Source: Stutzerimonas stutzeri
Lineage (GTDB): Bacteria; Pseudomonadota; Gammaproteobacteria; Pseudomonadales; Pseudomonadaceae
Assembly (NCBI RefSeq): GCF_024448985.1
Contig: NZ_JAMOII010000005.1
Coordinates: forward strand, 124,001 to 188,000
DNA: 64,000 nucleotides
Direction: 5' to 3'
This document shows, piece by piece, positions 1 to 64,000 of this stretch. Position 1 is the stretch's first letter; the number at the start of each line of letters is the position of its first letter. Below the pieces are notes generated by a model, which was given only the letters and a program-made list of their open reading frames with translations, was not told the origin of the DNA and searched no databases. Both the position numbers and the translations under genes were made by a program.

Positions 1-741
1 AGAGGCGTAATCGGGATGCTTACGCAGCGCCTGGGTGAAGGAGTAGCCGTCCATTTCCGGCATTTCGATATCCGATACCACTACGTTGATCGCGTCGTAG
101 CTGTCTTTCAGGCTGTCGAGCTTGTCGAAAGCCTCGCGGGCGCTGCGCACCGCATGACAAGTGACACCCATCTTGCTCAGGGCCGATACCGACATATGCA
201 CGGCCACCTGGCTGTCATCGACGATCAGTGCGCGGGTTTCGGTAAGCAGCTGCGCGTCCTGATTATCTAGATCGGAGATGTCGGCCTCTGCGGGCGCAGG
301 CGCAACGGTGTGGATTACCTTCTCCACATCGAGAATCTGGATCAGCTCGCCGTCTACCTCAGCCGTGCCGGTAATGAAGGAGCTGCTGCGCGCTCCATAT
401 GGCGGAGGCAGGATTTTCGACGACTGGATATGCACGATCTTCACCACCGCCTGAACGTGCAGCCCCTGCTTCGAGCGGCTGATTTCGGTAACGATCAGGC
501 AACCGCCCTTGGGATCTTGCAGCGGCGCCATGCCGATCGCCAGGCTCAGGTCGATGACCGTCAACGGCTGACCCCGCAGCGTGGCGACGCCCTTCACATG
601 GGGATGCGACTCGGGAAGCCGGGTCAGCGATGGCGTCGGAATGATCTCGCTGACCTTCAACAGGTTGATCGCCATCTGCTTGCCGCTGCGCAGCGTGAAC
701 AGCAGAAGCGATAAGGCGTCGGTGGCGGATGTGTTGTTCAT
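1..741 (-). CDS. cheV: Chemotaxis coupling protein CheV (3' end cut by window edge)
   Basis: CheV couples chemoreceptors to the CheA kinase and carries its own receiver domain for adaptation. Translation from the ATG at 741 (AGGA nine bases upstream) runs open to base 1, giving 247 residues. Residues about 10-150 form a CheW-like domain with the typical VKGVATLRGQPLTVIDL stretch. A receiver domain starts near 168 with ALIVDDS, and the expected phospho-acceptor is Asp224 in VVSDIEMPEMDGYS. The last part of the receiver, including the conserved lysine, lies outside the window. No other chemotaxis gene is adjacent, which is usual for the scattered cheV genes of pseudomonads. Confidence 0.93.
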   Translation of the reverse strand, partial: MNNTSATDALSLLLFTLRSGKQMAINLLKVSEIIPTPSLTRLPESHPHVKGVATLRGQPLTVIDLSLAIGMAPLQDPKGGCLIVTEISRSKQGLHVQAVVKIVHIQSSKILPPPYGARSSSFITGTAEVDGELIQILDVEKVIHTVAPAPAEADISDLDNQDAQLLTETRALIVDDSQVAVHMSVSALSKMGVTCHAVRSAREAFDKLDSLKDSYDAINVVVSDIEMPEMDGYSFTQALRKHPDYAS

Positions 742-861
742 GGATGGTCCTGTGGGATAGCCGTTCTCGTGGTGTAGATATCACCTCGCTAGAGTCTTGT
801 CGGCTGGAGCGGCGAAATCTTCAGTCATCAGAACGGCTTCTGCCAAATGCCGCGTGCCCGG

Positions 862-2049
862 TCAGCAGCGCTCGAAGATCGCCGCGATGCCCTGTCCACC
901 GCCGATGCACATGGTTACCAGCGCATAGCGGCCCTGGATGCGCTGCAGCTCATGGATCGCCTTGACAGTAATGATCGCGCCGGTCGCACCCACTGGATGC
1001 CCGAGCGAGATGCCAGAGCCGTTGGGATTGACTCGCCCCGGGTCCATGCCGAGTTCCTGCATCACCGCACAGGCCTGGGCGGCGAAGGCCTCGTTGGCCT
1101 CGATCACATCGATCTGGTCCAGACTGATCCCGGTGCGCTCCAGCACCTTGCGCACCGCCGGCACCGGACCAATGCCCATGTAAGCCGGGTCGACACCGGC
1201 ATGGGCATAACCGACCAATCGCGCCATGGGCGTCAGGCCGAGTGCTTTCGCCCGTCCCGCCTCGGCCAGTATCAGCGCAGCGGCACCGTCGTTCAGTCCG
1301 GACGCGTTGCCGGCGGTCACGGTGCCGCCCTCTTTCTTGAACACCGGTTTCAATGCCGCGAGACGCTCCATGGTGAGATCCGAGCGTAGATGCTCGTCGG
1401 TATCGAAATAAGCGGTGCCTTTACGGCTGCGGATTTCAACCGGAACGATCTGCTCCCGAAAGTAGCCGTTCTCCAACGCCCGGGCGGCACGCGCTTGGCT
1501 TTCCAACGCCAAGGCATCCTGTTGTTCGCGACTGATGCCGTAGCGCTCGGCTACGTTCTCCGCGGTCACGCCCATATGGAATTTGCCCCAGGGATCGTGA
1601 AGGAGCGTGTTCATGTAGTCGATCACAGCGCTATCACCGAGGCGCGCGCCCCAGCGCATGTTCGGCACAATGAATGGCCCGCGGCTCATGCTCTCCGCGC
1701 CGCCGCCAATGGCGACATCGGTATCGCCGAGCAGGATCGACTGCGCGGCGGAAATGATTGCCTGCAGGCCAGAGCCACACAGGCGATTGACGTTGAACGC
1801 GGGAGTTTCCAGCGGTATGCCGGCGTCCACCGCAGCGACTCGCGCCAGATAACCATCCCGCGGCTCGGTGGGTATCACGTTGCCCATCACCACGTGGCCA
1901 ACGGCATCCGCTGGCGTGCCGGAGCGCTCCAGCGCCGCGCGGCAGACTGTGGTCGCCAAGGTGGTCAGATCGATGTCCTTCAGCGCGCCGCCAAAGGAGC
2001 CGATTGGCGTGCGCACCGCACCGACAACGACGATTTCGCGTTCAGTCAT
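862..2049 (-). CDS. Acetyl-CoA C-acetyltransferase (thiolase II)
   Basis: This thiolase joins or splits acetyl-CoA and acyl-CoA (acetoacetyl-CoA or 3-ketoacyl-CoA) in the cytosol. All catalytic marks are present: nucleophile Cys91 in NRLCGSGLQA, the NEAFAAQ motif, His in GHPVGATGA, and the second Cys in CIGGGQGIA. The length of 395 residues is normal for the biosynthetic/degradative acetyl-CoA acetyltransferase family (PhaA, AtoB, BktB). It starts at ATG 2049 behind an AAGAGAA ribosome-binding site. It stands alone rather than in a pha or ato operon, so the physiological substrate cannot be set from context. Roles in PHB metabolism or in beta-oxidation of pimeloyl-CoA from the ring-degradation island are possible but unproven. 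Confidence 0.93.
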   Translation of the reverse strand: MTEREIVVVGAVRTPIGSFGGALKDIDLTTLATTVCRAALERSGTPADAVGHVVMGNVIPTEPRDGYLARVAAVDAGIPLETPAFNVNRLCGSGLQAIISAAQSILLGDTDVAIGGGAESMSRGPFIVPNMRWGARLGDSAVIDYMNTLLHDPWGKFHMGVTAENVAERYGISREQQDALALESQARAARALENGYFREQIVPVEIRSRKGTAYFDTDEHLRSDLTMERLAALKPVFKKEGGTVTAGNASGLNDGAAALILAEAGRAKALGLTPMARLVGYAHAGVDPAYMGIGPVPAVRKVLERTGISLDQIDVIEANEAFAAQACAVMQELGMDPGRVNPNGSGISLGHPVGATGAIITVKAIHELQRIQGRYALVTMCIGGGQGIAAIFERC

Positions 2050-2302
2050 GGGGGTTCTCTTCTACTGAATGGGGTCGCTCCGGCCAATGCGGCGCGGCGA
2101 TTGACCCGATGCTAACCGGATGAATCAGCAGAACAACAGGGAAAAGCTGCAGATCGCTCATGCGTTATTGCAGAACTCATCGGTCACTTGCCGCGATGGG
2201 GGGGCGCCGGCAGAGCGATGCGCCCGTCGCTCGCTTTCCTCACGATGGAACGATGCACATCGATATCGGGCCCAACCCAGACAACCCATGGGAGGCCCAG
2301 CG

Positions 2303-2614
2303 ATGACCAAGGCAGTCAAACCGGACGCCGAACAACCCTACTTCGAAACCCCTGCTCACATCCCCAACGGCAGCAATCACCAGATTCCGCATAGCCACCG
2401 ACTGATCTATCGAGACCACGATGTGATCGTGCATCTCACCGGTTATGAATACGAAACCTTTGGCGAGACGTTATGGGCGGTGGGCGCGGAGGTCGTGAAA
2501 GATCGCGAGATCGTCGTCCCGGTGAGCGTGGACCAAACGCAGCATTACAGCAGCTTCGACGAAGCGCTCGAGCGCGGCATGTCACTGGGCAAACGACTGG
2601 TCGATGAGCTGTAG
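2303..2614 (+). CDS. Conserved hypothetical protein, 103 aa
   Basis: I do not recognise a named family. The protein has 103 residues, is soluble and acidic, rich in His and Tyr near the N-terminus, and has no signal peptide or membrane segment. The reading frame is open further upstream, but ATG 2303 follows GGGAGG at a good distance, so this start is preferred. Codon use resembles that of its neighbours, and it precedes a small GNAT gene by 76 bases on the same strand, so the two may be co-transcribed. Function unknown. Confidence 0.65.
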   Translation: MTKAVKPDAEQPYFETPAHIPNGSNHQIPHSHRLIYRDHDVIVHLTGYEYETFGETLWAVGAEVVKDREIVVPVSVDQTQHYSSFDEALERGMSLGKRLVDEL

Positions 2615-2690
2615 TCGAAGTCGAACGCGAGTGAATTGACCGCTACTTCTGGCAGCGCCATTCCCTGCATATCACCGAGGAAGCCCACCA

Positions 2691-2978
2691 ATGAGAGAGA
2701 ACAACGCGAACGTTCGACACGACGAAAATCAACAGCGCTACCTGCTGGACATCGATGGCGAAACGCTCGGCTTTGCCGCGTACCGGGAGGACGACGACCG
2801 CCTGGTCTTTACCCACACCGAAGTGGATCCGAGCCTCGAAGGCCAGGGCATGGGCAGCGTACTGATTCGCCAGTCACTCGACGATGCCCGCCAGCGCGGC
2901 AAGCGCATCGTACCGGTTTGCGGATTCGTCGCCGCTTATGTAAAGAAGCACCCGGACTGGGACGACATCATAGATTAG
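2691..2978 (+). CDS. Small GNAT-type N-acetyltransferase (YjdJ-like)
   Basis: At 95 residues this belongs to the very short GNAT group (COG2388, YjdJ-like), which has little more than the acetyl-CoA-binding core. The core is visible: a beta-strand segment LVFTHTEVDP, then the pyrophosphate-binding loop LEGQGMGSVLIRQSL, then GKRIVPVCGFVAAYVKKHPD, the usual C-terminal signature of the group. Substrates of these enzymes are mostly unknown. It may form a two-gene unit with the upstream hypothetical gene. Confidence 0.88.
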   Translation: MRENNANVRHDENQQRYLLDIDGETLGFAAYREDDDRLVFTHTEVDPSLEGQGMGSVLIRQSLDDARQRGKRIVPVCGFVAAYVKKHPDWDDIID

Positions 2979-3124
2979 CTCGCTTTGTAAGAGCACCGAT
3001 GAGGCGGGAATTCACCATGCGTACAGGTAATATGCTGCCCCCAATCGGTAGCTAATGAAGCCCACCACTGCCGGATCACTCGGCACCCGCCCGGTGCTGG
3101 TTAAGCGCATGAGAAGAGAGAGCG

Positions 3125-3466
3125 ATGAGCAACGAGCTGCAGATCGAAGACATCCAGGTCGGCGATGGTAAGGGAGTGGTAAAAGGCGCCCTAATCACCA
3201 CTCAATACCGAGGCCAGCTGGAAGACGGCACCACCTTCGACTCATCCTACGAGCGCGGCAAGCCCTTCCAATGCGTGATCGGTACCGGACGCGTCATCAA
3301 AGGCTGGGACATCGGGCTGATGGGCATGAAGGTCGGCGGCAAGCGCAAACTCTTCGTCCCCGCCCACCTCGCCTACGGTGAGCGACAGATCGGCGAACAC
3401 ATCAAACCGAACTCGAACCTGCTGTTCGAGATCGAGCTGTTGGAAGTGCTGACTCGGGGTGAGTGA
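3125..3466 (+). CDS. FKBP-type peptidyl-prolyl cis-trans isomerase
   Basis: A single FKBP domain of 113 residues, with no signal peptide and so probably cytosolic, that speeds rotation about Xaa-Pro bonds. FKBP hallmarks are the sequence LEDGTTFDSS, the VIGTGRVIKGWDIGLMGMKVGGKRKL segment that lines the active site, the HLAYGERQIGEHIKPNSNL loop, and the closing strand LLFEIELLEV. The start ATG 3125 follows AGAGAGAGCG. The gene has its own intergenic space on the left and converges with the GST gene, whose stop codon is ten bases away. Confidence 0.94.
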   Translation: MSNELQIEDIQVGDGKGVVKGALITTQYRGQLEDGTTFDSSYERGKPFQCVIGTGRVIKGWDIGLMGMKVGGKRKLFVPAHLAYGERQIGEHIKPNSNLLFEIELLEVLTRGE

Positions 3467-3476
3467 CTGCTGCCGG

Positions 3477-4124
3477 TTACATCCGCCCCGGCGGCGTCAG
3501 AACCGCGCGCGCCGAGGGGCGGTCGCGCATCCGTTGCAGATAGTCAGCAATCTGTGCGTTTTCTTTGAACCACGCAGCGCTGGCCGGTAACTGCTGCAAG
3601 TAATCCAGCATGGGCGTAAGGATCGCATCAGCCATGCTGTAGTTCGCTCCGCAAAAAAAATTTTTGCGTCCTTCGATTCTGCGCTCCAGCAGCTTGAATA
3701 TCTCCGCAACGGCATCAGCTGCCTCAGCGATAGCTGACGGGGTTGGGGGAGCTCTCAGAACCGGAGAGGCCACCAGCAACAAGTAACCCCGAATCAGTAC
3801 CTCATCAATATAGAGCGCCAGGGCGCCGGACCATTGATCCACCTCTGCGCGCAAAAGCGGCTCCGATGGCTGCAATGAAGTATCCGGAAAAGCCGCGTCC
3901 AGATAACGGCAGATGCTCGTGGTTTCAAACACCCTCGCCTCGCCATCAAGCAACACCGGCACTTTGCCAAACGGATGCAAGCTCATATGTTCAGGACTGC
4001 GCAGTTGGACATGCACTCCGTCAAGAACGAGCCCGTGCGTATACGCCAATCCTTTCTCTTCGCAATACAAGCGAACGCTTCGAGCCAGCGTGCTGAAGGC
4101 GGGACCAAAAACGTGCAGCGTCAT
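3477..4124 (-). CDS. Glutathione S-transferase family protein
   Basis: A 215-residue GST. The N-terminal thioredoxin-like domain (1-80) has a Ser/Thr-containing first loop (GPAFSTLARSVRL), the cis-Pro motif KVPVLLD and the glutathione gamma-glutamyl contact ETTSICRYL. The helical C-terminal domain has the N-capping-type motif YSMADAILTPMLDYL. ATG 4124 is chosen because AGAGGA is seven bases upstream; an in-frame ATG at 4130 lies too close to that site. The gene is divergent from a TetR regulator, with a perfect palindrome between them, so it is probably that regulator's target. A run of five A and eight T in the coding strand (around 3653-3665) is unusual but keeps the frame. Confidence 0.9.
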   Translation of the reverse strand: MTLHVFGPAFSTLARSVRLYCEEKGLAYTHGLVLDGVHVQLRSPEHMSLHPFGKVPVLLDGEARVFETTSICRYLDAAFPDTSLQPSEPLLRAEVDQWSGALALYIDEVLIRGYLLLVASPVLRAPPTPSAIAEAADAVAEIFKLLERRIEGRKNFFCGANYSMADAILTPMLDYLQQLPASAAWFKENAQIADYLQRMRDRPSARAVLTPPGRM

Positions 4125-4171
4125 AGGCATTTCCTCTGAGATGGGAGCCTCGATGGTGACGTTGCCAACCT

Positions 4172-4187
4172 TATGTTCAAGAACATA
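4172..4187. promoter_or_regulatory. Candidate TetR operator between GST and tetR
   Basis: Perfect inverted repeat TATGTTC-AA-GAACATA in the gap between the divergent GST and TetR genes. It overlaps a possible tetR-side promoter (TTGCCA at 4162 and CATATT at 4184, 16 bases apart), where a bound repressor would block RNA polymerase. The repeat is seen directly; its use by this TetR protein is inference. Confidence 0.6.
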
Positions 4188-4235
4188 TTCCGGTTGTCTG
4201 GCATTCTGTCATTGACTCCCCTTCGAGAGACAGTC

Positions 4236-4799
4236 ATGCCTTGGCCTGCCAGACAACGCCCCTCGACTCGCCAGCGGATACTCGATAGCGCCTCGCGGCT
4301 GTTTGCCATCGAGGGCTTCGAACGAGCCAGCATCGAAATGATCATGCAAGACGCCGGGCTCACCCGGGGCGCTTTCTACAGTCACTTCGAGTCGAAAACC
4401 GACCTATACAACGAAGCCATCGGCAACGCCGCAAAAGCAGGCGGCGCGCTACTTGAGCAAGCCGGCGTTGGCGGCCTGCGACAGGTTGTGGAAACCTATT
4501 TGCAGATGGAGCACCGCGACGGCAACGCTATGCATTGTCCCTTGGCGTTCATGATCAACGATGCAGCCACGCAGGACGCAGCCATACGTGACCGCTATAC
4601 GCAGGTGTTCAACGGGTTTCTTGCTCGACTGGAAACCACGTTGGCGAAAACCCACCCCAACAGCTCTCGGCAACGAGCCTTGCAAGTAGCAACCGGAATG
4701 ATTGGTGGGGTTGCGCTAGCGCGTGCGATCGCCGATGAGCAACTAGCTAGCGAGCTATTGGAAGCTTGTCGGGCAGGTTGTATCGAGCTGCTGCGTTGA
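4236..4799 (+). CDS. TetR/AcrR family transcriptional regulator
   Basis: A 187-residue TetR-type repressor. The N-terminal helix-turn-helix is clear at about 10-57: RQRILDSASRLFAIEGFE, then the recognition part DAGLTRGAFYSHFESKTDLY. The C-terminal two thirds form the variable ligand-binding domain and resemble the NemR/AcrR-like group that often controls detoxification genes. ATG 4236 follows GAGAGAC; the frame is open to 4173, but that upstream stretch carries the palindrome and promoter. The divergent GST gene is the likely target, and autoregulation is likely. Ligand unknown. Confidence 0.92.
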   Translation: MPWPARQRPSTRQRILDSASRLFAIEGFERASIEMIMQDAGLTRGAFYSHFESKTDLYNEAIGNAAKAGGALLEQAGVGGLRQVVETYLQMEHRDGNAMHCPLAFMINDAATQDAAIRDRYTQVFNGFLARLETTLAKTHPNSSRQRALQVATGMIGGVALARAIADEQLASELLEACRAGCIELLR

Positions 4800-4886
4800 G
4801 AGCGTTTGTGGGAGAAGCCTGTCTACGCGGCCATGCGTTCAGACAATTGCAACTGGCAGCGGCGACAGCGCCGCTGCCAGCCGAAG

Positions 4887-6152
4887 TCAGGCCAATGCAG
4901 CCTGTCCAGTTCCGGTGGATGTGAGCGCCTGTGAGCCCAGCGCTTGCCCTACCACATCACCGATCATGTCCGCCGTAATGGCGCTCAGGGTCCAGCCCAG
5001 GTGGCCATGGCCAGTGTTGTAGAAGATGCAAGGCGACTTGCCGCGGCCGACCTTAGGCATCATGTTCGGCATCATCGGCCGCAGTCCGGCCCAGGGCACG
5101 ACGCTCTGAGTGCTGACGCCAGGGAAGCATTCGTTGACCCAGTCCACCAACGGACGGATACGATCCGCGCGGATGTCACGGTTGTAGCCGTTGAACTCAG
5201 CAGTCCCGGCGACGCGTAGACGGTTGTCGCCGAGGCGGCTGGTCACCAGCTTCGTTTCATCGTCCAGCAAGCTCACGGTCGGGGCCGCGGCACGGCTAGC
5301 CTCGTCGTTGAGGTTGACGGTGATCGAATAGCCTTTCACCGGATAGATGTTCACCCGGTCGCCCAGTTGCGCAGCCAGGGCCCGGCTTGCCGTACCGGCG
5401 CAGACGACCATGCCGTCGAATTCCAGGGTTTCGTCGCCGCCTGGCGTGCCGAGGATGACGCTAGCCTGGCTGCCGTTGGTTGCCACAGCTTTAACATCCT
5501 GGCCGTAACGGCATTCGACACCCAGGCGAATGGCCGCCGCCGCGAGGCCGTTGGTGAAACTGTGGATGTCGCCGGTGGAATCGCACTCTGTGTAATAGCC
5601 GCCGTAGTATTGCCCCGCCAGCGTTGGCTCGATGGCCCGCATCTCGTCCGGCGTCACGCTGCGGCGCGGCAGCCCACCTTGGGCCAGCAGTGTGGATACG
5701 GTGCCAGCGTGCTCGAAGCCAGCCTTGTCACGGTAAATGTGCAGGATGCCGGCCTTCTTCAAGTCGAAGTCGATGCCCTCTTCTTCGGCCCAGGCAAACA
5801 GATGCTCGCGGGCGGCGATGGCCAGGCGTGCGGTTTCGATGGTGTTCTGGCGGTATTGCCCAATGGAGCCGATGAACTCGGCGAACCAGGACAACTTGTG
5901 CCAGCTGGGCTTGGGGCTGACCAGCAATGGCGCGTCGCTCTTGAGCATCCATTTCATGCCCTTGAGGATCGTTGACCAGTGAGTCCAGACCTCGGCATTC
6001 GAGGCGGAGAGCTGCCCGCCGTTTGCAAAGGAGGTTTCCATTGCGGCGTAGCGGTGCTTTTCGAAAAGGGTCACGTCGAAACCGCGCTTAGCCAACGCAT
6101 AGGCGGTGGTGATGCCGGTAATACCGCCACCAATAACAGCGATTGTTTTCAT
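4887..6152 (-). CDS. dadA: D-amino acid dehydrogenase (DadA-type) under glycine riboswitch control
   Basis: FAD-dependent DadA-family enzyme (421 aa) that oxidises D-amino acids, or here perhaps glycine, to the 2-oxo acid and ammonia and passes electrons to the respiratory chain. The N-terminus has the dinucleotide-binding motif VIGGGITGITTAYALAKRG and an acidic ribose contact (LFEK). The C-terminus has GLRPMMPNMMPKVG and NTGHGHLGWTLS, typical of the family. The start is ATG 6152 (GGAG nine bases upstream), not the longer frame to 6173. The 5' leader carries a tandem glycine riboswitch, so expression should follow glycine. No dadX racemase or lrp-like regulator is adjacent, so this is probably a paralogue of the classic alanine-catabolic DadA; its true substrate is open. 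Confidence 0.9.
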   Translation of the reverse strand: MKTIAVIGGGITGITTAYALAKRGFDVTLFEKHRYAAMETSFANGGQLSASNAEVWTHWSTILKGMKWMLKSDAPLLVSPKPSWHKLSWFAEFIGSIGQYRQNTIETARLAIAAREHLFAWAEEEGIDFDLKKAGILHIYRDKAGFEHAGTVSTLLAQGGLPRRSVTPDEMRAIEPTLAGQYYGGYYTECDSTGDIHSFTNGLAAAAIRLGVECRYGQDVKAVATNGSQASVILGTPGGDETLEFDGMVVCAGTASRALAAQLGDRVNIYPVKGYSITVNLNDEASRAAAPTVSLLDDETKLVTSRLGDNRLRVAGTAEFNGYNRDIRADRIRPLVDWVNECFPGVSTQSVVPWAGLRPMMPNMMPKVGRGKSPCIFYNTGHGHLGWTLSAITADMIGDVVGQALGSQALTSTGTGQAALA

Positions 6153-6210
6153 TGTGTCGCTCCAGAACGTCAAGGGTCAGAGTCCGTCCGCGACATGCGG
6201 ATCAGACGCC

Positions 6211-6402
6211 CCCTCTGTTCTGGACCTGAGAGTTTCGCGAGCTCCAACGGGCAGAGTTCGCTTGCTCCTTCGGTGCGACGGGCGACGACACCCGACGGCT
6301 CTTCAGAGTCAAACCTGTGGAAGCGGTCCTTTTGCCTGAGAGTTTCCGGGGCGGTTGCTCCTTCGGCGCTGCTGGCGACGATGTCGCTGCAGTCTCTCCC
6401 GA
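6211..6402 (-). promoter_or_regulatory. Tandem glycine riboswitch in the dadA leader
   Basis: Two glycine aptamers in series on the minus strand. Aptamer 1 begins with GGGAGAGACTG (near 6400), then GCCGAAGGAGCAA (about 6355-6367) and AAACTCTCAGGCAAAAGGAC (about 6325-6344). Aptamer 2 begins with ACTCTGAAGAG (near 6308), then CACCGAAGGAGCAAGC (6260-6275) and AAACTCTCAGG (6225-6235), and closes with CAGAACAGAGGGGG. These are the conserved core strings of the gcvT-type element. The start codon is about 57 bases downstream. Whether it is an ON or OFF switch cannot be read with certainty. Confidence 0.93.
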
Positions 6403-6581
6403 GTCCACATACTTCATGTGCCGGACCGATCTAAATCGATCCAGTAATGCAGTCGGTGCTCAAGGTGCCAGAAAACGCCCCCTTTGCAACAGAAATTTTT
6501 CTGCCGTACGACTAAGGAACGATGCATTCGTCCGCTTCAGCGGCGCGCCATGAAACCATCACCCGCGTTACAGGCATGATT

Positions 6582-9500
6582 TCAGGAGCCGACCAGCGCT
6601 ATCAGCTGGGCGATATCGACGGGCTTGGTCAGGTGGACGTCGAACCCGGCCGCCAGCGCATTTTCCTTGTCGCTCGGCTGCCCCCAGCCGGTGATCGCTA
6701 CCAGCCGAACACGCGAATCCGACGAGCGGATCATCCGTGCGACCTCATCGCCACGCAGACCGGGCATACCGATATCCAATAACACCACTTCTGGCTCGAG
6801 CTGCCGATAGCGCTCGAAGGCTTCGACGCCGTCGAAGGCCAGATGTACGTCGTGGCCCTCCAGCCGGAGGACTTCGGCCATGGTTTCGGCGATGTCCCGG
6901 TTGTCGTCAGCGACCAGGATCCGTCGCGTACTTGCCGCTAGCCTGCCAGCTTCCGCAGGCTGCGCCTCGAGCTGCGGTGGGGCCAGCGCCGGCAGATTCA
7001 ACTCGAACTTCGCCCCTAGCCCTACCCCTTCGCTGCTGACGCGGATGTCGCCGCCATGAAGATTGGCCAGGCCCTTGGCCAGCGCCAGCCCGATGCCCAG
7101 ACCCGTATTGACCTGCGATTGGGGCATTGGCACCTGAGCGAATCGTTCGAAAATCAGTTGAAGATGTTCGCGAGCAATGCCCAAGCCGTTATCGGCCACC
7201 GACACCGTTGCCAACCCGTCTTTCAACGCGGCGCGCACGCGGATCTGCCCGCCGTGGGCGGTGAACTTGGCGGCGTTGTTCAGTAAATTGACGAGTATCT
7301 GCTCGAGCCGCAGCGGATCGGCTTCGAGCAGGATCGCTTCCGTCGGCTGCTCGATGAACAACTCATGTCGTTTCGCCTCGATTTTGGCCCGCGCAGTCTC
7401 AACGGCAGCTTCGACCACCGCTCGGAGATCCAGTGACTCCTTGCGCAGCACCAGCTTGCCGAGGGTGATGCGCGAGATATCGAACAGATCGTCCAGCAGC
7501 AGTGCCATGTGTCGTACCTGCCGCTCGATAATTTGCTGGCTGCGCAACTTCTGCGCTTCGGATGCAGAGGGAGAGCCGACAAGGCCAGCCGCCAGGCGAA
7601 TGGGCGCCAGCGGGTTACGCAGCTCATGCGCCAGTGTCGCGAGAAACTCATCCTTACGCCGATCAGCCTCCAGAATCGCCTGCTCCTGACGTTTGGATTT
7701 GGTCACATCAGCGAACCAGACGGCGAGCCTGTGCTCGAAAGGCGTGGCAATCAGGCGCACCCAACGCTCGCTGGCAAAGGCAGTGCTGCGCATCTCTACG
7801 TCATGCGGCTGCTGCTGCGTCGCCGCCGCCACCAGCGTGCCGATCGCTTGCGGATTGGCATTGGGTCCGAGCACTTCGCTGATGCGCCGCCCCGTCAGTT
7901 CTGCAACCGTTCCCTGCAAGCTCTCGGCACCGGTCGGATTGATGAAGTCCAGCCGGAAGTCATGTAACTCGCCCGCAGCATTGAGGTGCGGAGAAAGAAT
8001 GGCGAACGGAACGGTGGACGAATCCAGCGCCACCTGCAGTCGCCTCTCAAGCATGCCAGCCTTGCTCTGCGCGCGTGCCCGGTCGATGAATACCGCAGCA
8101 AGGCCAGCCGCGAGATCGGCCAGGCGAATCTCACGCTCGGTCGGGGGCCGCGTCTCTTTGAGTTGCACGGTCAAAGTGCCCAGGACACTGCCGTCGCTAT
8201 TGAGGATCGGTGTGCTGTGAACGGAGCAGAACCCTTCGATACGAGATACGGCGAGAAACTCGGTGAAACGTGGATCGGTTTCGGTATCCGTCACCACCAT
8301 TCGACAGCCTTCCTGGACCGCTGCGCCGCAAACGCCGAGTCCGGGCGCTACGTTGTCCATAAGCTCCAGCGAGGCCGGCGAAAAACCCTTCGACGCATGA
8401 ATGCGCAAGGGCGACTGACCATCGCTGAGCGCCAGCAGGCCGTGGGTTGCGCCGTGCAGCTCGCACAGCACGTCGATGATCGCCTGCAGCTGAGCATCGA
8501 GTGTCGGCAATTGCTGCAGACGGTTACCGAGTGTGTGCAGCGAATTCAGATCGCTTATTTGCTCGGTCAGGTCCTGCTGAGCCAGTTCCAGCTGCGACAA
8601 CATGCTGTCACGCTCGGCCTCGCTTGCCCTACGCGCCTGCGCAGCGGCGGCCAGTGCCTGCCCTACCTCGCGCACTTCTTCGATTTCGCTGTCCGGTACC
8701 TGTTGTAACGATTGGCCCTGACCGATGGCCTGCGCCGCCCCGCGCAACTGACGCATCGGCACGTTGATTCGCCGTGTCGCGAACAACGCTGCGGCGACGG
8801 CGAACATCAAGGACAGTAACAGTCCGCCGCCGTAGAGAGTGAAAGCCCGAGCAGCGCCAGCCTCCACCGCTTCGGTTGGCGCGGCTGTGGCGACGACCCA
8901 CCCGAACGGGTAAAGGCGGACGAACGCGGTGTAGGCCGGAACACCTTCCATCGTCTTGGACATACCGACGCCTTCGTCGGCGGGATTGACCACGAGCATG
9001 CGCTGGAGCGTCGGCGAAGCCGGCTGCCCCATAGTTTCCACGTGCCGTTGAGAGCGAGCGATGCGTATGCCGTTGGCATCGAACACCATGTTGATCCAGC
9101 CGGGTGCTAACCGGCGATCGCTGATGACTTGAACGATGGAATCAGGCTTTAGCACCGCAGTCAGGACATAGCGAGTGTTCCCCTCGATATCGACCGGCAC
9201 GCGTATGGGAATCCCCCACACCCCGCCGGGGCCCAACCCCATGTTGCCCACCTGCGGCTCACCCGTGCGCATCAGTTCAGCGAAGCTTCGAGGTTCGGCA
9301 ATTGCCTTGGATGCAGGCGGGTCGTGTCGCGAAATACGCCGGATGACCTCGCCTTCCGGTGTGATGATGAGCAGGGCATACCAGCTGGGCACCGAAGGCA
9401 ATACGCGGTGGACCATACCAGAGAAGCCGTCGATATCGTCATCATCGAGCATGGTCGATTGCGATAACGCCTGCAGCACGTCCAGTGACCGCCTGAGCTC

Positions 9501-9695
9501 GACCTCGACTGCCGTGGCGGCCAGGCGTGTAGCTTCCAGACTGCGCTGCTTCGCCAGTAGCTTCTGGTCGTTGACTATCGATACCAGGCCTAAGCCAGCG
9601 ACCAGTGCCAGGGGCAGAATTCCAGCAAGCGCGATCGTCAGCAGACGGCTGCGCAACGGTACCGAGCGGGTCGGTTTCGCTCTTGCCTGATTCAA
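6582..9695 (-). CDS. Membrane hybrid sensor histidine kinase / response regulator
   Basis: A large two-component sensor of about 1037 residues. In order: transmembrane segment (about 18-42), periplasmic Cache-like sensor (about 60-275), second transmembrane segment (about 286-306), linker coiled coil, GAF domain (about 395-540), PAS-like domain (about 550-665), HisKA with His690 in ATLAHELRNPLAP, HATPase with NLLNNAAKFT and DNGLGI, and a C-terminal receiver (about 924-1037) with DDN, phospho-acceptor Asp974 in LLDIGMPG and Lys1024 in LTKPVD. The start is uncertain: TTG 9695 has GGGGA seven bases upstream, and TTG 9728 is also open. No partner regulator or histidine phosphotransfer gene is nearby, so the output is unknown. 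Confidence 0.9.
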   Translation of the reverse strand: MNQARAKPTRSVPLRSRLLTIALAGILPLALVAGLGLVSIVNDQKLLAKQRSLEATRLAATAVEVELRRSLDVLQALSQSTMLDDDDIDGFSGMVHRVLPSVPSWYALLIITPEGEVIRRISRHDPPASKAIAEPRSFAELMRTGEPQVGNMGLGPGGVWGIPIRVPVDIEGNTRYVLTAVLKPDSIVQVISDRRLAPGWINMVFDANGIRIARSQRHVETMGQPASPTLQRMLVVNPADEGVGMSKTMEGVPAYTAFVRLYPFGWVVATAAPTEAVEAGAARAFTLYGGGLLLSLMFAVAAALFATRRINVPMRQLRGAAQAIGQGQSLQQVPDSEIEEVREVGQALAAAAQARRASEAERDSMLSQLELAQQDLTEQISDLNSLHTLGNRLQQLPTLDAQLQAIIDVLCELHGATHGLLALSDGQSPLRIHASKGFSPASLELMDNVAPGLGVCGAAVQEGCRMVVTDTETDPRFTEFLAVSRIEGFCSVHSTPILNSDGSVLGTLTVQLKETRPPTEREIRLADLAAGLAAVFIDRARAQSKAGMLERRLQVALDSSTVPFAILSPHLNAAGELHDFRLDFINPTGAESLQGTVAELTGRRISEVLGPNANPQAIGTLVAAATQQQPHDVEMRSTAFASERWVRLIATPFEHRLAVWFADVTKSKRQEQAILEADRRKDEFLATLAHELRNPLAPIRLAAGLVGSPSASEAQKLRSQQIIERQVRHMALLLDDLFDISRITLGKLVLRKESLDLRAVVEAAVETARAKIEAKRHELFIEQPTEAILLEADPLRLEQILVNLLNNAAKFTAHGGQIRVRAALKDGLATVSVADNGLGIAREHLQLIFERFAQVPMPQSQVNTGLGIGLALAKGLANLHGGDIRVSSEGVGLGAKFELNLPALAPPQLEAQPAEAGRLAASTRRILVADDNRDIAETMAEVLRLEGHDVHLAFDGVEAFERYRQLEPEVVLLDIGMPGLRGDEVARMIRSSDSRVRLVAITGWGQPSDKENALAAGFDVHLTKPVDIAQLIALVGS

Positions 9696-9886
9696 TAGTC
9701 CTTCCCCTGACACCCTGATTGGAATCAAGGCGTAAAAAAACTCGGCGAAACGGTGCGTCGCCGAACAGCAGATATTAGTTTAAGCAATCCGCGAGACGAG
9801 TATCAGCACTTGGAGGATATTTGCTGCGGACCAGTTCATTCACCACCTTCAGCTGGCAAGGCGCTGCCAGATATTGGGAGATTTGC

Positions 9887-10144
9887 ATGTTAGAACTTCG
9901 GCCTGGCTGCGAATGCTGCAACATTGATTTGCCGCCAGAATCTGCGCAAGCGTTGATTTGCTCCTTCGAATGCACCTTCTGTACGGAGTGCGCAGAGTCG
10001 AAACTTGGTTTCATCTGCCCTAACTGCGGCGGCGAACTGGTGGCCCGTCCTCGTCGCCCCGCTTCGAAACTCGCTAATAACCCGGCATCCACACAACGCG
10101 TTTATAAGCCGCAACGGTGCAGCCCGGCCCCTATCGTTCGGTAA
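9887..10144 (+). CDS. DUF1272 cysteine-rich protein
   Basis: A small protein of 85 residues whose first 55 match the DUF1272 family: MLELRPGCECCNIDLPPES, then ALICSFECTFCTECAES, then FICPNCGGELVARPRRP. The paired Cys residues (CECC, C-x-x-C, CPNC) suggest one or two bound zinc ions. Function of the family is not known. ATG 9887 follows GGGAG; the frame continues upstream without a good site. It has a short region of its own between two minus-strand genes. Confidence 0.87.
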   Translation: MLELRPGCECCNIDLPPESAQALICSFECTFCTECAESKLGFICPNCGGELVARPRRPASKLANNPASTQRVYKPQRCSPAPIVR

Positions 10145-10194
10145 GACCCGACGGCCCAACTTCGCCATCTCTCGTCAACCCAACAGTGATGGGT

Positions 10195-10218
10195 AAAAAA
10201 AGGCCCGCAAAGCGGGCC
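10195..10218 (-). terminator. Rho-independent terminator of the mucD-like gene
   Basis: On the minus strand GGCCCGC-TTT-GCGGGCC is followed by seven T. It lies 26 bases after the stop codon of the serine protease gene. Confidence 0.88.
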
Positions 10219-10243
10219 GGAGTTCGTGTTCAGGGCTAGGCCG

Positions 10244-11647
10244 TTATTTCGGCAGCTTGAACGTAATGAAGCTAGCTCGTCCGTCACGTAGCACGCGCAT
10301 CGACACGGAGCGATTCTTCGGTAGCGCCTCGACCACCTGACTGAAGGTTTTTACCGAATCGATGGCTTGGTTGTTCAGGTGCGTGATGACGTCACCCGGA
10401 CGCAGGCCGATCATCGCCGCAGGGCCTTGGTTGACTTCACTGAGCACCACACCACCGTTGATTTCGAGCGCCTGACGTTGTGCGTCGGTCAGCTCGGTCA
10501 CTGAAACACCGAGGCGGTTATCGCTGTGTGTTGTGCCGCCCGCGCCACCAGCCGAGGCCAGCAAATCGCCGTCTTCGGGTAAGGCACCGACATCGATACT
10601 CAACGTCTCTCGGTCGCCGTCACGCACAATCTCGAATTTGGCGGTGGTGCCGGGTTTCATCGCGCCGATGAGGTGCGGCAGATCGCCCGACATGTCAATG
10701 GACTTGCCGTTGACGCTCAGAATCACATCACCCACCCTCAGGCCGCCCTTGGCTGCCGGCCCACCATCCATAACCTGCGCCACCAGCGCACCGGCTGGAC
10801 GCTCGAGACCAAACGACTCGGCCAGATCCTTGTTCACTTCTTGGATGACCACCCCGAGCCAACCACGGCTGACCTTGCCGTCTTCACGCAACTGGTTGGC
10901 GACATCCATGGCGACGTCGATCGGGATAGCGAACGACAACCCCATGAACCCCCCGGAGCGGGTGAAAATCTGCGAGTTGATGCCCACCACTTCGCCGTCG
11001 AGGTTGAACAGCGGGCCACCCGAATTGCCTGGGTTGATCGCTACATCCGTCTGAATGAAGGGCACATAGCTCTCGTTAGGCAGGCTGCGACCGGTCGCGC
11101 TGACCACTCCAGCCGTCACGGTGTGGTCGAAGCCGAACGGGGAACCGATGGCGACGACCCACTCGCCTGCTTTCAATGCTTCGGAACTGCCAAGCTTGAC
11201 CGTCGGCAGATCGTCGCCTTCGATTTTCAGCAACGCCACGTCACTGCGCGGGTCGGCTCCGACCAGCTTGGCTTGAAGTTCGCTGCGATCAGGCAGACGC
11301 ACCATGATTTCATCGGCATCGGCGACCACGTGGTTGTTGGTCAGCACATAGCCGTCTTCGGAAATGATGAAGCCCGAACCCAGCGATTGAGCCTCTCGGC
11401 GCTCGGGCCGTTGCGGGATACCCCGCTCGAAGAACTCGCGGAACATGGGCGGGATGCCCTCCAGATCCGGCATCTGCGCCAGCGCGCCACGCGCGGGTTT
11501 GTTCTGCTTGGTACTGATGTTCACGACCGCCGGCGAGGCATCTTCGACCAGCGGCGTGAAATCCGGCAGATCCGCATAGGCGACCAGCGCCTGCCCGAAT
11601 AGCGCCACGCCGGCTACGACCGCCAGAAGGTCTTTACGAAGGATCAT
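10244..11647 (-). CDS. MucD/DegP-like periplasmic serine protease (HtrA family)
   Basis: Periplasmic chaperone-protease of 467 residues. Signal peptide 1-25 (cleavage after VAYA), trypsin-like domain with catalytic triad His106 (TNNHVVAD), Asp136 (RSDVALL) and Ser209 (NPGNSGGP), then two PDZ domains (about 260-350 and 375-460), the last ending RVLRDGRASFITFKL. As I recall it, the sequence is very close to P. aeruginosa MucD, which degrades misfolded envelope proteins and restrains alginate production. MucD is normally encoded after algU-mucA-mucB; those genes are absent here, so this may be a second copy or a relocated one. It has its own terminator and a leader of over 200 bases. Confidence 0.93.
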   Translation of the reverse strand: MILRKDLLAVVAGVALFGQALVAYADLPDFTPLVEDASPAVVNISTKQNKPARGALAQMPDLEGIPPMFREFFERGIPQRPERREAQSLGSGFIISEDGYVLTNNHVVADADEIMVRLPDRSELQAKLVGADPRSDVALLKIEGDDLPTVKLGSSEALKAGEWVVAIGSPFGFDHTVTAGVVSATGRSLPNESYVPFIQTDVAINPGNSGGPLFNLDGEVVGINSQIFTRSGGFMGLSFAIPIDVAMDVANQLREDGKVSRGWLGVVIQEVNKDLAESFGLERPAGALVAQVMDGGPAAKGGLRVGDVILSVNGKSIDMSGDLPHLIGAMKPGTTAKFEIVRDGDRETLSIDVGALPEDGDLLASAGGAGGTTHSDNRLGVSVTELTDAQRQALEINGGVVLSEVNQGPAAMIGLRPGDVITHLNNQAIDSVKTFSQVVEALPKNRSVSMRVLRDGRASFITFKLPK

Positions 11648-11891
11648 GGTGACAGGTCTCCCACGATGGAAAATTGGTTAAACGAACTTGGGTGTGGCCA
11701 TCCAGCCTAAAAACAGCGGGCCGCCGTGCGCTCGAATGCTGTTCAACAGCCCGGCCACGGCAAACCCACCCAAGGGAGCAAGCTGTTCCGTCAGCCTGTG
11801 AAGAACTCTACGCCTTGTATAGTCAGCTTCGTGTGAAGCGGACGTAAAGGAACCGTAAGGTTTCGCCGCGGCAATTTCCGATAAGGATCGC

Positions 11892-13166
11892 TTATCCGAT
11901 CGCATCCAGGCCGGTCGTTTCGAACCCCGCCTGTTCGGCCGCTTGGCGTACACGCAGATGATCCTCGGGCAAAACGAGCGCGGCTTCTGCCCGTTTGAGC
12001 GCCAACTCGATATGTCGGCCGGCCGCGACTCTGACCGCTGCATCTCCAAGCCGCCCCAGTGATGCCAGTGCCTGCTGCAGACATATGCCCACCTCGACCA
12101 CCGCCGCGCCGTCGCGCGCTATGGGCGTAAAAAAGTCGTCGAGCATGTCTGCCACGCTCAGGCCAGGTGCGAATATCCGGTCAAATTTGGGCTCCTCCGG
12201 TGGCGTCGGCCTGGATAGATGCGACAGCACGCGCAGGCCGCGACCGATCACATCGACTGCGGTTCCCTGATCGTTGATACCGGGCGACAAGGCTCGCGAC
12301 GCAATCTCGGCCAAGACGGTCATTCCGAAGCGTGGGTCGCGGTCGAAGGTTCGCTGTGCACCGATGACGAAGGCCGCGCGCAGAGCGTCGTCACACTCTT
12401 CGCCTACACCCACGGACCAGGCGATCGGCTGCGTCGGCTCGACGAAGATACCCGGCAGCACACAGATATAGACCGAGCTGTTCTCCGACTCGGTCAACGT
12501 GCCCAATGCCGGCATGTCGATGTGCTGCACGAAGCCAATCTTCCCGGCGTACAGCGGACGCGCGCCTGGCAATGCTTTAGGGTCAACCTCGAGCGGGCAG
12601 CCACCCAGATGGGGTTGCTCCATGCGCTGGCACAACGACCGGGTTGCGGCGTCCTCCACCCTCGCCGTGGTCTCTGCGACCCTACCCAGCCCCGACAGCT
12701 GATCGATCCAGCGCAACAACGCGTAGACCACCAAAACCACGACGACGATGGTCGCAGCGAACATTACGACCCGGCCCTTATCACCATAAAGCCCTGTGCT
12801 CAGAGCGATGATGCCGACCAGGCTGAAGATGAACGAACCGATGAAGGTGGACAGGGTGTTTTGCGTCGTGGGGTCTTCCACCAGCAGCGAGATGGCCCGC
12901 GGGGTGACGTTGCTGGTCGCCGAACCGTAGGCGGCCACCATAATGCTCAGCGAAAAGGTCGTGACCGCGAGCATGCTCGATGCCAGCACACCAAGGATGT
13001 TATCGACCGCATCCGAGCCGATCTTGGTCGGGATATCGTCGGGGATATAGGGCGCCACCGCCAATGCCACCAGCGCAGCCGCGATGCCCAAGACAGAAAA
13101 CAGGCTAGCCCTGAACCAGGGCCGCTTGCTGATGCGGATGAGAAACCACTTCCAACGCTCGATCAT
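11892..13166 (-). CDS. DUF2254 integral membrane protein
   Basis: A 424-residue membrane protein of the DUF2254 family. Four hydrophobic segments are visible in the first 150 residues (about 18-40, 57-80, 106-125, 133-153), followed by a soluble C-terminal half with LSPGINDQGTAVDVIGRGLRVL, a conserved family segment. The function of this family is unknown. It sits alone, upstream of the protease on the same strand but with a 244-base gap, so co-transcription is uncertain. Confidence 0.85.
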   Translation of the reverse strand: MIERWKWFLIRISKRPWFRASLFSVLGIAAALVALAVAPYIPDDIPTKIGSDAVDNILGVLASSMLAVTTFSLSIMVAAYGSATSNVTPRAISLLVEDPTTQNTLSTFIGSFIFSLVGIIALSTGLYGDKGRVVMFAATIVVVVLVVYALLRWIDQLSGLGRVAETTARVEDAATRSLCQRMEQPHLGGCPLEVDPKALPGARPLYAGKIGFVQHIDMPALGTLTESENSSVYICVLPGIFVEPTQPIAWSVGVGEECDDALRAAFVIGAQRTFDRDPRFGMTVLAEIASRALSPGINDQGTAVDVIGRGLRVLSHLSRPTPPEEPKFDRIFAPGLSVADMLDDFFTPIARDGAAVVEVGICLQQALASLGRLGDAAVRVAAGRHIELALKRAEAALVLPEDHLRVRQAAEQAGFETTGLDAIG

Positions 13167-13257
13167 CTGCGACTCGCGCTCAGGTCCGTTTCAGTACAGA
13201 CAAGAGCGTTATCGCACCGTTGCGAAAAAACGGGGTTTCTTCGTAGACCGTCTCGTT

Positions 13258-13926
13258 TTAGCCCGCCAGCGCCGCGACTGCCGCCGGCAGTTCGCGCATG
13301 TCGTTGATCACGGTCGCCACGCCCAGCTCGCGCAGCGCCTGATCATGCCCGGCGGGAATATGGCTCGCGCCGGTAAAGCCGATCACCTGCATGCCCGCAG
13401 TGCGCGCGGCCAGGACACCGGTCGGGCTGTCTTCGACCACCAGACAGTGCCCCGGCGCGACGCCCATGCGCTCGGCGGCCAGCAGATAGACATCCGGCGC
13501 GGGCTTCGGCGAAGCCACCATTTCGGCGCAGAAGATATTCCCGGCAACCCGCTCGGTCAGTCCGGCGCGGTGCAGCGACGACTCGACATTGTGCAGACGG
13601 CTGTTGGACGCCACCGCAAGCGGCAGATCGATGGCAAGCAGTGCGTCACGTACGCCCGGGATGGCCTGGACTTGCTCGGCTACCGCTTTTTCGCTGTGAC
13701 GCCGCAGATCGTCATCGAAAGTCTTCGGCAACTTCAAATCGAAGCGCTTTTCGATGAGGTCGATGATGCTCGGCACCGTCAGGCCGAACGTCCCTTCCAA
13801 TGCCTCAATCAGCTGGTCCGCCGACACATGGAGGCTCAGCGCCTCGAACAGCACGCGGTGGCTGATGATCTCGCTGTCGACGATCACGCCATCGCAATCG
13901 CTGATCAGCAGGTCGATAGTGGCCAT
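13258..13926 (-). CDS. HAD-family sugar-phosphate phosphatase-like hydrolase
   Basis: A 222-residue haloacid-dehalogenase fold phosphatase. Motif I is ISDCDGVIVDSE with nucleophile Asp9 and acid/base Asp11, motif II is VASNS, motif III includes KPAPDVYLLA, and motif IV is VVEDSPTGVLAA. The alpha-helical cap after motif I places it with beta-phosphoglucomutase / 6-phosphogluconate phosphatase-like enzymes (YieH/YqaB type). ATG 13926 follows AGGAGATCC, so the much longer open frame to 14148 is rejected. The exact substrate cannot be read from sequence. Confidence 0.9.
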   Translation of the reverse strand: MATIDLLISDCDGVIVDSEIISHRVLFEALSLHVSADQLIEALEGTFGLTVPSIIDLIEKRFDLKLPKTFDDDLRRHSEKAVAEQVQAIPGVRDALLAIDLPLAVASNSRLHNVESSLHRAGLTERVAGNIFCAEMVASPKPAPDVYLLAAERMGVAPGHCLVVEDSPTGVLAARTAGMQVIGFTGASHIPAGHDQALRELGVATVINDMRELPAAVAALAG

Positions 13927-14237
13927 CGGATCTCCTGGTGGTTGACGCGCGGCAATAGCGCCGCGCCAGCTTGGACTGCGCCAAGCATGCCGAGTTTTAC
14001 GCCGCTTCGATGGCAATTGCGCGTCGCAACCATTGCTGTTGCGCATGCCAGCAAATCCGCACCGGCGCAGAGCCCAATGACGATCGGCGTCCGGTAGCCG
14101 GGCCAAATGTGCTTGCAGCACGCCCTTCGCCGCGCCAGTCACCATCATCCGAGCACCGTGCGCATTTCGTTCAATACCAGCGCTACGCCCACCCCTAGCC
14201 TTCGCACTGACATCTCTGCGTGAATTAGGAGTTACCG

Positions 14238-14825
14238 ATGAGTCTGTTGCTGTCCATGGCGGCCTTTGCGCTGGCCTCTTCCATCTCGCCCGGCCCGGTC
14301 AATATCGTCGCCCTCAGTGCCGGTGCGCAGTTCGGTCTGCGTCAGGCCATGCGCCACGTCAGTGGCGCGACCATCGGCTTCACCCTATTGCTGCTGTTGA
14401 TCGGCCTCGGGCTGAGCGAACTGCTGTTGCGCTGGCCCTGGTTGACCCAGTCGATCCGGCTGGCCGGCGTCGCGTTTCTGTTGTACATGGCGTTTCGGCT
14501 GGCTACCGACGATGGGAGTCTGAACGCTGACAAACCGGCCGTGCGCCCCAGCATGCTTTATGGCGCAGCGATGCAATGGCTCAACCCCAAGGCTTGGTTG
14601 GCCTCGGTGGCTGGAATGGGTTTGTTCGCGGCGGCCGGCGATGCGCCCTCGGTGTGGCGCTTCGCGGCGATCTATTTCGTGATCTGTTACGCCTCGCTGG
14701 CCTGCTGGGCCTATGCCGGGACCTTTTTGCAGCACTACCTGAACAACGCCTCGCGGGTGCGATTGTTCAACCGCATCATGGCCGCGCTACTGGCGGGCTG
14801 CGCAGCTTATCTGCTGTTGTTTTGA
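14238..14825 (+). CDS. LysE/RhtB family amino-acid exporter
   Basis: A 195-residue inner membrane protein with about six hydrophobic helices, typical of LysE/RhtB exporters that pump amino acids or related metabolites outward. The family signature ISPGPVNIVALSAGAQFGLRQAMRHVSGA lies at residues 16-44, and a second conserved block MQWLNPKAWLASVAG follows near 113. TAGGAG precedes ATG 14238. It converges with an AraC-type regulator, whose stop is only three bases from its own; such pairs are common for LysE exporters, but control is inference. Confidence 0.92.
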   Translation: MSLLLSMAAFALASSISPGPVNIVALSAGAQFGLRQAMRHVSGATIGFTLLLLLIGLGLSELLLRWPWLTQSIRLAGVAFLLYMAFRLATDDGSLNADKPAVRPSMLYGAAMQWLNPKAWLASVAGMGLFAAAGDAPSVWRFAAIYFVICYASLACWAYAGTFLQHYLNNASRVRLFNRIMAALLAGCAAYLLLF

Positions 14826-14828
14826 TCG

Positions 14829-15704
14829 CTACCGAGCGCGACGCAGACAGCGATAGTGCCCGGGAGTGGCCGCCAGCAACTGTTTGAAAGCACGCTGCAG
14901 ATGTGCCTGATCGGCAAAACCCGCCGCCAGCGCCGCCTCGGCGATCGGTATGCCACGTCGCAGTTCGGCACGGGCGAACTGCACGCGGCGATTGGTCAGA
15001 TACGCATGCGGAGTCATCCCGAAGTGTTTCTTGAATGAGCGGATCAGGCTCGACGGCGACACCCCGGCCGCATGGCTGATCTCGTCAAGCCTGAGCGGGC
15101 GCTGATAGTTGTTGGCGATGAGCTCAGCAGCTCGCCGCAACTTCGAGTCGCTCACCGGCGCGGCCCCGTCCAGCCGCAGCCGTTCATGCAGCGTGCTGAA
15201 GAACTCCACCGCGGCGCGGCGCTTATGTGAAAGTTCGGCAAGCTCATCGGTCAAGACGCCATGAAAATGGCGAAACCCCGCCTGAAGCAGCGGATCGCGC
15301 GTCAGGATGGGTGAGAAGCGGCGAAAGCCGGTGCCGCCCATGCCCAGGTCGTCCTGCAGACCAGCCAACCAACCGGCATCGACGTACAGCATGCGATACG
15401 CCCAGGGCTGGTTCTCGATCGGATTGCAGGCATGAACATCGCCCGGGTTCATCAATACCAGCGTTCCTGCATCGAGACGGCACTGGTGATGGCGGTTGAT
15501 ATAGGTGCTACTGCCGCTATCGATCAAACCGATGGAAAAGGTTTCGTGGCTGTGTCGGGCGTAGCAGACGCGGCGTCCGTCAGCTACGGTGCGTGCTTCG
15601 ATAAACGGCAGCGCCGCGTCCCGCCAGAACTGGGAAGCGGGTGCTATGGACGTTCGGTTCGGCAGGCTCATGATCAGGTCTGTTGCAGCTGGTTCGGGAA
15701 GCAT
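14829..15704 (-). CDS. AraC family transcriptional regulator
   Basis: A 291-residue AraC/XylS regulator. The N-terminal 150 residues form a cupin-like sensing domain (LDAGTLVLMNPGDVHACNP), and the C-terminal 100 residues carry two helix-turn-helix motifs: PLRLDEISHAAGVSPSSLIRSFKKHFG and IPIAEAALAAGFADQAHLQRAFKQ. This architecture is typical of AraC proteins paired with LysE exporters. ATG 15704 gives the longest form; ATG 15671 (start MSLPNRTS) is an equal candidate because neither has a strong ribosome-binding site. Confidence 0.9.
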   Translation of the reverse strand: MLPEPAATDLIMSLPNRTSIAPASQFWRDAALPFIEARTVADGRRVCYARHSHETFSIGLIDSGSSTYINRHHQCRLDAGTLVLMNPGDVHACNPIENQPWAYRMLYVDAGWLAGLQDDLGMGGTGFRRFSPILTRDPLLQAGFRHFHGVLTDELAELSHKRRAAVEFFSTLHERLRLDGAAPVSDSKLRRAAELIANNYQRPLRLDEISHAAGVSPSSLIRSFKKHFGMTPHAYLTNRRVQFARAELRRGIPIAEAALAAGFADQAHLQRAFKQLLAATPGHYRCLRRAR

Positions 15705-15719
15705 CAGCGTAGCCGGAGT

Positions 15720-16682
15720 TCAGAGAATTTCTAACCCCTCACATTTGTAATCACCGATGAATATGTCGTCCTGCAAGACTTCACCGTCGAGGTTGAAGCA
15801 GAACAGGTAGCTTTCGGTGCGGTCGCCGATCTCCACGCTTTTGAGTCCGATGCATTCGTCGGGATGCCCCGGCAGGATCTTGAACGAAGAAATACCGCGT
15901 TCGGGATTGCAGTCGCCTACCTGCACGGTACGAATTTCGCTGAAGTCTTCGTTGGCAATAATCAGGGTATTGGCGCCGCATTCGCATTCGTCGATCGCCT
16001 GATCGAACGGCGAGGTGGAAATCTTGCGAGGGAAGAACAGCCATTCGCGGCGATAAGGATGCCATTCGACCGCCTCGTGAATGACGTAGCCCTCCGGCCC
16101 TACTCCGAGCGCATCGCGGATGCGCTGGTAGCGCTCAGCCCAGTCGACGCTGCGCACGCCATAGTTGCGGTCGAGCATTTTCACCCACTCTTCAGTCGGC
16201 CGTTTACCATGGCTGCCGACGACGAGTCGATCATTCCAAAGCGTCGCCCATTCACTCTTGAAACCTTTGAATGCCTCATCACCGCTGCCAGTCATCAGAA
16301 TCTGCCGCGGCACCAGCTGGCGTTGATCACGGATCTCGCAGACAAGGCCAGTACGATCATCGAAGGTCACAAGGCGTTTGCCGAACATCACGAGCTCGGA
16401 AAACTCGGCGCCCCGCCCGCCTTCGGCGATCTGGCTGATCAGCCGATACTGACCGCCCTGATCCTCTGGTATGTCCTCGAAGCGATAACGAGGCCGGCCG
16501 GTATGAGGATCTACCTCGCGGTAGATTCGATCGTGACGCAGCGTGGACTGCCAGCCGGTTCCACCGTCGTCCAGTTCCACAAGAGAGGCATGGTCCTCAT
16601 CGGTGATGATCGCCAGCAGGTACTCGCAGGTATCGCTGCCGTAGCGCTCAAGCCGCCGAGTATCGAAGTTCTTTTCGCTCAT
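15720..16682 (-). CDS. Apyrase / calcium-activated nucleotidase (CAN1) homologue
   Basis: A 320-residue protein that matches the apyrase family of blood-feeding insects and human CAN1, which hydrolyse nucleoside di- and triphosphates (UDP, GDP, ADP) with calcium. Family landmarks appear in the right order: RGAEFSEL (90-97), VTFDDRTGLV (105-114), GFKSEW (140-145), GKRPTEEWVK (159-168), GYVIHEAVEW (198-207), WLFFPRK (214-220), GISSFKILPG (263-272), and YKCEGLEIL at the C-terminus. Together they outline the five-bladed propeller. There is no signal peptide, unlike secreted eukaryotic forms, so it is probably cytosolic. AGAGCG precedes ATG 16682. Its stop is 15 bases from the AraC gene start on the same strand. 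Activity in bacteria is inference from family. Confidence 0.85.
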   Translation of the reverse strand: MSEKNFDTRRLERYGSDTCEYLLAIITDEDHASLVELDDGGTGWQSTLRHDRIYREVDPHTGRPRYRFEDIPEDQGGQYRLISQIAEGGRGAEFSELVMFGKRLVTFDDRTGLVCEIRDQRQLVPRQILMTGSGDEAFKGFKSEWATLWNDRLVVGSHGKRPTEEWVKMLDRNYGVRSVDWAERYQRIRDALGVGPEGYVIHEAVEWHPYRREWLFFPRKISTSPFDQAIDECECGANTLIIANEDFSEIRTVQVGDCNPERGISSFKILPGHPDECIGLKSVEIGDRTESYLFCFNLDGEVLQDDIFIGDYKCEGLEIL

Positions 16683-16929
16683 GAATACGCTCTATTGGCA
16701 CGGGTGCGGGCACGGCGTGCGGACGGATCTGTCAGGTTGGGACAACGCGCACAGGGCAAGTTCCGGCAGAAACCTGACTGAAATCAGAGCCAGCATGCCT
16801 AGCGGGCCGCACCGCCGGGTTCAGGATAACCTCAGCGGCTGGTAGGAAACTTCCTTTGCGGCGCAGCTTTGTCAGCAGCTTCGTCTGTTTTATTGTCCAA
16901 GCCCCACAGCACGAGACAAACGGAACGGC

Positions 16930-18108
16930 ATGGCTTTCCACCTTCTTATTCACCGGCAGGCTTCAGCTGGCATCGAACCCCTAACCGCACTTGTGCGGCG
17001 GGTCGATACCGCAGCCTTGCATAGGGCGCTCGCCGTTATTGGCAGCGTCGTACTGTTGAGCCTGGCCGGCTGCGGCAGCCAGCAGCCGGAAACACCTACC
17101 CAGCGTCCCGAGGCGATACGGGCGAAGATCGTTCGGTTGATGCCCGGCGACATTCCGGATCGCCAAGGCTGGGCCACCGACATCTACGCCGCATTCGATG
17201 CGCTGGAGATTCCGCCGAGCGATGAAAATCTCTGTGCAGTGCTCGCCGTCACCGTGCAGGAGTCCACTTTTCAGGCCACGCCTCCGGTGCCCGGCCTGGC
17301 CAAGATTTCGCGCGAAGAAATTTATCGCCGCGCCGCCCGCCTGCATGTTCCGCGCTTCGTAGTGAATGCTGCGCTGGATGTACGCTCGCCCAACGGAAAG
17401 ACCTACAACGAGCGCCTGGATGCAGTGCGCACGGAAGAACAGCTAAGTGCAATCTTCGATGACTTCATTGGAATTGTGCCGCTTGGCAAAGAGTTGTTCG
17501 GCACGCTCAACCCGGTCAAGACCGGCGGGCCGATGCAGGTCAGCATCGCCTTCGCCGAAGCGCGCCGCAGGGAATATCCCTACGAGCGCAAGGGCTCGAT
17601 CCGCGACGAAGTGTTCACGCGGCGTGGCGGCATGTACTTCGGGATCGCGCACCTGCTGGACTATCCCACCAGCTACACGCAGCCGCTCTATCGCTTCGCC
17701 GACTTCAATGCCGGCTGGTACGCCAGCCGCAACGCCGCGTTCCAGAATGCGGTGGCGCGGGCCAGCGGCATCAAGCTGGCCCTCGACGGTGACCTCATCA
17801 TTCACGGCTCTAGCAAGGTTGGACAGACCGAGACGGCGGTGCGCTCACTGGCGGGCAAACTCGACATGAGCGAAACCGCGATACGCAACGCGCTGGAACG
17901 TGGCGATACCCACGGCTTCGAGAAAACTCGGCTCTACGAACGCGTGTTCGAGCTAGCGGAGAAGCGCGCAGGCAAACCGCTGCCACGAGCGGTGCTTCCG
18001 GGCATCCGTCTCGAGAGTCCGAAAATCACCCGCAACCTGACCACCGCCTGGTTTGCCAACCGGGTCAACGACCGGCACCTGGCCTGTATGAGGCGCGCGC
18101 GCAATTGA
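16930..18108 (+). CDS. DUF1615 lipoprotein
   Basis: A probable outer-membrane lipoprotein of the DUF1615 family, function unknown. The lipobox LAGC places the lipidated Cys at residue 48 from ATG 16930. That is late, so a shorter form starting at TTG 17017 would give a textbook 18-residue lipoprotein signal (HRALAVIGSVVLLSLAGC); start not settled. The body has VTVQESTFQATPPVPGL, FDDFIGIVPLGKELFGTLNPVKTGGPMQVS and GMYFGIAHLLDYPTSY, the conserved family blocks. The glutamate in QESTF and the glycine-rich block recall lytic transglycosylase-like folds, a suggestion only. Confidence 0.85.
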   Translation: MAFHLLIHRQASAGIEPLTALVRRVDTAALHRALAVIGSVVLLSLAGCGSQQPETPTQRPEAIRAKIVRLMPGDIPDRQGWATDIYAAFDALEIPPSDENLCAVLAVTVQESTFQATPPVPGLAKISREEIYRRAARLHVPRFVVNAALDVRSPNGKTYNERLDAVRTEEQLSAIFDDFIGIVPLGKELFGTLNPVKTGGPMQVSIAFAEARRREYPYERKGSIRDEVFTRRGGMYFGIAHLLDYPTSYTQPLYRFADFNAGWYASRNAAFQNAVARASGIKLALDGDLIIHGSSKVGQTETAVRSLAGKLDMSETAIRNALERGDTHGFEKTRLYERVFELAEKRAGKPLPRAVLPGIRLESPKITRNLTTAWFANRVNDRHLACMRRARN

Positions 18109-18147
18109 GGCATGCGAGCGCGACACATCGGATTGTCGTGGCCATGC

Positions 18148-18747
18148 TCAGCCCAGCAGCCCCATGCCGACCAGTACGAACGCGCCGACTGTGACGATCA
18201 GTCCCAGGATCACCAGTAATCCATCCCGCGTGGTGATACCGAGGCCGAACAGCGCGATCGCCGCGAATGGCGCCGTGCTGGCAAACGGCATCACCTCCAG
18301 CGGCGGAACCGAAGTAACGAGCAACACGCAAAGCACCGCGATCAGGCGCAGAAACCCCTTGCGCACAGCCCAACCGAGGCGTGCGCGGCTGATCTTGTCC
18401 AGCCATCGCACGACCCGGCGCACCTTGTTCAGGCCCTTGTCGAGCTTCGCGCCGCTAACCGTCCGCTTGGCGAGGAAAGCCGGCATCCAGAAATGGTCGC
18501 GCCCCATCAGCATCTGGATCGAGAACAGCGCAACGATCAGAGCCAGCACCGTCGGCAGGCCGGGTATCCCGCCGACCGGGCTGATTTCGATGATTGCCGG
18601 AACGAACAGAAAGGGCCCGAAGCTACGGCGCCCGAGGCTGTCCTGAATCTCGCTGATGGCGACGTTGTCCTGCTTCTTGCCAAGCTCGATGATCCCGTCG
18701 ATCACCTGCTCCAGACCCGCCTGCCCGTTCTGCTTGGCCTCAGTCAT
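18148..18747 (-). CDS. Exopolysaccharide synthesis protein ExoD family
   Basis: A 199-residue inner membrane protein with four to five hydrophobic segments, matching the ExoD family first found as needed for exopolysaccharide production and nodule invasion in rhizobia. Family marks include LGRRSFGPFLFVPAIIEISPVGGIPGLPT (42-70) and ALFSIQMLMGRDHFWMPAFL. Biochemical role unknown. It is convergent with the lipoprotein gene and stands alone. The start ATG 18747 follows GAGAACC. Confidence 0.88.
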   Translation of the reverse strand: MTEAKQNGQAGLEQVIDGIIELGKKQDNVAISEIQDSLGRRSFGPFLFVPAIIEISPVGGIPGLPTVLALIVALFSIQMLMGRDHFWMPAFLAKRTVSGAKLDKGLNKVRRVVRWLDKISRARLGWAVRKGFLRLIAVLCVLLVTSVPPLEVMPFASTAPFAAIALFGLGITTRDGLLVILGLIVTVGAFVLVGMGLLG

Positions 18748-19110
18748 AGAAGGTTCTCTGCGTTACGTGGATGTCACCGTAAGGTTTCATAAACCCTGTC
18801 GTTTTCAAAAGGCATTGGCTGTTAGGATATTTCCGCTCGTTGCCTTAGCGCCGAATTGTCCAGCGTAGCGGACGGTGTCTGGAAATCCGGACGGACCGTG
18901 AAATGGCCTGACGGGCTCTAGATCGGCCATCCGCGCATGGGGCGGCTCCCATCGATGTCTAGATTGCTGGAGTGCGCTCGTGGTGCGGGCATAGCAACAC
19001 CTTGTTTTTTCTAAGATTTCTGTTCATGGCACAACATGCGCATGGCCCGATCCGCTGCGGGATGTTCCGTCCGCGCGATTCCTTACAAAAACAAGATGGA
19101 AGGAAAAGCT
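18748..19110. other. Intergenic region between exoD and phaZ
   Basis: This 363-base gap separates two divergent genes. No coding frame with a plausible start, RNA gene or strong promoter pair was recognised. A weak GGAAGG ribosome-binding site for the depolymerase is at the right edge. Confidence 0.5.
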
Positions 19111-20802
19111 ATGAAGATCCGAGGTTTGCTTGCGATCACCGCAGCGATCGCCCTGAATACCGCCGTAACGCCCGCACAGGCGGGCACCGTCACCTCCGCT
19201 TCGCTACCGGCCGGCAGTCATCCCGGTTCGCGGGAGCGCCAGTATCAGGTATATGTCCCTAGCGGGCTCTCAACACCAGCACCCATGGTGATGGCGCTCC
19301 ACGGTTGCCGCCAGACCCAGGCCAATGCACTTGACGAGTGGGGTTTGAAGGCGGCGGCGGACCAGTATGGCTTCATTCTGGTGACGCCATTCATCACCAG
19401 CTACGACGGCCTGCGCAACCAGAACTGCTGGGGCTTCTGGTTCGACCAGCACCAGCATGAAGGTGCAGGCGAGCCGCAGGATCTGGTGAGAATCGCCCAG
19501 GCGGTCGAGGCGCAGCACAGCATCGACACCAACCGGCGATTCATCACCGGCCTGTCGTCTGGCGGCGCGATGGCGGTCGTGGCGGCGACGACGCATAACG
19601 AGTACTGGGCCGCTGCGGCGAGCGCCGCCGGTCTGCCGTATGGTGAAGATGCCGCATCGGTTTCGTTGTCCGGTCAGTGCCCCGGCTATGCGACGTTTCA
19701 CAACGTTGATCAGGTCGCCAACGACATGCGGGCGGAGCTGAACGACACCTACGCGATCCCACTGATGGTTCTACAGAGCAATAGCGACTGCACCGTCATC
19801 CAGCCAGCCGGCCGCAACCTTCGCGACGCCCATCTGAAAGTATTCGGCGGTACCAGTCACGACACACCGGCCAAGGCCCAGCAGAGCCAGGCAGCCTGCA
19901 GCCCTTACCATCAGAACAATTACAACTGCCAGCACACCCGCTACGGGTCCGGGACCGGGCGGTCTATCGTCGAGACGGTGTTCTTCAACGGCCCGCAGAA
20001 CACGGCCAACACCACCGATACCAACCACGGGCATTACTGGGTCGGCGGAACCAACGGCAGCGAAGGCCCTTGGGCGGTGCGCGCCGGCCCGAGTTATCCG
20101 GACATCATCTGGGACTTCTTCAGTCGCCACGCCCGTGATGGCGGCGGCGAGAACGGTACGCCGACGATTACCGTGCTGGGTGACAACCCGCTGAAAGTCG
20201 CACTGGGCCAGTCCTTCACCGATCCGGGCGCGACGGCCTCCGACCGCGAAGATGGCGACCTTACAGTTACCGCCGACTGCTCCAGCGTAGATACCAACAC
20301 TGTTGGCGACTACAGCTGCACCTATGAAGTAACCGATTCGGATAGCAATACCGTCACCCGGACCCGCACTGTTTCGGTGTTCGACCCCAATGCACCGACC
20401 GCGACCTGCGAGGTTGCCAGTGCATCGCCCAACGCTCATATCAGCGCCGGCCGTGCCGTCGCCGGAGGTATTTCCAGCCTGCGTGCGCTGTCGCTGACCG
20501 ACCGTCAGGACATCGGTGGCTCCTTCGATACCTGGACGTCAGTCAAGCTGTACCAGGGCGAGCCGGGCACGTGGTACGCCGCAGAATCGGAAGCCTGTCG
20601 TGCTGGCGAAGGCGGGAACGACGGCCACACTTGCCAAGACTGGTACACCACCAATCTTCAGCATTTATCAGCCGGCCGGGCCTACTACCAAATGGGGTAT
20701 TACACCCAGGGTGGTGACGATGCGCTGGGTCAGATATCAGGCAGTAATGCCTGGGTTCGCGAATCCAGCCCGGGACTATACGAAGCGGGCCAGTGCCCGT
20801 AA
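19111..20802 (+). CDS. phaZ: Secreted poly(3-hydroxybutyrate) depolymerase
   Basis: Extracellular enzyme of 563 residues that degrades PHB to soluble hydroxybutyrate oligomers. Signal peptide 1-24 (cleaved after PAQA). The alpha/beta-hydrolase catalytic domain (about 25-345) has oxyanion motif HGCRQ (64-68), lipase box GLSSG with Ser149, probable Asp226 (SNSDCT) and His306 or His308 (NHGHYW). It is followed by an Ig-like DUF5011-type linker (about 352-425) and a C-terminal domain with CEVASASPNAHISAGRA (433-449), the kind of substrate-binding domain seen in P. stutzeri-type depolymerases. Most Cys residues are paired, as in secreted proteins. ATG 19111 follows GGAAGG. No phasin or PHB-synthase gene is adjacent, consistent with use of external polymer. 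Confidence 0.92.
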   Translation: MKIRGLLAITAAIALNTAVTPAQAGTVTSASLPAGSHPGSRERQYQVYVPSGLSTPAPMVMALHGCRQTQANALDEWGLKAAADQYGFILVTPFITSYDGLRNQNCWGFWFDQHQHEGAGEPQDLVRIAQAVEAQHSIDTNRRFITGLSSGGAMAVVAATTHNEYWAAAASAAGLPYGEDAASVSLSGQCPGYATFHNVDQVANDMRAELNDTYAIPLMVLQSNSDCTVIQPAGRNLRDAHLKVFGGTSHDTPAKAQQSQAACSPYHQNNYNCQHTRYGSGTGRSIVETVFFNGPQNTANTTDTNHGHYWVGGTNGSEGPWAVRAGPSYPDIIWDFFSRHARDGGGENGTPTITVLGDNPLKVALGQSFTDPGATASDREDGDLTVTADCSSVDTNTVGDYSCTYEVTDSDSNTVTRTRTVSVFDPNAPTATCEVASASPNAHISAGRAVAGGISSLRALSLTDRQDIGGSFDTWTSVKLYQGEPGTWYAAESEACRAGEGGNDGHTCQDWYTTNLQHLSAGRAYYQMGYYTQGGDDALGQISGSNAWVRESSPGLYEAGQCP

Positions 20803-21029
20803 CGCCCCTCGCTGAAACTGGCTGGCCGCGTTGCTTTGGATGGTACGTGGCCAGCTTCTGCAAAAAGAGCACATTTTGAGCTTTTTATGCACAGCACCAC
20901 GTCCTGCGTCACAACTTAGCGAATTAACTAAGGGGCATAAGCATATTCTGCGAATACATAACGCGATCGCTGCCAGTTAGTTCGAACTGCATTGACTCTA
21001 TGAACTCTCGCCAGCCTTTTTAAATACGC

Positions 21030-21064
21030 AAAAAAAGCGGAGCCCGCTTAACGAGCTCCGCTTT
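21030..21064 (-). terminator. Rho-independent terminator of the KGG-repeat gene
   Basis: On the minus strand AAAGCGGAGC pairs with GCTCCGCTTT across an 11-base loop and is followed by a T run. It begins about 25 bases after the stop codon. Confidence 0.85.
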
Positions 21065-21089
21065 ACCGACTATTAGCTGATACCAATAA

Positions 21090-21401
21090 TCAGGAGTTAC
21101 GGCCACCGCCGTGGCTGTTCTGGCCGCCCTTCTTGCCTGCTTCGGAGGCTTTCTCGCGGTCGTTCGCGAAATTACCGCCGCTATTCTGGCCACCTTTCTG
21201 GCCGGCCTCGGACGCCTTCTCGCGGTCGTTTGCGAAATTGCCACCGCTGTTCTGGCCGCCTTTCTGGCCGGCTTCAGAAGCTCGCTGTGGATCGTTGGCA
21301 AAATTGCCGCCGCTGTTCTGACCACCCTTTTGACCGGCTTCGGAAGCCTTCTCGCGATCGTTTGCGAAGTTACCCGGATTACCGCTCTTATCATTCGACA
21401 T
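21090..21401 (-). CDS. KGG-repeat general stress protein (YciG/GsiB-like)
   Basis: A 103-residue, very hydrophilic, Gly/Asn/Lys-rich protein made almost wholly of four 22-residue repeats of the form GNFANDREKASEAGQKGGQNSG. The KGG motif (ASEAGQKGGQ) is that of Con-10 / GsiB / YciG hydrophilin-like stress proteins, which are usually induced by starvation or desiccation. Repeat 2 differs (DPQRAS) and repeat 4 ends KKGGQNSH. The DNA repeats are near-identical 66-mers, so copy number could change by recombination. ATG 21401 follows GGAG, and a strong terminator follows the gene. Disorder and stress induction are inferred from family. Confidence 0.92.
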   Translation of the reverse strand: MSNDKSGNPGNFANDREKASEAGQKGGQNSGGNFANDPQRASEAGQKGGQNSGGNFANDREKASEAGQKGGQNSGGNFANDREKASEAGKKGGQNSHGGGRNS

Positions 21402-22062
21402 GAGATTATCTCCAGTGTGAATAAACGCTATATAAACTGACGCCTGCAGTGCAGTCGCCTCCCTATCTCGGAGGGCGTAACAAGCTTAAGAGTTCGAAAA
21501 CGATCACGACAAACGATGAACGGTTTAAATAAGCCAAACGAAACCAACCGGCGAGATGAACCTATGCAAATGACACTTTGTTAGTTGCATTTCAATAGCA
21601 ACGAAACGGCAATACCAGAAGTGATCAGCCTTTGCCTGTATGCCTTCTCCTTTCCCCGCGTGGCATAGGCGTTTTTCGTACGGACCGTTCATCCGGTGGC
21701 CAAGAGGCCGATGACGCTGTCAACAAGCTGTAACCCGCCGCAAGCATCCTCAGCATCAATGGAAAGCCGCGACGGCTGGCGCAAGGACGCGACTTTTTTC
21801 AAGGACCACCAACCACTCGGATTGAGCTATTGGAGGCCGCATGAACAGCAAGACCCTGGAAAATCTGGTGAAGCAATCGGACCTGAGCGTCAATCAGCCG
21901 CTTGAGTTCTGGAAGCAACTGCCACGAGGCAAGAGCACCTGCCGCCCGAGCGCCGCAGCGCTGACCAGACGCGCCTCTCTGGATCTCGGCATGTGCGCGA
22001 CGGGAAGATAGCTCTGCCGCATCCGCTGCCTTGCAGTTGCTCGGGCAGCGGGTGGCGCCGAT
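21402..22062. other. Gene-poor region upstream of the KGG gene
   Basis: About 660 bases between two minus-strand genes. The left 100 bases should hold the promoter of the KGG gene (AT-rich TTTATATAG about 30 bases upstream of its start). The right part contains one short plus-strand frame with a strong ribosome-binding site, listed separately. Nothing else was recognised. Confidence 0.5.
21841..22011 (+). CDS. Possible small hypothetical protein or gene remnant, 56 aa
   Basis: An open frame of 56 codons begins MNSKTLENLVKQSDLSVNQP and sits directly behind TTGGAGGCCGC, a near-ideal ribosome-binding site. The N-terminal half has a natural composition, while the Arg/Ala-rich second half looks like read-through of non-coding or frameshifted sequence. 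It may be the 5' end of a decayed gene. No family recognised. Confidence 0.35.
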   Translation: MNSKTLENLVKQSDLSVNQPLEFWKQLPRGKSTCRPSAAALTRRASLDLGMCATGR

Positions 22063-22839
22063 TCAGCGGTGAGCCCACCGAGGTTCTCGTTTCTGTGTGA
22101 ACGCCTGCATCCCTTCTTTCTGGTCCCCCGTGGAGAAGCTTGCGTGCAGCAGCCGGCGCTCGAATTTCACACCTTGGTTCAAGGTGGTTTCGAAGGTCTG
22201 GTTGACGGCTTCCTTGTTCAATTTCACGGCTACTTCCGAGTAGCCGGCAATCAGTGTCGCAATCTGCATGGCCTCTTCCAGCAGGGCGGCTGCCGGCACC
22301 ACACGGCTGACTAGCCCACAGCGCTCGGCTTCTTCGGCACCCATGGTGCGGCCCGTCAGGCACAGGTCCATCGCCTTGGCCTTCCCTACCGCACGGGTCA
22401 GTCGCTGGGTCCCGCCGGCTCCTGGCAAAGTGCCCAGCTTGATTTCGGGCTGGCCGAAGCGCGCCGTTTCCGCCGCAATGATCAGGTCGCACATCATGGC
22501 CAACTCGCAGCCACCTCCGAGCGCCAGCCCGGCGACCGCTGCGATGACCGGCTTGCGGCAGCGCGTGACCTCCTCCCAGTTGGCTGTGACGAAATCTTCC
22601 AGGTAAGCCTCGGCGAACGTCTTGTGCTGCAGCTCGCTGATGTCTGCACCTGCGGCAAAGGCCTTTTCGTTACCTGTGATGACCATTGCTCGGATCTCGC
22701 TATTGCTTTCAAACCCGCGCAGCGCGGTACCCAGTTCGGTCATCAGTCGATCATTCAATGCGTTGTGTACTTGCGGACGATTCAATCGAATGAGCCCAAC
22801 GGCACCGTGCCGTTCGGTCAGGATGTTGTTGTATTCCAT
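22063..22839 (-). CDS. badK: Cyclohex-1-ene-1-carboxyl-CoA hydratase (BadK-type enoyl-CoA hydratase)
   Basis: A 258-residue crotonase that adds water to cyclohexene-carboxyl-CoA to form 2-hydroxycyclohexanecarboxyl-CoA. Family marks: [11 protein letters not shown] (oxyanion loop), [20 protein letters not shown] with the first catalytic Glu region, and [30 protein letters not shown] with the second. The C-terminus KREPRWAHR resembles R. palustris BadK. It is divergent from aliA-badHI-aliB and shares their promoter region, which is the main reason for choosing BadK over general enoyl-CoA hydratase. ATG 22839 follows GGGAGATACTC. Confidence 0.82.
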
Positions 22840-22890
22840 GAGTATCTCCCGTTGTCCCGCTTCGCACGGGCTTGGCTGAGCGGTGAAGCG

Positions 22891-22951
22891 AGTCTAGCCA
22901 CACCCAGGATAAAGACAACATGTTGACATAGTTGTTTATGCGATCTTATCT
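22891..22951. promoter_or_regulatory. Divergent badK / aliA promoters with shared palindromic operator candidate
   Basis: Plus strand: TTGACA (22923-22928), 17 bases, TTATCT (22946-22951) for aliA. Minus strand: TTGTCT (22918-22913), 16 bases, TAGACT (22896-22891) for badK. Both -35 boxes overlap the perfect palindrome CAACATGTTG (22916-22925), and ACAAC (22915) and GTTGT (22931) form a wider repeat. The geometry suits a MarR repressor such as the one encoded at 27552; this assignment is inference. Confidence 0.6.
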
Positions 22952-23025
22952 TCCCCCTCAGCGATCAGTAGTTCCTTTCGCCCACGACAAGAACGACGCT
23001 ACCCAAAACAAGAGGTGGTTTATCC

Positions 23026-24699
23026 ATGAATATCACCGCAACGGTGTCAGCCGAACGCCGCGCATCGATGCTCGGATCCGGCGCCTGGAATGACACGATC
23101 ATTACGGATTATCTCGACCAAGCCGTAGCCAGCGCAGCCGACTCCCCCGCCGTCGTCGCCTATCGCGTGAGTCAAAATGAGCGCCGCGCGCTCAGCTATG
23201 GGGAGCTGAATCAAATCGTTACTCGCATGGCTGCCGGCCTGGCTTCGCTTGGCGTGAACAAGGGAGAAGTGGTGTCCTGCCAGCTTCCGAACTGGTGGCA
23301 GATGACCGCGCTGCACCTTGCCTGCGTGCGCATCGGCGCTGTGCTCAATCCGCTGATGCCGATCTTTCGCGAACGAGAGCTGCGCTTCATGCTCAGCTAC
23401 GCCCAGAGCCGCGTGCTGGTAATCCCGCAGTCGTTCCGCAGCTTCGACTATGCGGCGATGGTGGACGGCCTGCGCGACGACCTTCCCGCGCTCGAGCATG
23501 TGCTGGTAATCGATAGCAACGATGAGGACCGCTGCTTCCAACGGGTTTTGCTGGATCGCGCCTGGGAAGAAGAACTCGATACCCAGGCGCTATTCGCCGA
23601 GCGACGGCCGCACGGCGATGATGTCGTGCAGCTGCTCTACACCTCTGGCACCACGGGCGAGCCGAAGGGCGTCCTGCATAGCAGCAATACGCTGTGGAGC
23701 AACATCCGCCCCTATGCCGATCGCCTGCATCTGAGCAACGCGGACATCGTCTTCATGGCCTCACCGATGGCCCATCAGACCGGCTTTCTGTACGGCCTGA
23801 TGATGCCCATCTACCTGAACGGCGCATGCGTGCTGCAGGACGTATGGGATTCGGCTTATGCCGTCCAGGTCGCCAAGGCAGAGCGCCCGACCTTCACCAT
23901 GGCCTCTACGCCTTTTCTGGCCGATCTGATTGAGATCGCACCTAAGCATCAGGACGAATTGGCTTCGCTGCGCATCTTCGTCTCCGCTGGCGCACCGATT
24001 CCGAGCGCACTGGTTGAACGAGCCGGCGCCGCCATCAATGCCCGGATCGTCTCCGCATGGGGCATGACCGAGAACGGCGCGGTGACCATGACGCACCCGG
24101 AAGACGAGCCGGAACGTGCCATCGGCACCGATGGCGTGGCGCTCCCTTACATGGAGGTGCGCGTCGTCGACGAGCGCGGCGAACCGGTGCCGCACGGCAC
24201 GGAAGGCAATCTCCTGGTGCGGGGCGCCAGTCTGTTCATCGGCTATCTGAAACGCCCGGACCTTTACAACGTAGATGAGCACGGCTGGTTTCCCACCGGC
24301 GATCTTGCGCGCATGGACGCACATGGCTACATCCGCATCACCGGTCGTACCAAGGACGTCGTCATCCGAGGCGGCGAAAACGTGCCAGTGGTAGAGATCG
24401 AAAACCTCCTCTACAAGCACCCGGCCATTTCCGCCGTGGCGCTGGTCGGTTGTCCCGATGACCGTCTGGGCGAACGCCTTTGTGCCTACGTCACGCTGCA
24501 TGAAGGCCATCAATCATTGAGCCTGCAGGACGTGGTCAGTTTTCTCCTCGAGCAAAAACTCACCCGCAACTACCTGCCCGAATACCTGGAAGTGCTCCCG
24601 GCATTGCCGCGCACACCTTCGGGAAAAATCCAGAAATTCAAACTGCGCGAACAGGCTAAGAACATCTGCCTTCCCTGCGGCAAAACCTGCCTGACCTGA
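23026..24699 (+). CDS. aliA: Cyclohexanecarboxylate-CoA ligase (AliA-type)
   Basis: AMP-forming acyl-CoA synthetase of 557 residues that would activate cyclohexanecarboxylate to its CoA thioester using ATP. ANL family motifs: P-loop LLYTSGTTGEPKGV (204-217), VSAWGMTENGAVTMT (A5), WFPTGDLARMDAHGYIRITGRTKDVVIRGGENV (A7/A8) and catalytic Lys534 in PSGKIQKF. The start ATG 23026 lies in the shared promoter region. It is the first gene of aliA-badH-badI-aliB-badR, which sets the likely substrate; by sequence alone only an acid-CoA ligase of medium or cyclic acids could be claimed. The protein ends with a Cys-rich tail (CLPCGKTC), an odd feature. Confidence 0.85.
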   Translation: MNITATVSAERRASMLGSGAWNDTIITDYLDQAVASAADSPAVVAYRVSQNERRALSYGELNQIVTRMAAGLASLGVNKGEVVSCQLPNWWQMTALHLACVRIGAVLNPLMPIFRERELRFMLSYAQSRVLVIPQSFRSFDYAAMVDGLRDDLPALEHVLVIDSNDEDRCFQRVLLDRAWEEELDTQALFAERRPHGDDVVQLLYTSGTTGEPKGVLHSSNTLWSNIRPYADRLHLSNADIVFMASPMAHQTGFLYGLMMPIYLNGACVLQDVWDSAYAVQVAKAERPTFTMASTPFLADLIEIAPKHQDELASLRIFVSAGAPIPSALVERAGAAINARIVSAWGMTENGAVTMTHPEDEPERAIGTDGVALPYMEVRVVDERGEPVPHGTEGNLLVRGASLFIGYLKRPDLYNVDEHGWFPTGDLARMDAHGYIRITGRTKDVVIRGGENVPVVEIENLLYKHPAISAVALVGCPDDRLGERLCAYVTLHEGHQSLSLQDVVSFLLEQKLTRNYLPEYLEVLPALPRTPSGKIQKFKLREQAKNICLPCGKTCLT

Positions 24700-24723
24700 C
24701 ACGCGTTTAACTGGAGTACGCAC

Positions 24724-25491
24724 ATGAAAGGCCTACGTGAAAAAACCGTGATCATCACCGGCGGCGGCGGCGGAATTGGCCGTGCCCTGTGCCTGCGTTT
24801 CGCCGCTGAGGGCAGCCGTGTCGCGGTGCTAGACCGCGACGCAGCGGCTGCTCAGACGACCGCCGAACTGATTGTCGAAGCGGCTGGCCAGGCCAAGGCC
24901 TACGCCGCCGACATCACCGATTACGCCGCCATCGTCGAGACGGTGAACCGTGTGGAAAGCGAGCTGGGTGTGCCGACCATATTGATCAACAACGCCGGCT
25001 TCGACCGTTTCATGCCCTTCCTCAAGACCGAACCCGGTTCATGGCAGCAACTGATCGACGTCAACCTGACCGGCGCGCTCAACATGCACCACGTGGTGCT
25101 ACCGAAGATGCTCGAAGCCGGCGGCGGCAAGGTCATCAACATCGCCTCCGATGCCGCCCGTGTCGGCTCCTCCGGCGAGGCTGTCTACGCCGCCTGCAAG
25201 GCCGGTCTGATCGGCCTGTCGAAGACTCTTGCCCGCGAGCTGGCAAGCAAGAATATCAATCTCAACGTGGTCTGCCCCGGCCCCACCGACACGGCGCTCC
25301 TGAAAAGCGTGGCAGCAACTTCAAACAACCCGGAAAAACTGCTTGAAGCCTTCAAGAACGCCGTACCCAAGCGTCGCCTCGGCCAGCCAGAAGACTATCC
25401 AGGCATCGTCTGTCTGCTTGCCAGTGACGATGCCGATTTCATCACCGGACAGGTCATTTCCGTGTCCGGCGGATTGACCATGGCCGGCTAA
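24724..25491 (+). CDS. badH: 2-hydroxycyclohexanecarboxyl-CoA dehydrogenase (BadH-type SDR)
   Basis: A 255-residue short-chain dehydrogenase that oxidises 2-hydroxycyclohexanecarboxyl-CoA to the 2-keto compound with NAD+. The Rossmann motif is TGGGGGIGRA (12-21), NNAG is at 89-92, and the catalytic triad is Ser142, Tyr155 and Lys159 (YAACK). VLDRD after the second strand, with an Asp at the end, favours NAD over NADP. The length equals that of R. palustris BadH. GGAG lies ahead of ATG 24724, and the gap from aliA is 24 bases. FabG-like general reductases look similar; operon context decides. Confidence 0.85.
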   Translation: MKGLREKTVIITGGGGGIGRALCLRFAAEGSRVAVLDRDAAAAQTTAELIVEAAGQAKAYAADITDYAAIVETVNRVESELGVPTILINNAGFDRFMPFLKTEPGSWQQLIDVNLTGALNMHHVVLPKMLEAGGGKVINIASDAARVGSSGEAVYAACKAGLIGLSKTLARELASKNINLNVVCPGPTDTALLKSVAATSNNPEKLLEAFKNAVPKRRLGQPEDYPGIVCLLASDDADFITGQVISVSGGLTMAG

Positions 25492-25505
25492 ACAGGAGAC
25501 TCATC

Positions 25506-26288
25506 ATGAATTACGAAGACATTCTCTACACCGAAAACGACGGCGTCGCGACCATCACGATCAATCGCCCAGACCGCTACAACGCCTTTCGCGGTCAGAC
25601 GTGCATGGAGTTGATCGACGCCTTCAACCGTGCGGGTTGGAACAAGTCCGTTGGCGTCATCGTCTTCACAGGCGCTGGCGACAAGGCGTTCTGCACCGGT
25701 GGCGACCAGAGCGCTCATGCGGGCCAGTACGACGGCCGCGGGCTGATAGGCCTGCCGGTCGAGGAATTACAGCGCCTGATTCGTGAAGTGCCCAAGCCTG
25801 TCATCGCGCGGGTCAACGGCTTCGCCATTGGTGGTGGACATGTGTTGCACGTGATCTGCGATCTCAGCATTGCCTCGGATCAGGCTATTTTTGGCCAGGT
25901 CGGGCCCAAGGTCGGCTCAGTCGATCCAGGATTCGGCACCGCCTATCTGGCGCGCGTCGTCGGTGAAAAGCGCGCGCGAGAGATCTGGTATCTGTGCCGC
26001 AAATACAGCGCTCAGCAGGCGCTGGGATGGGGGCTGGTGAATGCCGTGGTGCCGCACAAAGAGCTTGATGCCGAAGTGCAGAAATGGTGCGACGAGATCC
26101 TCGAGAAGAGCCCCACCGCTCTCTCCATCGCCAAGCGCTCGTTCAATGCTGATAGTGAAAACATCGCCGGTATCGGCGGGCTCGGCATGCAGGCGCTGAG
26201 TCTGTATTACGACACCGACGAGGCAAAGGAAGGTACCGCCGCGTTCAAGGAAAAGCGCAAGCCGGACTTCCGTAAGTTCTACAAGTAA
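25506..26288 (+). CDS. badI: 2-ketocyclohexanecarboxyl-CoA hydrolase (BadI, ring-opening)
   Basis: A 260-residue crotonase-fold enzyme, close to MenB (naphthoyl-CoA synthase). BadI opens the alicyclic ring by hydrolytic C-C cleavage to give pimelyl-CoA. Visible marks are KAFCTGGDQSAHAGQYDGRG, matching the MenB/BadI group rather than ordinary hydratases, VNGFAIGGGHVLHVICDLSIAS, VGSVDPGFGTAYLARVVGEKRAREIWYLCR, and the C-terminal KEKRKPDFRKF. The length equals R. palustris BadI. A MenB role is unlikely, because neighbours are ring-degradation genes and pseudomonads use ubiquinone. It is 14 bases after badH, with AGGAGA before the ATG. Confidence 0.88.
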   Translation: MNYEDILYTENDGVATITINRPDRYNAFRGQTCMELIDAFNRAGWNKSVGVIVFTGAGDKAFCTGGDQSAHAGQYDGRGLIGLPVEELQRLIREVPKPVIARVNGFAIGGGHVLHVICDLSIASDQAIFGQVGPKVGSVDPGFGTAYLARVVGEKRAREIWYLCRKYSAQQALGWGLVNAVVPHKELDAEVQKWCDEILEKSPTALSIAKRSFNADSENIAGIGGLGMQALSLYYDTDEAKEGTAAFKEKRKPDFRKFYK

Positions 26289-26352
26289 CGCGGTGCGCCC
26301 CAGCATCGCGCCGGGGCAGCTAACTGACAGAACGGCAGCCCCGGAGATCACC

Positions 26353-27492
26353 ATGAATTTCGCCTTCAACGAACAACAGAACGCCATCCGCGAAAGCGTC
26401 GCTCGCTTCAGCGCCGAGGTGCTTGCTCCCGGCTATCGCAAACGCGACCAGGCTGGCGTCATCGGGCGTGAAGTCATCCAGCAGATGGGCGACATGGGTC
26501 TTCTCGGCGGCGAGCTGCCGGAGCAGTACGGCGGCAGCGGGCTGGACTGCGTGACCGCAGGAATCATCGTCGAAGAAGTTTCCCGTGGCGACTTCAATGT
26601 CGGCTATATCCCGCTGCTGGCCTCGCTCAACGGCCAAATCATCAGCCAGCACGCCAGCCCCGAGCTGGCGGGCGAATGGCTGACCGAAATCACTGCCGGG
26701 CGCAGGATCGTCTGCATTGCGCTGACCGAACCCAGCGGTGGCTCCGACGCGGCAAGCTTGCGCATGAAAGCCGAAAACAGGGGCGACACCTATATCCTGA
26801 ACGGCGAAAAAACCTCCATTTCCATGGCCGACCAGGCGGACGTCGCAGTGGTTTTCGCCCGCACCGGCAGCCAGGAGTCACGTGCCAACGGTATCAGCGC
26901 CTTTCTCGTGCCGATGAATCTCCCTGGCGTGAGCACCACCCGCTTCGAAGATGCTGGCCAGCGCGCTATCGGACGTGGCTCGATCTTCTTCGACAACGTC
27001 GAAGTGCCCGCCGGCCATCGGCTGGGTGACGAGGGCAAAGGTTTCAAGCAGGTCATGCAGGGTTTCGACTACAGCCGAGCTTTGATTGGCCTGCAATGCC
27101 TCGCAGTGGCTCAGCAATCGCTGGACGAAACCTGGCAGTGGCTCACCGAGAGACAGGCGTTCGGCCAGCAATTGGGAGCGTTTCAGGGACTGACTCACCC
27201 GCTCGCCGAGTACCAGACCTACGTGCAAGCGGCTCGCCTGCAATGTTTCTACGCGTTATGGCTGAAGGACTCCGGCCAACGGCACAATGCGGAAGCCGCA
27301 ATGAACAAATGGTGGGCACCGAAGCTGGCTTTCGATGTGGTCAAACAGTGCATGCTCGCCCACGGCCACACCGGATGGGGCGAGGATCTGCCCTTCGCTC
27401 AGCGCATGCGTGACGTGCTGGGGCTACAGATTGGTGACGGCACGGCGCAGATCATGAAAAATATCATCGCCCGCGAATACTTGCCCCGATAA
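26353..27492 (+). CDS. aliB: Cyclohexanecarboxyl-CoA dehydrogenase (AliB-type acyl-CoA dehydrogenase)
   Basis: FAD acyl-CoA dehydrogenase of 379 residues that makes cyclohex-1-ene-carboxyl-CoA. FAD/substrate motifs: ALTEPSGGSDAASL (around 128-141), FGQQLGAFQGLTHPLAEYQTYVQAARL, and GHTGWGEDLPFAQRMRD. In most acyl-CoA dehydrogenases the catalytic base is a Glu in a Y-E-G-T context; here the matching segment is LQIGDGTAQIMKN, so Asp362 takes its place. From memory, an Asp base is a feature of cyclohexanecarboxyl-CoA dehydrogenases, which supports the assignment. ATG 26353 follows CCGGAGATCACC, 64 bases after badI. Confidence 0.85.
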   Translation: MNFAFNEQQNAIRESVARFSAEVLAPGYRKRDQAGVIGREVIQQMGDMGLLGGELPEQYGGSGLDCVTAGIIVEEVSRGDFNVGYIPLLASLNGQIISQHASPELAGEWLTEITAGRRIVCIALTEPSGGSDAASLRMKAENRGDTYILNGEKTSISMADQADVAVVFARTGSQESRANGISAFLVPMNLPGVSTTRFEDAGQRAIGRGSIFFDNVEVPAGHRLGDEGKGFKQVMQGFDYSRALIGLQCLAVAQQSLDETWQWLTERQAFGQQLGAFQGLTHPLAEYQTYVQAARLQCFYALWLKDSGQRHNAEAAMNKWWAPKLAFDVVKQCMLAHGHTGWGEDLPFAQRMRDVLGLQIGDGTAQIMKNIIAREYLPR

Positions 27493-27551
27493 CCCCGCCT
27501 CATGCCGAAATGCGCATTGCCGCGTTCTTCCATGGGTCGCAAGGAAACGAA

Positions 27552-28049
27552 ATGACCGCGATTGAAACCAAGAGCATTCCCAACCGGCTTTTCTTCCGGT
27601 TGTTTCAAACCGGCAACGTGTTGCAGCGACAGGTGCAGAAAGAGATGGGCATTAGCACCGTGCAATGGGCCGTGTTAGGGGCTTTGTCGCGACCAGGTTA
27701 CGAAGACGGCATCTCATTCAACCAGCTCACCGAGTATCTAGTGGTCAGCCGTCAGAGCCTGGATGGAGTGCTCAAGCGCATGGAGCGCGATCAACATGTG
27801 CAACGCGTGCCACATCCGGACGATGGACGCGCACGACTGGTCAGGCTGACGGCCCAAGGCCGGACCTATTGGGATGCACTACAGGTACGCATCCAGGAGT
27901 TCTATGAGCAGGGGTTGAAGGGCTTCAGCTTCGATGACAGCGTCAACTTTTTGCACTACATGAGTAAGCTGCAAGCCGATCTCGGAGCCATCGCCCTGGG
28001 GCAGCTTGAACACGACGCTGTATCGACGGCATCCGCCAGCGAGCCGTGA
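27552..28049 (+). CDS. badR: MarR family regulator (BadR-like)
   Basis: A 165-residue MarR-type winged-helix protein: PNRLFFRLFQTGNVLQRQVQ dimer helix, LTEYLVVSRQSLDGVLKRMERDQHVQRVPHPDDGRARLVRLTAQGR as recognition helix and wing. In R. palustris, BadR represses the same gene set and is released by a CoA intermediate. ATG 27552 follows AAGGAAACGA; the longer frame from 27510 is less likely. It is the last gene of the plus-strand operon, so regulator and enzymes are co-expressed. Candidate operator: the palindrome at 22916. Confidence 0.85.
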   Translation: MTAIETKSIPNRLFFRLFQTGNVLQRQVQKEMGISTVQWAVLGALSRPGYEDGISFNQLTEYLVVSRQSLDGVLKRMERDQHVQRVPHPDDGRARLVRLTAQGRTYWDALQVRIQEFYEQGLKGFSFDDSVNFLHYMSKLQADLGAIALGQLEHDAVSTASASEP

Positions 28050-28059
28050 GAAGCCGGCA

Positions 28060-29247
28060 CTAGCTGACCTCTGCCCTGCGCTCCTGCTTCAGCAATAGCC
28101 ATACGATCCCCAGGCTGGCGACTGCCACGGCAGCTGCACCGAGAAAGATGCTCTGCATACCGATGTAAATTGCCAACGCCCCCATGATCGCGCCGGACAA
28201 CCCCAGCGCCAGATCGAAGAACATGGCGAACACACTGAGCCCCGAACTACGGTTAGCGACCCCAACACGCGACACCACACCTACGCCCAACGCCGGATAG
28301 AGCAAAGACAGGCCACACCCGGTCAGCGCCGACCCGGCGAGTGCAACGCCCGGCGCCTCGGCGAGCCAAAGCATGACCAGGCCAAGAATCTCTACGGCTA
28401 AACAGATCACCGCGACGGAATAGCCGCCCACTCGGTTGATCAGATTGGGAAATAGCAGCCGTGTCCCGATGAAGGCGAAGGCGAAGGCCGTCAAGCACCA
28501 GGCGGCCCCATCCCAGCCACGCGCGTTGTAATACAGCGCAATGAAAGCCGTTAACGTCCCGTAGCCGATGGTGGCCAACGCCAGACTGATGCCAGGCGGC
28601 GCGACCTTCCACAACACCTTGCCAAACGGTAGCCGCACCCCCGGATTGAGCGGCGCATCGTCCCGTCGCCAGGCCAGCGCCAAGCCGAGCGCAGCCAACA
28701 GCATGGTCACCGCCCCCAGACTCCACAGCCCCAGCGATTGAGCAAGAAACACACCCAGCGGCGCACCGATACCGACGCCGCCATAAGCGGCAATGCCGTT
28801 CCAGGAAATCATGCGTGCCGTGCTTTGCGGTCCGAGACGGGTGATGCCCCAGCTGATCGCGGAAATGCCGATCAGACTTTGCGTGAAGCCCAGGACCAGC
28901 CGGCTCATGACCATCACGCCGATACCCACCACCGGCCAGGATTCGAGCAACGCCGAAATAAGCAGCAGCACACCACTTACAAGCCCGGACGCCATCCCGA
29001 TCAGCACGGTTTTCTTCGCGCCTCGCTCATCCGCAAGGCGTCCAGCCAAGGGACGGCAGAGCAAAGTAGTGAGGTACTGAGCACCGATGACGATGCCCGC
29101 GACGGCAGTGCTAAAGCCTAGGTTTTCGTGGATATAGGCCGGCAGCGATGCGAGTGGGATGCCGATCGAAATGAAGGAAATGAAGTTGAAGACGACCAGC
29201 GACAGGATGAAAAACGTGTCGTTGGCGGGTGATTTCTCAGCTGGCAT
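28060..29247 (-). CDS. MFS transporter, YhhS/YfcJ-like
   Basis: A 395-residue major facilitator protein with twelve predicted hydrophobic segments. The loop 2-3 signature LCRPLAGRLADERGAKKTVLIG is present, and the N-terminal half (FNFISFISIGIPLASLPAYIH, FTQSLIGISAISWGITRLG) matches the YhhS/YfcJ (UPF0226) group of drug- or sugar-type exporters. ATG 29247 (MPAEKSPAND) is preferred to 29289 because AGGCGA is well placed. It converges with badR with a 10-base gap, so a link with ring catabolism is possible but not shown. Confidence 0.87.
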   Translation of the reverse strand: MPAEKSPANDTFFILSLVVFNFISFISIGIPLASLPAYIHENLGFSTAVAGIVIGAQYLTTLLCRPLAGRLADERGAKKTVLIGMASGLVSGVLLLISALLESWPVVGIGVMVMSRLVLGFTQSLIGISAISWGITRLGPQSTARMISWNGIAAYGGVGIGAPLGVFLAQSLGLWSLGAVTMLLAALGLALAWRRDDAPLNPGVRLPFGKVLWKVAPPGISLALATIGYGTLTAFIALYYNARGWDGAAWCLTAFAFAFIGTRLLFPNLINRVGGYSVAVICLAVEILGLVMLWLAEAPGVALAGSALTGCGLSLLYPALGVGVVSRVGVANRSSGLSVFAMFFDLALGLSGAIMGALAIYIGMQSIFLGAAAVAVASLGIVWLLLKQERRAEVS

Positions 29248-29368
29248 CGATTCGCCTGTCGAGGTGATGAAACACGAGTTGGGTGACAAAGCCGGATGAG
29301 TGAGTGCTATCCAGACAGTGGCACGGAAGACTCAGTCACAGAAAAGCGAACTCATCATACAACCGTTG

Positions 29369-29391
29369 CGCGCTGGTGTGACACCAGCGCG
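29369..29391. terminator. Perfect inverted repeat after the EamA gene
   Basis: CGCGCTGGTGT-G-ACACCAGCGCG: 11-base arms around one base, directly after the stop codon of the minus-strand EamA transporter. No T run follows, so it may act as a transcript-end stabiliser or protein-binding site rather than a classic terminator. Confidence 0.45.
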
Positions 29392-30297
29392 TCAGGCAGA
29401 CTTCACGCTCGCTGCAACCCTCGGTCGGCGCCATTGCGGCAATCCAATCAGCACGACGGCACTTACGATGACCGTCATCGCCAACCACTCTTCTGCACCG
29501 ATCCGCTCGCCGGCAAAGGTGATGCCCAGCAGTACCGCAACCACCGGATTGACATAGGCGTAGCTGGTAGCTGCGGCGGGTCGTACATGCTTGAGCAGGT
29601 AGAGATAAGCGCTGAACGCGACGATGGAGCCAAACAGCGTCAGATAGGCAAGCGCAAGCCAGCCGGATAAATCAGGTGCCTGCTGCATGCGCTCACCGCT
29701 CGCGGCGCTGCCGAGAAGCAATACCACTCCGCCGACAAGCATCTGCGCAGCGCTCGCCATCGCACCGCCCGGCAGGCTGAGATGCCGACTCCACATCGAG
29801 CCGAACGCCCAGCTTGCCGCCGCGATCAGTACCAGCATCGCCCCCAAGGGACTGGCTTGAAGGTTATGACCGAGATTGAGCAGGCCGATCCCAATCAGCC
29901 CGAGCAGGATGCCACCCCACTCCAGTCCAGTGGTGCGCTGGCCCCAGATCAACCCGAACAACAACGCAAATAGTGGCACCGTTGCAATCGCAAGCGCAGC
30001 CACTGCCGAGGCTACGCCCAGATGCTCGGCAATGGTCACACCACCGTTGCCACAGCTGAGCAGTAGGAAACCGACGATGGCGCATGACCGCCACTCTTTG
30101 CCGGTCGGCACAGGCACACCACGCCACCGCAGCCAGGCAAACATAAGCCCACCAGCAATGACGAAACGCAGCCCGGCGAGAAGCATAGGCGGCCAAGATT
30201 GCACACCTATCTTGATCACGAAATAGGTAGAGCCCCAAACCAGATAGAGCGCGATGAACGCACCCACGAGCAGCAACGATGAGCGATGCGAAGGCAT
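29392..30297 (-). CDS. EamA/RhaT family drug-metabolite transporter
   Basis: A 301-residue inner-membrane carrier with ten hydrophobic segments in two EamA repeats. The first repeat starts LVWGSTYFVIKIGVQSWPPMLLAGLRFVIAGG, and the second contains SWAFGSMWSRHL and ATSYAYVNPVVAVLLGITFAGERIGAEEW, both typical. Family members export amino acids or other metabolites; substrate unknown (YedA-like proteins are the closest recognised group). The gene is separated from the MFS gene by the perfect repeat and about 145 bases, so it is probably transcribed on its own. Confidence 0.9.
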   Translation of the reverse strand: MPSHRSSLLLVGAFIALYLVWGSTYFVIKIGVQSWPPMLLAGLRFVIAGGLMFAWLRWRGVPVPTGKEWRSCAIVGFLLLSCGNGGVTIAEHLGVASAVAALAIATVPLFALLFGLIWGQRTTGLEWGGILLGLIGIGLLNLGHNLQASPLGAMLVLIAAASWAFGSMWSRHLSLPGGAMASAAQMLVGGVVLLLGSAASGERMQQAPDLSGWLALAYLTLFGSIVAFSAYLYLLKHVRPAAATSYAYVNPVVAVLLGITFAGERIGAEEWLAMTVIVSAVVLIGLPQWRRPRVAASVKSA

Positions 30298-30881
30298 GAG
30301 AAAGACCGTGGTGCGGGCATTTGAGCAGCCATTCTAGATAGCCGCAGCGAGGACAATAAGCACAGTGAGCGTTTTGTTTAGCGGTGCAGTTTCCCGGTCG
30401 CGCCTCGGCCATCTGGTCGAGCCGAAGGGATCACCGATATTGTGGCCCGGCTTGGCGAGTGAGTACGCTCCGGTCTGGCCATATAGACACGGTCTTCCAG
30501 GCCGGCACTGAACTCACGGACAGATCGGCTCCTTGTTAAAGCACAGTCGTACAGTGACCGGCGCGCGCGACGTTACCGGCTTTTCAAGAATTGGATAGGA
30601 TGAAGCGAGACGTGACGCGCCGTCGTTGCGGCCTAGCATTGGAAGCCAATCACCTGCCGCTCGTTGCTGAAGCTCAAAAGGCTCGGCGAGCAGTTGGGAC
30701 GAACACAGTGATGGCAATACCGGAGGATCTGCGATTTTGCTATGAGCGAGCACCATAATTATCGCGATGGTTGCCCGAGATGAGCGGCGCAGGAGCGAGA
30801 AGCCAGCGTGCTGCTTGAATCACCGCTCAAGGCTCAGGACCAAAGGACGGTGATGAGCAAATACCCGTCTGACAAAACCGA
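30298..30881. other. Long intergenic region without recognisable genes
   Basis: About 580 bases between the EamA gene start and the oprF terminator. The frames present have odd composition and no good ribosome-binding site. The left edge should hold the EamA promoter. No RNA gene or repeat was recognised. Confidence 0.5.
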
Positions 30882-30912
30882 AAAGGCCGTTCCACTAGAG
30901 TGAACGGCCTTT
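30882..30912 (-). terminator. Rho-independent terminator of oprF
   Basis: On the minus strand AAAGGCCGTTC pairs with GAACGGCCTTT over a 9-base loop, then TCGGTTTTG. It lies 35 bases past the oprF stop. Confidence 0.88.
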
Positions 30913-30947
30913 CGGTACTACCGGGTTTCTTCGAAATCAGCTACGAA

Positions 30948-31940
30948 TTAACGAACCTGTGCTTCGACTTCGGCTTCTACACGGCGGTTGATCTGACGAC
31001 CTTCTTCGGTGCTGTTATCGGCAACCGGACGAGTCTCACCATAACCAACCGAGTCAACACGCTGGCTCTCTACACCGTATTGATTGACCAGGACCTCGCG
31101 AACAGCCTGAGCACGACGCTCGGACAGACGCTGGTTGTACTGATCGGTACCGACGGAGTCAGTGTGACCTTCAACGGTCGTGCTGGTCTGCGGGTACTGC
31201 TGCATGAAGTCAGCCAGGTTCTTGATATCGCTGTAGCTTTCTTCGCGCACACGGGCCCGGTCAAAATCGAACTTGACGTCGAGCTCAACGCGAACCAGCT
31301 CTGGTTCCGGCTCTGGCTCGTTGTCGACGATCGGAGCCGGTGCGGGCTCAGGAGTAGGCTCGACTTGGGCAACCTGTTGCTGCGCACCGCCACCAAAGTT
31401 CAGACCAACACCTACGCCGGCCATCCACTCACCTTCGTCAGCATCGATGTTGTACATCCCATCTACGCTTGCCTTGGCAAAGAAGTTTTCAGTGAAGTAG
31501 TACTTAACACCGGTACCGATATTGGCGAAAGTGCTGCGATCACGACCGCCACGGTTGGCTTGGCCGATGCTCTGATGCGCGGCGCCTGCCGAAACGTAAG
31601 GACGCAGGCCGACACCCGGCTGGCCGAAGTGGTAAGCAGCATCGAGAGAAGTCAGGCTACCCTTGATGTTCTTGTGACCGCCCGCACCCACAGGATCCTT
31701 GGACGTCAGGTCATGGTATTCACCATAGGACAGGCCAAGCGAAACATCGTCGGTCAGGAAGTAGCTGACACCTGCTCCGTACAGCTCGCCGTCACGCTGA
31801 ACGTCGCGCGAGCTATCGGTAAAATAATGTTTGCCGAATGCTTCTACCTCTACTGCACCCTGCCCTTGGGCAAACGCGCTAAGAGAAGTGGCTGCGACCA
31901 TAGAGCTAATTACAACGCCCAAGGTGTTTTTAAGTTTCAT
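30948..31940 (-). CDS. oprF: Major outer membrane porin OprF (OmpA family)
   Basis: OprF is the main structural porin of pseudomonads and ties the outer membrane to peptidoglycan. At 330 residues: signal peptide 1-24 (cleaved after SAFA), N-terminal eight-stranded barrel (about 25-180) ending VGLNFGG, a Pro/Glu linker (PTPEPAPAPIVDNEPEPEPE), and C-terminal OmpA domain with the peptidoglycan signature VEGHTDSVGTDQYNQRLSERRAQAV. It has no Cys residue, whereas P. aeruginosa OprF has four in its central region, as I recall. It lies 100 bases after sigX on the same strand, the usual order, and SigX-dependent transcription is known in the family. AGATGGGGATT precedes the ATG. Confidence 0.96.
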   Translation of the reverse strand: MKLKNTLGVVISSMVAATSLSAFAQGQGAVEVEAFGKHYFTDSSRDVQRDGELYGAGVSYFLTDDVSLGLSYGEYHDLTSKDPVGAGGHKNIKGSLTSLDAAYHFGQPGVGLRPYVSAGAAHQSIGQANRGGRDRSTFANIGTGVKYYFTENFFAKASVDGMYNIDADEGEWMAGVGVGLNFGGGAQQQVAQVEPTPEPAPAPIVDNEPEPEPELVRVELDVKFDFDRARVREESYSDIKNLADFMQQYPQTSTTVEGHTDSVGTDQYNQRLSERRAQAVREVLVNQYGVESQRVDSVGYGETRPVADNSTEEGRQINRRVEAEVEAQVR

Positions 31941-31988
31941 CCGTAAATCCCCATCTGGTGGTGAGTATCAGAACAATCTAAGGAAACC

Positions 31989-32032
31989 GGCTGTCTCTAG
32001 GCCCAAGCTGTTCGCTACTCACTAAGACAGCC
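31989..32032 (-). promoter_or_regulatory. Hairpin-forming repeat in the sigX-oprF spacer
   Basis: GGCTGTCT (31989-31996) and AGACAGCC (32025-32032) are a perfect 8-base inverted repeat with a 28-base loop in the 100-base spacer between sigX and oprF. It could work as a weak terminator of the sigX transcript, a processing site, or a 5' stabiliser of oprF mRNA. The repeat is seen; function is inference. Confidence 0.45.
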
Positions 32033-32040
32033 TGTTGCCG

Positions 32041-32631
32041 TTAAGTTTCAGCAATTCCCGAAAATTTTTCGCGCAGTTTATCCAATGCGCGCTTGTAACG
32101 CATCTTCGTTGCGCTTAAACCCATATGCATGATGTCGGCGATCTCTTGAAACTCGAGTTCCGCCACGAAGCGCAGAACCAGAATCTCCCGATCAATTTGG
32201 TTCACATGAACCAGCCACTTGTCTAGCCCCGCCTTTTCCTCGATATTCGGCGCCTTTTCCTCAGACGCCTCTTCGACCGGATCGAGGCTTAGCGCATCAA
32301 GTAAGCGCCGCTTGCGCCTCTCTTTTCGATACTGCGTAATGCACTCGTTATAGGTAATGCTATATAGCCAGGTCTTGAACTTTGACTTGCCCTCGAAGTT
32401 CTTCAAGCCGTACAAAACCTTGAGCATTACTTCCTGACAAACATCATCCGCGTCTCGGTCGTTTCCCAAGTAACGAGCACATACATTGAACAGCGTGCGT
32501 TGATAGCGCCGCATCAGCTCTTCGTAGGCGCGCGTTATATGGAACAGTTCCGCATGGGCACGCTGCACCAGCTCTTCATCGGAAAGCTGGCGCGGATCGT
32601 AGCTCGTGGTAGATGGGTGGGTTTTAGTCAA
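32041..32631 (-). CDS. sigX: ECF sigma factor SigX
   Basis: Extracytoplasmic-function sigma factor controlling oprF, fatty-acid and envelope genes. Region 2 is RYLGNDRDADDVCQEVMLKVLYGLKNFEGKSKFKTWLYSITYN and region 4 is LQ-type VAELEFQEIADIMHMGLSATKMRYKRAL. Starting at TTG 32631 gives 196 residues (M-TKTHPSTTSYDPRQL), the length I recall for P. aeruginosa SigX; there is no suitable ATG, and the frame is open to another TTG at 32649. No anti-sigma factor gene is beside it, as known for SigX, which is thought to respond through membrane state and CmpX. Confidence 0.94.
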   Translation of the reverse strand: MTKTHPSTTSYDPRQLSDEELVQRAHAELFHITRAYEELMRRYQRTLFNVCARYLGNDRDADDVCQEVMLKVLYGLKNFEGKSKFKTWLYSITYNECITQYRKERRKRRLLDALSLDPVEEASEEKAPNIEEKAGLDKWLVHVNQIDREILVLRFVAELEFQEIADIMHMGLSATKMRYKRALDKLREKFSGIAET

Positions 32632-32714
32632 GACGCTTCGAACCGGCAAAAGTCGTGGCCGCCGTTCACGGTAGACATCGAAAAGGGGCGGCGCACTTTA
32701 CCAGATTACCGGGC

Positions 32715-33545
32715 CTAACGGCTGCTTACGCGCTGTTCTAGCAGCACTCTATTTGCGACCGAGACCAACTCACCTTCATCGGTGAGCAGTAATGTCTTGG
32801 CTGTGCCGATTTCTTCTATTTCGCCTTCAAGCTGCGACCCTTCAAGACGCACCCGCTGGCCGACTTCGTAGAGTTCGCGTACATAAATGCCGGCAAGGAT
32901 CTGGCTGACCAGCTCACGGCTACCGAGACCCAGCGCCAGCGCGGCAGCCAAACCAACGGAGATCAGAGCAATCGCGATTACATAATTGAGCAGCTCGGTT
33001 TTGACTTCAAGCTGACCAATTGCGACCGAAATGATGATGATGATCACCAGTCCCTGAGCGATCCGCGCGAGACCGCTGGCATACTCGAGACCAACACCCT
33101 CTGCAGCGCCACGAACCAGGCCATTGACCAACTGGGCCAGTAGCACACCGACAAGGAGGATCACTCCTGCGCCGAAGACCTTCGGGACGTACAGCGCGAG
33201 CATATCGAGTGTCGCGGAAACACGAGCGAGGCCCAGAGATTCGGCAGCCGACACCAGGAATATCAACAGCACGAACCAATAAACAATCTTTCCGATCAGG
33301 GCCGATATCGGCAGGCGTATCCCGGCACGCCCGAGCAACTTGGTTACTCCGGTGCCAGCAACGAGTCGATCCACACCCACTTTCGCCAGAACCTTGGATA
33401 GCAAGGTGTCCAACAACTTGGCAACCACAAAACCGACAGCTACGACCAATAACGCACCAAACAAACGCGGTATGAATGCAGCAATAGGAGCCCAAAGCGC
33501 GCTCATCGCACCCAGCAAGCTCTGGCTCCAGGGATCGAGTTCCAT
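32715..33545 (-). CDS. cmpX: CmpX, MscS-like conserved membrane protein
   Basis: A 276-residue inner membrane protein with five hydrophobic segments (about 18-42, 85-105, 120-145, 165-180, 188-205) and a short soluble tail with LEGSQLEGEIEEIGTAKTLLLTDEGELVSVANRVLLEQ, which matches the beta domain of small-conductance mechanosensitive channels. In Pseudomonas it lies upstream of sigX and loss of it activates SigX and alters envelope stiffness. The order crfX-cmpX-sigX-oprF is kept here. AGTGATC-type weak initiation signal precedes ATG 33545; it starts two bases after crfX ends, suggesting coupled translation. Confidence 0.92.
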   Translation of the reverse strand: MELDPWSQSLLGAMSALWAPIAAFIPRLFGALLVVAVGFVVAKLLDTLLSKVLAKVGVDRLVAGTGVTKLLGRAGIRLPISALIGKIVYWFVLLIFLVSAAESLGLARVSATLDMLALYVPKVFGAGVILLVGVLLAQLVNGLVRGAAEGVGLEYASGLARIAQGLVIIIIISVAIGQLEVKTELLNYVIAIALISVGLAAALALGLGSRELVSQILAGIYVRELYEVGQRVRLEGSQLEGEIEEIGTAKTLLLTDEGELVSVANRVLLEQRVSSR

Positions 33546-33547
33546 GA

Positions 33548-33793
33548 TCAGTCAGCCCTATCGAAAGAAGAATGAGACGAAGAACGGCGACGCGCGACAG
33601 TCGAGGCGTGTGGTGCACCGCTGCTGAAAGCAATCAGCACGGCCTGCAGACAATGGCCCATCAGACCGAACAGGTCGCCGGCGCCAACCTGGCGGTTGGC
33701 GGTTTTCAACACGCGATCCAGACAAGCGTCGTCATCATGTGCGGTCTGAGCGTTAAGCATGTCACGCAAGGATTCTTCAAAAGGATCGCGCAT
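33548..33793 (-). CDS. crfX: CrfX-like small protein of the sigX locus
   Basis: An 81-residue protein that begins MRDPFEESLRDMLNAQTAHDDDACLDRVLKTANRQVGAGDLFGLMG. Position directly upstream of cmpX-sigX-oprF and its length fit CrfX, the small conserved protein of this locus. ATG 33793 follows AGAGAGG; the longer frame to 33844 is unlikely. A single weakly hydrophobic segment (GDLFGLMGHCLQAVLIAF) may touch the membrane. Function unknown. The usual upstream neighbour cmaX, a CorA-like transporter gene, is missing here. Confidence 0.8.
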   Translation of the reverse strand: MRDPFEESLRDMLNAQTAHDDDACLDRVLKTANRQVGAGDLFGLMGHCLQAVLIAFSSGAPHASTVARRRSSSHSSFDRAD

Positions 33794-33999
33794 GGTTACC
33801 TCTCTACAGTCCGATCTAGACGGCATATCGCTATGGCGGGTCACATTTGTCGCGCATCCCGCCGCAACCCCATATGGACATTCGGAATTCCTACCGCACC
33901 AATGTCAAAAAGCCGGTGAGGACGCATAGCCTGATGCTCTGTCGCGCATGGGAAGAAGATGGAGCACTCACACAGGTGTTTCGTCTTCCCAGAAACGCT

Positions 34000-34023
34000 G
34001 AAGGCCCCAGAAATGGGGCCTTC
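34000..34023 (-). terminator. Hairpin after tRNA-Ser
   Basis: GAAGGCCCC-AGAAAT-GGGGCCTTC, a perfect 9-base stem ten bases past the 3' CCA of the tRNA. The T run is weak, so termination is likely but not certain. Confidence 0.6.
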
Positions 34024-34033
34024 ACGTTAGATA

Positions 34034-34123
34034 TGGCGGAGGAGGTGAGATTCGAACTCACGGAAGAGTTTCCCCTTCGACGGTTTTCAAGACCGTTGCA
34101 TTCAACCGCTCTGCCACTCCTCC
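34034..34123 (-). tRNA. tRNA-Ser(UGA)
   Basis: A 90-base serine tRNA on the minus strand. Acceptor GGAGGAG pairs with CTCCTCC followed by discriminator G and encoded CCA. The anticodon arm is CGGTCTTGAAAACCG, giving anticodon TGA. A long variable arm (CGAAGGGGAAACTCTTCCG), typical of class II serine tRNAs, and a T arm with GTTCGAATC are present. No integrase or direct repeat of its 3' end was found nearby. Confidence 0.97.
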
Positions 34124-34251
34124 GCAGAGAGCGGGCGCAATAGTACCGGAACGAAACACACTGTCAAACTCTGTTGTTAGGCTGCAACAAAAGCTCTGCT
34201 ATGATCCGAGTCAATTCGCCTCAGGCTGAAGACATCTACAGGAGTGTCGCA

Positions 34252-34920
34252 ATGCTCAAGCAACAGTACGCATCTACGCACACGCAGGTTGAACAACGGG
34301 AAGTCAGCCGCGTCTTGCGCAACACTTATAGCCTTCTGGCTTTGACCCTCGGCTTCAGTGGCCTAGTCGCCTACATGGCCATGCAGGCCAATGCGGCCTA
34401 CCCGAACATCTTCGTGGTGTTGATCGGCTTCTACGGCCTGTTCTTCCTCACAGCGAAGCTGCGCAATTCAGCCTGGGGTCTGCTTTCAACTTTCGCGCTG
34501 ACCGGGTTCATGGGTTATACGCTCGGCCCGATTCTCAACATGTATCTGGGTACCGCCAACGGGGGTGAGCTGATCGCCTCGGCGCTATCGATGACGGCGC
34601 TGGTGTTCTTCGGTCTGTCCGCCTTCGTGCTGATAACCCGCAAAGACATGAGTTTCCTCAGCGGTTTCATCACCGCCGGCTTCTTCGTCCTGCTGGGCGC
34701 GATGGTCGCAAGCTTCTTCTTCCAGATCAGCGGCTTGCAACTGGCGATCAGCGCCGGCTTCGTATTGTTCTCCTCGGTCTGCATCCTCTACCAGACCAGC
34801 GCCATCATCCATGGCGGCGAGCGCAACTACATCATGGCCACCATCGGTCTGTACGTTTCGCTGTACAACCTGTTCATCAGCCTGCTGCAGCTGATGGGTA
34901 TCATGGGCGGCGACGACTGA
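34252..34920 (+). CDS. yccA: Bax inhibitor-1 / YccA family membrane protein
   Basis: A 222-residue inner membrane protein with seven hydrophobic segments. YccA in E. coli is a substrate and modulator of the FtsH protease that protects jammed SecY. Family marks: [41 protein letters not shown] (the conserved GxxxGP block) and the C-terminal [23 protein letters not shown] 34252 follows AGGAGTGTCGC, so the longer frame is discarded. It stands alone, with a TTCG-loop terminator downstream. Confidence 0.93.
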
Positions 34921-34937
34921 TCGCTAGTCAGTGAACG

Positions 34938-34959
34938 AGCCCGCTTCGGCGGGCTTTTT
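34938..34959 (+). terminator. Rho-independent terminator of yccA
   Basis: AGCCCGC-TTCG-GCGGGCT followed by TTTT; the stable TTCG tetraloop supports the call. Confidence 0.92.
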
Positions 34960-35006
34960 CGTTTCTGCAGCTGGCGTATCATGTCGCTCAGCTAGCAAGG
35001 TGCGCC

Positions 35007-35399
35007 ATGAAATTCGTTATCGCTCTGTTTTCACCAGCTCACTCCCCCGCTTCGCGGCGCGCATTGCGCTTCGCCGAGGCCGTGCTTGCCGGTGGGCACG
35101 AAATCACCCGGTTGTTTCTCTATCAAGACGGCGTGCACAGTGCGTCGGCCAATATCGTGACCGCACAGGATGAGCTCGACCTGGTCGGTGAATGGGAGTG
35201 TTTTGTTCGTAGCCATGCGCTCGACGGCGTCGTCTGCATCGCCGCCGGCCTGCGCCGTGGCGTGCTTGACGCACAGGAAGCCAAACGCCATATGCGGCCC
35301 GCTGCCAATCTCTCACCCGCTTGGGAGCTTTCCGGCCTGGGCCAGCTGCACGAAGCGGCGCAACAAGCCGACCGCCTCGTCTGCTTCGGAGGCCACTGA
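35007..35399 (+). CDS. tusD: Sulfurtransferase complex subunit TusD
   Basis: A 130-residue DsrE-fold protein that takes sulfur from TusA and passes it to TusE as part of the TusBCD complex in tRNA 2-thiouridine synthesis. The persulfide-carrying Cys77 sits in GVVCIAAGLRRGV. The N-terminus FVIALFSPAHSPASRRALRFAEA is typical of the family. It is the first gene of tusD-tusC-tusB-tusE-ybiB, with all junctions overlapping or touching. AAGGTGCGCC precedes ATG 35007. The final acceptor, MnmA, is encoded at 56896. Confidence 0.94.
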   Translation: MKFVIALFSPAHSPASRRALRFAEAVLAGGHEITRLFLYQDGVHSASANIVTAQDELDLVGEWECFVRSHALDGVVCIAAGLRRGVLDAQEAKRHMRPAANLSPAWELSGLGQLHEAAQQADRLVCFGGH

Positions 35400-35758
35400 T
35401 GGCGCGCTCCATGCTGATCATTACTCGACAATCGCCCTGGTCCGGCCCATCGGCGCGCGAAGCGCTGGATATCGCGCTGGCCGGAGGCGCCTTCGAGCTA
35501 CCCCTGGGCATGCTGTTTCTCGATGATGGCGCGTTCCAGCTGGTGCAGGCGCAGCAATCAGCGCAACTGCAGCAGAAAGATCTCACTGCCAACCTGCAGG
35601 CATTGCCCATGTTTGGCGTCGACTCGCTGTACGCAGCCCAGCGCAGCCTCCAGGAACGCGGCCTGGACCAGAACGCGTTGTCGCTACCGGTAGAAGTCCT
35701 GGACGACGCCGCCCTGCGCGCCCTCATCAACCGCTACGACCAGGTGATAACGCTCTAA
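35399..35758 (+). CDS. tusC: Sulfurtransferase complex subunit TusC
   Basis: A 119-residue DsrF-like subunit of the TusBCD hexamer. It begins MARSMLIITRQSPWSGPSAREALDIALAGGAFE and contains LGMLFLDDGAFQL and YAAQRSLQERGL, which match TusC. It has no Cys at all; TusC is generally a structural subunit, so this is acceptable. Its ATG overlaps the TusD stop by one base, so translation is coupled. Confidence 0.92.
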   Translation: MARSMLIITRQSPWSGPSAREALDIALAGGAFELPLGMLFLDDGAFQLVQAQQSAQLQQKDLTANLQALPMFGVDSLYAAQRSLQERGLDQNALSLPVEVLDDAALRALINRYDQVITL

Positions 35759-36060
35759 TGGCCACCTTGCACCTGCTTTCGCACTCCCCTTTCGCCGACA
35801 ACCGCCTGGCCAGCTGCCTACAACTGCTGGCCGCGGAGGATGCCTTGCTGCTCAGTGGCGATGCCGTTTATGCGCTGCAGGCCGGCGCGGCCCAGCGACA
35901 AGCCCTGGACTCGATGCCTGGCAGCATCGCGCTGTTCGCCCTGGAGGAAGATGTCGTCGCGCGCGGCCTGGCGGCGCTACCCGAACGATTGCAAGCGATC
36001 GACTATGCCGGCTTCGTCGAGCTCTGCTGTCGCTATGACCGGACCAATGCCTGGTTATGA
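35758..36060 (+). CDS. tusB: Sulfurtransferase complex subunit TusB
   Basis: A 100-residue DsrH-like subunit of TusBCD. MATLHLLSHSPFADNRLASCLQLLAAEDALLLSGDAVYAL is the family start, and the C-terminus has IDYAGFVELCCRYDRTNAWL. Its ATG overlaps the TusC stop by one base (TAATG), and its own stop overlaps the tusE start. Confidence 0.92.
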   Translation: MATLHLLSHSPFADNRLASCLQLLAAEDALLLSGDAVYALQAGAAQRQALDSMPGSIALFALEEDVVARGLAALPERLQAIDYAGFVELCCRYDRTNAWL

Positions 36061-36392
36061 ACACCTTGATCGTCGACGGCCGACCCATCGAAATCGACCA
36101 GGAAGGCTATCTGGCTGACCTGAACGACTGGAGCGAGCCGGTGGCCGAGGCCCTCGCCCTGCTGGAAGACCTGAAGTTAGAAGACGAGCACTGGGAAATC
36201 CTGCGTCTGCTACGTGCTTTTCATGATGAGTTCCAGCTGTCACCCGCAACGCGCCCGCTGATCAAATACACCGCCTTGAAACTCGGCCCCGACAAGGGCA
36301 ACAGCATGCACCTCAACCGTCTATTCAAAGGCACGCCGGCCAAGCTCGCCGCCAAGCTGGCTGGCCTGCCGAAACCGAGCAACTGCATATGA
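36057..36392 (+). CDS. tusE: Sulfur carrier TusE / DsrC family
   Basis: A 111-residue DsrC-like protein that receives persulfide from TusBCD and hands it to MnmA. The conserved tail is present with the active Cys110 as the penultimate residue (KPSNCI); motif DEFQLSPATRPLIKY and LNRLFKGTPAKLAAKLAGLPKP are typical. A second DsrC Cys is absent, as expected for TusE. Overlaps tusB by four bases and ybiB by four. Confidence 0.95.
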   Translation: MNTLIVDGRPIEIDQEGYLADLNDWSEPVAEALALLEDLKLEDEHWEILRLLRAFHDEFQLSPATRPLIKYTALKLGPDKGNSMHLNRLFKGTPAKLAAKLAGLPKPSNCI

Positions 36393-37369
36393 GCATCGTC
36401 ACGCCAGCAGAACACCCCTTCGCCGTCTTCGTGCGGATTCTCGGCAAGGGCAAGCGCGGCGCACGCGATCTGACCCGCGAGGAAGCCCGCGAAGCCATGG
36501 GTATGCTGCTCGACGGCAAGGTCGAGGACACCCAGCTCGGTGCCTTCCTGATGCTGCTGCGTCACAAGGAGGAAAGCGCCGAAGAACTCGCCGGTTTCAC
36601 CGAAGCCGTTCGCGAACGCATCCAGGCGCCCACCCTTGCCGTGGACATCGACTGGCCGACCTATGCCGGCAAGAAACGCCACCTGCCCTGGTACCTGCTT
36701 GCCGCGAAATGCCTGGCACAGAATGGCGTTCGCATCCTGATGCATGGCGGCGGCGCCCACACCGCGGGGCGCATGTATACCGAGCAATTGCTCGACCTGC
36801 TCGGCATGGCCCGCTGCGAAGACTGGGAAACGGTCGCCGCCACGCTGGATCGCGGCGAGGTGGCCTTCATGCCGTTGCGTGCCTGGATGCCTCTGCTGCA
36901 GCGAATGATCGAACAGCGCAACGTGCTCGGACTGCGCTCGCCGATTCACTCGCTGGCGCGCATTCTCAACCCACTCGGCGCCCGCTGCGGCCTGCAGAGC
37001 ATCTTCCACCCTGGCTACCAGGCCAATCACCGCGAAGCCAGCCGCCTGCTGGGCGACACCGCGATCGTCATCAAGGGCGAAGGCGGGGAAATCGAAGTCA
37101 ACCCCGACGGCATCGCTCATCTATACGGCACCGAAACCGGCGCCAGCTGGGATGAGGACTGGCCTGCCCTGTCGCCACAGCGTCACGTAAAGCCCGCACA
37201 ACTGGACCCGCAGCATCTGCTGGCCGTATGGGACGGCGCCGAGGACGCCTATGGTGAGCTGGCCGTCGTGGCGACCATGGCGCTGGCCCTGCGCGGCCTG
37301 GGCCAATCACGGGAACAGGCATTCGCGCTGGCAAGGCAGTATTGGCAGCACCGGAATTCATCGAACTGA
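36389..37369 (+). CDS. ybiB: YbiB-type glycosyl transferase family 3 / TrpD2 protein
   Basis: A 326-residue protein related to anthranilate phosphoribosyltransferase (N-terminal helical domain LTREEAREAMGMLLDGKVEDTQLGAFLMLLRHKEES, then the phosphoribosyl-type alpha/beta domain). In YbiB (TrpD2) the catalytic residues of TrpD are lost and the protein binds nucleic acids instead; here the loop is VRILMHGGGAHTAGR rather than the TrpD KHGN motif, which agrees. It forms the end of the tus operon, with ATGA overlap, as in other pseudomonads. Confidence 0.9.
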   Translation: MSIVTPAEHPFAVFVRILGKGKRGARDLTREEAREAMGMLLDGKVEDTQLGAFLMLLRHKEESAEELAGFTEAVRERIQAPTLAVDIDWPTYAGKKRHLPWYLLAAKCLAQNGVRILMHGGGAHTAGRMYTEQLLDLLGMARCEDWETVAATLDRGEVAFMPLRAWMPLLQRMIEQRNVLGLRSPIHSLARILNPLGARCGLQSIFHPGYQANHREASRLLGDTAIVIKGEGGEIEVNPDGIAHLYGTETGASWDEDWPALSPQRHVKPAQLDPQHLLAVWDGAEDAYGELAVVATMALALRGLGQSREQAFALARQYWQHRNSSN

Positions 37370-37454
37370 ACGATGGATTTGTCCCGTCATTAGGCCCCAT
37401 CCATCGAACCTTGTCCCCTAGAGTGCCCCTAACGTTCATAACGAGGAGGCAGTC

Positions 37455-38453
37455 ATGGGACTTCTGGTCGATGGTCAGTGGCAGGATAGGTGGTACGAAA
37501 ACAGCGATGACGGCGAATTCCAGCGCGAACAGGCGCAACGTCGCGACTGGGTGACCGCGGACGGCTCGCCCGGTCCCGATGGTCGGCCGGCGGTCAAGGC
37601 CGAAGCCGGGCGCTATCACCTCTATGTTTCGCTCGCCTGTCCCTGGGCCCACCGCACACTGATCTACCGCAAGCTCAAGCAGCTCGAGCCGCTGATCGAC
37701 GTATCTGTAGTCAGTTGGCTGATGGCCGAGCATGGCTGGACCTTCGACAAGAGCACCGGTTCTAGCGGTGATGCGCTCGATGGGCTGCAGTACCTCCACC
37801 AGCGCTACACCATCGATGATGACAACTACACCGGCCGCGTGACGGTACCGGTGCTCTGGGATCGCCAGCAGCAGCGCGTCGTCAACAACGAATCATCCGA
37901 GCTGATCCGCATCTTCAACAGTGCCTTCGACGGATTGACCGGCTCGAAGCTGGATCTTTGCCCCGAACCACTGCGCGCGGAAATCGACGACCTCAACGCG
38001 CGGATCTACCCCAGGGTCAACAACGGCGTCTACCGTGCCGGATTCGCCACCACGCAGAAAGCCTACGAAGCGGCTTTCGACGAACTCTTCAGCGAACTGG
38101 ACTGGCTGGAACAGCGCCTGGCGGAGCGACGCTACCTGACCGGCGAATTTCTCACTGAAGCTGACTGGCGGCTCTTCACCACCGTCATCCGCTTCGACGT
38201 CGTCTATCACGGCCACTTCAAGTGCAACCTGCGGCGGATCGAGGATTACCCGAACCTGTCGAACTGGCTGCGCGAACTCTATCAATGGCCTGGCATCGCC
38301 GAAACCGTCGATTTCACCCACATCAAGAGCCATTACTACGCAAGCCATCGCCACATCAACGCCAACGGCATCGTTCCGAAGGGGCCGCAGTTGGCGCTGG
38401 ACCGCGCGCATGATCGTGCGCGACTGCCCGGTAAGGGCATCTGGTCGCGTTGA
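37455..38453 (+). CDS. yqjG: Glutathionyl-hydroquinone reductase (YqjG type)
   Basis: Xi-class glutathione transferase of 332 residues that removes glutathione from glutathionyl-hydroquinones. The catalytic Cys62 lies in SLACPWAHRTLI, the hallmark of the class, preceded by GRYHLYV. Further marks: VTVPVLWDRQQQRVVNNESSELIRI and LTEADWRLFTTVIRFDVVYHGHFKCNLRRIEDYPNL. AACGAGGAGGCAGTC precedes ATG 37455, a strong start. It is convergent with cysG, with one base between the stops. Confidence 0.95.
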   Translation: MGLLVDGQWQDRWYENSDDGEFQREQAQRRDWVTADGSPGPDGRPAVKAEAGRYHLYVSLACPWAHRTLIYRKLKQLEPLIDVSVVSWLMAEHGWTFDKSTGSSGDALDGLQYLHQRYTIDDDNYTGRVTVPVLWDRQQQRVVNNESSELIRIFNSAFDGLTGSKLDLCPEPLRAEIDDLNARIYPRVNNGVYRAGFATTQKAYEAAFDELFSELDWLEQRLAERRYLTGEFLTEADWRLFTTVIRFDVVYHGHFKCNLRRIEDYPNLSNWLRELYQWPGIAETVDFTHIKSHYYASHRHINANGIVPKGPQLALDRAHDRARLPGKGIWSR

Positions 38454-38454
38454 A

Positions 38455-39849
38455 TTACCCCCGCTCGGCCATTCCCTCGAACCACGCCAGCTTGTCGCGA
38501 AGCGTCACGACCTCACCGACGATGACCAAGGTCGGTGCCTGCACCTGCTGGCTCGCGACAAGCTCGGGCAGATCGGCCAGCGTTCCGGTAAATACCCGCT
38601 GCTTGCTGGTGGTGCCCTGCTGGATCAGCGCCGCTGGCGTGTCAGCGCCACGGCCATGGGCGATCAGTTGCTGGCAGATCACCGGCAAGCCGACCAGGCC
38701 CATGTAGAACACCAGGGTCTGGCTTGGCGCGACTAGGTCGGCCCAGGGCAGATCGCAACTGCCGTCCTTGAGATGCCCGGTGGCGAAACGGACCGATTGC
38801 GCGTAATCGCGATGGGTCAGCGGTATACCGGAATAGGCGGCACAACCACTGGCAGCGGTGATGCCCGGCACCACCTGGAAGGGAATGCCGTTGGCCGCCA
38901 GTTCCTCGATCTCTTCCCCACCACGACCGAAGATGAAGGGATCTCCGCCCTTCAATCGCAGCACCCGCTTGCCCTGTCTGGCCAGCGTTACCAGCTGCTG
39001 GTTGATCTGCTCCTGCGGGACAGCATGATCGGCGCGCTGCTTGCCCACGTAGATTCGATCGGCATCACGCCGGCACATGTCGAGAATCGCGGGTGCCACC
39101 AGCCTGTCGTAGAGCACCACGTCCGCCTGTTGCATCAGGCGCAGAGCGCGAAAAGTGAGCAGATCGGGATCGCCAGGGCCGGCGCCAACCAGATAGACCT
39201 CGCCCAGGCTTCGCGGGGCGGCGCCTGACAGTTTGGCCTGCAGTAACCGCTCGGCCTCCTGCTCCTGCCCGGCGAGCGCGCGCTCGGCGATGGCTCCCTG
39301 AAAAACATCCTCCCAGAACACCCGACGCTGCTGCACGTCTGGCAACGACGCCTTGACCTGGGCACGGAATTTCTTCGCCAACCCGGCCAGCTGTCCGTAT
39401 GCCGAGGGAATCCAGGTTTCGATCCGTGCGCGAACCAGGCGCGCCAGCACCGGTGCGTCGCCGCTACTGGAGACAGCAATCATCAGTGGCGAGCGGTCGA
39501 CGATGGCCGGGAAAATCACCGTGCACAGTTCGGGGGAGTCCACCACATTCACCGGAATGCCGAGTGCCTTTGCATCCCGTGACACCTGCGCGTTGAGCGG
39601 CTCGTCATCGGTGGCGGCTACCGCCAGGACGCAGCCAGCGAGATCGTCGCTCGCATAACCACGCTTGAAGGAATGCCCGCCGCTCTGTTGCAACAATTTG
39701 GCCAGCTGTGCCTCGATCTGGGGCGCCACCACACGCAACACCGCGCCCGCTTCGGATAACAGCCGCGCCTTGCGCAGTGCGATATCGCCGCCGCCGACGA
39801 TCAGCACCAAGCGGCCCTTGAGGTTGTGGAACAGCGGCAAGAAATCCAT
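38455..39849 (-). CDS. cysG: Siroheme synthase CysG (trifunctional)
   Basis: Makes siroheme, the cofactor of sulfite and nitrite reductases, from uroporphyrinogen III. Residues 1-150: NAD-dependent precorrin-2 dehydrogenase / ferrochelatase with [18 protein letters not shown] and [14 protein letters not shown]. Residues about 215-455: SAM-dependent methyltransferase with [47 protein letters not shown] and GVTA-like [24 protein letters not shown] 39849 (AGGACT upstream) gives 464 residues; the extra 12 residues of the longer frame are not family-like. In P. aeruginosa it also lies between the tus genes and serS. Confidence 0.96.
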
Positions 39850-39997
39850 CAGCGAGTCCTGGTGTCCATGAAAGGTAAGGGCCATCTCAGCCGTTACGCC
39901 GATGGTGGCCCTTGTCGGGAATCAAGGAGTCCGGATCGAGCCCTGAAGCGGCACCTGACGGGGCAATTTACCGCACCGGAAACGCTCCAGAACCCTT

Positions 39998-41329
<1,332 letters not shown>

Positions 41330-41350
41330 TTACTGCGATAGCGGCCAGCT

Positions 41351-41725
41351 TCATAACCTGCCGAGGGCCAGGCCTGCCCAGGTCGCCAGCAAGCCGCCGA
41401 GCACACTCAGGCCGATGTAGCCGAAGGCCGTGGCAAGCTGGCCGCTCTCGAGCATCCGCAAGCCGTCGAGAGAGAAACTGGAAAAAGTGGTGAACGCCCC
41501 TAGAAAGCCGAGGATCAAGCCACCGCGCAGTTCCGGCGACACGTCCGGGCGCATGAGAAACAGCGCGTACAGGTAGCCGATCAGCAGGCAGCCCAGCAGG
41601 TTGACCGCAAGCGTCGCCAGATAGAAATGTCGCGGCCAGTGCGTCGATACCCAGGTCGACAGGGCAAAGCGCAGCAGCGTACCGATCACCCCGCCCGCGG
41701 CGACGGCCAGCATCAGGCGGATCAT
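41351..41725 (-). CDS. crcB: Fluoride ion transporter CrcB (Fluc)
   Basis: A 124-residue membrane protein with four hydrophobic segments. CrcB/Fluc dimers form fluoride channels that relieve fluoride toxicity. Family marks: [33 protein letters not shown] (the central Asn) and [20 protein letters not shown], which holds the phenylalanine box. It overlaps rarA by four bases (ATGA). No fluoride riboswitch can lie directly upstream, since the gene begins inside rarA. Confidence 0.95.
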
Positions 41726-43047
41726 GTCTTTCTCCGTTGCCGTGGGCTTTCGCGATCGAGCCGGGCCAGATGTTCCAGCTTGTCGCGAATCTTGCTCTCC
41801 AGTCCTCGCGGCACCGGATGATAGTACTGGCGCGGCTCCATCGCCTCGGGAAAGTAGTCCTCGCCGGCCGCGTAGGCATCCGGCTCGTCATGGGCGTAGC
41901 GGTATTCGTTTCCGTAACCCAGTTCCTTCATCAGGCGGGTCGGCGCATTGCGCAGGTGCAGCGGGACCTCCTGCGAGCCGTTTTCCGCCACGTCGCGCTT
42001 GGCGGCCTTGAAGGCCGTGTAGACCGCGTTGCTTTTCGGCGCGCAGGCGAGATAGACGATCGCCTGCGCAACCGCTAACTCGCCCTCGGGGCTGCCCAGG
42101 CGTTCCTGGACGTCCCAGGCGGAAAGACACAGCCCGACCGCCCGCGGATCGGCGTTGCCGATTTCCTCGCTGGCCATGCGTACCACGCGTCGCGCGATAT
42201 AGAGCGGATCGCAACCACCGTCGAGCATCCGCGCGAACCAGTACAGCGCCGCATCCGGGTTGGAGCCACGTACCGACTTGTGCAGCGCGGAAATCTGGTC
42301 GTAGAAGGCTTCGCCACCCTTGTCGAAACGCCGGCGACTGTCGCCCAGCAGATCCTGCAACAGCTCGACGCTGATCTCGCCGCCCTCTTCGGCCAGGTCC
42401 GAGGCGTTCTCCAGCAGGTTCAGCAATCGGCGGCCATCGCCATCAGCTGCGGCCACCAGCATCTGGAAACTCTCTTCGGGCAGGCGCAGATGCAGGTCAC
42501 CCAGGCCTTTCGATTCGCTCAGCGCGCGCTCGACCAGCTTGCGCAAGGAGGCTTCGTCGAGGCTTTTCAGCACATAGACCCGCGCGCGGGACAGCAAGGC
42601 GTTGTTCAGTTCGAAGGACGGGTTCTCGGTGGTCGCACCGATGAAAATCAGCGTGCCGTCCTCGACATAAGGCAGAAACGCGTCCTGCTGGGATTTGTTG
42701 AAGCGATGTACTTCATCGACGAAGAGAATCGTGCGGCGACCGTACTGGGCCGCCTGCTGCTTGGCGATCTCGACCGCCTGGCGGATCTCCTTTACCCCGG
42801 CCAGAACCGCCGAGACGGTTTCGAAATGCGCGTCGGACACCTTGGCCAGCAGTTGCGCCAGCGTGGTCTTGCCCACGCCCGGCGGGCCCCAGAAGATCAT
42901 CGAGTGCAGCGCGCCCTGCTCCAGCGCCTCGCGCAGCGGCTTGCCGCGCGCCAGCAAATGTTCCTGCCCGACGTATTCATCGAGGCTGGCAGCACGCAGG
43001 CGTGCGGCTAACGGTTGGGCGACGGGGGCGCGGCTGAACAGATCCAT
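41722..43047 (-). CDS. rarA: Replication-associated recombination protein RarA (MgsA)
   Basis: AAA+ ATPase of 441 residues related to clamp loaders and human WRNIP1, acting at stalled replication forks. Walker A is [16 protein letters not shown], Walker B is [17 protein letters not shown], sensor 1 is [19 protein letters not shown], and the C-terminal tetramerisation domain contains [19 protein letters not shown]. It starts 15 bases after lolA ends and overlaps crcB, so they are co-transcribed. Confidence 0.96.
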
Positions 43048-43062
43048 CGACGGCTCTACGAC

Positions 43063-43689
43063 TCACTCGGATATGACATCGGTGCCTTCGGGAATCTCGA
43101 AGGTGAACAGGTCCGCCTTGAGCGACTCGTTCAGCTTGACGCCATGGAAGAGGATGTTGGTGCGCTGCCCGACACCGTCGACCATCTGCATGTCGTTGAT
43201 CACGCCATTGCGAAATGACAGGCGAAGGTTATCGAATAGCGTGTCCTTGGCTTTCGGCTCGAGCGTGAAATCGACGACCTCGCCGGCTTCCTTGTGCGAG
43301 ACCTGGAAGTTCTCGCTGATGGCCGAAACGTCTCCAGACAGCAGCAGCGCCGGCGTATGGGTCAGGCGCTGATCCAGGGTCTGAATGGTGACCTGCTCCA
43401 GATCCGGGTCGTACAGCCAGACCTTCTTGCCATTGGAAACCAGCAATTGCGCCATCGGCTCGTCGGTTTTCCAGCGGAACTGGCCAGGCCGCTTCAGTGC
43501 CATTTCGCCGGATGTTTCCTGCAGTTGGGTGCCGGTGCCGTCGAGGGACAACTGCGAAAAGCGACCCGTCAGGGTCTCGGCCTTCTGCAGCAGGCCGGTG
43601 AGTCGCTGGACGGAGGCGGCCTGATCGGCCTGGGCCGGAACCAGAGCGAACAGCAGAGCGGAGGCGAACAGCAAACGAATCAATTGCAT
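43063..43689 (-). CDS. lolA: Outer-membrane lipoprotein carrier LolA
   Basis: A 208-residue periplasmic chaperone that moves lipoproteins from LolCDE to LolB. Signal peptide 1-21 (cleavage after PAQA), then the half-barrel with [59 protein letters not shown], the core family segment. GAGGAG sits five bases before ATG 43689. Lies between ftsK and rarA as in E. coli. Confidence 0.96.
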
Positions 43690-43705
43690 AACTCCTCGGT
43701 GCGAC

Positions 43706-46108
43706 TCAGTCGCGCATAGGTGGCGGCGCGAGCACTTCGCGCGAGCCGTTGGTGTTCATGGAGGTCACGACGCCGGCCACTTCCATGGCTTCGATCATCC
43801 GGGCGGCGCGGTTGTAGCCGATCTTCAGCTTGCGCTGCACCGCGGAGATCGACGCGCGGCGGCTTTCAGTAACGAAGCGCACGGCCTCGTCGTACAGCGG
43901 ATCTTCCTCGCTGCCTTCGCCACTGCCGCTCTCGCCACCACCATCGAAGCCGCTACCCGATTCTTCGGCACCGACCAGAATCTCCTCGATGTAATCGGGC
44001 GCGCCACGCGCCTTCCAGGCTTCGACCACGCGGTGCACTTCATCGTCGGACACGAAGGCGCCATGTACGCGAATCGGCAGACCGGTGCCAGGCGGCAGAT
44101 AGAGCATGTCACCGTGCCCCAGGAGCTGCTCGGCGCCGCCCTGGTCAAGAATGGTCCGCGAGTCAATCTTGCTGGAGACCTGGAATGCCATACGGGTTGG
44201 GATGTTGGCCTTGATCAGACCGGTGATCACGTCCACTGACGGCCGCTGTGTGGCAAGAATCAGATGGATACCAGCCGCTCGCGCCTTCTGCGCGATACGC
44301 GCGATCAGTTCTTCGACCTTCTTGCCGACGATCATCATCATGTCGGCAAATTCGTCCACCACCACCACGATGGTCGGCAGTTTTTTCAGTAGCGGCGCTT
44401 CGTCTTCCATGCTCTCGCGGCGGTATAGCGGGTCGGTCAGCGGCGTGCCGGCCTCCTCCGCTTCCTTTACCTTGCGGTTGAAGCCTGCCAGGTTGCGCAC
44501 GCCCATGGCCGCCATCAGCTTATAGCGACGCTCCATCTCGGCGACGCTCCAGCGCAGCGCGTTGGCCGCTTCCTTCATGTCGGTCACAACCGGGCAAAGC
44601 AGGTGCGGAATACCTTCGTAGATGGACAATTCCAGCATCTTGGGATCGATCATGATCAGCCGCGCATCTTCCGGCCCGGACTTGAACAGGATCGAGAGAA
44701 TCATAGCGTTGACGCCCACCGACTTACCCGAACCGGTCGTGCCCGCCACCAGCAGGTGCGGCATCTTGGCCAAGTCGGCGATCACCGGCTTGCCGCCGAT
44801 ATCGTGGCCCAGGGCAATGGTCACCGGCGACTTCGCGTCGTCATAAGGCGCTGACGACAGCACTTCGGAGAAGCGAACGATCTGCCGATCCTCGTTGGGA
44901 ATCTCGATGCCAACGGTGGTCTTGCCGGGAATCACCTCGACCACGCGAACACTGATCACCGCCAGCGAGCGCGCCAGGTCCTTGGCCAGATTGGAAATAC
45001 GGCTGACCTTGACCCCGGCGGCTGGCTGGATCTCGAAGCGGGTAATCACCGGGCCCGGATGCACGGACTCGACGATGACCTCGACGCCGAACTCCTTCAG
45101 TTTGATCTCCAGCAGCCGGGACATGGCTTCCAGTGACTCAGGGGAATACTGCTTCTGCTGCTTCTCGGCGGCATCGAGCAGGGAAATCGGTGGCAGGCTG
45201 CCCTCGATCAGCGGATCGACGAAGAGATTGGATTGTTTCTCCTTCAGCACGCGCTTGCTCTGCTCAACCGGCTTCGGTGGCGTGGGAGGCGGAATCACCG
45301 GAGCCGGACGCTTTTCCCGCTCGCTCATGTGCTTGCTCAGCGACTCCTCACGTTCCAGCAAACGCTCCTTCACCTTGGCGCGCTCGCGACGATCGGGTAG
45401 CGAACCGGCCACTTCGTTGACTACATCATCGGCTTCGCGCAGTTGCGCAACGATCTGCTTGCGCTCGTTGCGCGCAGACCACCAGCGGCTAAAAAGGCTC
45501 TGAATCAGCTCGATCAAGTCGAGCGTAATCTTGCCGGTCAGATCCATCACCTTGAACCAGGACAGATCGGTAAATACCGTAAGACCGAACAAGAAGAACG
45601 CCAGTAACAGCAAGGTGCTGCCCTGCACGTTAAGCGTAGCCTCGGCAAGCTGCCCCAGGCTCTCACCCAATGCGCCGCCCGCCGACGCAGGCAGACTGTT
45701 GGCGAACTGGAAATGGATGTAGGCCAGCGCCGAGCCGGACAGAATAAGAAAGACGAGTCCGATCAGCCGCCATGAAAATAACCAGCCGTTCCAGCTCCAT
45801 GGCTGATGGCGCGCACGAAATACCTGCCAGGTCTTGATGCCCAGTAACAAGGGAAACAGGAACGCGAAATAGCCAAGCGCCATGAACAGCACGTCGGCGA
45901 ACCAGGCGCCGGCGCGACCGGCCGCATTCTGAACCTGCTGGACATTGCTGGTATGCGTCCAGCCGGGATCGGACGGATCGTAGGTCAGCAGAGCCATCCA
46001 AAGGTAAGCACACAACGCACCGAGCGCGATCAACGCACCCTCTTTGAGACGGTAATGCAATTGCTGTCGCCAGACGGAAGCCGGCGCGGTAGGAGAGGTA
46101 TTCTTCAA
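43706..46108 (-). CDS. ftsK: DNA translocase FtsK
   Basis: Septal DNA pump of 800 residues that aligns dif sites for XerCD at division. Four to five membrane segments in the first 180 residues, a linker (about 200-300), then the alpha/beta motor with Walker [15 protein letters not shown] and Walker [14 protein letters not shown], and the C-terminal gamma winged helix [34 protein letters not shown] that reads KOPS. The first usable start is TTG 46108, because an in-frame stop lies three codons upstream and no ATG is near; AGGA lies about 11 bases ahead. The linker is shorter than in E. coli FtsK. Confidence 0.96.
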
Positions 46109-46311
46109 AACGCTTTATTTCCTGCGCCTGCGGCGCGTTCGATGAACCGTGGTCAGCCTGAACCGCGACATTGTACGGCTTTGTCGATTCGATGGCATTC
46201 CGGTTCCGCACCACTTGGGCTTTTCCAGATGCTTCGGTGTAGCATAAACGCCCAGCTTTTCAGCGCGGCTCGACTGGAGCACGCTTCTCTATTTGCGACA
46301 AAGGCTTATGA

Positions 46312-47268
<957 letters not shown>

Positions 47269-47317
47269 CCATAACCGGGCGGATACAGGTGTACCCGCCC
47301 CTTCGTGACGCTTCGAT

Positions 47318-47998
47318 ATGCTGACCTGGCTGCAGCGCGACGACTTGTCGTTTCCCCCGCTACAAAACGCTTTGCGCGAACCCAACGGACTGCTTGCCGC
47401 CGGAGGCGATCTGTCTGCGGAGCGCCTGCTCGCCGCCTACCGACATGGTTGTTTCCCGTGGTATCAGGACGGACAGCCAGTGCTGTGGTGGTCACCCGAC
47501 CCACGCACGGTTCTTTTCCCTGAAGATCTGCATGTCTCGCGCAGCCTGCGCAAGAAACTACGTCAGGATACATTCAGCGTCACTTTCGATCGCGCGTTTC
47601 GCGGCGTGATCGAGGGCTGCGCCGCCCCCCGAAGCTACGCCGACGGCACGTGGATTACGACACCGATGCAGAGCGCCTATATGGAACTGCATCAACTCGG
47701 CGTCGCCCATTCAGTTGAAGTCTGGCAGGACGAACAATTGGTCGGCGGGCTCTATGGCCTCGCCATGGGTCGACTATTCTTCGGTGAATCAATGTTCAGT
47801 CGGACGACCGATGCGTCCAAAATCGGATTCGTGACATTAGTGGAACGCCTTCAGAACTGGGGTTTCAAAATGATTGACTGCCAGATGCCGACGCAACATC
47901 TGGCCAGTTTCGGCGCGCGATCCATATCCCGCGAGGCCTTCGCCGAGACGCTTGCCAAGTACCTGGACGAACCTAGTTCAGCCCGATGGGAGCCCTAG
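47318..47998 (+). CDS. aat: Leucyl/phenylalanyl-tRNA-protein transferase
   Basis: A 226-residue enzyme that transfers Leu or Phe from tRNA to proteins with N-terminal Arg or Lys, marking them for ClpS-ClpAP. Family marks: [38 protein letters not shown] at the N-terminus, [45 protein letters not shown], and [22 protein letters not shown]. Lies next to bpt, a second transferase with the same goal; ATG 47318 has only weak initiation signals. Confidence 0.96.
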
Positions 47999-48050
47999 TC
48001 GACTAAGCCAAGCTGACCTACACTGAGTTCAAGATTTTCGAGAGCTGACC

Positions 48051-48758
48051 ATGACTTCACTGGCTCGTCTCAAGTTCTACGCAACCCAGCCTCACGCGTG
48101 CAGCTACCTGCCCGACGAGCAGGCCACGACGCTCTTCCTCGACCCCAGCCAGCCGATGGACGTACAGGTGTACGCGGAACTGTCCGAAATGGGCTTCCGC
48201 CGCAGCGGCGATCATCTCTATCGTCCACACTGCCAACGCTGCACCGCCTGCATCCCCGCACGGATACCAGCCGATGGGCTGCAACTCAATCGTCAGCAGA
48301 AACGAATCCTTAAACGCAACGCTGACCTGTCCGTGATGGACGTTCGCCCCTCGTTCACCGAAGAATATTATTCGCTTTATGCAAGTTACATCGAGCAGCG
48401 CCATGCTGACGGCGATATGTACCCCCCAAGCAGGGACCAGTTCCATACCTTTCTGGTGCGCGATCTTCCCTTCTCACGCTTTTACGAGTTCCGCTTGGAA
48501 GGCCGCTTGCTGGCCCTGGCAGTGACCGATGTGCTGCCGAACGGCCTATCTGCGGTTTACACCTTTTACGACCCTAACGAGGAGCGCCGCAGCCTGGGAC
48601 GCTTCGCCATTCTCTGGCAGGTCAGCGAAGCAGCTCGCCTAGGCCTGAAGGCTATCTATTTGGGCTATTGGATCAAGAACTGTCGCAAGATGAATTACAA
48701 AACTGAGTACCGCCCAATCGAGCTGCTGGTCAATCAGCGCTGGATTACTCTGAGCTGA
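48051..48758 (+). CDS. bpt: Aspartate/glutamate leucyltransferase (Bpt)
   Basis: A 235-residue protein of the ATE1-like Bpt family, which adds Leu to N-terminal Asp or Glu and so creates an N-degron. Visible marks: N-terminal [19 protein letters not shown] with Cys, [27 protein letters not shown] with the C-x-x-C pair, and [43 protein letters not shown]. It follows aat by 52 bases. Sometimes annotated as arginyltransferase (ate) because of homology to the eukaryotic enzyme. Confidence 0.95.
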
Positions 48759-48856
48759 GCCCTTGGCTCTCGGAGCCCTTTCAGGCACAATGCTTGCCGC
48801 TTTTACCCGCGCATGCTTGCGCCGGGTCAATCATTGGACACCGAGGGCTTTACTGA

Positions 48857-49075
48857 ATGTCGAAAGAAGACAGCTTCGAAATGGAAGGTACTGTCGTCGA
48901 CACCCTGCCCAACACCATGTTTCGTGTGGAGTTGGAAAATGGGCACGTCGTTACTGCGCATATTTCTGGAAAGATGCGCAAGAACTACATCCGAATTCTT
49001 ACTGGTGACAAGGTTCGCGTAGAACTGACACCGTATGATTTGAGCAAAGGTCGCATCACCTACCGCGCCCGCTAA
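48857..49075 (+). CDS. infA: Translation initiation factor IF-1
   Basis: A 72-residue OB-fold protein that binds the ribosomal A site during initiation. [53 protein letters not shown] is near identical to E. coli IF-1. ATG 48857 follows GAGGG. It lies beside aat and clpA, as in E. coli, and is followed by a strong terminator. Confidence 0.98.
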
Positions 49076-49093
49076 CGGTACGCGAGAAAGAAT

Positions 49094-49117
49094 GCCCGGT
49101 TATGACCGGGCTTTTTT
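49094..49117 (+). terminator. Rho-independent terminator of infA
   Basis: GCCCGGT-TATG-ACCGGGC followed by six T, about 20 bases after the stop. Confidence 0.93.
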
Positions 49118-49193
49118 GTTTGTGCGCGCCACAACCTGATCACCAAACCTCGCGAGCCCACGCGTTCTGCATTCCGCCGGATGATCCAAACAG

Positions 49194-49216
49194 AACGCCC
49201 GGCAATGCCGGGCGTT
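49194..49216 (-). terminator. Hairpin after clpA
   Basis: AACGCCCGGC-AAT-GCCGGGCGTT, 10-base arms, 27 bases beyond the clpA stop on the minus strand. The flanking T run is short, so it may serve both strands. Confidence 0.7.
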
Positions 49217-49242
49217 TCTGTCAGTGCTGCGATACTGATGCG

Positions 49243-51513
49243 TTAAGCCAATTCAGCCGAGGTTTCAAACTCGAAGAACGGCTCGCCATCACGAATATCG
49301 ATGTGCACCACACCGCCATGCTCCGCCAGCTCACCGAACAGAATTTCCTCGGCCAATGGTCGCTTGATCTTGTCCTGGATCAGGCGAGCCATTGGTCGCG
49401 CACCCATCTGCACATCGTAGCCACGCTCCGCTAGCCAACCACGCGCCGCGTCGGACACCTCAAGCGTGACGTGCTTATCCTCAAGCTGCGTCTGCAATTC
49501 GATGAGGAATTTGTCGACGATGCTCTTGATGACTTCGTGACTCAGGCGGCCAAATTGAATGATCGTGTCCAAGCGATTGCGGAATTCCGGCGTAAAGCTC
49601 TTCTTGATCACCTCCATCGCATCGGATGCGTGATCCTGATGGGTGAAGCCAATCGAAGCGCGTGCTGCGGTTTCTGCGCCCGCATTGGTAGTCATGATCA
49701 GAATGACGTTGCGGAAATCGGCTTTACGGCCGTTGTTATCCGTCAGCGTCCCGTGATCCATCACCTGCAGAAGTAAGTTGAACACCTCAGGATGCGCCTT
49801 CTCGATCTCATCAAGCAGAAGCACGCAGTGCGGTTGCTTGGTAATCGCCTCGGTCAACAGCCCACCCTGATCGAAACCAACGTAGCCGGGCGGAGCGCCG
49901 ATCAGACGCGACACGGTATGACGCTCCATGTATTCGGACATGTCGAAGCGTACCAACTCGATACCCAACGCCCGAGCCAATTGCCTCGCGGCCTCCGTTT
50001 TACCGACGCCGGTAGGGCCGGCGAAGAGGAACGAGCCCACAGGCTTATCAGGCGCTTTTAGCCCAGCACGCGACAGCTTGATTGCCGTGGCGAGCGAATC
50101 GATCGCATCGTCCTGACCAAAAACGGTCAGCTTCAGATCACGCTCCAGGTTGCGTAATAGCTCCTTGTCAGACGTACTGACATGCTTGGGTGGAATACGC
50201 GCTATCTTGGCGACAATATCTTCAACCTGCTCCACATCGATCCGAGCGACGCGCTTATCTTCCGGCTGTAGGCGCTGGAACGCGCCCGCCTCGTCGATCA
50301 CATCGATCGCCTTGTCCGGCATATGTCGATCATTGATATAACGCGAAGCCAGTTCAGCAGCAGCGCGGAGCGATTCATCGCTGTATTCAATGCTGTGGTG
50401 CTGCTCGAAGCGCCCCTTCAGGCCACGCAGAATGCCGATGGTGTCTTCCACTGACGGCTCGGAAACATCGACCTTCTGGAAGCGCCGGGCCAGAGCCCGA
50501 TCCTTCTCGAAGATACCGCGGAATTCCTGAAATGTGGTCGACCCGATACAGCGAATCTCTCCGGACGAAAGCAACGGCTTGAGTAGATTGGAGGCGTCCA
50601 TCACACCACCCGACGCCGCGCCAGCTCCGATGATCGTATGAATCTCATCAATAAACAGAACTGCCTGCGGACGTTTGCGCAGTTCATTCAGCAGCGCCTT
50701 GAAACGTTTTTCGAAATCGCCCCGGTATTTGGTCCCGGCCAGCAAGGCACCGAGATCTAGAGAGTAAACAACGCTATCGGCAAGCAGCTCCGGTACCTGA
50801 TTGTCCACGATGCGTTTTGCCAGGCCCTCGGCAATCGCGGTCTTACCGACGCCAGCCTCACCAACCAGCAACGGATTGTTCTTGCGACGACGCGCCAGGA
50901 TCTGCGCGACTCGCTCGACTTCATGCTCGCGGCCGACGAGTGGATCTATACGGCCCTGGCGAGCCAGTTCGTTGAGGTTGCTGGCATAGGCATCGAGCGG
51001 GTTGCCCGACGTGGCGGACTCACCACCCTCCTCATCTTGCATTTCCGAATCGCCGTCAGGATTACCGTTATCACCCGGCACCTTGGAAATGCCGTGAGCA
51101 ATATAATTGACGACATCGATACGAGCGACGTTCTGCTGTTTTAGCAAGAACACCGCTTGGCTTTCCTGTTCGCTGAAGATCGCAACCAGCACATTCGCAC
51201 CAGTGACTTCGCGCTTGCCAGAACTTTGTACATGGAAAACCGCCCGCTGAAGCACTCGCTGGAAACCCAGGGTTGGCTGGGTTTCGCGCTCTTCGTCATG
51301 CTGGGGAATCAGAGGCGTGGTGGAATCGATGAATTCCTGTAGGTCATGGCGCAATTTATCGAGGCTGGCTCCGCAGGCGCGCAGTACCGTTGCGGCCGCT
51401 TCGTTATCCAGCAGAGCTAACAGGAGATGCTCGACCGTCATGAACTCATGACGCTTGGTACGAGCCTCCTTAAAAGCCAAATTCAGAGTGACTTCGAGTT
51501 CACGGTTCAACAT
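49243..51513 (-). CDS. clpA: ATP-dependent Clp protease ATPase subunit ClpA
   Basis: AAA+ unfoldase of 756 residues that feeds ClpP. N-domain (1-145) binds ClpS; D1 Walker A is [13 protein letters not shown] (218-230) and Walker [12 protein letters not shown]2 Walker A is [13 protein letters not shown] near 495, with the ClpP-binding IGL-type loop expected after it ([10 protein letters not shown] region). The acidic linker [14 protein letters not shown] precedes D1. ATG 51513 ([14 protein letters not shown]) is chosen: AGAGG lies eight bases ahead and the upstream GTG 51522 is too close to it. clpS lies 29 bases upstream, the usual order. Confidence 0.97.
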
Positions 51514-51542
51514 AGCTTTCACCTCTTACCCAGCAGTCGGGT

Positions 51543-51905
51543 TTAACCGTCCTTCTCGATCTCACAAAGCAACGGATGCTGGCACTCCCTTGCATATTGA
51601 TTGACCTGCATCGCTTTGGTTTCGGCAACGTCTCGTGTGTAGACACCGCAGACGGCTCGTCCTTCGGTATGAACCGCCAGCATGATTCTAGTGGCGACCT
51701 CCCGATTGTGATTGAAAATTCCTTCGAGCACCTCCACGACGAAATCCATCGGCGTGTAGTCATCATTAAACATGACAACTTTGAACATCGGTGGTGCCTT
51801 CAGTTGCGGCTTGGCTTCTTCGACTGCCAAGCCGGAAGAGTCGTCATCCAACGGTTTTGGACGATCCTGATTGAATATTAGTTGAAATGTTGGAGATGCA
51901 CGCAT
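51543..51905 (-). CDS. clpS: ClpAP adaptor ClpS
   Basis: A 120-residue adaptor that binds N-terminal Leu, Phe, Tyr or Trp and hands the protein to ClpA. Core from about 40: [25 protein letters not shown], with the Asn-Asp-Asp of the N-end pocket, then [23 protein letters not shown] with the pocket His. The first 38 residues are a flexible tail used for ClpA delivery and are longer than in E. coli. It forms an operon with clpA and diverges from cspD. Confidence 0.96.
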
Positions 51906-52118
51906 GCGTATGACAGTTCTAAATCGGGGCGCCGAGGCCGGGTAAGTGGAAAGGCTTCACAGCCACCTGACGAGTCGCCTTGACTATCGGCAAAACGATG
52001 ATACAAACAGTAAGTGCCACAACGGCAACGGGCTGCGCTTGTGGGCCAAGTGCTGCATCAGCGCGGAATGAAATGGATGTTACTCCAGTGATGGACTCCT
52101 TTGCAGAGGGATAACAGC

Positions 52119-52376
52119 ATGCTAAGCGGTAAGGTCAAGTGGTTCAACAACGCCAAAGGCTATGGATTCATCGTAGCAGACGGCGGCGATGAGGACCTGT
52201 TCGCCCACTACTCGGCCATCCAGATGGAAGGGTACAGAACTCTAAAAGCTGGGCAAGCGGTCATGTTCGATATTCTGCAAGGTCCCAAGGGCCTGCATGC
52301 AACCAACATCAGGTCGCTGCAGACCACTGTGGATGTAGCGGCACCTGTTTTACAGAGCGCAACCGTAGACGCCTGA
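52119..52376 (+). CDS. cspD: Cold-shock-like protein CspD
   Basis: An 85-residue cold-shock-domain protein with RNP1 KGYGFIVADGG and RNP2 LFAHYSAI. CspD in E. coli inhibits replication in stationary phase and is a ClpAP/Lon target. Here the sequence GKVKWFNNAKGYGF and the C-terminal extension after residue 67 (RSLQTTVDVAAPVLQ) fit CspD rather than CspA. GAGGG precedes ATG 52119, and the gene diverges from clpS-clpA, as in E. coli. Confidence 0.94.
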   Translation: MLSGKVKWFNNAKGYGFIVADGGDEDLFAHYSAIQMEGYRTLKAGQAVMFDILQGPKGLHATNIRSLQTTVDVAAPVLQSATVDA

Positions 52377-52386
52377 TCCCAGGCAA

Positions 52387-52417
52387 CAAAAAGGCCGATC
52401 TGCGATCGGCCTTTTTG
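52387..52417. terminator. Bidirectional terminator between cspD and icd
   Basis: CAAAAAGGCCGATC-TGC-GATCGGCCTTTTTG: perfect 14-base arms with T runs on both strands, between two convergent genes. Confidence 0.95.
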
Positions 52418-52430
52418 TGTCTCTGCGCAG

Positions 52431-53687
52431 TTACATGTGCGAGATCATGGCATCACCAAATTCCGAGCAGGACATCAGCTTCGCGCCCTCCATCAGACGC
52501 TCGAAGTCATAAGTTACTGTCTTCGCAGCGATTGCACGCTCGGTAGATTTGATGATCAGATCCGCCGCTTCCACCCACCCCATGTGGCGCAGCATCATCT
52601 CAGCCGAGAGGATCAGCGAGCCGGGGTTGACCTTATCCTGGCCGGCATACTTCGGCGCGGTGCCGTGGGTCGCCTCGAACATGGCCACGGTGTCGGATAG
52701 GTTGGCGCCCGGCGCGATACCGATGCCCCCCACTTCCGCCGCCAGCGCATCGGATAGGTAGTCGCCGTTGAGGTTAAGCGTGGCGATGACATCGTACTCG
52801 GCCGGACGCAGCAGAATCTGCTGAAGCATGGCGTCGGCGATGGCGTCCTTCACGACGATGTTCTGGCCGGTGGTCGGGTTTTTGAATTGCATCCATGGCC
52901 CACCATCCAGCAACTCGGCACCGAATTCATCACGCGCGACTTCGTAACCCCACTCTTTGAAGGCACCTTCGGTGAACTTCATGATGTTGCCTTTATGCAC
53001 GAAGGTCACCGAGCTGCGATCATTGTCCACTGCGTATTGCAGCGCCTTGCGAACCAGCCGTTTGGTGCCTTCCAGCGAAACCGGCTTGATGCCGATGCCG
53101 CAGTTTTCAGTGAAGCGGATCTTCTTGACGCCCATTTCCTCGGTGAGGAACTTGATGACCTTCTCCGCCTCCGCAGAGCCCGCCTTCCACTCGACACCGG
53201 CGTAGATGTCCTCGGAGTTCTCACGGAAGATGACCATGTCAACATCGGCCGGCTTCTTGACCGGGCTCGGCACACCAGTAAACCAGCGAACAGGACGCTG
53301 GCAAACGTACAGATCCAGCTCCTGGCGCAGTGCGACGTTGAGAGAACGGATACCGCCACCAACCGGCGTGGTCAGTGGCCCTTTGATGGACACTACGTAG
53401 TCACGAACGACCTCCAGCGTCTCCTTCGGCAGCCAGGTGTCCTGGTCGTAGACCTGAGTCGCTTTCTCGCCAGCATAGATTTCCATCCAGGAGATCTTGC
53501 GCTTGCCGCCATAGGCTTTCTCTACAGCCGCGTCGACCACCTTGATCATCACCGGACTGATATCGACGCCAATCCCGTCACCCTCGATATAGGGAATGAT
53601 TGGATTGTCGGGAACGTTCAGTGTGTTATCGGCATTGACGGTGATTTTGTCACCGTTGGCAGGCACCTGGATCTTTTGGTATCCCAT
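52431..53687 (-). CDS. icd: NADP-dependent isocitrate dehydrogenase (dimeric type)
   Basis: A 418-residue TCA-cycle enzyme converting isocitrate to 2-oxoglutarate. Substrate loop [20 protein letters not shown] includes Ser115, the residue equivalent to the E. coli AceK phosphorylation site. The metal-binding region is [20 protein letters not shown], and the NADP-specificity part is [37 protein letters not shown] precedes ATG 53687. Divergent from a monomeric Idh, giving two unrelated isozymes. Confidence 0.97.
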
Positions 53688-54043
53688 GCTGGACTCCGTT
53701 TTTGTGGTTAAACATTAAACAGCGGTCATCTCCGAAGAGTAACCCAGTTGAATCAGCCGAAACCATATTGTTCATTGGTCTATGGCCACGGGCATTTTTT
53801 GACAACGAGCCGCAGTGATATACTGCTTAGGTGACTAACGAGTCATGAGGAGCCAACGAGACCCTTGGCCCTGTACCGCCAGGCTGCTAACCGCAGCCGG
53901 ACGGATCGAACACTCAACACTCTAGTGGTGCTGCATCCAACATCATCGCGGCGAATCTCGATGCTGGCTCAATAAACGTAGCCAGGCCGCCTACCTGCGT
54001 TTCGAGATTCTGTGCACGCTCAGCAAGAGAGAGTTAACTCTAC
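53688..54043. other. icd / idh divergent regulatory region
   Basis: A 356-base spacer between two isocitrate dehydrogenase genes that must hold both promoters. It includes an AT-rich part around 53755-53830 with TTGTTCATTGG and TGATATACTGCTTAGG (TATACT is a good -10 on the plus strand at about 53818) and a G/C-rich leader for idh. No coding frame or known RNA was recognised. Confidence 0.5.
54030..54041 (+). promoter_or_regulatory. Palindrome overlapping the idh ribosome-binding site
   Basis: AGAGTTAACTCT is a perfect 12-base palindrome ending two bases before ATG 54044. It overlaps the GAGAGAG ribosome-binding site, so RNA pairing could hide it or a protein could bind. The palindrome is seen; function is inference. 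Confidence 0.45.
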
Positions 54044-56269
54044 ATGTCCACCCGCTCGAAGATCATTTACACCTTCACCGACGAAGCCCCGGCGCTAGCC
54101 ACCTACTCGCTTCTGCCTATTGTAGAAGCCTTTGCCGCTTCCGCTGACATAGCCGTCGAAACACGTGACATCTCTCTTGCAGGACGCATTCTTGCGGCCT
54201 TCGCGGATCAACTGGACGCGGATAAGCGGATCGATGACGATCTCGCCAAATTGGCAGTTCTGGCGACTCAGCCAGAAGCCAATATCATCAAGCTGCCGAA
54301 CATCAGCGCATCGGTGCCGCAACTGCGCAACGCCATCGCCGAGCTCCAGGCTCAGGGTTACAACGTCCCGAACTTCCCGGAAGATCCGCAGACTGACGAG
54401 GAGCGAGAGATACGCACTCGCTACAGCAAAGTTCTTGGCAGTGCGGTGAATCCGGTGCTGCGCGAAGGCAACTCCGACCGCCGCGCGCCTGCCGCGGTCA
54501 AGGCGTTCGCTCGCAAGCACCCGCATTCGATGGGCAAGTGGAGCATGGCGTCGCAATCCCACGCGGACTACATGCGCGGTGGCGACTTCTTCTCCAGCGA
54601 GCAATCCGTCACCATGGCTAAGGCCGGTGACGTGCGCATCGAGTTCGTTGGCAAAGACGGTAAGGTTGAGGTCAAGAAGCAACTTACGCTCGAAGAGGGC
54701 GAAGTCTTCGACAGCATGTTCATGAGCTGCAAGAAGCTGCGCGAGTTCTTCGAGAAGACGCTGCAGGATTGCAAGGAAACCGGTGTCATGTGGTCGCTGC
54801 ACGTCAAGGCAACCATGATGAAGATTTCCCATCCAATCGTTTTTGGTCATGCCGTGAGTGTCTACTACAAGGAAGCGTTCGATAAGTACGCTGATCTGTT
54901 CAAAGAGCTGGGCGTCAATCCGAACAATGGCTTGAGCAGCGTCCACGACAAAATCAAGAGCCTGCCCGCCTCGCAGCAGGAAGAAATCCTGGACGACATC
55001 CACGCCTGCTACAGCCGCCGCCCGGAAATGGCCATGGTGGACTCGGTCAAGGGCATCACCAACCTGCACATCCCTAGCGACGTGATCGTCGATGCTTCGA
55101 TGCCGGCAATGATCCGCAGCTCCGGAAAAATGTGGGGCAAGGACGGCACATTGAAGGACACCAAGGCGGTGATGCCGGAAAGCACGTACGCCCGCATTTA
55201 TCAGGAAATGATCAACTTCTGCAAAACCAATGGCGCGTTCGATCCGACCACTATGGGCACTGTGCCCAACGTCGGTTTGATGGCACAGAAGGCAGAAGAG
55301 TACGGCTCCCACGACAAAACCTTCGAAATGACCGCCGACGGCACCATGCGCGTCGTGCTGAGCGACGGTACAGTGCTGATGCAGCATGAAGTCGAGGAAG
55401 GCGACATCTGGCGAGCATGTCAGACCAAGGACGCGCCGATCCGCGACTGGGTCAAGCTGGCCGTCACTCGTGCCCGCCTGTCGAATACCCCGGCCATTTT
55501 CTGGCTCGACCCGGAGCGCGCCCACGATCGCGAGCTTCAGAAGAAAGTTGAAAACTACCTGCAAGACCATGACCTGACCGGCCTGGATATCCGCATGATG
55601 GGTTACAACGAAGCCATCCGCGTTAGCATGGAGCGCCTGGTCCGCGGTCAGGACACCATTTCGGTTACCGGTAACGTACTACGCGACTACCTGACCGACC
55701 TGTTCCCGATCATGGAGCTCGGCACCTCCGCTAAAATGCTCTCGATCGTCCCGCTGATGGCCGGTGGCGGCATGTACGAAACGGGCGCGGGCGGCTCGGC
55801 ACCCAAGCACGTGCAGCAGCTGATTGAAGAAAACCATCTGCGCTGGGATTCGCTCGGAGAGTTCCTGGCGCTTGCGGTATCGCTGGAAGAAACCGGGATC
55901 AAGACAGACAACGCGAAAGCCAAGCTGCTCGGCAAGACGCTGGACGCCGCCACCGGCAAGCTGCTCGACAATAACAAGTCGCCATCGCGTCGCACTGGCG
56001 AGCTAGATAACCGAGGCAGCCATTTCTACCTGGCGCTGTACTGGGCGCAGGAATTGGCGGCACAAACCGAAGATATGGGGCTGCAGGCTCACTTCGCGCA
56101 GCTGGCCAAGCAGCTGAGCGAAAACGAAGCAGCTATCGTTGCTGAACTTGCAGAAGTCCAAGGCAAGCCAGTCAACATTGGTGGCTACTACCGCTCCAAC
56201 CCAGAGCTGACCAGCCAGGTAATGCGCCCAAGCGCGACCTTCAACGCCGCACTCGCGGCAATGGTCTGA
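54044..56269 (+). CDS. idh: NADP-dependent isocitrate dehydrogenase, monomeric type
   Basis: A 741-residue monomeric enzyme with the same reaction as Icd but an unrelated long single-chain form. Start [31 protein letters not shown] and segments such as [69 protein letters not shown] and the C-terminal [21 protein letters not shown] are family hallmarks. Many pseudomonads keep both types, and the monomeric enzyme is generally tied to growth state or cold. A 491-codon antisense frame (54095-55570) is a compositional shadow. Confidence 0.97.
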
Positions 56270-56305
56270 GCCGGCTGGCGCTAACCTAGCGCCGTTGCGT
56301 TACTG

Positions 56306-56332
56306 AAAACCCCGGCCCCGTGCCGGGGTTTT
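56306..56332 (+). terminator. Rho-independent terminator of idh
   Basis: AAAACCCCGGC-CCCGT-GCCGGGGTTTT, 11-base arms, ending in a T run. Confidence 0.93.
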
Positions 56333-56388
56333 CGTTTCTCCAGCACACCCTGACGCTACTATCAGCCAAAGGACATAGGAGCCCGAAC

Positions 56389-56829
56389 ATGACCTGGAAT
56401 CCCCACATCACAGTTGCGACTATCGTCGAAGCAGATGGCCGCTTTCTCATGGTTGAGGAATCGAAAGGTGGCCGGTTGGTGCTGAATCAGCCGGCAGGCC
56501 ATCTCGAACCCAACGAAACGCTGCGGCAAGCAGCGGTACGCGAAACGCTTGAAGAAACAGGATGGGAGGTCGAGTTGAGCGGTGTGGTCGGCATCTATCT
56601 CTACACTGCACCGAGCAACGGTGTGACCTATCAGCGTGTCTGCTTCGCAGCCAGCCCGATTCTTCACCACACCCAGCGCCAGCTGGACGACGGTATTGTC
56701 GCGGCTCACTGGTTGTCTCGTGATGAATTGACAGCGCAGCCGGAACGCTGGCGCAGCGAATTGATCATTCGCTGCATTGACGATTATCTGGCGGGACCGC
56801 CGTACGACCTTGCGGTGATACGCGACTGA
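56389..56829 (+). CDS. nudJ: NUDIX hydrolase NudJ (phosphatase)
   Basis: A 146-residue NUDIX protein. The NUDIX box GHLEPNETLRQAAVRETLEETGWEVE (42-67) is complete, with the REtlEEtG acids that bind magnesium. NudJ in E. coli acts on nucleoside triphosphates and thiamine pyrophosphate precursors. AGGAG precedes ATG 56389. The order nudJ-mnmA-hflD-purB is the same as in E. coli, which supports NudJ. Confidence 0.92.
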   Translation: MTWNPHITVATIVEADGRFLMVEESKGGRLVLNQPAGHLEPNETLRQAAVRETLEETGWEVELSGVVGIYLYTAPSNGVTYQRVCFAASPILHHTQRQLDDGIVAAHWLSRDELTAQPERWRSELIIRCIDDYLAGPPYDLAVIRD

Positions 56830-56889
56830 TCCGCATAACCGCAGGCTTGGTCAGCCTGTTAGAATCCGATCCTTTGCAGTCAGCTCTGA

Positions 56890-58646
<1,757 letters not shown>

Positions 58647-58696
58647 GCGCCATTGACGCGGCACGGCGACGGTCATTCCGTCGCTTTCATGTATAA

Positions 58697-60109
<1,413 letters not shown>

Positions 60110-60127
60110 ACAACGCCTTCTTTTTGC

Positions 60128-60152
60128 ACGCCCGGCTGTGCCGGGCGTTTTT
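60128..60152 (+). terminator. Rho-independent terminator of purB
   Basis: ACGCCCGGC-TGT-GCCGGGCGT followed by TTTT, 18 bases past the stop. Confidence 0.92.
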
Positions 60153-60185
60153 ATTTGCAGCTCTGTAGCAGAGCAAGGTACCTGC

Positions 60186-61352
60186 ATGACTTCCGATATT
60201 CCTTTGCAAATTCTCGGCGGCATAAGCGCGCGCGAGTTCCTACGCGATTACTGGCAAAAAAAACCACTGCTTATCCGTCAAGCGATTCCCTCGTTCGAAA
60301 GTCCGGTTTCGCCCGACGAACTAGCCGGGCTGTCGCTGGAAGAGGAAGTTGAGTCGCGCCTGGTCATCGAACATGGCAACAGCCCCTGGGAGCTGCGCCG
60401 CGGGCCATTCAGCGAAGACACCTACCAGAACCTACCGGAGCGCGATTGGACATTGCTGGTTCAGGCGGTCGACCAATTGGTCCCAGAAGTTGCCGAGCTC
60501 ATCGAGCATTTCCGCTTTCTCCCCAACTGGCGCATCGACGACGTAATGATCAGCTTCGCGGCCCCGGGCGGCGGCGTCGGCCCGCATTTTGACAACTATG
60601 ACGTCTTCCTCCTGCAGGCTCAGGGCCAACGTCGTTGGCGCGTAGGGCAGATGTGTGACGGCGATAGTCCCATGCTGCAACACGCCGACTTGCGCATCCT
60701 TGCGGATTTCCAAGGCACCGATGAATGGGTTCTGGAACCCGGCGACATGCTTTATCTGCCACCTAGGCTGGCGCATTTCGGCATCGCCGAAGATGCCTGC
60801 ATGACCTATTCGCTCGGCTTTAGGGCGCCCAGCGCCGCTGAAGTCCTGACACACTTCACCGATTTTCTTGCTCAATTCCTACCCGACGAAGAACGCTATA
60901 GCGACGCTGATCTCACTCCCACCGACGACCCCTACCAGATCCAGAGCGACGCACTTGATCGGCTGCGGGCAATGCTCACCGAACACATGGGCGATGAGCG
61001 CCTGCTGCTCACTTGGTTTGGCCAGTTCATGACCGAACCTCGCTATCCGGAACGCGTGCAGGGCCCGGACATGGAAGAGCATGCGCTACTTGCTGCGCTA
61101 GAAGATGGCGCGGTCCTGATACGCAATCTCAGCGCGCGCTTGGCCTGGAGCGAGGTCGACATTGGTCTTCTGCTATTCGCCAGCGGCCAAAGCCGCTTGC
61201 TGCCTTCGCATTTGAGAGATCTTTTGAAACTGATTTGCTCCGCTGATGCGATACATGTGGAAAACCTCGCACCGTGGCTGAACGACGAAGATGGGCGTAA
61301 TCTGGTGTGGCAGTTAGTCAAGCAGGGAAGTCTGGAGTTTGCTGATGAGTGA
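60186..61352 (+). CDS. roxA: Ribosomal oxygenase RoxA (YcfD), 50S L16 arginine hydroxylase
   Basis: A 388-residue JmjC/cupin Fe(II)- and 2-oxoglutarate-dependent dioxygenase; E. coli YcfD hydroxylates Arg81 of ribosomal protein L16. Iron ligands are His134 and Asp136 in GPHFDNYDVFLL and His197 in LPPRLAHFGIAED. The N-terminal LGGISAREFLRDYWQKKPLLIRQA and C-terminal winged-helix part are typical. It begins with ATG 60186. A run of eight A at about 60255-60262 encodes QKK; its conserved reading argues against a frame problem. First gene of an operon with overlapping junctions. Confidence 0.93.
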   Translation: MTSDIPLQILGGISAREFLRDYWQKKPLLIRQAIPSFESPVSPDELAGLSLEEEVESRLVIEHGNSPWELRRGPFSEDTYQNLPERDWTLLVQAVDQLVPEVAELIEHFRFLPNWRIDDVMISFAAPGGGVGPHFDNYDVFLLQAQGQRRWRVGQMCDGDSPMLQHADLRILADFQGTDEWVLEPGDMLYLPPRLAHFGIAEDACMTYSLGFRAPSAAEVLTHFTDFLAQFLPDEERYSDADLTPTDDPYQIQSDALDRLRAMLTEHMGDERLLLTWFGQFMTEPRYPERVQGPDMEEHALLAALEDGAVLIRNLSARLAWSEVDIGLLLFASGQSRLLPSHLRDLLKLICSADAIHVENLAPWLNDEDGRNLVWQLVKQGSLEFADE

Positions 61353-61770
61353 TATAGAAGTTCGCATCGCCGACTGGCAGCAGGACAACGCCGATTTGCG
61401 TCGAATTCGCGAGACCGTTTTCATCGCCGAGCAGTCGGTGCCGCCTGAGCTTGAATGGGACGCGGACGATGCCGAGGCCGTGCATTTCCTCGCCCTTGAA
61501 AGTGGCTATCCCATAGGCACGGCGCGCTTGCTGAATGATGGGCATATCGGTCGCGTCTCCGTACTGCGCGACTGGCGCGGGGTGCATGTTGGAGGCGCGC
61601 TGATGAAGGCCGCGATCGAAGAAGCAGAACGTCGTGGTCTCCGCGAACAACGACTGACCGCCCAGGTCCATGCCACCTCGTTCTATGAACGCCTCGGGTT
61701 TGAAGTGATCAGCGACGAGTTCCTGGAAGCGGGCCTGCCCCACGTCGATATGCTTCGAAAGAGCGACTGA
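61345..61770 (+). CDS. GNAT family N-acetyltransferase (ElaA/YjcF-like)
   Basis: A 141-residue acetyltransferase. The acetyl-CoA loop is VLRDWRGVHVGGALMKAAIEEA (72-93), and the N-terminal segment IRETVFIAEQSVPPELEWDADDAEAVHFLA with the C-terminal ATSFYERLGFEVISDEFLEAGLPHVDM matches the ElaA/YjcF-like group. ATG 61345 overlaps the roxA stop by eight bases, so translation is coupled; the frame extends two codons further. Substrate unknown. Confidence 0.9.
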   Translation: MSDIEVRIADWQQDNADLRRIRETVFIAEQSVPPELEWDADDAEAVHFLALESGYPIGTARLLNDGHIGRVSVLRDWRGVHVGGALMKAAIEEAERRGLREQRLTAQVHATSFYERLGFEVISDEFLEAGLPHVDMLRKSD

Positions 61771-61776
61771 TCCACT

Positions 61777-62403
61777 ATGAATCGCAATGACCCGGATCGA
61801 CCAACCATCTCCGCAGAGTTGGCAGATATCGATTTTCACTCGCCGGGTCGTTTCGAAATCACTAACCCACCGGCATCGCCAACAGGCTCGGAGCAATGGA
61901 GCTCTGCTCCATTCGTTCTGGGTAGTAGCCCGGCTCAGGCCTTCAACAGCGCGGTTGAGGCTCGCCAGCATGCGTTAGCGCTGATTGAACAGGCCCGACG
62001 TAGTCTGAATATTTACACTCCAGACTTGGAGCCCTGGCTGTACAACCACAGCTGTATTCAGCAGGCTTGCTCGCACTTTCTTCTGGCACACCCACGCAAT
62101 CGCCTGCGTATTCTGGTCGGCGATTCCTCCCGCGCCGTCAAGCAAGGGCATCGTCTGGTTACGCTGGCACGCCGATTGACCAGCAACTTGGCGATTCGCA
62201 AATTTCATCCAGACTATCCGATGCAAGCATGCACCTTCCTGATAGCCGACAACTGTGGCGTGCTGGTTCGCCCTGAGCCGAACCAATTTTCCGGCCATGC
62301 GCTGTACCGCGATCCCGGTCGCGCCCGTCAGCGACAGCGATTATTCGATAACGCCTGGGACCACAGCCTGTCCGACCCTGACCTGCGGAGTTTTCTGCTA
62401 TGA
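61777..62403 (+). CDS. Uncharacterised protein with phospholipase-D-like core
   Basis: A 208-residue soluble protein. From about 60 the segment ARQHALALIEQARRSLNIYTPDLEPWLYNH has the look of a phospholipase-D-like first strand and helix, and IRKFHPDYPMQACTFLIADNCGVLVRP resembles the second half, but no HKD motif is present, so it is probably not catalytic in the PLD sense. The N-terminal 50 residues are Pro/Ser-rich and likely disordered. It follows the GNAT gene by six bases and overlaps the next gene by four, conserved coupling in this lineage as I recall. Function unknown. Confidence 0.8.
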   Translation: MNRNDPDRPTISAELADIDFHSPGRFEITNPPASPTGSEQWSSAPFVLGSSPAQAFNSAVEARQHALALIEQARRSLNIYTPDLEPWLYNHSCIQQACSHFLLAHPRNRLRILVGDSSRAVKQGHRLVTLARRLTSNLAIRKFHPDYPMQACTFLIADNCGVLVRPEPNQFSGHALYRDPGRARQRQRLFDNAWDHSLSDPDLRSFLL

Positions 62404-63206
62404 AGCGCTATCTCCTCGCCGTGTTCCTGGCATTCGTCAGCCTCTCGCTTCATGCCGCGACACAGGTAATCCCTCTCGAATTTCGCATGGCCAAAGACGT
62501 ATTGCCAATCGCGCAATCGGTAGTCGGCAATCAAGGCAAGGTAAACGCTTACGGGAATCAGCTGATCGTGAACGCGCCTTCCGATGTAATCGCTGAGCTG
62601 CAGGATGTGCTGTCCCAGATCGATACTGAGCCCCATCGATTGCTCATCAGTGTCGATACGCAAAACTCGGCGATGAGTAGTGACAATGGCTATCGAGTCG
62701 ATGGTTCCGCCCGTATCGGTGACGTGGAAATCCAGACCGGGCGCGGGGAAGCCAGAGGCAGTGATCAGGCCCGCATCACCCGTCGCAGCACCAACAGCCA
62801 AGCCGGAGGCGTTCAACAGATTCAGGTTACCGAGGGCTACCCTGCTCTGATACAGGTCGGCCAAAGCGTGCCTATTACCACCACTGGCGCCGATGGCTAC
62901 GGCCAGATCTATCAGCAGACTCAATATCAGAATGTCACGCGCGGCTTCTACGCCACTGCCACGGTTCATGGTGATCAAGTGCAGGTCACCGTTAGCAGCC
63001 ATAACGACCGAATGAGCTCCTTTCAGCCGGATACTATCAATGTGCAGCAGACCGATACTCGTGTAAGCGGACGCCTCGGTGAGTGGATATCGCTTGGCAG
63101 CATCGACGAATCCGCCAGCTCCAATGACAGCGCAACGCTGCGACGCTATTCCACTGAAGGCCGCCAGAATCTGTCGCTACGACTCAAAGTCGACATGCTG
63201 GAATAG
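62400..63206 (+). CDS. Exported secretin N-domain-like protein
   Basis: A 268-residue protein with signal peptide 1-20 (cleavage after LHAA). Residues 23-78 (IPLEFRMAKDVLPIAQSVVGNQGKVNAYGNQLIVNAPSDVIAELQDVLSQID) resemble the secretin N1/NolW short domain. Later parts are beta-rich: QIQVTEGYPALIQVGQSVPITTTG, then RGFYATATVHGDQVQVTVSSHND, then RVSGRLGEWISLGSIDES, like the secretin core start, but there is no outer-membrane pore segment. This suggests a free-standing periplasmic protein. Last gene of the roxA operon. Role unknown. Confidence 0.78.
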   Translation: MKRYLLAVFLAFVSLSLHAATQVIPLEFRMAKDVLPIAQSVVGNQGKVNAYGNQLIVNAPSDVIAELQDVLSQIDTEPHRLLISVDTQNSAMSSDNGYRVDGSARIGDVEIQTGRGEARGSDQARITRRSTNSQAGGVQQIQVTEGYPALIQVGQSVPITTTGADGYGQIYQQTQYQNVTRGFYATATVHGDQVQVTVSSHNDRMSSFQPDTINVQQTDTRVSGRLGEWISLGSIDESASSNDSATLRRYSTEGRQNLSLRLKVDMLE

Positions 63207-63718
63207 AACGGCTTAGCGAAGTTTGATGATTTGTAGAAAAATGTAGTGCCATCAAATTTTCACTACAAAACAATTGACGAACCATTTTGGCCGGAGCATC
63301 ATGGCCCCGCTCCCGCTAATCAGGGGCCCTGCCACGGGCCTCCGGATCACACTCCGCCAACCAGCAGAGGCGATCCGTGACTGTACTGCCCACAAGGCGG
63401 ACTGACGAGGTTGCGACTGGAACGAGTCGTCCTGAGGGACGGGGAAGCGATTAACGCATCAGCTCGAAGATGTCAGTTCTGCTGAGTCGCCCGACGGCCT
63501 GAGCCGCTGTGTGCCGGAATGCCACGATCATTCCACAGCTAGCCGAATCTTTCTGCGGTCGTAACTGCACACCCTCCTCTCTTAGGTTCAATCCTCGTCC
63601 CGGTCGGTATTTCGACGCTCTGCCGCGTGTCGCCCGCATCATCATGCGATTAGCACGTAGGTTTCGGTGGGAACAGTCGGTGCTCAACCAAACACGAATT
63701 TTTTTGAAAGGATTGACC
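63207..63718. other. Long aceA upstream region
   Basis: A 512-base region with no credible gene. It begins with the inverted repeat TGTAGTG...CACTACA, continues with TTGACG (63274) and CATCAT (63297) as a weak promoter, and leaves a leader of about 400 bases before aceA. The short antisense frames at 63451-63720 and 63650-63985 lack initiation signals. Confidence 0.5.
63242..63267 (+). promoter_or_regulatory. Candidate operator upstream of aceA
   Basis: TGTAGTG (63242-63248) and CACTACA (63261-63267) are perfect 7-base inverted arms 12 bases apart; a further TTGTAG lies at 63231. TTGACG starts seven bases to the right. An RpiR-type regulator (RccR) controls aceA in pseudomonads and I recall TGTAGT-like sites for it, but this is from memory and unproven here. 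Confidence 0.5.
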
Positions 63719-64000
63719 ATGTCCGCTTATCAAAACGACATCAAGGCCGTTGCCGCTCTGAAAGAAGTAGCTGGAAGCAGCTGGAGCGCTATCAACCCTG
63801 AATCCGTTGCCCGTATGCGTGCTCAGAACCGTTTCAAGACCGGCCTGGAGATTGCTCAGTACACCGCCGACATCATGCGCAAGGACATGGCTGAGTACGA
63901 TGCCGATTCGTCCGTTTACACCCAATCGCTGGGTTGCTGGCATGGCTTCATCGGTCAGCAGAAGCTGATCTCCATCAAGAAGCACCTGAAGACTACCAAC
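63719..64000 (+). CDS. aceA: Isocitrate lyase AceA (5' part, cut by window edge)
   Basis: First 94 codons of isocitrate lyase, the glyoxylate-shunt enzyme that splits isocitrate to succinate and glyoxylate. MSAYQNDIKAVAALKEVAGSSWSAINPESVARMRAQNRFKTGLEIAQYTADIMRKDMAEYDADSS fits the long 531-residue Pseudomonas/Acinetobacter type rather than the E. coli type. GAAAGGATTGACC precedes ATG 63719. Needed for growth on acetate, fatty acids or PHB-derived hydroxybutyrate. The catalytic region lies beyond the window. Confidence 0.94.
   Translation, partial: MSAYQNDIKAVAALKEVAGSSWSAINPESVARMRAQNRFKTGLEIAQYTADIMRKDMAEYDADSSVYTQSLGCWHGFIGQQKLISIKKHLKTTN

Follow-up and report, generated by a model that had tools for sequence, protein, structure and literature searches.

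The gene described here lies on the minus strand of the window, by which we mean the whole 64,000 nucleotide stretch of the Stutzerimonas stutzeri genome that was analysed (C5:124001-188000). It encodes a FAD-dependent DadA-like dehydrogenase (4887..6152, minus strand) that we propose to be a glycine dehydrogenase. The open reading frame as listed runs from 6173 to 4887 with a TTG start, and the likely start codon is the ATG at 6152, with a GGAG that ends 7 bases ahead of it. The protein matches Pfam DAO at 233.4 bits and belongs to the family NF009074 (PRK12409), where it scores 733.3 bits against a curated cut-off of 494 and which NCBIfam labels as D-amino acid dehydrogenase. It shares the DAO superfamily with both canonical DadA and the ThiO glycine oxidase but falls under the cut-offs of the two, with 335.5 bits against 383 for PRK00711 and 136.5 bits against 250.8 for TIGR02352, and its identity to canonical DadA is 32-34%.

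A tandem glycine riboswitch had been proposed upstream of this gene in the initial annotation, and a covariance search with Rfam RF00504 located two aptamers there. Aptamer 1 (6314..6411, minus strand) scores 63.1 bits and aptamer 2 (6205..6316, minus strand, corresponding to C5:130205-130316 in the genome) scores 48.6 bits, each spanning model positions 1-94 and each above the gathering score of 32. The two matches are adjacent on the same strand with an overlap of 3 bases and so form a tandem member of RF00504, for which glycine binding is predicted. In the window cmscan, a program that drops weaker overlapping matches of the same clan, shows aptamer 1 alone. The aptamer 2 match stops 52 bases ahead of the ATG, where 57 had been given initially. 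No RF00504 matches beyond these two were found by covariance search of the same Stutzerimonas genome.

A scan of the neighbourhood covered eight proteins between 862 and 14148, namely a beta-ketothiolase, an FKBP isomerase, a GST, a TetR protein, a hybrid histidine kinase, a trypsin-like/PDZ protease, a DUF2254 protein and a HAD hydrolase. Neither a racemase nor an Lrp-type regulator is among these eight, in line with the earlier reading that neither occurs nearby. The neighbourhoods of relatives vary in the scanned loci and include XdhC, LysR, a porin, a pseudouridine synthase and an aldehyde dehydrogenase. A functional partner gene was sought in the scanned loci and no constant neighbour was found, with a pair of TctC and M20 amidohydrolase genes present in some Burkholderiales loci only.

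The association of switch and gene was then compared across genomes, with stricter filters under which weak aptamers may be lost wherever more than 40 genomes were searched. In a sample of 56 genomes of the genus, where an ortholog was defined by at least 84% identity, the tandem aptamers are present in 48 and the ortholog in 49, and a place-by-place comparison of the two lists puts the switch directly upstream of the ortholog in all 48 genomes with an intact 5' end. The gene start in the 49th (G019, 73% complete) is cut by a contig end, and the seven genomes that have no ortholog (G001, G007, G009, G016, G025, G044 and G052) have no switch either. Among the 369 genomes sampled from the class the switch occurs in 151 and an NF009074 match in 9 (8 over the cut-off), with the switch directly upstream in six of the eight full-length matches. 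The two full-length matches that lack it, at 518 and 433 bits, are distant relatives from small genomes, and a further genome (G408) holds gene fragments only and no switch; full-length matches in G278, which has the switch, and G086, which does not, read through one stop. The gene is present in 7 of 200 genomes in a sample of the order Burkholderiales around Cupriavidus and all seven have the switch directly upstream, although two genomes of the order sample are apparently also in the class sample (G531/G162 and G575/G278), as they have identical coordinates and scores.

A set of fetched loci was also examined, 80 kept of the 186 relatives found. In the 330 bases ahead of the gene, motif counting identified both aptamer motifs twice in 74 of the 80. 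L087 has one copy, cut short by a contig end, upstream sequence is lacking for L114, and four loci (L082, L093, L108 and L113) have none. With Rfam, 50 of 55 tested loci gave an RF00504 match, the exceptions being L087 and the same four, and the second aptamer appears in its listing for 19 of the 50 positive loci because weaker same-clan overlaps are dropped, so that the tandem count is mainly motif-based. Where the switch is absent in these four loci an M20 amidohydrolase gene sits directly upstream in the same direction, next to the dehydrogenase (L108:748-2959; also L082, L093 and L113), and in a fifth locus (L103:466-2695) an M20 homolog with an upstream TctC-type receptor gene precedes the switch. 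A few Burkholderiales lineages therefore seem to have lost the switch. The four loci without it would suit a purely historical linkage, in which an old switch is of no present importance in Stutzerimonas, yet in all 48 testable genomes of the genus both aptamers still score above the cut-off and the pairing of the leader with the ribosome binding site, described below, is maintained through covariation, and we regard such a history as barely plausible. We favour a switch that still acts on the gene it precedes.

Most of the other glycine switches checked in relatives stand in front of glycine cleavage genes. From six gene-carrying Burkholderiales genomes seven more switch regions were taken, and the downstream frame encodes the glycine cleavage T-protein in five of them and the H-protein in one. 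For the seventh region (L129, G575:C1:1562200-1564300), the third glycine switch in its genome, the frame tried gave no Pfam match. Protein identity to the window's dehydrogenase is 82-83% in Cupriavidus and 74-77% in Nitrincola; the higher value for Cupriavidus led us to consider horizontal transfer of the switch-gene unit, an idea that was dropped as the tree backbone is open (12/36 inner branches).

A related enzyme has been named in Cupriavidus necator. The accessible text of PMC11879842 describes 'deletion of glycine oxidase (dadA6)', which improved neither growth rate nor yield, and that text contains no enzyme assay of DadA6; the glycine oxidase of C. necator is also said to add substantially to formate assimilation in the accessible part of PMC12421819. 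In order to connect DadA6 with the window gene we mapped the two dadA6 check primers of PMC11879842 to C. necator genomes. In each of two C. necator genomes the dadA6-rev primer matches upstream of the ortholog, at a distance of about 1.2 kb, with 1 and 2 mismatches respectively and no second match per genome at up to 2 mismatches. The dadA6-fwd primer has no match at either locus at up to 3 mismatches; when 60 Cupriavidus genomes were searched its one exact match fell at an unrelated position, and the 12 kb read there hold no relative of the gene. By the position of one primer, then, the DadA6 of strain H16 is likely the ortholog of the window gene, though from a different organism, the C. 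necator gene being 82-83% identical. No glycine riboswitch is mentioned with dadA6 in the accessible text of either paper, the sole 'riboswitch' in PMC11879842 being an engineered intron tool. The riboswitch class, its tandem form, its glycine-disposal targets and DadA6 as a glycine oxidase are already known. Tandem RF00504 aptamers ahead of gcvT or gcvTHP resemble those of the window in that two aptamers precede a glycine-disposal gene, whereas the window switch would control a single FAD dehydrogenase. A published link between a glycine riboswitch and a DadA-like or DadA6 enzyme was not found in the accessible portions of the literature searched, and the gene may be among the regulated genes listed in Additional file 5 of PMC3766115, which leaves priority for the link uncertain.

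The possibility of a second dadA in the genome had been raised initially, and a canonical copy does lie elsewhere (C2:425003-426196), scoring 707.9 bits with PRK00711, above the cut-off. In this region (C2:423029-426196; L034, L038) it adjoins a divergent Lrp/AsnC-type regulator, and no glycine switch was found at this locus (L034) by Rfam, in contrast to the window gene with its tandem aptamers. The suggestion of the initial annotation that the window enzyme acts on glycine gains support because the switch-gene linkage is near-invariant, because a canonical DadA is encoded separately in the genome, next to an Lrp-type regulator, and because DadA6, the probable ortholog, is named a glycine oxidase in published work. 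Downstream of the canonical dadA RidA-like and XRE-cupin-like reading frames were seen by eye, and another DAO-family gene is close by. Many genomes of the genus carry, besides a canonical-level copy, an extra DadA-like paralog of about 34-39% identity (for example G048:C1:2074931-2076127).

The active site was compared with enzymes of solved structure. Among PDB sequences the nearest to the window protein are glycine oxidases, with sarcosine oxidases also among the nearest, and an alignment-based profile search of PDB sequences gave no match at 1e-20. R358 of the window protein aligns with Arg302 of the Bacillus glycine oxidase, the residue that binds the substrate carboxylate, and Lys301 (K301) aligns with Tyr246 of that enzyme. 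Both K301 and R358 are invariant in an alignment of 27 sequences that includes canonical DadA, and since they are common to canonical DadA they do not discriminate between glycine and D-alanine. The predicted structure has a mean pLDDT of 77.1 and a pTM of 0.78, with low confidence at residues 36-46, 50-53 and 318-326, which lie around the active site according to the glycine oxidase alignment. Foldseek against the PDB places glycine and sarcosine oxidases at the top with a best TM-score (target length) of about 0.7-0.8, so that glycine oxidases are among the closest solved structures by fold as well as by sequence; the prediction supports the fold class, does not separate glycine from sarcosine oxidases and was given little weight.

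These shared residues, like the family's NCBIfam name and the identity to canonical DadA, are what one would expect if the protein were a general D-amino acid dehydrogenase and its glycine switch an indirect gauge of turnover of peptidoglycan or amino acids. Against this, canonical DadA is already encoded elsewhere beside an Lrp-type regulator and without a glycine switch, and the probable Cupriavidus ortholog has been published as a glycine oxidase, all of which makes a general D-amino acid dehydrogenase unlikely in our view. A dehydrogenase whose physiological substrate would be glycine remains the reading that we prefer.

How glycine might control this gene was addressed through the leader. 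In the predicted leader fold CAGGUCCAGAAC (6217..6228, minus strand), which is part of the core of aptamer 2, acts as an anti-Shine-Dalgarno strand in that positions 6228-6217 pair with the Shine-Dalgarno region GUUCUGGAGC (6159..6168, minus strand; positions 6168-6159). The two strands co-vary in relatives, with combinations such as CCAGAAC/GUUCUGG, CCAAGAC/GUCUUGG and CCGGAAAC/GUUUCCGG. RNAalifold on a MAFFT alignment of the leaders gave weak structure because that alignment does not follow the RNA structure, and duplexes between segments were tested in its place. Across 29 lineage representatives the cognate duplex has a mean of -12.11 kcal/mol versus -10.01 kcal/mol (sd 0.39) for permuted partners and none of 20000 permutations was as good, while 60 distinct combinations gave -12.55 versus -10.55 (sd 0.26; 0/5000), statistics that in both cases ignore the kinship between sequences. 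Four other leader segments served as a control and gave z = 0.7, -1.2, -0.7 and 0.1 versus -5.4 for the anti-Shine-Dalgarno strand. A duplex of at least 6 pairs is formed in 65 of 67 distinct leaders, covering at least 2 Shine-Dalgarno bases in 55 and fewer than 2 in 12. Comparison with dinucleotide shuffles of the Shine-Dalgarno segment gives a mean z of -1.97, and 4 of the 29 representatives lie above zero, that is worse than average.

A search of 6150-6650 for intrinsic terminator-like sites found none, and according to PMC12452182 the glycine riboswitch platforms of Pseudomonadota are predominantly translational. From the sequence the platform looks translational and of the ON type, and the covariation predicts that it is coupled to the aptamer. 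As the glycine-bound aptamer needs the anti-Shine-Dalgarno strand, binding and blocking of the Shine-Dalgarno region should be mutually exclusive, which predicts an ON switch. A variable-sequence hairpin at about 6207-6182 on the minus strand, between aptamer 2 and the Shine-Dalgarno region, was seen by eye to be predicted in most leaders and is probably part of the platform.

The opposite direction was also considered, namely an OFF switch on an enzyme whose product is glycine, formed for instance from sarcosine, or a partner of glycine. Glycine riboswitches can activate or repress, repression being tied to transporters according to PMC6944388, and the solved structures nearest to the protein in both sequence and fold include sarcosine oxidases. 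The place of the anti-Shine-Dalgarno strand within the aptamer 2 core argues against an OFF switch for the reason just given, as do the glycine cleavage genes behind most of the other switches checked in relatives, and we judge this alternative very unlikely.

We propose instead that the tandem aptamers sense glycine and regulate one gene at the level of translation. At low glycine, translation would be blocked by pairing of the 3' strand of aptamer 2 (CAGGUCCAGAAC) with the Shine-Dalgarno region, and when glycine is bound aptamer 2 would take up this strand, free the ribosome site and allow the enzyme to be made. The enzyme is related to canonical DadA but distinct from it, and would convert glycine with FAD to glyoxylate and ammonia, passing the electrons probably to the respiratory chain, and the glyoxylate could enter malate. 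Taken as a whole, a glycine-induced translational ON switch on a FAD glycine dehydrogenase that makes glyoxylate is in our estimation probable. With somewhat less assurance, though still with good likelihood, the PRK12409 family may be read as a glycine-induced glycine dehydrogenase that forms a unit of riboswitch and gene throughout beta- and gammaproteobacteria. It would be a glycine-disposal branch next to the cleavage system, and in its covarying translational ON platform the aptamer 2 core would serve as the anti-Shine-Dalgarno strand. Re-annotation of PRK12409 is a probable consequence: the family would carry the name of the wrong substrate, a correction of the annotation is suggested and the family would gain a physiological role defined by its ligand. 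Glycine riboswitches would likewise gain a target besides cleavage and transport genes, and the proposal is relevant to the engineering of glycine pathways in Cupriavidus, in which DadA6 is regarded as a sink for glycine.

The metabolic setting was surveyed in the same genomes. The cleavage system gene gcvP is present in 55 of the 56 genomes of the genus, including the one studied here, the exception being the incomplete G019. In the genome under study gcvP is present, yet the sole glycine switch found is the one at the dehydrogenase. This genome also has two genes for malate synthase G, which would give glyoxylate an outlet into malate. Elsewhere in the window Rfam matched SrbA (sRNA regulator of biofilms A) at 63319-63553 on the plus strand, with 125.3 bits against a gathering score of 69.
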